Part shown: piece after piece, positions 1 to 32,654 of the stretch | How positions within the stretch are numbered: the stretch's first letter is position 1 | Layout of the letters: every line of letters starts with the position of its first letter | The notes under the pieces: model-generated | Seen by the model: the letters and a program-made list of their open reading frames with translations, nothing else | Databases searched by the model: none | Told to the model about the DNA's origin: nothing | Position numbers and translations under genes: made by a program | Virus record (IMG/VR): IMGVR_UViG_3300013094_000166 | Coordinates: 1-32,654 of that record | Source: a virus | Direction: 5' to 3' (one strand) | DNA length: 32,654 nucleotides

Positions 1-819
1 CTAGAACGAGCAGTGACCTGGGTCATTATCCTAATCGTCGTTGTATTTGATCCATTAGCAGTTGTAATGTTGTTGGCAAGTCAAATGACATTTGCCTGGA
101 TACGAGAAGAGCGAGCTCAAGGGGAGGAAGATACATCGGTCGAGATGACCAAAGATACGCAGACTGAGATCAGTACCGACTCAGACGGAGAACCCCCTGA
201 TCCGTATGCAACAGATGTGGGCGAACCTCCTACAGAAGAAGAACGAACAGTAGATGTTCAAACAATGTCGTTGCCAGATCCTTCCGAACACAATTATCAA
301 TTTGAAGAAGAACATCCTGGAGATGATGATTATCCCGACGTGAGAACCTGGGAAGCCAAAGAAATTCACGATCTAAATCAAGCAATTGAACAAGTTGACT
401 TGGATATTCACGATGTCGAGCGTCCGGGCGATTATATAAGTCCGCCAACCGAACGCAAAATTGAAGCTGCTCCGCACCCGGGAAAAAAAGATAGGGGTGC
501 GTCGATTGTTGCGGACAACGCACCCCAAATTCAAGGTACCGCAGTAAGCACAGATTTTGGAAATCGTTTTCCCGACTTGCCCTCAAAAGGTGATGTTTAT
601 CTAAGAACCGATTATTTGCCCAATAGGTTGTTCAAGTACAATGGCAAAAAGTGGATCGAAGTTGACAAAGCTCAAACTGACACTTATGCCTATAACGAAA
701 GCTATATTTGGCACTTGATAGATCAATTGGATCAAGGCAAATACGATCCCGATATCTTGACCGATATCGAACGACAACAAATAGCCGAACAACTAGAAAA
801 GGCTCAAAATGCACAGTAA
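1..819 (+). CDS. Phage membrane protein with fibre-like C-terminal motif (5' end outside window)
   Basis: The reading frame is open from base 1, so the start lies upstream. A GTG at 13 is in frame but sits inside the hydrophobic run and is unlikely to be the start. The visible N-terminus is one strong membrane segment (about residues 7-28, containing FDPLAVVMLLA). A long acidic, low-complexity stretch follows, rich in E, D, P and T (about residues 35-150). Near residues 190-225 is a segment containing GDVYLRTDYLPNRLFKYN and KKWIEV, which resembles the short aromatic motif of phage virion and fibre proteins. The last residues look helical and charged. It overlaps the next gene by 11 bp, so the two are probably co-translated. 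No known function is recognised. A membrane-anchored structural or infection-stage protein is inferred only from composition and context. Confidence 0.7.
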   Translation, partial: LERAVTWVIILIVVVFDPLAVVMLLASQMTFAWIREERAQGEEDTSVEMTKDTQTEISTDSDGEPPDPYATDVGEPPTEEERTVDVQTMSLPDPSEHNYQFEEEHPGDDDYPDVRTWEAKEIHDLNQAIEQVDLDIHDVERPGDYISPPTERKIEAAPHPGKKDRGASIVADNAPQIQGTAVSTDFGNRFPDLPSKGDVYLRTDYLPNRLFKYNGKKWIEVDKAQTDTYAYNESYIWHLIDQLDQGKYDPDILTDIERQQIAEQLEKAQNAQ

Positions 820-1045
820 CTTTATAACCCCGCCGGATTTTGTAGAATCTGTGCTGATATACAACGCCACAGAAACACAGATACAACAGTTGTCCGAGAT
901 CGTCAAAAACTTGAATAAATCTTATAATGTGTATTTTTATTCCGACACAATGAACGATCCCGAATGGTGGGCACGAATAGTCAAGATTGCTGATAAAATT
1001 ATCTATGCAGAAAATACCGATCCCGGCGAATATTTTGCTAAATAA
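809..1045 (+). CDS. Small hypothetical phage protein (78 aa)
   Basis: An ATG at 809 overlaps the end of the previous gene, with a purine-rich AAAAGG about 7 nt upstream as a plausible ribosome-binding site. The product is soluble, mixed alpha/beta in character, and ends in an acidic segment. No signal peptide, membrane segment or known motif is seen. Its stop codon lies inside the late-promoter-like CTAAATAAA that precedes the bS21 gene. I do not recognise the family; it is called a gene from its overlap, its ribosome-binding site and the lack of any competing frame. Confidence 0.65.
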   Translation: MHSNFITPPDFVESVLIYNATETQIQQLSEIVKNLNKSYNVYFYSDTMNDPEWWARIVKIADKIIYAENTDPGEYFAK

Positions 1046-1046
1046 A
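1038..1046 (+). promoter_or_regulatory. T4-type late promoter before bS21 gene
   Basis: CTAAATAAA matches the late-promoter family repeated across this window. It ends 5 nt before the ATG at 1052. Transcription from it would start almost at the start codon, and no Shine-Dalgarno sequence fits between. Confidence 0.45.
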
Positions 1047-1051
1047 ACACG

Positions 1052-1300
1052 ATGAGTTATTACGATAAACCAAATTTCAAAAAAGTCACAGGCAATACTG
1101 TGATTGTACAGAACGACAATGTAGAAAAAGCCTTGCGTAAATTCAAAAAGAAGGTGCTGGAATCGGGCCTGTTACGTGAATTGCGTGATCGAGAATTTTA
1201 CGAAAAACCAACCACAAAGCGTAAAAAAGCCCGAAGTGCTGCTAAAAATCGTTGGCAAAAGAAATTGGCAGATCAAGCCCTGCCAAAAAAACTATTTTAA
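1052..1300 (+). CDS. rpsU: Ribosomal protein bS21, phage-encoded
   Basis: This 82-residue basic protein has the bS21 signature in order: a VIVQNDNVEKALRKFKKKV segment (residues about 18-36), then LLRELRDREFYEKPTTKRKK (about 40-59), then a Lys/Arg-rich helix ending KNRWQKKL. bS21 sits on the 30S platform beside the anti-Shine-Dalgarno end of 16S rRNA and affects translation initiation. Phage copies of bS21 are an established finding in some aquatic phages; their role is thought to be incorporation into host ribosomes to favour phage mRNA. Length matches bacterial bS21 (about 60-85 residues) with a slightly extended C-terminus. The gene has no clear Shine-Dalgarno sequence and has a late-type promoter only 5 nt upstream of the ATG. 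It lies just before hsp20 and clpS, so three proteostasis or translation genes are clustered. Confidence 0.93.
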   Translation: MSYYDKPNFKKVTGNTVIVQNDNVEKALRKFKKKVLESGLLRELRDREFYEKPTTKRKKARSAAKNRWQKKLADQALPKKLF

Positions 1301-1309
1301 CCAAAATAG

Positions 1310-1344
1310 TTGCATATTATATCTAACAGCGTATAATAAATACT
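1310..1344 (+). promoter_or_regulatory. Overlapping sigma70-like and late promoters for hsp20
   Basis: TTGCAT (1310-1315) and TATAAT (1332-1337) form a sigma70-like pair with a 16-bp spacer. AATAAATACT overlaps the -10 and matches the phage late motif. The position suggests both host-type and late transcription of the hsp20 gene at 1409. Confidence 0.5.
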
Positions 1345-1408
1345 TGTGTAGTGCTCAATAGTGAGGCTACACACAAAAGTCATAAACTTGCTTAATAGGA
1401 GAAAAAAC

Positions 1409-1867
1409 ATGACACAATTTTCAATTCACACTCTCGACTTACCACAATTAGCTGCACAACTGCATCGCCACAGTATCGGATTTGATACCATGTTTGATCA
1501 GCTGAATCGCACATTTGCCAACAGCAAATCAGATGGTAACTATCCTCCACACAATGTGGTCAAATTGGACGACACACACTATGCCATTGAATTGGCCGTG
1601 GCCGGATTTGCCGAGGAAGAAATTGATGTGGAACTAAAAGAAAATGTGCTTACCGTTCGAGGTGAACGCAAACGTGATGACAGTACCGAACTGGAATACC
1701 TACACAAAGGTATCAGTAATCGAGACTTTACACGTACCTTTCCCTTAGCCGAACACATCGAAGTCCGAGGTGCTAAAGTAAAGAATGGTATTTTGGCCAT
1801 TGCCTTAGAACAGGTAATTCCCGAAGAACAAAAGCCAAAGAAAATAGCCATAACATTTGCTAAGTAA
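1409..1867 (+). CDS. Small heat-shock protein Hsp20 (IbpA/alpha-crystallin family)
   Basis: This ATP-independent holdase chaperone should bind unfolding proteins. The 152-residue product has an N-terminal arm containing FDTMFDQLNRTF (IbpA-like, about residues 27-38). An alpha-crystallin domain of about 90 residues follows, with YAIELAVAGFAEEEIDVELKE and LTVRGERK. The conserved strand NGILAIALE is close to the end, followed by an EEQKPKKIAI tail. An upstream in-frame TTG-type extension to 1361 was not used because the ATG at 1409 has a strong AGGAG 7 nt before it. Hsp20 genes are known in T4-like cyanophages and other marine T4-like phages, where they are thought to help virion assembly. The gene ends in a good terminator. 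Confidence 0.93.
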   Translation: MTQFSIHTLDLPQLAAQLHRHSIGFDTMFDQLNRTFANSKSDGNYPPHNVVKLDDTHYAIELAVAGFAEEEIDVELKENVLTVRGERKRDDSTELEYLHKGISNRDFTRTFPLAEHIEVRGAKVKNGILAIALEQVIPEEQKPKKIAITFAK

Positions 1868-1885
1868 TCTAGTAGATGCTACAAT

Positions 1886-1912
1886 AAGGGGTATATAACA
1901 ATACCCCTTTTA
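1886..1912 (+). terminator. Rho-independent terminator after hsp20
   Basis: AAGGGGTAT (1886-1894) pairs perfectly with ATACCCCTT (1901-1909) around a 6-nt loop, followed by T-rich sequence. The clpS start at 1915 comes immediately after the T tract, so clpS has almost no independent leader. Confidence 0.85.
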
Positions 1913-1914
1913 TT

Positions 1915-2241
1915 ATGACTGAAAAACTAATGAGCAAAACCGACACTATAACACGTCCGCGAATCGATCCCAAAACCAACATTCCCGAGCCACCACAGTT
2001 CAAGGTGATCTATATCAACGATGAAACTACCACACAAGAATTTGTTGTAGAAACATTAAAGATCATATTTGGGTACGACGAAGGTTCTGCCGAAGCACTC
2101 ACAATGAAAGTACACGAAGAAGGATCGGCAGTGGTGGCAGTGTTTCCTTACGAGATCGCCGAGCAAAAAGGCATCGAGGTAACGGTACTGGCACGTAACA
2201 ACAACTTTCCACTGCAAGTCAAAATTGAACAGGACTCATGA
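1915..2241 (+). CDS. clpS: ClpS, N-degron adaptor for ClpAP protease
   Basis: ClpS delivers proteins with N-terminal Leu, Phe, Tyr or Trp to ClpAP. The 108-residue product shows the whole family pattern: a flexible N-terminus, PPQFKVIYINDETTTQEFVV (about residues 23-42), a middle KVHEEGSAVVAVFPYEIAEQ and a final NNFPLQVKIEQ strand. The Asn-Asp pair and Thr residues of the ligand pocket (NDETTTQEF) and the MKVHEEG segment are present. Length fits bacterial ClpS (about 90-120). An alternative start is ATG 1930; neither start has a good Shine-Dalgarno. A terminator stem lies just 5' of the gene, so expression may depend on readthrough. The stop overlaps the next start (ATGA at 2238). A phage ClpS could redirect host proteolysis; this is inference. 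Confidence 0.88.
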   Translation: MTEKLMSKTDTITRPRIDPKTNIPEPPQFKVIYINDETTTQEFVVETLKIIFGYDEGSAEALTMKVHEEGSAVVAVFPYEIAEQKGIEVTVLARNNNFPLQVKIEQDS

Positions 2242-2366
2242 TATTCCTAATAGATAATATAGAATATGCCTCGATTGGGCACGCAATGGCGGCGTTAGGT
2301 ATAAAACATCAAGCAACCTTCTATAAACTTAAATCACAACAAAAAATAAAGGTAGACTACAAATGA
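2238..2366 (+). CDS. Small coupled ORF (42 aa)
   Basis: The start overlaps the clpS stop (ATGA at 2238) and the stop overlaps the next start (ATGA at 2363). That double coupling is the main reason to call it a gene. The product is a 42-residue protein with a predicted helical core (YASIGHAMAALGIKHQATFY), vaguely like the small helix-turn-helix segments of phage DNA-binding modules. No family is recognised. It could also act mainly as a translational coupler between clpS and the cytidylyltransferase gene. Confidence 0.55.
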   Translation: MIFLIDNIEYASIGHAMAALGIKHQATFYKLKSQQKIKVDYK

Positions 2367-2842
2367 TATTTAATAGAATTAAAGAACTCAAAGCCCAAGG
2401 TAAACGTATTGGCATTACGTTTAGTCAATTTGATTTACTACATGCCGGACATATTGCCATGTTGGCCGAAGCAAAAAATCACTGCGATTATTTGATTGCC
2501 GGCTTACAAACCGACGCCAGCATTGATCGGCCGGACAGTAAAAATCCCCCGGTACAAAGCATTGTGGAACGACAAATACAATTGGGCTCGTGCCGTTATG
2601 TGGACGAGATTATTGTCTACACCACCGAACGAGATCTAATAGATATATTGTTAACACTGCCAATTAATGTGCGTATCTTGGGTAAAGAATATGAAGACAC
2701 CAACTTTACCGGACGCAACGAAGGTGCCACAATGAATATTGAACACATATTCAATGCTCGAGAACATTCTTTCTCGAGCAGTAGTCTGCGTAAACGAGTG
2801 GTTGCAGCAGAAAGTCACAAAGTCTTAACTGACAAGAAGTAA
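2363..2842 (+). CDS. Cytidylyltransferase-like nucleotidyltransferase (TagD/RfaE-C fold)
   Basis: The HIGH-type nucleotide-binding motif HAGH (residues 27-30) follows a beta strand GITFSQFDLLHAGH, and the family's second motif SFSSSSLRKR lies near residues 136-145. These enzymes transfer CMP or AMP to a phosphorylated alcohol or sugar (for example glycerol-3-phosphate to CDP-glycerol). At 159 residues it is slightly longer than TagD (about 130). The substrate cannot be read from sequence. Given the lipid and glycan genes elsewhere in the window, a role in phospholipid-headgroup or surface-glycan precursors is possible. Its last 18 bp overlap the 3' end of the opposing HNH gene, so that element has invaded right up to this gene. 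Confidence 0.82.
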   Translation: MIFNRIKELKAQGKRIGITFSQFDLLHAGHIAMLAEAKNHCDYLIAGLQTDASIDRPDSKNPPVQSIVERQIQLGSCRYVDEIIVYTTERDLIDILLTLPINVRILGKEYEDTNFTGRNEGATMNIEHIFNAREHSFSSSSLRKRVVAAESHKVLTDKK

Positions 2843-3436
2843 TTTTTTGCGAGCAAAAGTTTCTGCAATTTTTTTCTTAGTTTCTTCAGAATGTTTCCTT
2901 CCCGTAAAACCAGGAGTTTTTCTTCCCTTATTTGCTTTGCTAACTGCTTCTTTGACTGCATCAGTTCTTGGAATTCCTTTATTCCAAGAACTTTTGCCTT
3001 TACGGGAAGCTGAAATTTTAGCCCTCCATTCGGGAGTGAAGTCATCTGAAGTTCGATTAGTCTTCTTGCCAAAATTTGGATTCAATGGGCCAACTAAGGT
3101 TTTCATATAATCAGACCTTTGTTTTTTTATTTGTGAGTAAATAATTGATGAGATTTTATATCTTTTTTGATTTTTATTACATTGCATACTCATTCTCCAA
3201 GCCGCATATACCATCTTAGTTTTCAATGATCCTAAAGTCATTCTAGTTAAAAGCAAATGGCAAATGAAATGTTCTTTTGCAGTAAGAGAAACTAAATTTT
3301 CTAAATCATTATTGCCACCGAGACTTTTGGGAATAATATGGTGCTTCTCAACATATTGATTATCACCAAATACTCTTGACTTTGCTCTATTAACTATGCT
3401 AAAATACCATTTAGTGTATTTGTTTTCAATGAACAT
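2825..3436 (-). CDS. HNH homing endonuclease with NUMOD3 repeats
   Basis: The N-terminal half carries an HNH core: VEKHHIIPKSLGG (about residues 29-41) followed by NDLENLVSLTAKEHFICH. The C-terminal half has NUMOD3-type DNA-binding segments: NPNFGKKTNRTSDDF, then NKGRKTPGFTGRKHSEETKK. The protein is 203 residues and reads on the minus strand, against its neighbours. It is more AT-rich than the surrounding genes, as expected of a mobile element. It has its own late-type promoter and an AAAGGA ribosome-binding site (7 nt before the ATG). It is wedged between the cytidylyltransferase and dexA genes. Homing endonucleases of this type cut a cognate phage site and spread by repair; the target here is probably the intergenic junction. 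Confidence 0.92.
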   Translation of the reverse strand: MFIENKYTKWYFSIVNRAKSRVFGDNQYVEKHHIIPKSLGGNNDLENLVSLTAKEHFICHLLLTRMTLGSLKTKMVYAAWRMSMQCNKNQKRYKISSIIYSQIKKQRSDYMKTLVGPLNPNFGKKTNRTSDDFTPEWRAKISASRKGKSSWNKGIPRTDAVKEAVSKANKGRKTPGFTGRKHSEETKKKIAETFARKKLLLVS

Positions 3437-3451
3437 TTTAAATTCCTTTTA

Positions 3452-3461
3452 CTTATTTATG
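3452..3461 (-). promoter_or_regulatory. Late promoter for HNH gene
   Basis: On the minus strand this reads CATAAATAAG, followed by an AAGGA ribosome-binding site and the ATG at 3436. Confidence 0.55.
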
Positions 3462-3478
3462 AAAGATTGGAGAAAATA

Positions 3479-4021
3479 ATGCCAGATGTGATGCTTGACA
3501 TCGAAACACTGGGCACATGCCCAGATTGTGTTGTATTGACCTTGGGTGCGGTTAAGTTCAATCCCTATACTCGAGAAGATATTGCTGGAGGAATTTATTG
3601 CAAACCTGACGTGGACGAACAAATTGAACGTGGGCGTATTGTTCGCGAAGACACAATGGAATGGTGGGCCACACAAGCAGAAGCAGTGCGAGAAGAAGCA
3701 TTAGGAATGCAAGATCGTATACCTGTGACTCAAATGCTACAGGAATTAAACAGATTTCTAGTAGGTGTAAATAACATATGGGCACAGGGCACAGTATTTG
3801 ATATTGGTATACTGGAACATTTGTACAAACAATATGACATGGTGCCAAATTGGCAGTACTGGCAAATAGCAGACAGTCGTACCTTGTTCAAAGTGCACGG
3901 TGATCCAAGAGAAAAGAACAAAGAAGGATTACACAATGCCTTGGAAGACTGTGTGAGTCAAGCCGAAGCGGTACAAACAATATTTTGTGCACTAGAAATA
4001 AAACCCAAGTTTGGAAAGTAA
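3479..4021 (+). CDS. dexA: DexA-like 3'-5' exonuclease (DEDD family)
   Basis: The 180-residue protein begins with the ExoI motif LDIETLG (catalytic Asp7 and Glu9) and carries an EDTMEWWATQ segment typical of T4 DexA. A VFDIGIL motif follows (ExoII Asp). Near the C-terminus HNALEDCVSQAEAV supplies the His and Asp of ExoIII, so it is a DEDDh enzyme. T4 DexA (about 227 residues) is a 3'-5' DNA exonuclease. ATG 3479 was chosen over a TTG at 3467 because GGAG lies 6 nt before it. The close downstream gene (1 nt gap) suggests an operon. No promoter is seen in the 43 bp separating it from the divergent HNH gene, so its original promoter may have been displaced. Confidence 0.88.
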   Translation: MPDVMLDIETLGTCPDCVVLTLGAVKFNPYTREDIAGGIYCKPDVDEQIERGRIVREDTMEWWATQAEAVREEALGMQDRIPVTQMLQELNRFLVGVNNIWAQGTVFDIGILEHLYKQYDMVPNWQYWQIADSRTLFKVHGDPREKNKEGLHNALEDCVSQAEAVQTIFCALEIKPKFGK

Positions 4022-4022
4022 C

Positions 4023-4325
4023 ATGCAAATCATATGGAATCAAGAAGCTGCAGATCGATTAAAAAATAGTCATACTGTATTGGAGTTGGAAACACACGAG
4101 GTCAACAGCAAGTCAGTTACTACCTACTGTGTTGTACCTCCAGAAAAATTATTTGCCGCAGGCTTTAACAACCTAGAACGCTATGTAGAGTTGCATAACG
4201 GCTTTATTACAGCATATAAAGAAAAAAATTACAAGTTGTGTGAAGACATTGGCGAGCACATGATGGGTGCGTTTGGCGGCGAACTTGACAGCTTTTATCA
4301 AGAAATATTAAAACGTATTAGATAA
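4023..4325 (+). CDS. Hypothetical phage protein (100 aa)
   Basis: The ATG at 4023 follows the dexA stop by one base; a TTG at 4011 in frame was rejected because it lies inside dexA without benefit. The product is soluble with an N-terminal NQEAADRLKNSHTVLELET and a C-terminal helical segment. No motif is recognised. Tight coupling to dexA suggests a related DNA-metabolism or regulatory role, but this is context only. Confidence 0.72.
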   Translation: MQIIWNQEAADRLKNSHTVLELETHEVNSKSVTTYCVVPPEKLFAAGFNNLERYVELHNGFITAYKEKNYKLCEDIGEHMMGAFGGELDSFYQEILKRIR

Positions 4326-4341
4326 TTTTCCATCCTGACCC

Positions 4342-4357
4342 TTAAATAATAAATAAG
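4342..4357 (+). promoter_or_regulatory. Late promoter (double TAAATAA)
   Basis: TTAAATAATAAATAAG contains two overlapping TAAATAA cores. It lies 13 nt before the ATG at 4370. Confidence 0.5.
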
Positions 4358-4369
4358 GGGCTTTGGGAA

Positions 4370-5236
4370 ATGGATCCATTAACACTGTTTGCCCTTGCTA
4401 ATGGTGCAGTGGCTGCCATTAAGAAGGGTTGTCAATTATACAAAGACATCAAGGGAGCGGCTGGAGATGTAAAAGCCGTGCTAAAAGACCTTGACGAACA
4501 ATTCAACAAAGCACACAAAGACAAGCCGCCCACTCCCGAACAACGCAAACAGTACGTAGAAGAAAAAAATCGTGTCATCGAACTCAACAAAAAAGGTGGC
4601 GAAACTGACGATATCTATGCCGAGATTGGTGAAAAGCTAGGCGAGTTCTTTGACAACTACCACAAGTGCCGAACAATTCTTGCCGAAGAAGAAAAACACA
4701 GCAAAGACGAGTTATACACAGGCGATGCCAGTTTAGGCAAACGTGCACTGCAACGTGTGCTAATGAAAAAGAAATTGGAACAGATGCAGGTGGATCTGCG
4801 TGAAACAGTTGTTTATCAAAGCCCTCCTGAACTGGGTGCACTATGGACCGACGTCAATAAAATGATGGAGGAGTTGGGCAAACAACAAGAAGTTCATTTG
4901 CAAAGAAAAGTTCGAGCTGAAGCAAGTGCTGCGCGACGTCACGCTAGATTTATGGCACAACTCAAAGCTGATGCTTACATTGGCGGATTCTTTTTGTTTC
5001 TATTACTATTTTGTGGTTGTATGTTTGCAATTATTGCACACGATGCAGAGCGTAGACACCCCGAATGGAAAAGTGATAGTGCCCGAGCCACATTAGAAAT
5101 AATACGTAAGCAGGAAATTGCTAGAGTGCTAGAAGAAGCAAATACCAGAGCAGACATAAGATATAGGCAATTAAAGGATGCATCAACTATGCACGTGAAA
5201 GTAGATGACGGTGAGAGCAACAGCAGCAGCAATTGA
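4370..5236 (+). CDS. Coiled, membrane-anchored phage protein (288 aa)
   Basis: The N-terminus (MDPLTLFALANGAVAAIKKG) is a moderately hydrophobic helix. A long charged, mostly alpha-helical region follows (about residues 35-195, many K, E and Q), then a clear transmembrane helix, YIGGFFLFLLLFCGCMFAII (about residues 202-221). The remaining tail is charged, with a Ser/Asn-rich end. This architecture suits a membrane-tethered coiled-coil protein. No known family is named with confidence. The last 54 bp overlap a small minus-strand membrane gene. A late promoter precedes it, so virion or late-envelope function is possible. Confidence 0.75.
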   Translation: MDPLTLFALANGAVAAIKKGCQLYKDIKGAAGDVKAVLKDLDEQFNKAHKDKPPTPEQRKQYVEEKNRVIELNKKGGETDDIYAEIGEKLGEFFDNYHKCRTILAEEEKHSKDELYTGDASLGKRALQRVLMKKKLEQMQVDLRETVVYQSPPELGALWTDVNKMMEELGKQQEVHLQRKVRAEASAARRHARFMAQLKADAYIGGFFLFLLLFCGCMFAIIAHDAERRHPEWKSDSARATLEIIRKQEIARVLEEANTRADIRYRQLKDASTMHVKVDDGESNSSSN

Positions 5237-5314
5237 TCCCACAATAACCATAAAGGCAAATACCTTACCAGCTCCTAGTTCGTGAAGCCAATCTATGAAC
5301 TCGGTTGTTTTCAT
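5183..5314 (-). CDS. Small single-pass membrane protein (43 aa), antisense to gene end
   Basis: On the minus strand a 43-residue frame begins MKTTEFIDWLHELGAG and continues into a transmembrane helix (FAFMVIVGSIAAAVALTVIY, residues about 19-38). AAGGA lies about 12 nt before the ATG and TTAAATACT lies 24 nt before it, so promoter, ribosome-binding site and membrane segment all support a real gene. Its 3' end overlaps the convergent gene 4370-5236 by 54 bp. No family recognised. Such small membrane proteins are common in T4-like phages. Confidence 0.72.
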   Translation of the reverse strand: MKTTEFIDWLHELGAGKVFAFMVIVGSIAAAVALTVIYFHVHS

Positions 5315-5338
5315 TATTATATGAGTTCCTTTCTAAGT

Positions 5339-5347
5339 AGTATTTAA
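5339..5347 (-). promoter_or_regulatory. Late promoter for 43-aa membrane gene
   Basis: TTAAATACT on the minus strand, 24 nt upstream of the ATG at 5314. It is one of the best matches to the window's late consensus. Confidence 0.6.
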
Positions 5348-5364
5348 ATTCTATCGCAAAAGGA

Positions 5365-5373
5365 TTAAATACT
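5365..5373 (+). promoter_or_regulatory. Late promoter, leaderless configuration
   Basis: TTAAATACT ends 5 nt before the ATG at 5379, divergent to the minus-strand promoter at 5339-5347. With normal spacing the transcript would start at or next to the start codon. Confidence 0.6.
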
Positions 5374-5378
5374 AGCAT

Positions 5379-5522
5379 ATGAGTTGGTTCAACAAAAAGC
5401 CCCGCCCCAAAAATCCCCCTCAACACCTTTCCGCAAAAAATCTTAGTCCTGCAACCGAACGTGTGATGAAAGAAACCAAAGAACGAGTACGGCCACTCAA
5501 GGAGAAACCCGATGATAAATGA
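5379..5522 (+). CDS. Small basic hypothetical protein (47 aa)
   Basis: A 47-residue Lys/Arg/Pro-rich protein beginning MSWFNKKPRPKNPP. It is preceded by a strong late-promoter match 5 nt from its ATG and overlaps the next gene by 11 bp. The composition suggests nucleic-acid or membrane-surface binding, but nothing more specific can be said. Confidence 0.65.
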   Translation: MSWFNKKPRPKNPPQHLSAKNLSPATERVMKETKERVRPLKEKPDDK

Positions 5523-5694
5523 ACGTATGCTACACAAAATGTATCAACAATGGTGCAGTGGCCGAGACAATGTGGTACAGGACTGGAGTTACTTTGTAGA
5601 GTTTGCTGCAAAGCAAACTGAAATTCCTGCAAACGAAATGGCATCATTGCTACAACGGTGTGATTGGTTTCGTTGGATCGCCGAAGACAAATAA
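5512..5694 (+). CDS. Hypothetical phage protein (60 aa)
   Basis: ATG 5512 has AAGGAG 7 nt upstream, inside the preceding gene. The protein is small, acidic and rich in aromatic residues (many Trp and Phe), and looks like a compact helical domain. No motif recognised. It is co-transcribed with the 47-aa gene. Confidence 0.7.
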   Translation: MINERMLHKMYQQWCSGRDNVVQDWSYFVEFAAKQTEIPANEMASLLQRCDWFRWIAEDK

Positions 5695-5723
5695 CCTAGC
5701 ACTTAAATCCTTATTAGTACAGT

Positions 5724-5732
5724 GTAAATACT
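5724..5732 (+). promoter_or_regulatory. Late promoter for autotransporter-like gene
   Basis: GTAAATACT lies 41 nt before the ATG at 5774. The leader contains an AAGGAG ribosome-binding site 6 nt before the ATG. Confidence 0.6.
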
Positions 5733-5773
5733 AGTGCATTATTAGACAATAATAATAACAATAAGGAGCTAAA

Positions 5774-8596
5774 ATGCGTAAAATGTTTTCGAAGGCCATT
5801 GTGGCCCTTTCAATCGTTATTGCCGGGTTTTCAGCACAAAGCCAAACACTTTATGACTCAGTAGCAACTGCTTATGTTACAACAACTATATCACAAGATG
5901 TTGTATTTGACAACACCATGCAGGCAGGCGGCACATTTACATTCAGTGTTCTAGCACATAACGGTGGTGGGCGACAAGGACAAAGTGATACTGCTAATGT
6001 TAAAATAACTTTTTACAGTTCAAGTAACGCAGTAATTTCCACAGTATCAACAAACTATAGTGCTAACTTACCACAACCCACTGCCAGTGGTGGTGTTGAT
6101 ACATTGGGTATTACACTAAGTGGTAACCCCGAAGCAGACCCTGCAGTACCATGGACATTACTAAGTGTAAGTTCAACAAACTGCGGAGGAAGTTGTGCCA
6201 ATGTGGCATACGCAGTAGTTACTATGTATGGTGTAGACGGCAGTTTTTGGGCAGGAGATTATGGTCCATGGTATCGTGCACCTACACTGACTCTTAACGG
6301 TGGCAGTAACTTATTGTACAATCCAGAGTTCGGTCCTTATAATGGTGTAAATGCACAGGGTTGGGCAATTAGCCCAGCACTAGGTGCTTGTCAAGGTGCT
6401 TGGGGTGGTAGTAATACTTGTATTGTTGACAACACAGGAGCACCTGGTGTAAGCACAACAGGACTTGTTGCTAACCAAGATGGTGGTGGTCCAAGTGCAA
6501 CTGGTGGTACAACATCAGGAGCCGCTGGCGGATACAATAACACAATGAGTGTAGCAAATCCTGGTCCAGGTACAACAGGTACGGGAAATAGTCCAGCACC
6601 TGCTCCAGCACCAACAACTTATAGCAGTATTGGTCCTGGATCTACAGTAACCAGTGATACATTAGCATCGGGTGCAATAACAACCACAGGCGGAACATTA
6701 CAAATAGTCAGTGGCTCAACTACAGTTACTAACAGTATTGGGATGACTAGTGGCACATTAAGTGTAGACGAAAACAGTCAAAATGGTACATTGAGTGGAA
6801 TAATCAGCGGTGCAGGTTCGTTAGAGATTGCCAATAGTGGCACAGGCGGTAGCATTACACTAAGTGCTCAAAATACATACACAGGTGCAACAACAGTCGA
6901 CAGTAGAGCTTCTTTGATTGTTAGTGGAAGCATTGCTACATCAAGTGGTGTTACCAATAATGGTGAATTCACTATTACCAGCACTGGTGTTGCCCCAAAT
7001 ATCACAAACGCAGGAACAACCAACAACTACGGTACAGTAGGTACAGTAACCAGCACTGGAAACTATTACAACTATCCAGGCAGCACAAGTGGTAGTGTAA
7101 CAAGTTCTGGCAACTTTGGTAATGCTGGTTCTGCTGGCAATGTAGTCAATAGTGGCTTATTTGATAATGCACAACCTGGTACTATTGCTAGTTTAACAAA
7201 CACAGGCACTGCAACCAACGAAGGCACAGTTACTGGCGCAGTAACAAACAGTGGTACATTCACTAACAGTGGCACAACTGGTAATGTTAATAACAGTTAT
7301 ACATTTTATAATGCAGGCGCAGTTGGAGCAGTTACAAACAGTGGCGGATTTATCCTGTTAAGTCAAGGTACACTATCTAGTATCAACAACTCAGGTATAT
7401 TTAACATTACTGGTGCTGGCGGTACAGTTAACGTAAACAGTTATACACAAACTGGTGCTGGGCTAACAGTAATGAGTAGCCCACAACAACTTCATGTTAG
7501 TGGTGCTTCCACTTTAGCAGGCAGTTTAACTATTAATAATTCTCCAACCAACTACGGACTTTATACACTAGTAACCGCTGGAACAGTCACAGGCACATAT
7601 AATTCATTTACATTGCCTAATAATACATCCTCAGATGAATATGAATTAGTGTATACCGCAACAAAAGTTGAATTAGAAGTAACTCCAAATACTGCTTTAA
7701 CACAGGCAAGTATTGCTTCAACAGTGTCTAATTTGTCTACAATTAACACACTACAAACTTCAATGTTAGATGGTGCATTAGGTAATGATTGTGCTAATTT
7801 TGGAGATGCTGGGGTTTGTGTGAGTGCAAGTGCCACACACGTCAAAGATCAAATGATCACTGACACAGTTTCTGTGGGCTTTAAACTAACTCCCAACATT
7901 CGTTTTGTTGCTGGACTAGATCGTCCTATACACAATATCATTGTTGGTGATATAGATCAAACCAATAAGCCAACAGGTTCTTGGTTATTGGGTTGGAATG
8001 CCAATCCGGATGCTACAGGCCTAGGATTAACTGCGTCTTATGCCAAAGATGAAACTCCGTTAACAATTACTCGTACAGGTTCTGCTTATTCAGAATCAGC
8101 CACAGGTAATACACTAACTGAAGGAACTGCATACCAAGTTAAAGCAAGTTATGCCTTTGTATTAGATCAAGATGCAACTGTAACTCCTTATATCGGTATA
8201 AGAAAAACACGTTTGGACACCCAAAGTTATACTGAAACTGGTGCTGAATTCCCAATTACTTATAACGACACAGTGCAATCATATACAGATGCACTGGCCG
8301 GAGTCAGTTTCTCTTACAAATTTACACCAGATTTAATGGGATTTGTATCTGCTGGCGTAACACAAAATGAACGTCTAACAACCGGGGCAATATCTGGCAC
8401 AAGTAATATTATTGGTTTAAATACATTTAGTAATACTATGCCTGGAACAAAATATACCGCATACGGAAGCAGTTTTGGTTTTGCTTATCGAGTAGACAAA
8501 ACACAGATGCTGACAGTAGGCGTAAGTTATCAAGAACGTACACTGACTAATTTAAATATTAGTTCATTGAGCATAGGATATACGATAGGCTATTAA
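5774..8596 (+). CDS. Autotransporter-like outer-membrane protein
   Basis: The 940-residue product has a signal peptide (MRKMFSKAIVALSIVIAGFS, probable cleavage after AQSQ). An N-terminal domain (about 25-190) contains several Gly/Ser-rich strands and paired Cys. A Pro-Ala linker (PAPAPAPTT) follows near residue 280. The passenger (about 300-620) is a beta-helix-type series of Asn-Ser-Gly-rich repeats, including an autotransporter-associated strand motif (LSAQNTYTGATTVDSRASL). The last 270 or so residues alternate like a beta barrel and end in the strand SLSIGYTIGY with a C-terminal aromatic residue, as outer-membrane proteins do. Autotransporters are cell-surface adhesins or enzymes secreted through their own barrel. 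One in a lytic-type phage is unusual; a role in surface alteration or exclusion of other phages is inferred. Two small exported-protein genes follow it closely. Confidence 0.8.
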   Translation: MRKMFSKAIVALSIVIAGFSAQSQTLYDSVATAYVTTTISQDVVFDNTMQAGGTFTFSVLAHNGGGRQGQSDTANVKITFYSSSNAVISTVSTNYSANLPQPTASGGVDTLGITLSGNPEADPAVPWTLLSVSSTNCGGSCANVAYAVVTMYGVDGSFWAGDYGPWYRAPTLTLNGGSNLLYNPEFGPYNGVNAQGWAISPALGACQGAWGGSNTCIVDNTGAPGVSTTGLVANQDGGGPSATGGTTSGAAGGYNNTMSVANPGPGTTGTGNSPAPAPAPTTYSSIGPGSTVTSDTLASGAITTTGGTLQIVSGSTTVTNSIGMTSGTLSVDENSQNGTLSGIISGAGSLEIANSGTGGSITLSAQNTYTGATTVDSRASLIVSGSIATSSGVTNNGEFTITSTGVAPNITNAGTTNNYGTVGTVTSTGNYYNYPGSTSGSVTSSGNFGNAGSAGNVVNSGLFDNAQPGTIASLTNTGTATNEGTVTGAVTNSGTFTNSGTTGNVNNSYTFYNAGAVGAVTNSGGFILLSQGTLSSINNSGIFNITGAGGTVNVNSYTQTGAGLTVMSSPQQLHVSGASTLAGSLTINNSPTNYGLYTLVTAGTVTGTYNSFTLPNNTSSDEYELVYTATKVELEVTPNTALTQASIASTVSNLSTINTLQTSMLDGALGNDCANFGDAGVCVSASATHVKDQMITDTVSVGFKLTPNIRFVAGLDRPIHNIIVGDIDQTNKPTGSWLLGWNANPDATGLGLTASYAKDETPLTITRTGSAYSESATGNTLTEGTAYQVKASYAFVLDQDATVTPYIGIRKTRLDTQSYTETGAEFPITYNDTVQSYTDALAGVSFSYKFTPDLMGFVSAGVTQNERLTTGAISGTSNIIGLNTFSNTMPGTKYTAYGSSFGFAYRVDKTQMLTVGVSYQERTLTNLNISSLSIGYTIGY

Positions 8597-8598
8597 AT

Positions 8599-8859
8599 GT
8601 GAAACAACCAAGTAAACTACTTGTGGGAGTTACAACTGCTGCGGCACTAGTAACTCCTTTTGTTCCAAAAAATCTTACTATCAATATCGGAGAACCCCCA
8701 GCAATAGTTGCTGAAGTCAGCACTTGTACTTTAATCAGTACAATCGTTGATGACCGAGGTAAGAGATTCTGTGAATACAGATGTGGATCACAACTAAAAG
8801 TCAAGCCCCAAGAAGGCGGTGACTGCGAAAAAACAATCAACGCCGGATACCTCAAATAA
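8599..8859 (+). CDS. Small exported or membrane protein with four Cys (86 aa)
   Basis: A GTG at 8599 begins two bases after the autotransporter stop; the ATG at 8597 leads straight to a stop. The first 22 residues form a hydrophobic helix (LLVGVTTAAALVTPFV), signal-peptide or anchor-like. Cysteines at 43, 58, 62 and 76 could form disulfides in the periplasm. No family recognised. Position suggests a role with the autotransporter. Confidence 0.62.
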   Translation: MKQPSKLLVGVTTAAALVTPFVPKNLTINIGEPPAIVAEVSTCTLISTIVDDRGKRFCEYRCGSQLKVKPQEGGDCEKTINAGYLK

Positions 8860-8878
8860 ATATCTTAAAGGAGCCACT

Positions 8879-9181
8879 ATGCGTACACTAGCAGTGGCGT
8901 CGATATTATTCTTAACCAGCTTAGTAGCAAACGCCCAACCCAATTTAATTGAAGTAGACAAACCGGTTACCTGTTCTGATCCCAAAACTGTTATCGAAAC
9001 ATTGAGTGGTCAATACCAAGAACAACCATTTTGGAGCGGAAGGGGTTCAGAAAGCAAATACGTTTTACTTGTAAACCCCAAGACTAACACCTGGAGCATG
9101 GTAGAGTACAATGACAAAATTGCCTGTGTTGTGGGCGCGGGCAAAAGTGCCAGACAGATATTTTTAGGTCCCGGAACGTAA
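8879..9181 (+). CDS. Small secreted protein (100 aa)
   Basis: ATG 8879 was chosen because AAAGGAG lies 5 nt before it; an upstream in-frame start at 8819 would put the signal peptide internal. Residues 1-19 (MRTLAVASILFLTSLVANA) are a textbook Sec signal peptide. The mature part is 80 residues with two Cys (32, 83) and several short beta segments. No family recognised. It is the third consecutive exported product after the autotransporter, before the terminator at 9263. Confidence 0.78.
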   Translation: MRTLAVASILFLTSLVANAQPNLIEVDKPVTCSDPKTVIETLSGQYQEQPFWSGRGSESKYVLLVNPKTNTWSMVEYNDKIACVVGAGKSARQIFLGPGT

Positions 9182-9203
9182 TAAAACTGTAATAATATAC
9201 GCA

Positions 9204-9285
9204 CTAAATAATAATAACCGGGCACAACGATAGAGTGCACTCTGGAACTCGTAACCAGAAACAAGCACCTTCGGGTGCTTTTTTT
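9204..9285 (+). ncRNA. Possible small structured RNA ending in terminator
   Basis: A late-promoter-like CTAAATAAT (9204-9212) is followed by about 70 nt with a 10-nt palindrome GAGTGCACTC (9233-9242), a stem TCTGG/CCAGA (9241-9258 region) and the terminator at 9263-9285. There is no reading frame with a start and ribosome-binding site here. It may be a small RNA, or just the 3' trailer of the preceding operon. Confidence 0.3.
9263..9285 (+). terminator. Strong rho-independent terminator
   Basis: AAGCACC, a TTCG tetraloop, GGTGCTT and a run of T. It ends the autotransporter region and isolates the PlcP-like operon that follows. Confidence 0.92.
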
Positions 9286-9323
9286 ATGTAATTTAAATGT
9301 AACATTATTACTGTATAATATCT

Positions 9324-9332
9324 GTAAATACT
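9324..9332 (+). promoter_or_regulatory. Late promoter of the plcP-agt-ugd operon
   Basis: GTAAATACT ends 2 nt before the ATG at 9335, so the mRNA is probably leaderless. A TATAAT at 9314-9319 overlaps the same region and could be an additional host-type -10. Confidence 0.6.
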
Positions 9333-9334
9333 GT

Positions 9335-10126
9335 ATGAAGACTTATCGCAGTATTTTTATATCAGATGTGCATCTCGGTACCAAAGACTGCAAAGCCGAA
9401 GCCCTAAACAATTTTCTTAAGCACAACACCTGTGAAACACTTTACATGGTGGGCGACATCATTGATGCTTGGAAAATGCAACAGAACCGATTGCGTTGGA
9501 AACAAAGCCATACCAACGTAGTTAGACGTGTACTGGGGCATGCCAAACGTGGTACTAGGGTTGTTTATGTTGCTGGCAATCATGATGAATTTTTGCGACC
9601 CATGATACCGTATGGTGCCAGTTTTGGTACTGTGGAAATTTGTAACATGATCGAACACGTTGGCGCTGATGGCAAGCACTACCTTGTGGTACATGGTGAC
9701 TTGTTTGATGGTATTACTAGACTTGCTCCATGGCTCAGTTTCTTGGGCGACAAAGCCTATGATTTTATACTGGGCGTCAACAGTAGATTCAATTGGATAC
9801 GACATCGTTTGGGATTTGGCTATTGGAGCTTGAGTAAATACTTAAAGGGTCGAGTCAAAAGAGCCATAGACTTTATTTTTAAATTTGAGGGAAACCTTGC
9901 CAATTACTGTAAGAAAAAAGGCTATGATGGTGTTATATGTGGGCACATACATCACGCCGAGATAAAAGAGATCAACGGTGTAGTATACATGAACGATGGT
10001 GATTGGGTAGAAAGTTGTACTGCCCTAGTTGAACACCACAACGGTCAATGGGAAATAATAACTTGGACAAAATCAAATGACAAAGACAATACTGATAATA
10101 ACGGACAATTTACCGGACCAAATTAA
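9335..10126 (+). CDS. plcP: Calcineurin-like phosphoesterase, PlcP/LpxH family
   Basis: The 263-residue protein has all five metallophosphoesterase motifs in order: SDVHLG (10-15), GDIID (40-44), AGNHDE (80-85), VHGD (119-122) and CGHIHH (202-207). It also has segments I associate with the COG2908 branch that includes PlcP: WSLSKYLKGRVKRA and NDGDWVESCTALVEH. In phosphate-starved Sinorhizobium and SAR11 bacteria, PlcP is a phospholipase C that releases diacylglycerol from phospholipids; the related LpxH splits UDP-diacylglucosamine in lipid A synthesis. The immediate partner here is a GT4 glycosyltransferase overlapping by 50 bp, the same pairing as plcP-agt, which favours PlcP over LpxH. An upstream TTG-type extension to 9275 was rejected because it runs through the terminator. 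Assignment to PlcP rather than LpxH is inference. Confidence 0.78.
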   Translation: MKTYRSIFISDVHLGTKDCKAEALNNFLKHNTCETLYMVGDIIDAWKMQQNRLRWKQSHTNVVRRVLGHAKRGTRVVYVAGNHDEFLRPMIPYGASFGTVEICNMIEHVGADGKHYLVVHGDLFDGITRLAPWLSFLGDKAYDFILGVNSRFNWIRHRLGFGYWSLSKYLKGRVKRAIDFIFKFEGNLANYCKKKGYDGVICGHIHHAEIKEINGVVYMNDGDWVESCTALVEHHNGQWEIITWTKSNDKDNTDNNGQFTGPN

Positions 10127-11090
10127 TGGCGTTGTTACCACTTACAAGAATATTGAAGCATGTGCGGTTTTGGACGGTTATAACGTTGTGGTGTGCCATC
10201 CCGGGTGGTTCCGCTATATTGATTGCCCTGGCTACAACGAAGTCAAGATTGCCTATCCGCGCAACTTGGGCCAGAAGATTAAGGAGATCGCTCCGGATTA
10301 TATCCATGTCGCCACAGAAGGTCCTTTGGGTTTGTGGGCTAGAAAATATCTGTCACTATGTGATATTAGGCACAATACCGCTTATCATACTAAATTTCCT
10401 GAAGGCTTAAAGAAACTATTTCACATCCCGGAATTTTTAACTTGGCACTTTGTGCGTTGGTTCCACAAACATTCGGGTAAAGTATTAACTACAACTGACA
10501 GTATGGTGCGAGAATTACAAGCACACGGCTTCAATGGAGAAGTTATTCCTTGGACCCGTGGAGTAGATCGCAATATCTTTACTCCTGATCTAAGAGCAGA
10601 TAATATAAATGGAAAATATCTGTTATGCGTCAGTAGAGTAAGCAAAGAAAAATCATTGGAAGATTTCTTTGAATTGGATTATCCGGGTTATCATAAAATA
10701 ATGGTGGGCGATGGTCCTATGTTGGAAACTTATCGAAAGCGATATCCCGATGTACATTTTACAGGATTTAAAACAGGATCAGCATTGGCTAGATATTATG
10801 CCAATGCCGAAGCATTTGTATTTCCTTCACGTTGGGAAACATTTGGCATTGTCATGATCGAAGCCATGGCCTGTGGAACTCCGGTCGCGGCCTATCCCTG
10901 CCAAGGTCCCGAGGATGTAATTGACGAAGGCGTTACGGGATGTATGCGACACGATCTCAAAGAAGCAGTAGATGTTGCATTAAAACTGGATAGAAAAAGT
11001 GTTTGGCAAGGATCAAATCGTTGGACTTGGTCACGTGCTTGGCAAATATTTCGGGACAATTTAGTTCCAAGCGACTTGACTAAATTGTAA
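10077..11090 (+). CDS. agt: GT4 glycosyltransferase, Agt-like
   Basis: The 337-residue protein has the GT-B/GT4 layout: an N-terminal Rossmann domain starting TILIITDNLPDQINGVV with the acceptor-side Gly-Val motif, then a C-terminal donor domain starting LLCVSRVSKEKSLEDF. The GT4 signature WETFGIVMIEAMACGTPVAA (EX7E glutamates) follows. This is the subfamily often annotated as alpha-mannosyltransferase, which also contains Agt. Agt puts glucose or glucuronic acid on diacylglycerol to make glycolipids. It overlaps the PlcP-like gene by 50 bp in another frame and has no own Shine-Dalgarno, so translation is probably coupled. A UDP-sugar dehydrogenase gene follows. The lipid acceptor is inferred from this neighbourhood; glycan or LPS acceptors are alternatives. 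Confidence 0.75.
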   Translation: MTKTILIITDNLPDQINGVVTTYKNIEACAVLDGYNVVVCHPGWFRYIDCPGYNEVKIAYPRNLGQKIKEIAPDYIHVATEGPLGLWARKYLSLCDIRHNTAYHTKFPEGLKKLFHIPEFLTWHFVRWFHKHSGKVLTTTDSMVRELQAHGFNGEVIPWTRGVDRNIFTPDLRADNINGKYLLCVSRVSKEKSLEDFFELDYPGYHKIMVGDGPMLETYRKRYPDVHFTGFKTGSALARYYANAEAFVFPSRWETFGIVMIEAMACGTPVAAYPCQGPEDVIDEGVTGCMRHDLKEAVDVALKLDRKSVWQGSNRWTWSRAWQIFRDNLVPSDLTKL

Positions 11091-11126
11091 ATAGATATTA
11101 TAATCAATCAACTAATGGGAGCATCA

Positions 11127-11918
11127 ATGAAAATAGGCATTATAGGCTATGGCTTTGTGGGCAAAGCAGTGGCAAACAGTTTTGCAGGTTACGACAAAAT
11201 CAAAGTCAAGATACACGATCCTGCTTACCCAGAAATATCAAAAAGCATAGACAAGATAAAAGAAAAATGCGAGGCCATCTTTGTATGCTTGCCTACTCCG
11301 CAAAGCGAACACGGTGAATGTGATACTACGATACTAGAAGGTGTACTGGAACAGTTGCTCGGCTACGAGGGAATGGTTATTTGTAAAAGCACTGCACCTC
11401 CTATTACCTATAGAAGATTGGAAAATGAACTGGGACTAAAACTGATACATGCCCCGGAGTTTTTAACTGCGGCAAAAGCCAACTTTGATTACGTCAATCC
11501 CATAAACATTGTTATTGGTGGCAAACCCAAGTTATGGGAAGAGGCCGCAAAGTACATTGTGCCTTATACATATTTTGAACCTGACCATGTGCATTATTGT
11601 AGTGCCGCTGAAGCCGCTATGTTCAAGTATGTGGCCAATACCATGTTGGCCATGAAGGTTGTAATGAACAACGAATACGCAGCTCTTTGCGAACGACTAA
11701 ACATCAATTGGGAAACAGTTGCAGGTATTGCTGAAAGTGATGAACGATTAGGCGACACTCATTGGCGAGTTCCTGGCCCAGATGGTAAACGCGGATTTGG
11801 TGGAGCCTGTTTCCCCAAGGATACTGCTGCCTTGCTCAACATGGCCGACGAACTAGACATTGAAATGTCAATGTTGTCGACTGCTATACGTACAAACGAT
11901 CGATTAAGGAAAGCATAA
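11127..11918 (+). CDS. ugd: Short UDP-glucose/GDP-mannose dehydrogenase
   Basis: The 263-residue protein starts with an NAD-binding Rossmann motif (KIGIIGYGFVGKAVA, residues 2-16). It has the STAPP loop (88-92), HAPEFL (108-113) and the catalytic Cys228 in FGGACFPKD. It ends about residue 263, so the C-terminal UDP-binding domain of bacterial Ugd (about 390-450 residues) is missing; short forms like this occur in phages. These enzymes oxidise UDP-glucose to UDP-glucuronate. In this operon UDP-glucuronate would be the donor for a glucuronosyl-diacylglycerol product of the preceding glycosyltransferase. ATG 11127 was preferred over 11115 because GGAG lies 5 nt before it. The gene may have its own weak late promoter at 11087. 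Confidence 0.85.
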   Translation: MKIGIIGYGFVGKAVANSFAGYDKIKVKIHDPAYPEISKSIDKIKEKCEAIFVCLPTPQSEHGECDTTILEGVLEQLLGYEGMVICKSTAPPITYRRLENELGLKLIHAPEFLTAAKANFDYVNPINIVIGGKPKLWEEAAKYIVPYTYFEPDHVHYCSAAEAAMFKYVANTMLAMKVVMNNEYAALCERLNINWETVAGIAESDERLGDTHWRVPGPDGKRGFGGACFPKDTAALLNMADELDIEMSMLSTAIRTNDRLRKA

Positions 11919-12079
11919 TGGGTATATTAGAACTAACTGTTGGATCGGTAATAGTGGGATTTTTTACAGTATTTGGGTGGAACTCGGGCAATATAGTATG
12001 GGACAAGTACATCGAGCCTGCGCCAGTGACACAGAGTGCAGACAGTGAAGAAGCTAAAGAAAAGCGAGAACGTCGTTGA
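11918..12079 (+). CDS. Small single-pass membrane protein (53 aa)
   Basis: The ATG at 11918 overlaps the dehydrogenase stop, with AAGGA 6 nt before it. Residues 2-22 form a membrane helix (GILELTVGSVIVGFFTVFGW). A short segment GNIVWDKYIEPAP follows, then a charged tail ending KEKRERR. No family name is assigned. Its position at the end of the operon suggests a membrane adaptor, but this is not demonstrated. It meets the opposing gene at 12080 end to end. Confidence 0.72.
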   Translation: MGILELTVGSVIVGFFTVFGWNSGNIVWDKYIEPAPVTQSADSEEAKEKRERR

Positions 12080-12724
12080 TTATTTGGCCATCAGCTGATC
12101 CACAAACTCTAATAGCAGTCTGTGGTGTCGGCCCCGATGCCAATGCGGTTGCATATATCGGTAACTGTCATACCAAAATTGTTCGCTTTCGGGATGACAT
12201 CCAATCAAGCCAATTTGTCCTTGTATGATGGCCATTGCATCACCGTTGGCATAAGTAGCAACTGTTCGGAATCGACGTCGATTGCCCACTAGAGCACATC
12301 CGTCATAAAAGAACATTTTTTCTTCCGCTCCGTTCCATGTGACATCTACTGCTTTGGCATGCGGGCGTCGTGTGTCAGTTCCCGGGCGTCGGATATACTG
12401 CACTGGTTCAACATCTTCCAAGATGTCAAAATAATGACGACCGGCCCAGTAAGCACCCATGCAGATGCCCAAATACTTGCCGTCATTATGTACATAGTTT
12501 CTGATTGCTTTTTCGTTTTCTTTGAGCAATTTATCGTAGCTGTCACTGTCGCCAAATCCGCCAGGGACTGCAATCATGTCAACTGAGTCAAAGAATCCGG
12601 TTTCAACAGCATTTTTTGAGAAAAGTTTGAAGTTATAATGCGACCCTAGAGCATGCATGATTCCGTTTCCGCTTTGGACCGAACATCGAGGATCGTGTAT
12701 GAATAGGGCAATTGTGGGTTTCAT
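12080..12724 (-). CDS. Class I glutamine-amidotransferase-like protein (BPL_N-type)
   Basis: The 214-residue protein has a flavodoxin-like amidotransferase fold: VPGGFGDSDSYDKLL (53-67), then the nucleophile elbow GICMGAYWAG with Cys88, then CHPESEQFW near the C-terminus, which supplies the His and Glu of the Cys-His-Glu triad. The pattern most resembles the amidotransferase-like domain found at the N-terminus of some biotin ligases (BPL_N); its reaction is not established. ATG 12724 was chosen; a TTG two codons upstream would place the start inside the promoter. The late promoter CATAAATACT ends 5 nt before the ATG, so the transcript is probably leaderless. No synthetase partner is nearby, so peptidase or hydrolase activity is as likely as amidotransfer. 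Confidence 0.78.
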   Translation of the reverse strand: MKPTIALFIHDPRCSVQSGNGIMHALGSHYNFKLFSKNAVETGFFDSVDMIAVPGGFGDSDSYDKLLKENEKAIRNYVHNDGKYLGICMGAYWAGRHYFDILEDVEPVQYIRRPGTDTRRPHAKAVDVTWNGAEEKMFFYDGCALVGNRRRFRTVATYANGDAMAIIQGQIGLIGCHPESEQFWYDSYRYMQPHWHRGRHHRLLLEFVDQLMAK

Positions 12725-12729
12725 GTTCA

Positions 12730-12739
12730 AGTATTTATG
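12730..12739 (-). promoter_or_regulatory. Late promoter, leaderless configuration
   Basis: On the minus strand this reads CATAAATACT and ends 5 nt before the ATG at 12724. No Shine-Dalgarno sequence fits between. Confidence 0.65.
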
Positions 12740-12815
12740 TGTTATAATGTGTATGATTTATTACTCGTCTAAAATCAGCTAAATATTAAACAAAATTCAA
12801 ATCCAACCCATACCA

Positions 12816-13529
12816 ATGAAATATATCTTATCAATTCTAATAGCATTTTTATCGCTAAATTCCTGGGCCAAAGACATAACTGCAACCAGCTGGCTGGTGG
12901 CCAACGAGCAAGGTACTATAATCAGACAAGAAAATGTAGATGAATTACGCCCAATTGGCAGTATCACCAAATTGATCACTGTAATGATTGTGCTTGATGC
13001 TGGGCAAAATCTTGATGAGCAATTGGGTCGATATACTCGTCGACAATTGATACAGTTGGCCCTGGTCAAAAGTGATAATAATGCTGCTATTACACTCTGT
13101 GACAATTATCCCGGCGGTAAAGAAGTCTGTATACGTGCAATGAATGCAAAAGCACAAGAATTATACATGAAAAACACTAGATTCAATGAACCCAGTGGTC
13201 TAAGTATGTTTGATGTAAGTACAGCAAACGAATTGGTTAATTTGGTTATAGCGGCTCAAAATTATCCACTTATTGTTGAAGCAGCTCATACAAGTACTGC
13301 CAAAATCAAGGTCAAGAAAAAGTGGTTGGTGTTTCGCAATACCAATCCCATTATTGGCTACAATCAAAATGTAATCGTCAGCAAAACCGGCTACATACGA
13401 GCAGCCGGGGGATGTTTGGTTATGATGATTGACACCGAAGTAGGGCGTCGTATTGTGGTGTTATTGGGCAGTAAAAATACTCATACCCGAATTCCCGAAG
13501 CAGAAATAATAATCAAAAACACCGATTAA
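12816..13529 (+). CDS. pbpG: PBP7-like DD-peptidase/endopeptidase (S11 family)
   Basis: A signal peptide (MKYILSILIAFLSLNSWA, residues 1-18) leads to the three active-site motifs of penicillin-binding S11 peptidases: SITK (49-52, acylating Ser49), SDN (86-88) and KTG (190-192). The segments NTNPIIGYNQNVIVSKTG and AAGGCLVM match the PBP7/PbpG branch, which cuts D-Ala-mDAP crosslinks in the periplasm. At 237 residues it has the catalytic domain but little C-terminal extension. No Shine-Dalgarno is evident before ATG 12816. A phage copy could loosen crosslinks for lysis or support envelope remodelling; exported DD-peptidases are rare in lytic phages. It converges on the following small minus-strand gene, overlapping by 4 bp. 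Confidence 0.9.
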   Translation: MKYILSILIAFLSLNSWAKDITATSWLVANEQGTIIRQENVDELRPIGSITKLITVMIVLDAGQNLDEQLGRYTRRQLIQLALVKSDNNAAITLCDNYPGGKEVCIRAMNAKAQELYMKNTRFNEPSGLSMFDVSTANELVNLVIAAQNYPLIVEAAHTSTAKIKVKKKWLVFRNTNPIIGYNQNVIVSKTGYIRAAGGCLVMMIDTEVGRRIVVLLGSKNTHTRIPEAEIIIKNTD

Positions 13530-13714
13530 GCGTAAGTGGGTTCAAGTACCGGGCCCATGACATGAACCACTTGATCACCTTCGTCGTATATTTTAACGTG
13601 ACTAGCACTCTGTCCGCGAGCATATTCTAATGCCTGCTCGATACTATCAAAAAACTCATCTGCGGTTTTTAGTATACCGTTTTCCCATGAATGACGTCTA
13701 ACTTTATGCTTCAT
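13526..13714 (-). CDS. Small hypothetical protein, paralogue of neighbour (62 aa)
   Basis: It begins MKHKVRRHSWENGILKTADE and ends with PVLEPTYA. Alignment by eye to the next gene upstream (13725-13922) shows shared W-x-N-G-x-L near the start, FF near residue 22, an Ala-rich helix, VK-x-Y near residue 42, VH near residue 50 and a final TYA. A tandem duplication is therefore likely. AAGGAG lies 7 nt before the ATG. Function unknown. Confidence 0.75.
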   Translation of the reverse strand: MKHKVRRHSWENGILKTADEFFDSIEQALEYARGQSASHVKIYDEGDQVVHVMGPVLEPTYA

Positions 13715-13724
13715 TATTAACTCC

Positions 13725-13922
13725 TTAAGCGTAGGTTTCTTTAACTGCTGGTACTAGTGAATGCACTAATTCATCCTGATGTGTATACACTTTTACAGTA
13801 TCCACGCCTGTGATGCTTTCGGCAAAGATTCGTGCTGAATCAAGATCTTCAAAAAAATCCCAGTCTGTTTGTAATTCGCCATTACGCCAGTGTTGCGATT
13901 TAACTTTGTGAAATTTAGCCAT
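13725..13922 (-). CDS. Small hypothetical protein, paralogue of neighbour (65 aa)
   Basis: It begins MAKFHKVKSQHWRNGELQTD and ends with PAVKETYA, parallel to the gene just downstream. First gene of a two-gene minus-strand operon with a CTAAATACT promoter and an AAGG ribosome-binding site. Probably a small alpha/beta domain. No function is recognised. Confidence 0.78.
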   Translation of the reverse strand: MAKFHKVKSQHWRNGELQTDWDFFEDLDSARIFAESITGVDTVKVYTHQDELVHSLVPAVKETYA

Positions 13923-13933
13923 TATGTGTTACC

Positions 13934-14977
13934 TTAATTGAAGTATTTAGTCCAAATCCGAGCAGTTTCATTGGTGTAGTGCGTCAAACTCCATTGATTG
14001 GTCTTTACATTTAACCATGGCATGGTGTAGGCCAACTTTAATTTTCTAGCGATGTCCTCGCTATTGGTTGGATCGGCAGTCCAAGCACTAACTGCCCACG
14101 GAATTTCCACACTGCCTACCAAGGGAATGCCTTGACTGATTAAGTCTGCACCCACAATGTTGAAAGTTTCACTAAAACTAACTTGCAAACCAATATCCAT
14201 TGTGCTGCATAGTTCTAAGAATCCCTCTCTAGGTGCCCATTGATGATTGATCATTTCGTGTCCGGTATCGCTCAACTGCTGGAATAGTCCTTTAAGGTTG
14301 TTTAGTACCGGACCGCCCTGCATTTCAATACGTCCAGCGTTGACATGAAAACGCAGTTTCTTGCCAATGCTTTCGGCAAACTCTAATGCGCCAAATGCCT
14401 GTAACAAATGATTCTTTAAGGGACGAACTGCACCAAAACACCCAATGTCAACAACCGCTTTGTCTCGATTAAACTGTTTGGTTTTGTATTCTTGCGGATA
14501 AAAATTGGGAAGGTAAACGGTTTTATAGTCGAGATCTTTTTCTGGATAACGCACACCCAAATAATGTTTGCATTCACGTAGCATACGCGGTGCATTAACC
14601 CCGAGATAAACATTGTTAAAACTCAAATAATCTGCAATCCAGTCCATGGCCATGCCTTCTCCGGCCATGAACGGCATATCGCTGTGCAAGCGAACGATCC
14701 ATTTGACCGAGGGATGTAGTCGTTGTAATACTGCAAACTTTTGTGGTACTACCCACAATGCTTCAATGATAACATGAGTTGGTCGGTAAGCAGTGACTTC
14801 ACGGTCAATTGCGTTGTTGTCAGCAACAACAACCATTTTGCTTTCTACACCGTTTTCATTTAACATATTGTTGACAAAACTGGCACTGTTAAAAAGACCT
14901 GTGCTCAGGCCCAGTGTGTTGTGCACAACAACACTATAGTCTTCGCGACGTTTTAGAATAAAAAGAACTTTTGACAT
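13934..14977 (-). CDS. GT-B-type glycosyltransferase
   Basis: The 347-residue protein starts with a Rossmann-like strand (KVLFILKRREDYS) and has a long N-terminal half with HVIIEALWVVP and VKWIVRLHSDMP. The C-terminal half contains VDIGCFGAVRPLKNHLLQA (the GT4-type donor-domain opening) and the acidic pocket SETFNIVGADLISQGIPLVG, where Glu and the following Gly-rich turn fit the nucleotide-sugar site. Such glycosyltransferases are common in T4-like phages and may modify phage DNA, virions or host glycans. The acceptor cannot be told here. It is transcribed on the minus strand from a strong TATAAATACT promoter. Confidence 0.8.
   Translation of the reverse strand: MSKVLFILKRREDYSVVVHNTLGLSTGLFNSASFVNNMLNENGVESKMVVVADNNAIDREVTAYRPTHVIIEALWVVPQKFAVLQRLHPSVKWIVRLHSDMPFMAGEGMAMDWIADYLSFNNVYLGVNAPRMLRECKHYLGVRYPEKDLDYKTVYLPNFYPQEYKTKQFNRDKAVVDIGCFGAVRPLKNHLLQAFGALEFAESIGKKLRFHVNAGRIEMQGGPVLNNLKGLFQQLSDTGHEMINHQWAPREGFLELCSTMDIGLQVSFSETFNIVGADLISQGIPLVGSVEIPWAVSAWTADPTNSEDIARKLKLAYTMPWLNVKTNQWSLTHYTNETARIWTKYFN
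13942..13950 (-). promoter_or_regulatory. Late promoter for the small paralogue pair
   Basis: CTAAATACT on the minus strand, 19 nt before the ATG at 13922. It lies inside the 3' end of the preceding glycosyltransferase gene. Confidence 0.6.
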
Positions 14978-14999
14978 AGGGTATTAATTGAGTTATACA

Positions 15000-15009
15000 A
15001 GTATTTATA
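15000..15009 (-). promoter_or_regulatory. Late promoter for glycosyltransferase gene
   Basis: TATAAATACT on the minus strand, 22 nt before the ATG at 14977: the full consensus of the window's late motif. Confidence 0.7.
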
Positions 15010-15046
15010 TTTTCAAATATTACAATAAAATTATCTGGAAAATTAA

Positions 15047-15094
15047 TAAATAATAGTGTAGTTCGCGGAATTGGCGTTCCCAACTACTCTAACG
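15047..15094 (+). repeat. 48-nt leader repeat, copy 1 (inverted relative to 19981-20028)
   Basis: This stretch is repeated in opposite orientation at 19981-20028 with one mismatch (C versus A in the loop). It holds an AAATAATAG late-promoter end and a hairpin: GTAGTT (15058-15063) pairs with AACTAC (15082-15087), and inside it GGAA pairs with TTCC around a 6-nt loop. A GAAAGGA ribosome-binding site and CATCAGCA precede the ATG at 15115; copy 2 keeps a very similar arrangement. It is therefore a conserved, structured 5' leader carried by homing-endonuclease genes. Confidence 0.85.
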
Positions 15095-15114
15095 TCGAGA
15101 AAGGACATCAGCAA

Positions 15115-15675
15115 ATGTATTTACACTATTACGTCTACGCCTATCTAAGAAAAGATGGTACTCCTTATTATATCGGAAAAGGTAAAGGTGAACGAGCTTG
15201 GAAACATTGCACGACTGATATCATACATCCGCCAATTGACAAATCAAGAATTATTATAATTGAAGATAAGTTGACAGAAGTAGGGGCATTAGCAATTGAA
15301 AGAAGACTAATCGCCTGGTATGGTCGAAAAGATTTAGAAACTGGAATATTAAGAAATAGGACAGATGGAGGGGATGGTACGTCAGGAGTAATACGATCTC
15401 AAATACAATGCGAAACATGTAAAAAAATAATCGATGAACAGAATTATAAACGATGGCATGGAATTAATTGCACTGGTAATCGAGGAAAAGTTTTTCTTAA
15501 AGGATTAATAACTTGTAATCATTGCGGGATAACTTGCAGAGGTTGCAATTACACAAAATATCATGGAGATATGTGCTATAAAAATCCTACCTCTCCACGA
15601 TACGGACAAGTCCAAAGATGGAAAAAACGCGAATATAAAAATAGCCAATATCAAACTCAAACCACTTTTGACTAA
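15115..15675 (+). CDS. GIY-YIG homing endonuclease with zinc-finger-like C-terminus
   Basis: The N-terminal 90 residues form a GIY-YIG nuclease: [19 protein letters not shown] (5-23) gives the two Tyr-containing motifs. The conserved Arg (GERAW) and Glu ([11 protein letters not shown]) follow. The C-terminal half has two Cys/His clusters, CETCKKII and [11 protein letters not shown], each followed by a similar YKRWHGINC or YTKYHGDMC segment. This suggests two tandem zinc-binding DNA-recognition modules. The 186-residue protein is AT-rich. Its last 89 bp overlap, antisense, the 3' end of the desaturase gene. Its structured leader is shared with the decayed element at 19852-20028. Confidence 0.9.
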
Positions 15676-16300
15676 GTTTTATATTAGCTGGATTTTGGTG
15701 ATGATTAGAGTGTAACTCTTCACCACCAATCCATATTCCCCAGGGAAAAATATTTTTACTTTTATCTTTTGTGGGTCCATTTTTGTATCCAATCCAGTGC
15801 CCTACCCCATTGATTATTCCTGCTGCATGAAGTGGTACCCAAATCATTTGCACTAGCCAAACTAGGAATCCTATAGGACCAAATAATAATAAATCTATGA
15901 ACAACATAATCACAATACCTAATCGACTGTGTTTGGAGTATATAGTTCGTTCTAGCCAATCATTGGGAGTACCTTGTCCGTATTGTGCTACCATGGCACT
16001 ATCTTTAGAAGCGTTGTTGTATAATAATGCCCCTTGAGCCAGTACCCGCCAAAACCCATAAACATGCGGACTATGCGGATCGCCCTCAACATCACTGTAT
16101 CTGTGATGCTTTCGATGTATGGCTACCCACTGACGGGTGACCATACCGGTAGTGAGCCATAACCAAAAACGCATGAAGTGACTGAGTACGGGATGAAAGG
16201 TCAAGCCTCGATGTGCTTGACCCCTATGTAGGAAAACTGTAACACAAACTATGGTGATGTGAGTTGCGATCAGTGTGAATAAAATTACATCCAAAGCCAT
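15587..16300 (-). CDS. Fatty-acid desaturase (membrane, di-iron)
   Basis: The 237-residue membrane protein has the three His boxes of acyl desaturases: HRGQAH (25-30), HRKHH (62-66) and HSNHH (197-201). Hydrophobic pairs of helices lie between them. These enzymes use O2 and electrons to put a cis double bond into acyl chains at the inner membrane. It is shorter than host delta-9 desaturases (about 300) but keeps all boxes. Lipid desaturases are an established auxiliary gene class in cyanophages. The start overlaps the end of the upstream DUF4337-like gene by 16 bp, so they form an operon. With the PlcP/Agt-like genes it suggests that the phage alters membrane lipid composition. Confidence 0.9.
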
Positions 16301-16875
16301 ACACCCTGACTAGTTAATAGTAAGCCTATTCCAGCAACAAAAAAGCTGCCCCAGAACATGCTCATGCTAACTGCCAGAATACTTGCAGAAAGAACCACAA
16401 TGCTCAATTGATACAGGGTACTAGCAAAACCAATCCAGGGACTTTGACGTTTGGCTTGATCACGTTCGGCTTCTAGCTTCTTGGCCTTGGCCATTAGTTC
16501 TTTTTTACCTTCGCCTGTGGCAGGTTCGCTTTCGTAACGTGCAATCTTGGCCTGTAACTGCTCGATCTTTTTGGTGTCTTTGCGATATATAGCATCGTCT
16601 AGGCTTTGTTCGGCCAAGGTTTGCTTGATACTTTTGGCTTCGTAAAAACTCCAAACATCATTGGCAGCAATGGTATTGTTTAGAGTAATGCTACTCAATT
16701 TTCCGCCGTACCATGAGTTAACAGCTAGAATTAGTGCAAATACCGAAATTACCATACCGGCTTTGTCTTTTAATTTAGCTTCGCGTTCACTACGGCTACC
16801 TACTGGTGGCTTGGGTGCGTTGGGATCTTTAGGTTGTTTTGTGATTAAATTTAAAACTGAATCGACTAGGGCCAT
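16285..16875 (-). CDS. DUF4337-like membrane protein
   Basis: The 196-residue protein resembles the DUF4337 family: a charged N-terminus with KDPNAPKPPVGSRSEREAK, a first membrane helix (MVISVFALILAV, about 41-53), NNTIAANDVWSFYEAKSIKQ, a central coiled coil (about 95-145) and one or two C-terminal helices. The function of the family is unknown. ATG 16875 was chosen because AAGGAG lies 7 nt before it; a TTG at 16893 is inside the promoter region. It leads the operon with the desaturase gene. Confidence 0.82.
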   Translation of the reverse strand: MALVDSVLNLITKQPKDPNAPKPPVGSRSEREAKLKDKAGMVISVFALILAVNSWYGGKLSSITLNNTIAANDVWSFYEAKSIKQTLAEQSLDDAIYRKDTKKIEQLQAKIARYESEPATGEGKKELMAKAKKLEAERDQAKRQSPWIGFASTLYQLSIVVLSASILAVSMSMFWGSFFVAGIGLLLTSQGVWLWM

Positions 16876-16892
16876 TTTTTTCTCCTTGATCA

Positions 16893-16901
16893 AGTATTTA
16901 T
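16893..16901 (-). promoter_or_regulatory. Late promoter of DUF4337-desaturase operon
   Basis: ATAAATACT on the minus strand, followed by AAGGAG and the ATG at 16875. It overlaps the 3' end of the upstream gene (16898-18118). Confidence 0.65.
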
Positions 16902-18118
16902 TTGAGTAAGCGTTGTTTCACTTCTTGTAAATATTCCTTGGATAAATCAAATCTATGATGATATTTACTATGGTTATTGGGTTGCCGTCCGTTGTTGAAT
17001 CGTTGTAATACGCCTTCAAAGTTGTCTACCAGTTCATTCACAATGATTGTTTTGAATTCGCCATAAAAATGACGGTAGTTGTACAACAGGGTTTCCTGCA
17101 TTTCGTTGTGCATGGTTTTCAATTGTTCCGGAGTCATGGCACAAAGTCGTGCAATCTCTCGAGTAATTTTCTCTATGCGTAGATAGTGATCCGGTTCATG
17201 ATCGTAACTTTCGTCAATCCAGCGATCAAATGTACGAAATCCATAACTGCGTAAGTAGGCTAGATTGCCCGGAGCAGCTGCTAATATAAACGGTCTTTGT
17301 GCTATAATAGGCTTAAACGTTTTTTCAGTCAAGTGTAGTTTAGGCAAGAAATAAACAGTTTCAGTAACTATATGCCAAAAAGCATCAGTCAATTGAGCAA
17401 AATCAACACTGGCACTCAATGCCCCGTGCGGTTCTCGAACATCAATAACCAATGGCTCAGTCACTGAATTTAGTGTTTGAAAAATATGCTTTTTTGCACG
17501 CCGGTCCAACAGCGAGTATGGATTGACAATTTCTTGTTGCCAAGTGCCAAACTTGTCTTGAAGGAAAAAACTAACATCACCAAACTTTACAAGATCGTGA
17601 CTGATTAGGTTACTGACCAAATGCAGTCGATAACTTCTAAAATTAGATATGTAATTGTTGTAACATATAAATACTTTAGTGAAATTATCAAATAAATTGG
17701 GTCTAATGTATTGAAAGTCCCGGTACCAATCAAGTGCTGCAAATCCGTGATAAAAGTAGTACCAATCATAATAACCTTCTTCTCGAAGTCGTGTGTTTTT
17801 GTATTCGCTTTTTTCGCTATTGGCAATCACTGTTATAATTTTTGGAGAAGGTGTTCGGTTCAAAATTCTAGGATGAAAATCGGTCCAATTGTTTATAATA
17901 GGAGTATTTTCATAAATGGGTTCTTGATCCAAAAAGCAACACTGAAATGAAGATTCTTTAATAGTCTGGGATCTATACCAGTTGACATCAGATCTATTAG
18001 AAACAACTCCGGTCTGATCAAACGTACCAAACGGATAAAAATATATAGATTTGTTATTGATAAAATTTGAAATCAAATTGTCATGAAGTATATTGTAAAA
18101 TCTTTCTAAGGAAAACAT
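16898..18118 (-). CDS. Phage glycosyltransferase-like protein, family member A
   Basis: The 406-residue protein has no signal peptide. Its C-terminal half carries LTEKTFKPIIAQRPFILAAA, then LAYLRSYGFRTFDRWIDESY, then a helical segment. The same pattern occurs in the gene at 22930-24051 (FTEKTVKPIIGRR, LRDMGFKTFDGIIDESYD), so the two are paralogues. The Glu/Lys and Pro motif preceding a Gly/Ala turn resembles the donor site of GT-B enzymes, but the family is not one I can name. The start codon lies only 2 bp from the divergent start of the dehydrogenase gene at 18121, so each gene's promoter must sit within the other. Confidence 0.75.
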   Translation of the reverse strand: MFSLERFYNILHDNLISNFINNKSIYFYPFGTFDQTGVVSNRSDVNWYRSQTIKESSFQCCFLDQEPIYENTPIINNWTDFHPRILNRTPSPKIITVIANSEKSEYKNTRLREEGYYDWYYFYHGFAALDWYRDFQYIRPNLFDNFTKVFICYNNYISNFRSYRLHLVSNLISHDLVKFGDVSFFLQDKFGTWQQEIVNPYSLLDRRAKKHIFQTLNSVTEPLVIDVREPHGALSASVDFAQLTDAFWHIVTETVYFLPKLHLTEKTFKPIIAQRPFILAAAPGNLAYLRSYGFRTFDRWIDESYDHEPDHYLRIEKITREIARLCAMTPEQLKTMHNEMQETLLYNYRHFYGEFKTIIVNELVDNFEGVLQRFNNGRQPNNHSKYHHRFDLSKEYLQEVKQRLLK

Positions 18119-18120
18119 AA

Positions 18121-19350
18121 ATGAATGTAGGATTTATTGGAATCGGAAAATTGGGAATGAGTTGTGCCGAAGTAATGGCAACAAAGCATACGGTAACTGG
18201 ATATGATATTTATCGTAAAAACAGTGACCGGATTAAAATTGTTGACGATCTCAGTGATGCAGTACTGGGACAAGATATCGTATTCATTGCTGTACAGACC
18301 CCACACGATCCCGCATATGATGGATCGGCACCAATTGCTCATTTACCCAATCGAGATTTTAGTTATGACACAGTGACACAAGTGCTCAAACAAGTAAACT
18401 GTTGGGCACGTCCTAACCAATTGATAGTATTAATATCTACAGTACTGCCAGGAACTGTTCGAGGCAAACTACAACAACACATCACAAATGGCCGTTTTGT
18501 TTATAATCCTTATCTTATTGCCATGGGTTCGGTAGAATGGGACATGGTGAACCCCGAAATGGTTATCATCGGAACCGAAGATGGTAGTCTGACCGGAGAT
18601 GCACAACAACTAATAGAATTTTATCAAACCATCATGGAAAACAATCCCCGATATGAAGTTGGGACGTGGGACGAAGCCGAGTGTATCAAGGTATTCTATA
18701 ACACCTTCATCAGTGCCAAGATTGGACTTGCAAACATGATACAGGACGTTGCCGTCAAGCAGGGCAACATCAATGTAGACGTTGTGACCAACGCCCTGGC
18801 AAACTCGACCATGCGTATTATGGGACCTAAGTACATGACCGCAGGACTTGGCGATGCTGGTCCTTGCCACCCACGCGACAACATAGCACTAAGATATCTT
18901 GCTGACCGTTTAAATTTAGGCTACGACCTATTTGATGCCATTATGAATGCCAGAGAAATACAAGCCGAAAATATGGCTCGGTTTGTGCACAGTGCGACCG
19001 CAACCGAAAAGGGTGTGTTGCCGATCTACATACACGGCAAAGCCTACAAGCCCGATGTTGCTTACCTAGAAGGTAGTTACAGTTTGTTAGTGGGACACTT
19101 CTTGGAGCAGATGGGAGCCGAAGTACACTACATTGATCCCTTGACCGAGCCCGATGTACCACGTAGTGTATGCGGTGTGGTACTACTAGCACACAACAAA
19201 CAAATCACATATGGCTATGCCGGCGTTGAAGATGAACAACCGCTCTATTGCACAATCGAGGATGGAAGTGTTATAATAGATCCATGGCGTAAGTATAATA
19301 CCACCAATCCCAATATAAAGGTAATACATTATGGCAACACACGCAAATAA
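18121..19350 (+). CDS. UDP-sugar 6-dehydrogenase (full length)
   Basis: The 409-residue protein has the complete UDP-glucose/GDP-mannose dehydrogenase layout: GFIGIGKLGMSCAEV (4-18, NAD site), a VLPGT loop (108-112), a central helix, the catalytic Cys249 in GDAGPCHPRDN, and a C-terminal domain starting YIHGKAYKPDV that matches the UDP-binding domain. It oxidises the C6 hydroxyl of a UDP-hexose to a carboxylate. It differs from the short dehydrogenase at 11127 in length and active-site context, so the substrates may differ (UDP-glucose, UDP-GlcNAc/ManNAc or similar). AAGGA lies 8 nt before ATG 18121. It overlaps the next gene by 20 bp. Confidence 0.88.
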   Translation: MNVGFIGIGKLGMSCAEVMATKHTVTGYDIYRKNSDRIKIVDDLSDAVLGQDIVFIAVQTPHDPAYDGSAPIAHLPNRDFSYDTVTQVLKQVNCWARPNQLIVLISTVLPGTVRGKLQQHITNGRFVYNPYLIAMGSVEWDMVNPEMVIIGTEDGSLTGDAQQLIEFYQTIMENNPRYEVGTWDEAECIKVFYNTFISAKIGLANMIQDVAVKQGNINVDVVTNALANSTMRIMGPKYMTAGLGDAGPCHPRDNIALRYLADRLNLGYDLFDAIMNAREIQAENMARFVHSATATEKGVLPIYIHGKAYKPDVAYLEGSYSLLVGHFLEQMGAEVHYIDPLTEPDVPRSVCGVVLLAHNKQITYGYAGVEDEQPLYCTIEDGSVIIDPWRKYNTTNPNIKVIHYGNTRK

Positions 19351-19855
19351 TTGCATGAAGTACAAAATCCCAAAATTTTGGGACGACGAATACCGGTACC
19401 TGGACTATATCCAAGAAGAGTTCAATGATTCAGACAGTGTGGCTCGTTGGATTGACCGAGGCTACTCAACAAAGTTCACTGGATACATGTGCGACATGCG
19501 AAGTAAACAACCCAGCTGGAATCAACAGTTTATAAACATATATAGTGAAATGGGCTGGCAGGATATTGGCACCAGTTACTACCGTATGGATACCGGCACA
19601 GTACTGCCAACGCACAGTGACCTTTATCGAAAGTACATAGACCTTTTTAAATTGCAAGGCCGAGAACACACTATTCGTCGAGCCATTGTGTTCCTAGAAG
19701 ATTGGCAACCCGGTCACTATGCCGAATGTTGCGATACACCTATTGTAAATTGGCAAGCCGGTAACATAATTGAATGGGAATATGATGCTCCTCATCTTGC
19801 AGCCAATCTAGGACTAACACCACGATACACACTTCAAATCACGGGTCATGTTTAG
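19331..19855 (+). CDS. 2OG-Fe(II) dioxygenase-like protein
   Basis: The 174-residue protein has the jelly-roll iron site: HSD (His95, Asp97) and a distal His155 in DAPHLAANLG, with Arg165 in TPRYTLQI placed to bind 2-oxoglutarate. Between them are RRAIVFLEDW and GNIIEWEYD strands. These enzymes hydroxylate proteins or small molecules; similar genes are frequent in T4-like phages, with unknown targets. AAAGG is about 10 nt before ATG 19331, inside the dehydrogenase gene; an alternative start is ATG 19355. The overlap suggests coupled expression with the dehydrogenase. Confidence 0.78.
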   Translation: MATHANNCMKYKIPKFWDDEYRYLDYIQEEFNDSDSVARWIDRGYSTKFTGYMCDMRSKQPSWNQQFINIYSEMGWQDIGTSYYRMDTGTVLPTHSDLYRKYIDLFKLQGREHTIRRAIVFLEDWQPGHYAECCDTPIVNWQAGNIIEWEYDAPHLAANLGLTPRYTLQITGHV

Positions 19856-19961
19856 GAAATTTTACTTTTGCGTCTAATCCAAGCAGCTCTCAACTTTTCC
19901 TTAGTTTCGTCACTTATGATTTTACCCACCTGTGCTTTACTAATTTTTTGTTAAATAACAT
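19852..19961 (-). pseudogene. Decayed homing endonuclease (NUMOD3 remnant)
   Basis: On the minus strand the leader repeat (19981-20028), GAAGGAG and CATCAGCA are followed by an ATG at 19961, but that frame stops after 15 codons. From 19944 another frame reads ISKAQVGKIISDETKEKLRA and on to a stop at 19852: a NUMOD3 DNA-binding motif, the usual C-terminus of such endonucleases. The nuclease core is missing, so the gene has suffered an internal deletion plus frameshift. The leader is kept almost intact. Confidence 0.82.
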
Positions 19962-19980
19962 TGCTGATGCTCCTTCAAAG

Positions 19981-20028
19981 CGTTAGAGTAGTTGGGAACT
20001 CCAATTCCGCGAACTACACTATTATTTA
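19981..20028 (-). repeat. 48-nt leader repeat, copy 2 (inverted)
   Basis: Reverse complement of 15047-15094 with one mismatch. The minus strand here holds a full TATAAATAATAG late promoter (end at about 20030), then the GTAGTT/AACTAC hairpin. It is the leader of the decayed endonuclease gene at 19852-19961. The pair of inverted copies flanks about 4.9 kb. Confidence 0.85.
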
Positions 20029-20043
20029 TATAAATCGAGACAT

Positions 20044-20964
20044 ATGATATCAAGTCACAATGAATGGGATCAATTACGACGAGTCGTTGTTGGAGACGCT
20101 ACATGGGCCAATTGGCCCAGACACGATCCAGTATTTGCTCGAGAAGAATTAAAAACAACTTGGCGAGAAACTCCAATTCCTCATGGGCCTGTGCCCCAAC
20201 ACATCATTGACGAAAGCAATGAAGATTTACAAACACTTGCAGATACATTAACCAAGTTGGGTGTTGAGGTTGTGCGTCCCGGCCCCATGAACTTTCAAAC
20301 TCATGATGGCTTGTACAACTATTGCCCCCGAGACAGATTCGTAATCTTTGGCAAAACCGTTATCGATCCCGCCATGATGTATCCGTGTAGGGACATGGAA
20401 GCACAATGCTATCATGAATTTTTTCGAGATGCCAACGTTGTTCGTATGCCACGCGACCAAGGCTTGGTGCTAGATGCTGCCAATTTACTAAGACTAGGCC
20501 CAAAGCAGATGTTGTATCTTGAAAGTGCCAGTGGCAATAGACCAGCATACGACTGGTTACTGGCAAACTTGCCCACAGACACCAGCATTGAACTGTGCAA
20601 CTTCTACAGTGGCGTGCACATTGACAGTACCATAGTTCCGCTAAGAGAAGGACTTGTTTTATTAAACGGCAGCAGAGTCTCAACCGACAACGTGCCAAAT
20701 GCATTCCGGGATTGGGAATGTATTTTTATAGATGATGTAGTGCCCCAGGATTTTTATCAATATCCCTATGCCAGCAAGTGGATTGCTTTGAATATGTTGG
20801 TAGTCAATCCCACCACTGTGATAGTGGATGCGGCACAACACGATCTAATAGAACTGTTGGTAAAAAAGAATTTCACAGTCATACCAAGGACGTTAAGACA
20901 CAGTCGCACCTTGGGCGGCGGGTTCCATTGTGTTACATTAGATTTGGTACGTTCCGCTAAATAG
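20044..20964 (+). CDS. Amidinotransferase / dimethylargininase-family enzyme
   Basis: The 306-residue protein has the guanidino-modifying fold: it starts NEWDQLRRVVVGD, has the CPRDRFVIFG motif (Asp97), a SGVHIDSTIVPL motif (His192) and the nucleophile Cys296 near the C-terminus in GGGFHCVTLDLVR. These match glycine/arginine amidinotransferases and dimethylarginine hydrolases, which act on the guanidino group of arginine or derivatives. Which of the two it is cannot be decided. It lies immediately after the inverted-repeat segment with a short leader (GAGACAT before the ATG). Similar genes are known in marine T4-like phages. Confidence 0.85.
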   Translation: MISSHNEWDQLRRVVVGDATWANWPRHDPVFAREELKTTWRETPIPHGPVPQHIIDESNEDLQTLADTLTKLGVEVVRPGPMNFQTHDGLYNYCPRDRFVIFGKTVIDPAMMYPCRDMEAQCYHEFFRDANVVRMPRDQGLVLDAANLLRLGPKQMLYLESASGNRPAYDWLLANLPTDTSIELCNFYSGVHIDSTIVPLREGLVLLNGSRVSTDNVPNAFRDWECIFIDDVVPQDFYQYPYASKWIALNMLVVNPTTVIVDAAQHDLIELLVKKNFTVIPRTLRHSRTLGGGFHCVTLDLVRSAK

Positions 20965-20965
20965 T
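20957..20965 (+). promoter_or_regulatory. Late promoter, leaderless configuration
   Basis: CTAAATAGT, overlapping the amidinotransferase stop, ends 3 nt before the ATG at 20969. Confidence 0.45.
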
Positions 20966-20968
20966 TAT

Positions 20969-21703
20969 ATGACTTTTGCCGACTATACTGATGCACTATT
21001 GAGTGCACTTAAACACAATCCTAAACCGCAAGAAGCTATTGCTCGCAAGCAAGATGTTCTTGACGGTGTTTACCGTACCGAAAATTTAACTCCAACCAGT
21101 GTATTATTTGTAGGGTTCAATCCAGTAATACTGGCATGCAGTGCAAAAACAATAGCAGTTACCGAAATCAGTCGTACTGCTCGAGCATATTTAAACGACA
21201 ACAAAATTAAATACACATATATTGAACCCAAAGATTTATCAAACTATCGTAAACAGTTTGAATGTGTAGTTGCATTAGAAGAGTATTTTACATTTGCCGA
21301 TAGCGATCAAGCTCAGCAAGTGCTTATCTCTAATATTTGTAATCTAGCCACTGACTTTGTTATAAGTACAGTACGAGATTACAAGAATCAAGATTTTAAA
21401 GAGCGAGAATTTAGTCAACCAGCATTGGTAAGAAACGGTGTTGATCAAACAATTTATCTAGAATCTCATGATTGGGATCTTAAAGATAGAACACGGTGGA
21501 ATACCACTGTTTATGAAATTACTCGTGCAACCGGCAATACCGTGATGTACGGTGCATTTGAGCGTAGAACAATGTTTTTCAAGCAGTTAGCAAAATTTAG
21601 TATGGATGCAGGTGCATTGAACTTTTTAGTACATAAAAATCTAATGTATAAATCTTTACTAAAGAAAAATTACGAGCATGTCGTAAGCATACAATTCAAT
21701 TAA
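20969..21703 (+). CDS. Possible Rossmann-fold methyltransferase-like protein
   Basis: The 244-residue protein has SVLFVGFNPVILACSAKTIA (about residues 44-63), which could be the first strand and glycine loop of a Rossmann fold. KYTYIEPKDL and FECVVALEEYF follow, in positions resembling methyltransferase motifs II and IV. No unmistakable SAM motif is present, so this is tentative. No Shine-Dalgarno sequence precedes it. It ends 2 bp before the fibre-like gene, so the two are probably co-transcribed; it might act on the virion or fibre. Confidence 0.6.
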   Translation: MTFADYTDALLSALKHNPKPQEAIARKQDVLDGVYRTENLTPTSVLFVGFNPVILACSAKTIAVTEISRTARAYLNDNKIKYTYIEPKDLSNYRKQFECVVALEEYFTFADSDQAQQVLISNICNLATDFVISTVRDYKNQDFKEREFSQPALVRNGVDQTIYLESHDWDLKDRTRWNTTVYEITRATGNTVMYGAFERRTMFFKQLAKFSMDAGALNFLVHKNLMYKSLLKKNYEHVVSIQFN

Positions 21704-21705
21704 AA

Positions 21706-22971
21706 ATGGACATAGACGCACACGTTAATCAAATAGTACAAAATATAATTTCCGAAATAACAGTAAAAGTTGAAGCACAAATTGCTTCCACTATCACTGC
21801 CAAAGTTGATGAAGTTATCAATGCCATGGACTATAGTTCGCTATTGTCTAACAAATTGAGTCAACAATTGGATACGCGACTCAATCAATTGTCAATTAAC
21901 AAAGAATCAATCGAGAGTCTTTTGTCTAATCGAGTAGAAAATCTAGCACAAAATTTGAGTGCTAGTGTCAACCAACAAATACAGGACAAGATCAATACAA
22001 ACGTTGCAGGGTTTTTAAATCTGCATGATTTTTCCAACGTGTATCAAACCAGCATCATTGCAGCCATACAAAATCGTCAACTCGAGTTTCCCGACAATAG
22101 TATTCCGGCCTCGGCATTGCAATTGAGTGACCTAGTAATCAGCGGCGACAATATTAAAAATGGTATCATAACCGGATTTGGCAGCACCGGCATAGACGAC
22201 AAAGCAACAGAGTGCCAATTGACCATTATGGACGATGTCACTGTTGTGGAAAACAATTTACTTACCCGAGATCTAACAGTGAAAGGCACAGTCACTATCG
22301 AGGGCGACCTGAATGTAACTGGTACCGTGCCTGAAACCAGTGCATTGTTTATTGGGTTAGTCAATGCCACAACAACAAATGTGCGAACCAGTTTGGATTC
22401 TGTGGTGTTTGCTGCCTACGCCGACATGGTAACTGACCAAATCAAAGACAATGGACTGGATTTAAACAAAATCACAGTTGACGGCAACGAAGTCATAAAC
22501 GGCACTGCACTAGGCAACTACATTGTCAACAGCAATTTGCAACGACTGGGCACACTACAAGAATTGCAAGTGAGCGGAGAAACGCTACTGGGACAAACAC
22601 TATACGTCAGTGGCAAGCGTGTGGGCATCAACACCGTCGAGCCCGATGCAGCATTGAATGTATGGGATCAAGAAGTTGAACTACGGTTCGGCAAACAAAC
22701 CAACAATGTTGGTATATTGGAAACCCCACGCAGTCAAACGCTAATATTAAGCAGTAATGGCAAAAACAATGCTGTACTAAATCCCGACGGCAGTATTACT
22801 GTGAACAAGATCAATCTAAATGGTGTTAGTTTTGCCAGTAGCCCAACACCGCCCTCGGACAATCAACCACAGGGTGCTATTGTGTTTAATAGTAGTCCTA
22901 GTTTGGGAGGCCCAATGGGTTGGGTAAGTTTAGGTGATGCCAAGTGGGCCAATTTTGGCATCATTGATTAA
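21706..22971 (+). CDS. Trimeric fibre-like phage structural protein
   Basis: The 421-residue protein begins with about 100 residues of heptad-like coiled coil rich in I, V, L, N and Q (NKLSQQLDTRLNQLSINKES). A beta-rich region follows with repeated VTI/GDLNVTGT strands, then YVSGKRVGINTVEPDAALNV, a segment typical of phage fibres next to a C-terminal folding domain. The tail ends GWVSLGDAKWANFGIID. A tail-fibre or whisker-type virion protein is the best reading. There is no enzymatic motif. Its 3' end overlaps the convergent gene by 42 bp. Confidence 0.72.
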   Translation: MDIDAHVNQIVQNIISEITVKVEAQIASTITAKVDEVINAMDYSSLLSNKLSQQLDTRLNQLSINKESIESLLSNRVENLAQNLSASVNQQIQDKINTNVAGFLNLHDFSNVYQTSIIAAIQNRQLEFPDNSIPASALQLSDLVISGDNIKNGIITGFGSTGIDDKATECQLTIMDDVTVVENNLLTRDLTVKGTVTIEGDLNVTGTVPETSALFIGLVNATTTNVRTSLDSVVFAAYADMVTDQIKDNGLDLNKITVDGNEVINGTALGNYIVNSNLQRLGTLQELQVSGETLLGQTLYVSGKRVGINTVEPDAALNVWDQEVELRFGKQTNNVGILETPRSQTLILSSNGKNNAVLNPDGSITVNKINLNGVSFASSPTPPSDNQPQGAIVFNSSPSLGGPMGWVSLGDAKWANFGIID

Positions 22972-24051
22972 CTCTAGTATCTCATTTTCAAATTGTGTAC
23001 TAAATTCCGCGTACCAATCTCGTGTCATTAAATGACGATAGTTATGTTCTACTATAGGACGTATCTGAGTCATTATTTCATTTTGATCCTGTTTGCATAA
23101 CCAAGCAATTTGTTCGCCAATTGCATCAAAGCGTAACAAGTCGTCATCCATGGTGTCATAACTTTCGTCAATGATGCCATCAAATGTTTTAAACCCCATG
23201 TCGCGTAGTGTTTGCAAGTAGCCTTTGCCACCTACCATGACAAACAGTCTACGTCCTATTATAGGCTTTACTGTTTTCTCTGTAAAAAAGGTATAGTAAC
23301 TGGCCCAATTGGTTTCGGCTACCACAGTATAAGCCGTTCGGTTATACAGTTCTATAGGTATGATTTGACTCAAACTCATTTCATTACCGTAATATTCCAC
23401 TTTGTCCACAGTCCAAGTAACAGGATTGACCACTTTTAAGCCACGTGTTTCTTGTACCCAATACTCGTAGTCATCGGCTATTTCTTTTCTTGCGGGATTG
23501 TTAAAGTAACGCATTACAAAATCGTTGTAGTCTACGTTGGCCTTGACATAATTGTAAACACATTCTCTGTGTAATTTTTTACGCCCTAATAAAATATCAA
23601 ATTTAATCGGCTTTGGCTCACAGTAGCGGATCCTATCCACTATCTCGGGTAGATAATCTCGATAAAAATACCTTGTGGTAATAAACCAATCCATCCAGTT
23701 ATACAATTTTGCATGTTGTGGCGGATTCTTTAGTGTACCAGCAATGTAGTACGAGATCTTTTCTCGATCATAGTTTTGTATAAACTCAACAGTGGGCTGA
23801 TGAACCTCGCTCATGAGTATAAAAATATGAGTTGAGAACTCGTAGATTCTATCAACCAATGCTCCAAACTCGGGTGTGTAAGGATAAGGCCAGTGTAGTA
23901 CGGCAATATTTTTTGGTTGGGTGCTTCTTACGTACAAGTGTACATCATCGTAGACAATGCAGGCATCTAGACTGACTGTTTTGAATCGGTCTAGATGCCA
24001 GCGACACACCGGGCTGTTGTAAAACACCCCGAGGTTCAATAACTCGGACAT
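22930..24051 (-). CDS. Phage glycosyltransferase-like protein, family member B
   Basis: The 373-residue protein shares with the gene at 16898-18118 the C-terminal block FFTEKTVKPIIGRRLFVMVG, then LRDMGFKTFDGIIDESYD, then an IA-x-LC helix. The N-terminal region (NSPVCRWHLDRFKTVSLDAC and IAVLHWPYPYTPEF) differs. Both copies keep the same central Tyr/Glu/Thr pocket, so they probably share a fold and chemistry but differ in acceptor. The start overlaps the stop of the upstream gene (TAATG), so translation is coupled. Confidence 0.75.
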   Translation of the reverse strand: MSELLNLGVFYNSPVCRWHLDRFKTVSLDACIVYDDVHLYVRSTQPKNIAVLHWPYPYTPEFGALVDRIYEFSTHIFILMSEVHQPTVEFIQNYDREKISYYIAGTLKNPPQHAKLYNWMDWFITTRYFYRDYLPEIVDRIRYCEPKPIKFDILLGRKKLHRECVYNYVKANVDYNDFVMRYFNNPARKEIADDYEYWVQETRGLKVVNPVTWTVDKVEYYGNEMSLSQIIPIELYNRTAYTVVAETNWASYYTFFTEKTVKPIIGRRLFVMVGGKGYLQTLRDMGFKTFDGIIDESYDTMDDDLLRFDAIGEQIAWLCKQDQNEIMTQIRPIVEHNYRHLMTRDWYAEFSTQFENEILELINDAKIGPLGIT

Positions 24052-24365
24052 TATTCAGCGGCTGGCTTTTTCTTTGCAGTTTTCTTTGCCGCTGGCTTTT
24101 TGGGTGCTGTTGCTTTTTTGGCAGCTGGCTTGCGACTGGTAGTTTTAGCAGTAGTGGTTGCACTTGCTTCGGCCGCTTCAACTACTTGAGCTTGATCTAT
24201 TTCCACAACTGGTGCAGGTGTTTCCACTTTGTAAGGTGCTGCGGGTTCAATGTGTCCGATTACTGTTTTTTCAGATCGGCTTTTTAGCAGTGATTTGGCT
24301 ATAAAATACAGAATAGCAATTCCTAGTAGCAATTCAACTGTTGCTGCGATATCGATATTTTCCAT
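24051..24365 (-). CDS. Membrane-anchored protein with histone-H1-like tail (104 aa)
   Basis: An N-terminal membrane helix (VELLLGIAILYFIAKSLL, about 10-27) is followed by an acidic Ala/Val/Pro linker. The C-terminal 38 residues are rich in Lys, Ala, Pro and Thr, with repeated KKPAAKK units, like histone H1 and bacterial AlgP/Hc1 tails. Such tails bind DNA nonspecifically. The combination would tether DNA or another polyanion to the membrane. GGAG lies 9 nt before the ATG and a late promoter lies at 24394. Whether the tail faces the cytoplasm or periplasm is not determined. Confidence 0.75.
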   Translation of the reverse strand: MENIDIAATVELLLGIAILYFIAKSLLKSRSEKTVIGHIEPAAPYKVETPAPVVEIDQAQVVEAAEASATTTAKTTSRKPAAKKATAPKKPAAKKTAKKKPAAE

Positions 24366-24393
24366 TTTGGGTTCTCCTATTTGAATGGTATGC

Positions 24394-24403
24394 AGTTATT
24401 TAG
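24394..24403 (-). promoter_or_regulatory. Late promoter for H1-like-tail gene
   Basis: CTAAATAACT on the minus strand, about 28 nt before the ATG at 24365. Confidence 0.5.
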
Positions 24404-24439
24404 TTAGTGATAGTTCACTAAAAAATATTGCATTTTTGC

Positions 24440-24468
24440 TTGATCTATAGTATAAGTACTAGTATAAT
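24440..24468 (+). promoter_or_regulatory. Sigma70-type promoter for phasin gene
   Basis: TTGATC (24440-24445), a 17-bp spacer and TATAAT (24463-24468). The leader then holds ACAGGG and CCCTGT (about 24475-24501), which could pair as a stem with an intervening loop, before AAGGAG and the ATG at 24532. Confidence 0.7.
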
Positions 24469-24531
24469 AAGAATACAGGGTGCTGAATGGTTCGGGCCCT
24501 GTGAGTAAACTTGCTTATATAAGGAGAAATT

Positions 24532-24804
24532 ATGTTTACATTAGACGCAATGGTAGATGCTATTCAAACCGGAAAGAAAACATTTGTTACCACATTTGTC
24601 ACCAACGAAAAAGCCAAAGACGCAATGGTGGAATTTATTGACACACAAAGCGAATACACCAAGAAAGCACTAAAGGCCACTACAGACGCAGTTACCACAC
24701 TAACCAGCGAAACTGTCAAGGCCATGCAAGAAGCTGCCAAATTTGACTATAGCAAATTTGGTGAGGGCATTATGAAGGCTTATAACGCAACTGCTAAAAA
24801 GTAA
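24532..24804 (+). CDS. phaP: Phasin-like protein
   Basis: This 90-residue protein is almost entirely amphipathic helix, with FVTNEKAKDAMVEFIDTQSE and KKALKATTDAVTTLTSETVK, ending FDYSKFGEGIMKAYN. This is the pattern of proteobacterial phasins (Phasin_2 type), which coat polyhydroxyalkanoate storage granules and can bind DNA. It is shorter than host PhaP (about 110-190). A strong sigma70-like promoter, an AAGGAG ribosome-binding site and a terminator-like hairpin make it a stand-alone transcription unit. No PHA synthase or depolymerase lies nearby. Role is inferred: granule binding, or a chaperone/DNA-binding use. Confidence 0.75.
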   Translation: MFTLDAMVDAIQTGKKTFVTTFVTNEKAKDAMVEFIDTQSEYTKKALKATTDAVTTLTSETVKAMQEAAKFDYSKFGEGIMKAYNATAKK

Positions 24805-24827
24805 TACTCAAGTACTACACCGTTACA

Positions 24828-24862
24828 ACGAGTACATGTCTGCAAAACGTGTACTCGTTTCT
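24828..24862 (+). terminator. Hairpin terminator after phasin gene
   Basis: ACGAGTACA (24828-24836) pairs perfectly with TGTACTCGT (24850-24858) around a 13-nt loop, followed by TTTCTTC. Confidence 0.7.
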
Positions 24863-24900
24863 TCATTTCTAGCACATGTTGTTTTATCACAACATTGTTC

Positions 24901-24929
24901 TTGCTCAAAATTGGAATCATTGCTATAAT
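24901..24929 (+). promoter_or_regulatory. Shared-family early promoter, copy 1
   Basis: TTGCTC, 17 bp, TATAAT, preceded by ACAACA. It belongs to the five-copy promoter family at 24901, 25069, 25523, 30022 and 30610. Confidence 0.8.
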
Positions 24930-24955
24930 AATGACTTAACAACAAAGGAGCATAC

Positions 24956-25057
24956 ATGGAATGTACTTACTGCCGTAAATGGCACTTCGCTGGTTTGTTA
25001 TCTTGCCCTAGCGTACCAAAAACCCCTGAACCCCCTAAAGAAACTGTTGTGAAATAA
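24956..25057 (+). CDS. Small Cys-rich protein (33 aa)
   Basis: A 33-residue frame starting MECTYCRKWHFAGLLSCP with AAAGGAG 4 nt before the ATG, driven by a strong early promoter. The CxxC and later Cys with a nearby His could bind one zinc. The Pro-rich end (KTPEPPKE) is flexible. Function unknown. Confidence 0.7.
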   Translation: MECTYCRKWHFAGLLSCPSVPKTPEPPKETVVK

Positions 25058-25063
25058 CAACAA

Positions 25064-25097
25064 GCAATTTGCCCAGAAATGGGCAAATTGCTATAAT
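25064..25097 (+). promoter_or_regulatory. Shared-family early promoter with perfect palindrome, copy 2
   Basis: TTGCCC (25069-25074), 17 bp, TATAAT (25092-25097). GCAATTTGCCC (25064-25074) and GGGCAAATTGC (25081-25091) form a perfect 11-bp inverted repeat spanning the -35 and spacer. It looks like an operator; the same dyad is present in imperfect form in other copies. Confidence 0.85.
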
Positions 25098-25127
25098 AGA
25101 AGTATAGTAAATAACAAGGAGTAACAG

Positions 25128-25511
25128 ATGGCTTATATTAGTGCAAACGAAGTGGCAGCAATTCGCAAAGAATTAAAAGCACAATTCCCCGAGTTCAAAT
25201 TTGGTGTACGTAAAGGCTCAGGTAGCTTGAGCGTAGATGTTACTGTAAAATCCGGACCCGCAGACTTCAGTGATATTTTTCACAATACAGGTCACGGACA
25301 AATCAATCATCACTGGTTGTGCAATTACGGCAAACACCAAGCATTTTTTGAGCAAGTGATGCGTATCATTAAAATTGCTCCGGCTACGGTCGAGGGCGGT
25401 CGTAGATGGTTTGACGAGAGTGATGCAATGACCGATTACTTTCATACAGCATTCTATATTCACCTGGAAGTGGGCGATTGGAACCGTCCCTACATTTGTG
25501 TTGCACGATAA
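25128..25511 (+). CDS. LPD29-like domain protein (127 aa)
   Basis: The segment ANEVAAIRKELKAQFPEFKF followed by SGSLSVDVTVKSGPADFSD resembles the LPD29 domain found in phage and mobile-element polyvalent proteins. The C-terminal half has several His residues (GHGQINHHW) and a WFDESDAMTDYFHTAFY segment. AAGGAG lies 6 nt before the ATG. Function of the domain is unknown. Early promoter copy 2 drives it. Confidence 0.72.
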   Translation: MAYISANEVAAIRKELKAQFPEFKFGVRKGSGSLSVDVTVKSGPADFSDIFHNTGHGQINHHWLCNYGKHQAFFEQVMRIIKIAPATVEGGRRWFDESDAMTDYFHTAFYIHLEVGDWNRPYICVAR

Positions 25512-25522
25512 CAACACGCAAT

Positions 25523-25551
25523 TTGTCCAGAAATGGGCATTTTGCTATAAT
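25523..25551 (+). promoter_or_regulatory. Shared-family early promoter, copy 3
   Basis: TTGTCC, 17 bp, TATAAT. The flanking dyad is imperfect: GCAATTTGTCC and GGGCATTTTGC. Confidence 0.8.
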
Positions 25552-25580
25552 ATGAGTATGGTAAACAACAAGGAGCCGAA

Positions 25581-25778
25581 ATGTACAATATAGTAAACAA
25601 TCCCATCCCCAAAAATGGATTTTGGAAAACACACAGTCTAGAAGCTATTCAGCGTCTAATTGAAAGTTTGCCTGCAAAAGAAAAAGCAGCCGCATACGAT
25701 GTGTTTACACTTACACTTAATTCTTGTCACCAATTGGTTGAAGACAAGATTCTAAGCCGAGAGATTTTCTGCTCATGA
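25581..25778 (+). CDS. Small hypothetical protein (65 aa)
   Basis: It starts MYNIVNNPIPKNGFWKTHSL with AAGGAG 6 nt before the ATG, directly after an early promoter. Helical middle region (LEAIQRLIESLPAKEKAAA). The stop overlaps the next gene by 4 bp. No motif recognised. Confidence 0.72.
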   Translation: MYNIVNNPIPKNGFWKTHSLEAIQRLIESLPAKEKAAAYDVFTLTLNSCHQLVEDKILSREIFCS

Positions 25779-25996
25779 AATTGGACTTTTATCTAAAGTG
25801 GCTAGCAACAGCATTCATATGTGTGGGTGCCTTGCTAATAAGCCTAAACATCTATCCCATTGGACCAATTGTGAGTCTATGTGGGACTGCACTTTGGTTG
25901 GTGGTTAGCATAATGTGGCGAGAAAAAAGTTTAATTTTAGTCAATAGTGTTGTTTTAATCATATACACTGTTGGCTTAGTGACAAAATTGTGTTAA
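25775..25996 (+). CDS. Small multi-pass membrane protein, DUF6552-like (73 aa)
   Basis: An N-terminal helix (WLATAFICVGALLISLNIY) is followed by a second (IVSLCGTALWLVVSIMW) and a third (LILVNSVVLIIYTVGLV). Pattern and size resemble the DUF6552 family of small phage membrane proteins, but I am not certain of the family. ATGA coupling with the preceding gene. Confidence 0.7.
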   Translation: MKLDFYLKWLATAFICVGALLISLNIYPIGPIVSLCGTALWLVVSIMWREKSLILVNSVVLIIYTVGLVTKLC

Positions 25997-25999
25997 AAT
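25971..25999 (+). promoter_or_regulatory. Probable sigma70 promoter with extended -10
   Basis: TTGGCT (25971-25976), 17 bp, then TGT-TAAAAT (25991-25999). It lies inside the end of the membrane gene and serves the gene at 26025. Confidence 0.5.
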
Positions 26000-26024
26000 A
26001 ATTGTTTTAACTACAAGGAGCTGT

Positions 26025-26378
26025 ATGAGTGTACTTTATTTGCGAGCAAGACCCGTTGTTGCATTCGATGTTGATAATCCCGTGCATAGAAAGTATTTTG
26101 CAGAATTTGTTAAGTATAACACATGGGGCCGTTGTCCTGTGCGATTTATGACCGAAAGTTTAGATATGGATCTAGTGAGTTACATCAGTCAAAAGATGTT
26201 AAAGCACTATGTCACACAGGAGTTTGAAAGTGGAAAAGTTAAAATTAAAAGTACCCCAAAACCCCGCTCCACGAGCACATCTCGTGTTGTTCCAAGTCAA
26301 CACACCGTTCCGTCCAAAGCGGGTAGAACCAAAAACAGTTTATCAACGCCGTCCAAAGCATCGGGGGCAAGACTATGA
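26025..26378 (+). CDS. Hypothetical protein with Ser/Lys/Pro-rich tail (117 aa)
   Basis: The N-terminal 75 residues (starting SVLYLRARPVVAFDVDNPVH) look folded. The last 45 residues are a flexible basic Ser/Thr/Pro tail with repeated TPSK-like units. AAGGAG is 6 nt before the ATG. Its stop overlaps the next start (ATGA at 26375). Function unknown; the tail could bind nucleic acid. Confidence 0.7.
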   Translation: MSVLYLRARPVVAFDVDNPVHRKYFAEFVKYNTWGRCPVRFMTESLDMDLVSYISQKMLKHYVTQEFESGKVKIKSTPKPRSTSTSRVVPSQHTVPSKAGRTKNSLSTPSKASGARL

Positions 26379-26605
26379 ATAATTGGGATCGAGACAATTT
26401 GGAGTTTATACTCTACGCTAATTCTCAAGAGTTCGAGGCTTGGATGCTACAGGCCACACGTGATGATATTGATTATGCCTTGCAACTAATTCAGTTACAC
26501 CGAACTGAATTGCAGGTAACAGAAATGGAATTTTTGGAGTCTGAAGATGATTTAGACTGTACCGAAGCATTAAGTTTTATCAACCGCGTCAAGGAGAAAC
26601 TATGA
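26375..26605 (+). CDS. Small acidic hypothetical protein (76 aa)
   Basis: Acidic, helical protein (NNWDRDNLEFILYANSQEF, later EFLESEDDLDCTEALSF). Coupled to the gene before it by a 4-bp overlap and to the next by an AAGGAG inside its own end. No motif recognised; acidic composition is compatible with a DNA mimic or inhibitor, but this is speculation. Confidence 0.7.
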   Translation: MNNWDRDNLEFILYANSQEFEAWMLQATRDDIDYALQLIQLHRTELQVTEMEFLESEDDLDCTEALSFINRVKEKL

Positions 26606-26757
26606 ACGCACGAGTCGAACGCTTCGCAAACGAAGCAATCTTTACCCTTCAATTCAACTCTAGAGATGCTGTACGCTATGTGATGCGTAACGCACAAGTA
26701 GATGAAGCCGTGGCAACTTCGGCCATACGACAAACAGTCACATTCCACAAGCATTAA
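26602..26757 (+). CDS. Small hypothetical protein (51 aa)
   Basis: ATG 26602 overlaps the preceding stop and has AAGGAG 5 nt before it. The product starts MNARVERFANEAIFTLQFNS and is helical with several Arg. It is followed at once by the lipoprotein gene at 26759. No motif recognised. Confidence 0.68.
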   Translation: MNARVERFANEAIFTLQFNSRDAVRYVMRNAQVDEAVATSAIRQTVTFHKH

Positions 26758-26758
26758 A

Positions 26759-27091
26759 ATGAAATCGGCAAGCATGGTATTGTTGACCTTATTGGTAACT
26801 GGTTGCTCTACAACAACCGGATACCAGGATCAACCCGGTGTTCAATATCGTGTGTTGTCCGAGTCTGCAATTAGTCTAGAACAACTAAAAGCGATCAAGG
26901 TCTCGGACCGAGATTGTGTCACAGTTGACAAGACTATCAGTTATGTCGAACGCCAATTACAATTACGCGGTATTGATAGCGAGCATCCCGAGCGATTGAG
27001 TCGTAGCGATGCCGAATACAATACTACCGCAAAGATCATAATTTGGAGTTTGCGAATTGGTTGTAACAACCCCAATAGGTATCGATCATGA
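26759..27091 (+). CDS. Lipoprotein (110 aa)
   Basis: The N-terminus MKSASMVLLTLLVTGCSTTT is a type II signal peptide with lipobox LVTGC (Cys16). An upstream in-frame start at 26702 would place the lipobox internal and was rejected. The mature part has a few Cys and a C-terminal NPNRYRS. First of three consecutive exported-protein genes. Function unknown; outer-membrane exclusion or lysis accessory roles are possible. Confidence 0.8.
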   Translation: MKSASMVLLTLLVTGCSTTTGYQDQPGVQYRVLSESAISLEQLKAIKVSDRDCVTVDKTISYVERQLQLRGIDSEHPERLSRSDAEYNTTAKIIIWSLRIGCNNPNRYRS

Positions 27092-27651
27092 AACGTACCC
27101 TGATTGTTGTTGCGTGTTTGAGTGCGGGACTGGCCTCAGCCGAATGTTATGTGCGAAGCAATATTCAAGTGGCAAAACAAAGCATCTTTGGAGCTCCCAC
27201 CGACATACAACGTATTGTCACTCCCGACGCACGAGGATTTCAATGTGTGTTGCGTTATAGATTAAACATCAATAGCGATTGGCAAACTGTGGAAGGTGTT
27301 GCAACAGCAAAAACCGAAGATGATGCTTGTGCACGAGCAATTGATGTAGGTCGTGCTAGTATATTGGAGGAACCCAAGGCCCAGTCGGTTAAACACGACA
27401 CACAAATGGTTTGCGGTGACATAACCGATATACGAGTGCATCCGGTTCACATCAATGATGTAATTTGGGAAAGTGAAGTAGACATACATACTATTCCGGC
27501 AGAACGGGCTTATTTTCAATATAAGCGTACCCAATGCAGGATGTTTGTAGAACGGGATAACAAGGCCCAAAACTTGTATCTCTACCAGGGTGTTATTTGT
27601 CGAGAAAACTCCAGTCCACGCAGTAAATGGCGTGTGGTTGACAAGTATTGA
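27088..27651 (+). CDS. Secreted protein (187 aa)
   Basis: A Sec signal peptide (MKRTLIVVACLSAGLASA, residues 1-18) with cleavage before ECYV. The mature 169 residues contain seven Cys and many short strands, a periplasmic disulfide-bonded fold. ATGA overlap with the lipoprotein gene. No known motif; location between two lipoprotein genes suggests one envelope unit. Confidence 0.8.
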   Translation: MKRTLIVVACLSAGLASAECYVRSNIQVAKQSIFGAPTDIQRIVTPDARGFQCVLRYRLNINSDWQTVEGVATAKTEDDACARAIDVGRASILEEPKAQSVKHDTQMVCGDITDIRVHPVHINDVIWESEVDIHTIPAERAYFQYKRTQCRMFVERDNKAQNLYLYQGVICRENSSPRSKWRVVDKY

Positions 27652-27694
27652 CAACGAGCATACAATTTAGTTTTTAACAACCGAAAGGTAAATC

Positions 27695-28411
27695 ATGAAA
27701 AAGTTAGTATCTGTGTTGAGTTTGGCAAGTGTGTTGGCTGCCTGTAGTTCGGCTCCGCAACAAATATCGCAGGACGAGTACGCTCGTCGTGCACAAGAAG
27801 CTCAGGCTCGGCAGGACAAGATTGCCGACCGTCAAGTGGAACAGGCTCCGGTATGGATGAGCAAGTTGCCCAAGAGTGAAGGTGCAGTTTATGCCAATGG
27901 CAGTGCAGTGAGTGCTGACTTTAGCATGGCCGACTTGAAGGCAATGACCATTGCGTATGCCAAGATCTGTACCAGTGCCGGCGGCAAGGTTCGAAGCCAA
28001 ACAAAGATTTATAGAAGTGACAGTGATACTACCAGCACTGAGTCCAGTGAAGTTGCAGTTCGCAGCATTTGCCCCGACGTAGACATTACTGGTGTAGAAA
28101 CTGTCGACACCAAACACATCAGTGAAGGCGGACGTATTCGTACCTATGTACTAGTTGCACTACCAATTGGTGATGCTAACACAATGGCCAAAGGCAAGCA
28201 AGCCATCAAAGAACGTGAAGCGGCTCTAAAGCGTAGCGAAGAGGCATTTCGAGAAGTTGATGGTTTAGTCGAAGGGAAAAAGCCAGCTAGTCGAGCCGAA
28301 CCTGACAATACCGTAAAACTTTTAGACGTAGATAATGCAGAGTATAAAGCCCGGCGTGACGCGGCTCTGCAAAAGCCCGGAGCAGTGGTAGGCGAAGTTA
28401 CAGTACGCTAA
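27695..28411 (+). CDS. LPP20-like lipoprotein (238 aa)
   Basis: The N-terminus MKKLVSVLSLASVLAACSS is a type II signal peptide with lipobox LAAC (Cys17). The mature region has APVWMSKLPKSEGAVYANGS and a helical/strand body (SMADLKAMTIAYAKICTS) with the arrangement of LPP20-type lipoproteins, then a charged tail. AAAGG is about 8 nt before the ATG. It ends at a strong terminator, so it closes the envelope operon. Confidence 0.78.
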   Translation: MKKLVSVLSLASVLAACSSAPQQISQDEYARRAQEAQARQDKIADRQVEQAPVWMSKLPKSEGAVYANGSAVSADFSMADLKAMTIAYAKICTSAGGKVRSQTKIYRSDSDTTSTESSEVAVRSICPDVDITGVETVDTKHISEGGRIRTYVLVALPIGDANTMAKGKQAIKEREAALKRSEEAFREVDGLVEGKKPASRAEPDNTVKLLDVDNAEYKARRDAALQKPGAVVGEVTVR

Positions 28412-28419
28412 TTTGCTCC

Positions 28420-28446
28420 AAAAGCCCCTAAATTCTAGGGGCTTTT
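28420..28446 (+). terminator. Strong rho-independent terminator
   Basis: AAAAGCCCCTA, loop AATTC, TAGGGGCTTTT: an 11-bp perfect stem ending in T. It ends the lipoprotein gene cluster. Confidence 0.93.
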
Positions 28447-28456
28447 CTGCGACTTA

Positions 28457-28495
28457 TGTTATAATATTAGTAGAAACACTAATAGTATAAATACT
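28457..28495 (+). promoter_or_regulatory. Tandem extended -10 and late promoter
   Basis: TGTTATAAT (28457-28465) is an extended -10 without a clear -35. TATAAATACT (28486-28495) is a full late consensus. The ATG follows at 28518 with AAGGAG before it. The pair suggests early and late expression. Confidence 0.65.
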
Positions 28496-28517
28496 AATAC
28501 AAATCAAGGAGAAAAAC

Positions 28518-28691
28518 ATGAAACTATTACAATGGATCACAAGTCTGTTTAAGAGTAAACCAGTTAATTATCAGCACTGGCACGTAGAAGCATTTGTCGA
28601 AAGCAAACGACCAAAAAGCACAGCCGAAGTTGAGTTTTGGATTAGAAAATTTGAACAAGAACAATATCAAAATCGAGGATGGAGCCAATGA
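28518..28691 (+). CDS. Small hypothetical protein (57 aa)
   Basis: It starts MKLLQWITSLFKSKPVNYQH with AAGGAG 6 nt upstream. Charged helices follow, rich in aromatics and ending NRGWSQ. Overlaps the next gene by 4 bp. No family recognised. Confidence 0.75.
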   Translation: MKLLQWITSLFKSKPVNYQHWHVEAFVESKRPKSTAEVEFWIRKFEQEQYQNRGWSQ

Positions 28692-28789
28692 ACTCAATAA
28701 AAGAATTTTTCAAATCGCTTTATGAAGCCGTTGTTGCGGCACGCATGGCCCAAGCCGAAGCCGTCATTCGAGGACAACGCGGCGAGTAA
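28688..28789 (+). CDS. Small phage helical protein (33 aa)
   Basis: The 33-residue product (starting MNSIKEFFKSLYEAVVAARM) is a single amphipathic helix, a type of tiny protein common in T4-like phages. ATGA coupling with the preceding gene. Its stop lies inside the late promoter of the next gene. Function unknown. Confidence 0.7.
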   Translation: MNSIKEFFKSLYEAVVAARMAQAEAVIRGQRGE

Positions 28790-28794
28790 ATACT
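28786..28794 (+). promoter_or_regulatory. Late promoter, leaderless configuration
   Basis: GTAAATACT ends 3 nt before the ATG at 28798. No Shine-Dalgarno fits between. Confidence 0.6.
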
Positions 28795-28797
28795 GGT

Positions 28798-29355
28798 ATG
28801 ATTACCACTAGATTTTTAACCTATAGCGAATATCCCGAATATGCCGATTGGATGAAGAGTCAGGACACTGACTCTCGTCAATTGTACTTTGGCATGGGCA
28901 TCAGCGACGAGGGAATTGACACACTAGTGTCTAAATTTATTCGAGAAAAACACAATCACTACTTTTTGGTAGCCGAAGATCGTGGCCTATGGGTTGGTAC
29001 AATACACATTGTTGTACAAAACGTTGACGAAGTGGAATTTGGCGTCATGGTGGCTACTGGACGTAGAAAACAGGGCATAGCAGACACTATGCTGCAAGAA
29101 GCTATAGTATGGGCCCGCAATCGAGGATTTCACAGTCTCTTCATGCACTGTTTGGCCTACAACGCAGCCATAAAACACTTGTGTACCAAGCATGGATTAC
29201 AAGTAAAAACCCAATTTGGCGAAAGCGATGTTAAAATGGCATTACCAGCAGCAACCCCCATCTCCATTGGTCAAGAAATGGTCAACAACACTCGCAACAT
29301 GTATCACTTGTTGTTGCAAAGAAATTTACAAGTATTTGAATCTTTGTACGGCTAA
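28798..29355 (+). CDS. GNAT-family N-acetyltransferase
   Basis: The 185-residue protein has the GNAT core: a beta strand EFGVMVA, the acetyl-CoA loop GRRKQGIADTML (R/Q-x-x-G-x-A pattern, about residues 88-99) and a downstream helix-strand segment AIVWARNRGFHSLFMHC. These enzymes transfer an acetyl group to amines of proteins or small molecules. The substrate is unknown. The start lies 3 nt from a late promoter, so the mRNA may be leaderless. Confidence 0.85.
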   Translation: MITTRFLTYSEYPEYADWMKSQDTDSRQLYFGMGISDEGIDTLVSKFIREKHNHYFLVAEDRGLWVGTIHIVVQNVDEVEFGVMVATGRRKQGIADTMLQEAIVWARNRGFHSLFMHCLAYNAAIKHLCTKHGLQVKTQFGESDVKMALPAATPISIGQEMVNNTRNMYHLLLQRNLQVFESLYG

Positions 29356-29356
29356 A

Positions 29357-29956
29357 TTATCCAACTACTACATTGCTCGAAAATGTCACGTAGTCGTTGT
29401 AAGCATTTGGTATTAACAAGTCCGAATAGAGCAATCCCAAGACACCAGGTTTAATAATACTAAATTCTTCAGCATCATGAAAAGGTAATTCACAAATTAC
29501 AGTGGTTCCGTTAACGGTTGTATTGGCAGAAGGATTGTTGGCAACGATCCAGTTGCCAATAGTTGATGCGACCCCGGTAGCGTTTCCAAGCGATTCATTA
29601 ACTGTAAAATTCAAAGTCATTGATAATTCTGTGTCAATACCCTCTAGGGTATTTTGCAAGGCAGAGATTTGATATTGTGAATTGTAGGTTACGGTCTTGA
29701 TTGTCATTGGAATTGCTAGATTGTTAAGAACCACCGAGCGTTGATATGCTTCATAAGTGCTCACAGAATCAAAAGTTGTAACAATTGTAGATTCGGTTTG
29801 GTCACTGCTGACAGTTTCAACAATAGTTACGTTACCTGCATTCAAAAAAGGTGCTTTTAACGCTTCGTAGGAAGCAATGACAGCATCACCGGTGTGATGA
29901 AAAAATGGTACTGAAACGTTGCTTCTGCTACGAATTCGTGTTTCGATAATCGACAT
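29357..29956 (-). CDS. Hypothetical beta-rich phage protein (199 aa)
   Basis: The protein starts MSIIETRIRSRSNVSVPFFH and alternates short strands with Thr/Ser/Val runs (TIVETVSSDQTESTIVTTF). It has no signal peptide and no known motif; a virion or decoration protein is possible. A late promoter lies about 23 nt before the ATG at 29956. The stop faces the stop of the GNAT gene with a single base between. Confidence 0.72.
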   Translation of the reverse strand: MSIIETRIRSRSNVSVPFFHHTGDAVIASYEALKAPFLNAGNVTIVETVSSDQTESTIVTTFDSVSTYEAYQRSVVLNNLAIPMTIKTVTYNSQYQISALQNTLEGIDTELSMTLNFTVNESLGNATGVASTIGNWIVANNPSANTTVNGTTVICELPFHDAEEFSIIKPGVLGLLYSDLLIPNAYNDYVTFSSNVVVG

Positions 29957-29978
29957 GATAAAATCCTAGTTTAATAAC

Positions 29979-29987
29979 ATTATTTAG
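29979..29987 (-). promoter_or_regulatory. Late promoter for minus-strand gene
   Basis: CTAAATAAT on the minus strand, about 23 nt before the ATG at 29956. Confidence 0.5.
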
Positions 29988-30021
29988 CTGATTTCTGTGT
30001 TGTAAGAAAACAACACCCCGT

Positions 30022-30050
30022 TTGCTCAAAAATGGTTACGGTGCTATAAT
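30022..30050 (+). promoter_or_regulatory. Shared-family early promoter, copy 4
   Basis: TTGCTC, 17 bp, TATAAT, preceded by ACAACA. The -10 ends only 6 nt before the ATG at 30057, so the GIY-YIG mRNA is probably leaderless. Confidence 0.82.
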
Positions 30051-30056
30051 AAGAAC

Positions 30057-30371
30057 ATGAAGACAAGAAAACGTAGACAAGATACAAAACATGCTGTTTA
30101 TATGTTAGTGAACACTAACACAAACGAGCATTATGTGGGCATTACTGTATGCGGAAATGCTGTGCAACGGGCACTAAAAATCCGCTTACAAAAGCACGTA
30201 AGGCGTGCCGTAACCGAAAATAAATCGTGGGCACTATGTGCGAGCATCAGAGAACACGGTGCAGAAGCGTTTGTAATACTTTTAGTTGACATCGTAAGAG
30301 GTCGCAAGCCGGCTCACGCAGTTGAACGCGAAATCATTAATACATGTGCCCCAGAACTAAATGTTGCATAA
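30057..30371 (+). CDS. GIY-YIG nuclease-like protein (104 aa)
   Basis: A small GIY-YIG domain: HAVYMLVNTNTNEHYVGITV (about 12-31) holds the two Tyr motifs. Arg residues follow in LKIRLQKHVRRAV, and Glu sits in AVEREIINTC. It lacks the C-terminal DNA-binding region of typical homing enzymes. It could be a small nuclease aimed at host or rival DNA, or a minimal homing protein. Transcribed from an early promoter 6 nt upstream, followed by another small gene. Confidence 0.78.
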   Translation: MKTRKRRQDTKHAVYMLVNTNTNEHYVGITVCGNAVQRALKIRLQKHVRRAVTENKSWALCASIREHGAEAFVILLVDIVRGRKPAHAVEREIINTCAPELNVA

Positions 30372-30380
30372 GGAGCAGAC

Positions 30381-30584
30381 ATGATAACCGCAGAGCGATT
30401 ACAAATCTTGATCACACAATCCACAAGAGATCTATCACGATTGATGAAGTGTGAATTCAAGGACACTAGATTTTTAGGTATTACCAACGGCGGTGAATTT
30501 TGCTATCGTGTGACGTTGCCCGACGATGCAGTAACAAAAGTGTTCGTTAGGCCCGCAGATGACGAAGTTGTTGCTGGATATTGA
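30381..30584 (+). CDS. Small hypothetical protein (67 aa)
   Basis: It starts MITAERLQILITQSTRDLSR with AAGGAG 6 nt upstream, co-transcribed with the GIY-YIG gene. Beta-rich C-terminal half. No motif recognised. Confidence 0.72.
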   Translation: MITAERLQILITQSTRDLSRLMKCEFKDTRFLGITNGGEFCYRVTLPDDAVTKVFVRPADDEVVAGY

Positions 30585-30609
30585 TGTTGCCGAAATACAA
30601 CACCGCAAT

Positions 30610-30638
30610 TTGCTCAAAAATGAGTATTTTGTTACAAT
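30610..30638 (+). promoter_or_regulatory. Shared-family early promoter, copy 5
   Basis: TTGCTC, 17 bp, TACAAT. The flanking half-sites are GCAATTTGCTC and GAGTATTTTGT around AAAAAT, an imperfect form of the copy-2 palindrome. Confidence 0.8.
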
Positions 30639-30667
30639 AAGATATAGTGAAAAACAAGGAGTAGAAA

Positions 30668-30940
30668 ATGGCTACAGAAACTTACAATAGTTTAACTGAA
30701 AAAGAAAAGCAAGAAGTTCGTATGTATGGTGTCACAGAAGCCGGCATGCGTCAAAGCATTGAGAATAGTGCTACAATGAAATTTTCAGGTCCGGCAATGA
30801 TAGTAGCCAGCATGATGAGTGATGCACAAGAAATGATCAATATTGAATACGGCGAAGTTGACTCGATGCGAGCTGAAGATGCTCGTCAACAGTTAAACCG
30901 TGCCAAATGGGTACTGTTTGAATACATTATGAAATCTTAA
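30668..30940 (+). CDS. Small helical hypothetical protein (90 aa)
   Basis: It starts MATETYNSLTEKEKQEVRMY with AAGGAG 6 nt upstream. Fully helical pattern with several Met; no motif recognised. First gene of a dense run of small genes driven by early promoter copy 5. Confidence 0.75.
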   Translation: MATETYNSLTEKEKQEVRMYGVTEAGMRQSIENSATMKFSGPAMIVASMMSDAQEMINIEYGEVDSMRAEDARQQLNRAKWVLFEYIMKS

Positions 30941-30951
30941 GGAGATTCAAC

Positions 30952-31038
30952 ATGGTAGAATTTTTTGCACTGGCAGCGGTAGCACTAGGTGTTACAATGT
31001 GTTTAATTGTAAGTTTATCTGTATTTGACGGAGAATAA
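30952..31038 (+). CDS. Tiny membrane protein (28 aa)
   Basis: A 28-residue frame starting MVEFFALAAVALGVTMCLIV, essentially one membrane helix, with AAGGAG 8 nt before the ATG. A GGAG inside its end serves the next gene. Tiny membrane proteins are common in T4-like phages. Confidence 0.65.
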   Translation: MVEFFALAAVALGVTMCLIVSLSVFDGE

Positions 31039-31039
31039 T

Positions 31040-31297
31040 ATGTTACACTTTATTGCACACGAACATTTTTATGAATTTGTATTTTTAGCTGCCGGTATAG
31101 GCATTGGCGTAATGCTGACATTGGTAACAATATTTGTTCATCAAGTGTTAACTGGCACATGGGGTGTAGTCAAAGCAGTGACCAATGTCACACAAAACGC
31201 AGTGGCTCCGCGTGAAGTAAAGTTTGGTGAGAGTTATCGACCCGATCGCAATCTCATAATTGAGAACAAAGGGCGAGTTGAGCCCAAGTTAAATTAA
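31040..31297 (+). CDS. Membrane protein (85 aa)
   Basis: ATG 31040 follows GGAG by 6 nt and was preferred over an upstream start at 31025. A membrane helix (FVFLAAGIGIGVMLTLVTIF, residues about 14-33) is followed by a polar tail. No family recognised. Confidence 0.72.
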   Translation: MLHFIAHEHFYEFVFLAAGIGIGVMLTLVTIFVHQVLTGTWGVVKAVTNVTQNAVAPREVKFGESYRPDRNLIIENKGRVEPKLN

Positions 31298-31307
31298 GGA
31301 GAATAGT

Positions 31308-31502
31308 ATGACTATGGTTGTTGCAAAATTTCGGAATAGGTGGGTTCATGTTGTTAAGTTTGCCACAACTGTTAGTTTCAGCGATGAAAAGAACTGGTTC
31401 ATGGTTAACTTTGACTTTGACAAGCCCTTTCGCAAGAGAGAGCAATTTCGGTGGGTTCCCGCTAGTACTAGATTCGATGCCGTAAGGGAGTTTGTTGTTT
31501 AA
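31308..31502 (+). CDS. Small basic protein (64 aa)
   Basis: The product is basic and aromatic (KFRNRWVHVVKFATTVSF and later RKREQFRWVP). AAGGAG lies 7 nt before the ATG. Beta-rich. A nucleic-acid-binding role is possible but unsupported by a motif. Confidence 0.7.
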   Translation: MTMVVAKFRNRWVHVVKFATTVSFSDEKNWFMVNFDFDKPFRKREQFRWVPASTRFDAVREFVV

Positions 31503-31521
31503 TTAACTTAAGGAGATAGTT

Positions 31522-31710
31522 ATGGTAAGCGTTTCATTATTTGACATTTTGGGTCTTTTGGGATTTGGTTTTATTTGTGGCGGGGTCTGCGTACACCTAC
31601 TATGGACCGCTAGTTTTGAACAGTATGATGCTGATATCTGTAGAGAAAGATACTCAGTGAATCAAAATCAAAATAGGTATGTGGAAAGTTTTAAGTGGAT
31701 AAGAAAATAA
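31522..31710 (+). CDS. Small membrane protein (62 aa)
   Basis: A membrane helix (LGLLGFGFICGGVCVHLLW, residues about 10-28) with a polar C-terminal half ending FKWIRK. AAGGAG lies 8 nt before the ATG. The stop overlaps the next start (TAATG). Confidence 0.7.
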   Translation: MVSVSLFDILGLLGFGFICGGVCVHLLWTASFEQYDADICRERYSVNQNQNRYVESFKWIRK

Positions 31711-31934
31711 TGTTTAAAGTATACTGGACTGAGGATTTTGACAAACCGTATAGCACGACCTTGGAAGACTTGGCATCAGCGTTACGGGCCTGTGAGACTT
31801 TGAGAAAGCGAGGCTTTAGGTTCGTGACCATGGTGAGTGAAGATACCGGCAATATTGGAAAACCCGGTGTTGACAGTGTGCAGGATGGCCGGACTCCGGA
31901 TGGTGTTGCATACACTTGGACCAAACGGAGATAA
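31710..31934 (+). CDS. Small hypothetical protein (74 aa)
   Basis: ATG 31710 overlaps the preceding stop. A GTG at 31695 was rejected because it extends into the upstream gene without a ribosome-binding site. The protein is soluble and mixed alpha/beta (LASALRACETLRKRGFRFVT). No motif recognised. Confidence 0.7.
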   Translation: MFKVYWTEDFDKPYSTTLEDLASALRACETLRKRGFRFVTMVSEDTGNIGKPGVDSVQDGRTPDGVAYTWTKRR

Positions 31935-31936
31935 CG

Positions 31937-32308
31937 ATGAATTTGACCGAACACAGTGACCTTAAAATACAAGCAACATTCGACCAGTGGGAAGTGGATG
32001 GAGAATACGCTCAAATTATGTATAACTACCTGGTGTATGGATTCAATCCTGGCAGTTTTTTTACCAGTGTACTGGCCAATGACTTTGTGGGTGCCGTGAA
32101 TCGCAGTCATCCCGGCAAATCTATTTCAGCACTGAAACGGCTAGTGGGTTGGATACGAGACTACATGCCCGCAACGGCCTGGGGCAGTTATGGTGCAGTA
32201 AAAGCCTGGGTGGATTTGGATGCAAGTCAGCGTAGACAGATTTTAGAAGAACACAGTTTAATTTATACTGAACAAGAAGAAACTTGGAGAGTACTGAATG
32301 ATGCGTGA
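31937..32308 (+). CDS. Hypothetical phage protein (123 aa)
   Basis: ATG 31937 has GGAG 6 nt before it and was preferred over an upstream start at 31916. The protein is mostly helical (YAQIMYNYLVYGFNPGSFF, then KSISALKRLVGWIRDY). No motif recognised; size and setting fit T4-like early proteins of unknown role. Overlaps the next gene by 11 bp. Confidence 0.72.
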   Translation: MNLTEHSDLKIQATFDQWEVDGEYAQIMYNYLVYGFNPGSFFTSVLANDFVGAVNRSHPGKSISALKRLVGWIRDYMPATAWGSYGAVKAWVDLDASQRRQILEEHSLIYTEQEETWRVLNDA

Positions 32309-32486
32309 AGTAAATGCGTTTGAACGTTTGGTAGTTGCAGAAGACATGCGTACTCGTGGATATGACAATTACAGTATGCAACCTGGCAATGAGTGTGTTT
32401 GGGTGAGTGTGCCCAGAGGTGGATACTATTTGGAAATGTATTACATCTTTCGAGATGGTAAACTAGTGGATGTACAAATTGACTAA
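32298..32486 (+). CDS. Small hypothetical protein (62 aa)
   Basis: The start is ATG 32298 or the next codon ATG 32301, with GGAG about 9 nt before. Aromatic-rich, beta-like (CVWVSVPRGGYYLEMYYIF). No motif recognised. It overlaps the next gene by 17 bp. Confidence 0.68.
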   Translation: MMREVNAFERLVVAEDMRTRGYDNYSMQPGNECVWVSVPRGGYYLEMYYIFRDGKLVDVQID

Positions 32487-32654
32487 AGCAAAGACTATTA
32501 AAATCAATGCTGGTAATTGGCATAATGTGTTTGATGCAGAGGAATTTTGCAAAGAGCATTTTGGTCCAGGTGGCGTACAATCAGGCCGACGTTGGTTTTA
32601 TAGATTGAATGACGTCATAGATGAACCAAAGTACTATCACGAGAGGTGTCGTGC
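32470..32654 (+). CDS. Hypothetical protein (3' end outside window)
   Basis: ATG 32470 opens a frame that runs off the end of the window (61 codons visible). It begins MYKLTKAKTIKINAGNWHNV and contains GPGGVQSGRRWFYR. No motif recognised. Confidence 0.6.
   Translation, partial: MYKLTKAKTIKINAGNWHNVFDAEEFCKEHFGPGGVQSGRRWFYRLNDVIDEPKYYHERCR

Follow-up and report, generated by a model that had tools for sequence, protein, structure and literature searches.

The window analysed here, a stretch of DNA of 32,654 nucleotides from a freshwater phage, apparently T4-like, encodes a classical (type Va) autotransporter, the 940-aa ORF P0001. Our reading, to which we give a probability of about 0.68, is that P0001 would show a lectin-like N-terminal domain (N-domain) on the infected cell, that curlin fibre and barrel are interchangeable anchors for it, and that the slot holding the gene is swapped by recombination. 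The slot is best read as a hypervariable place in which each phage keeps a single ligand-binding protein for display at the surface, the outer-membrane anchor being exchangeable, and P0001 is most likely sent to the host envelope and no part of the virion. The features of the ORF are the following:

5774..8596, + strand, autotransporter ORF P0001, 940 aa (PF03797, AlphaFold2, Foldseek)
5774..5845, + strand, signal peptide of P0001 (sequence; about 90% DNA identity in contig L136)
5879..6295, + strand, N-domain core, a beta-sandwich like the Fbs1/FBG3 sugar-binding domain (conservation, AlphaFold2, Foldseek, motif alignment)
6296..6571, + strand, remaining conserved N-domain, YNPEFGP...GACQGAWGGSN... 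(conservation; no confident model)
6626..7453, + strand, N/S/G/T-rich passenger repeats, probable beta-helix (sequence composition)
7691..7777, + strand, alpha-helix plug of the translocator domain (AlphaFold2)
7814..8593, + strand, 12-strand autotransporter barrel (PF03797) with Tyr at its end (Pfam, AlphaFold2, Foldseek)

The first-pass annotation had described a 940-residue ORF with a signal peptide, and this was borne out: the protein encoded at 5774-8596 (+) begins, as read from its sequence, with the Sec-type signal peptide MRKMFSKAIVALSIVIAGFSAQSQ, followed by about 240 non-repetitive residues, a repetitive N/S/G/T-rich passenger and a C-terminal domain whose last residues are GYTIGY, ending in the aromatic Tyr. 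Residues 266-560 contain 17% G, 19% T, 15% S and 11% N while K and R are nearly absent, and the passenger may form a beta-helix. Searches with the whole protein against Pfam, PHROG and PDB gave no usable match and neither did an NCBIfam scan, in which a CoA-transferase match lay far under the cut-off; the domains were found only by isolated-domain searches, since the full-length scans missed them.

When the C-terminus was isolated (window:7565-8593) it matched PF03797 (Autotransporter) with 47.6 bits and an E-value of 2.3e-12, the curated Pfam cut-off being 26 bits, and relatives scored from 56 to 77 bits; moreover, a profile of this region matched the NalP translocator (E 2e-4). The structure prediction that had been proposed as a check for a beta barrel was run with AlphaFold2, and the model, built on 5 aligned sequences, displays a barrel of 12 long strands (pLDDT 81.5, pTM 0.75) plugged by a 29-residue helix (model residues 43-71), with EstA, NalP and EspP as the top Foldseek matches. 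The idea of an autotransporter carried by a phage thus stood, by the PF03797 score above cut-off, the 12-strand model and the signal peptide; what the earlier reading of P0001 overlooked is its main feature, the N-terminal lectin-like domain, and its fixed envelope set was not supported (see below). One scan of bacterial genomes returned a sole bacterial relative, a Beijerinckiaceae autotransporter (L049:7757-10837) whose passenger is Gly-rich (GGxGGxG) and which is related in the barrel region alone (about 25% identity).

The window is a 32.7-kb fragment from which the T4 portal and gp23 genes are absent; relatives of the locus, on contigs of 160 and 170 kb, encode both, in keeping with a T4-like origin. 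Several of its genes are worth recording. An HNH homing endonuclease gene (2825-3436, -) lies in a short insert, and contig L129 is without window positions 2843-3484, its flanks joining within a few bases. Envelope-type genes are dense (2363-2842, 9275-11918, 12816-13529, 15587-16300 (-) and 18121-19350), and the envelope-type products of the window include a heptose-phosphate adenylyltransferase-like protein, a metallophosphoesterase, a group 1 glycosyltransferase, two UDP-glucose dehydrogenase-like proteins, a peptidase and a fatty acid desaturase.

The first ~260 residues of P0001 are common to 47 other phage contigs from one viral scan, at about 60-77% identity, while only two of these (L014 and L023) match the protein over its full length; exactly one copy of the N-domain is present in each of the 48 records. 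AlphaFold2 modelled the domain as a beta-sandwich, with confidence for most of residues 36-174 and there only, and the best PDB matches of this model in Foldseek were 3wso, 2e31 and 1umi (FBG3, Fbs1; E from 7.9e-5 to 5.8e-4), with 11-18% identity in the structural match. A profile search, with a weak E-value, aligned the stretch GIDGSYWAGDYGPW of the N-domain with GVDTHYWAGWYGPR of FBXO44, and in this alignment the aromatic residue 158 and W159, which is invariant within SFWAGDYGPW, fall on the Tyr-Trp pair of FBG3. In Fbs1 this pair touches the glycan, yet FBG3 has the same pair and binds no sugar (PMC4603797); the pair is therefore necessary but insufficient for sugar binding, and that the modelled domain may bind carbohydrate is a good guess. 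The N-domain is extremely conserved between phages that are otherwise diverse, an unusual trait in an adhesin with variable targets and a point against our reading. Matches of the N-domain profile to chlorophyll-binding proteins, around the WAGxYGxW stretch, were set aside as chance, and matches in BFVD as generic carbohydrate-binding sandwiches.

The N-domain is found on two kinds of protein, of curlin-repeat type in 30 of the 48 records (two of them truncated proteins placed by sequence similarity) and of barrel type in the other 18, the window included (a few also truncated and placed by similarity). Curlin repeats (PF07012) were found in the forms of L034, L022 and L043, and a Pfam scan found none in P0001. 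The curlin-type gene closes the phage curli operon, whose order is csgF-csgG-curlin-FecR-[N-domain/curlin]. For 29 of these 30 genes csgG is found some 2-3 kb upstream, in the same orientation, the thirtieth being cut at the contig end, whereas none of the 18 barrel-type genes has csgG next to it. CsgG is present in 35 of the 48 records. Six barrel-type records do have a csg operon, at a distance of 20-27 kb downstream and in the same orientation; in those examined among the six, the last curlin of the distant operon is without the N-domain. CsgG (PF03783) is absent from the window and from its relatives of 64, 160 and 170 kb, although csg genes could lie elsewhere in the genome, the window being a fragment. 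A 1.5-kb record named as a Salmonella phage (L128, OR851715.1), which carries a CsgG relative, was left out as unverified and probably a metagenomic or bacterial fragment.

In a tree of the N-domain, well-supported branches force at least two changes of anchor. The N-domain of the window clusters with the barrel types L003, L004, L006 and L012, and its passenger and barrel are nearest to those of L014, L023 and L076. Extra domains are also seen between the N-domain and the curlin repeats (L029:6067-8622, L026:8841-11132 and L022:10001-11911); L022 and L017 have F5/8 type C there and L029 and L026 have others, so that several ligand domains are stacked in these curlin-type proteins.

A comparable distribution was observed for a second, unrelated N-terminal domain ('FSFNQVFDVQWY'), seen in L132 and L136 and present in 17 contigs: its six forms with curlin-like C-termini all have csgG upstream, and its 11 barrel-type or truncated forms have no csgG at the locus. 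The barrels of the second families A5 and A6 were called from a C-terminal Phe and a strand-like pattern, a Pfam scan of them gave no match, and their putative barrel identity is the weaker part of the anchor pattern. Pooled, the association between anchor type and adjacent csgG is strong, with a Fisher p of about 3e-17, a value inflated by near-copies among the contigs, which make the counts not independent, and including some assignments by similarity. Other combinations occur; in L076 the last gene of a csg operon joins a barrel of the window's type (75.7 bits to PF03797) to a further N-terminal domain, and in HTVC008M the equivalent curlin carries a PA14 domain. What recurs is a single exported protein with a ligand domain, on an anchor that varies.

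The flanks of P0001 hold the following features:

5512..5694, + strand, 60-aa ORF with relatives inside the phage curli operons of L019, L024, L025, L037 and L040
5725..5733, + strand, late-promoter-like box TAAATACTA, 49 b before the P0001 ATG
8599..8859, + strand, small Cys-rich ORF, exported or anchored, kept in empty-site relatives
8879..9181, + strand, small ORF with a signal peptide, start reset to the ATG at 8879

We compared this slot among relatives sharing 76-95% identity in the upstream 288-aa protein. It is empty in L129, L130 and L131, where the 60-aa ORF directly adjoins P0002; it holds a 224-aa ORF in L133 and L134, and a different autotransporter-like protein in L132 and L136. 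In L136 the promoter and signal peptide share 90% DNA identity with the window, which drops to 47% (background) exactly from the start of the mature protein, and the homology returns at the stop codon of the slot gene. Taken together, the three states of the slot and the identity break in L136 indicate a recombination cassette. Unrelated small ORFs inserted at or beside it (L133:3626-4300 and L136:9291-9941) suggest a recombination hotspot.

Relatives of the 8879..9181 ORF come after the N-domain/curlin gene in L018, L025, L038 and L041; with both flanking ORFs having relatives in or after curli genes, the slot is tied to the csg locus. A simple deletion of a csg operon from the slot is weakened as an explanation, since the nearest relatives are without both csg genes and N-domain, which makes a gain via recombination as likely as a loss. 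The first-pass annotation had seen two small exported proteins downstream as an envelope set; both indeed have hydrophobic N-termini, but they persist in relatives without the barrel gene, and a fixed set is not supported. P0002 and P0003, kept at empty sites, were accordingly rejected as obligate partners of the barrel and are taken as its neighbours instead.

A late promoter had also been proposed for P0001, and the box 49 b before its ATG agrees with this; the TAAATACTA box occurs four times in the window against 0.33 expected. TAAATA was found at most 125 b upstream of 17 of the 18 barrel-type genes and before none of the curlin-type N-domain genes, which sit inside the operon; it also precedes most of the csgF genes examined and, in three of four related phages, gp23, from which it is some 40 b away. 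Late expression of P0001 is likely on these motifs.

The mechanism that we propose is the following. P0001 would be transcribed late and exported by the Sec route through its signal peptide; the predicted 12-strand barrel would insert in the outer membrane, presumably by the Bam machinery of the host, the beta-helical stalk would be translocated, and the N-domain would be presented outward on the surface of the infected cell. Related T4-like phages would show the same N-domain on curlin subunits that leave the cell through a CsgG/CsgF pore of the phage's own, and the slot would be exchanged through recombination at two boundaries, one between signal peptide and mature protein and one between ligand domain and anchor.

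The main rival is superinfection exclusion or surface masking, in which P0001 at the surface would cover or block receptors and thereby keep competing phages from adsorbing, an option that Wittmers et al. list for phage curli (PMC9599517). The surface location of the protein and the envelope-sugar genes in the window would agree with it, and a single copy per record with cassette exchange would suit an arms race. The late-type promoter boxes are mildly contrary, as imm and sp, the exclusion genes of T4, are early-acting; moreover, the strongly conserved lectin-like domain seems made for one ligand, and a PHROG search showed no similarity of P0001 to known exclusion proteins, and we consider this explanation unlikely. 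Considerably less probable is a role as export pore or aid to lysis, in which the barrel perturbs the outer membrane and times lysis while the passenger is incidental: CsgG has been proposed as a pinholin-like pore by the authors describing Melnitz (PMC9004378) and the promoter is of late type, but the ligand domain, not the pore, is the most conserved part, such domains are kept across two unrelated anchors, and in the AlphaFold2 model a helix plugs the barrel.

That P0001 is a virion component, for instance a tail fibre or a decoration protein built on a beta-helical shaft, we regard as very improbable; although fibres often contain beta-helices and the N-domain is similar in fold to domains with which phage tail fibres bind carbohydrate, the Sec signal peptide is conserved among family members, a PF03797 barrel follows, the other form of the protein is a csg-operon curlin, and P0001 matched no PHROG tail family. 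Finally, the Beijerinckiaceae protein, sole relative in the bacterial scan and related in the barrel alone, might suggest an assembly artefact or contamination by a bacterial autotransporter, but the N-domain is in 47 more viral contigs, flanks and signal peptide recur in L132 and L136, and L014 and L023 resemble P0001 from end to end; independent contigs already contradict this and we consider it hardly credible.

We therefore return to display of the N-domain by exchangeable anchors. Its most likely use, with about an even chance, would be to let the infected cell, ahead of lysis, adhere to cells nearby, to particles or to glycans of the matrix. By analogy P0001 might serve aggregation or 'sibling capture', an idea put forward for phage curli (PMC7029224, PMC9599517); the lack of clumping in cultures of the curli-bearing phage Melnitz (PMC9004378) counts against aggregation. 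More broadly, and tentatively, T4-like phages may carry interchangeable ligand domains on interchangeable vehicles, either the curli fibre with its CsgG pore or a one-gene autotransporter, and so keep new hosts or other targets attached to the infected cell until it lyses. If modular display holds, the window is the curli-free form, and curli are the anchor, not the purpose, of phage csg operons. That the same domain occurs on curlin and on barrel suggests that its display counts for more than the vehicle used, and the exchange of anchors indicates that selection acts on the N-terminal domain shown at the surface; P0001 offers a one-gene, csg-free version of the display open to laboratory tests.

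Phage curli operons are already known: Wittmers et al. described csgF, csgG, curlins, FecR and adenylate cyclase in phages (PMC9599517), and the function of these genes was left open, with pore and fibre discussed (PMC7029224, PMC9004378, PMC9599517). A literature search covering few subscription papers found no phage-borne classical autotransporter, lectin-like N-domain or exchange between curli and barrel anchors. In pelagiphages and Melnitz (type VIII secretion; HTVC008M gp014-gp019; PMC7029224, PMC9004378, PMC9599517) the order is csgF-csgG-curlin-FecR-second curlin, the same as in the relatives of the window, and in the freshwater relatives the place of this second curlin is that of the homologous slot. 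In contrast to these operons the window is without CsgG/CsgF or curlin repeats, its anchor being a barrel, and its N-domain is absent from the proteins of HTVC008M, which have PA14 there, and of Melnitz, which have none.

P0001 resembles the type Va autotransporters (PF03797; NalP, EstA, EspP) in its signal peptide, 12-strand barrel, helix plug, aromatic end and long N/S/G/T-rich passenger; it differs from them in being encoded by a T4-like phage, in having an N-terminal lectin-like domain common to curlin proteins, and in giving no Pfam match when scanned whole. With Fbs1/FBXO2 and FBG3/FBXO44 the N-domain shares the beta-sandwich and the aligned GxDxxYWAGxYGP motif with its Tyr-Trp, but it has no F-box and belongs to an exported phage protein. 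A distant N-domain (31%, E 3e-6), which itself aligns weakly to Fbs1, follows an N-terminal hydrophobic stretch in WJZ48438.1 (L125:7842-10676) of the Actinomycetia phage DSL-LC01; DSL-LC01 is a phage of a Gram-positive-type host. Unlike P0001, its protein is without barrel or curlin and has instead Thr-rich linkers and a hydrophobic segment at the C-terminus, possibly a third way of anchoring the N-domain.
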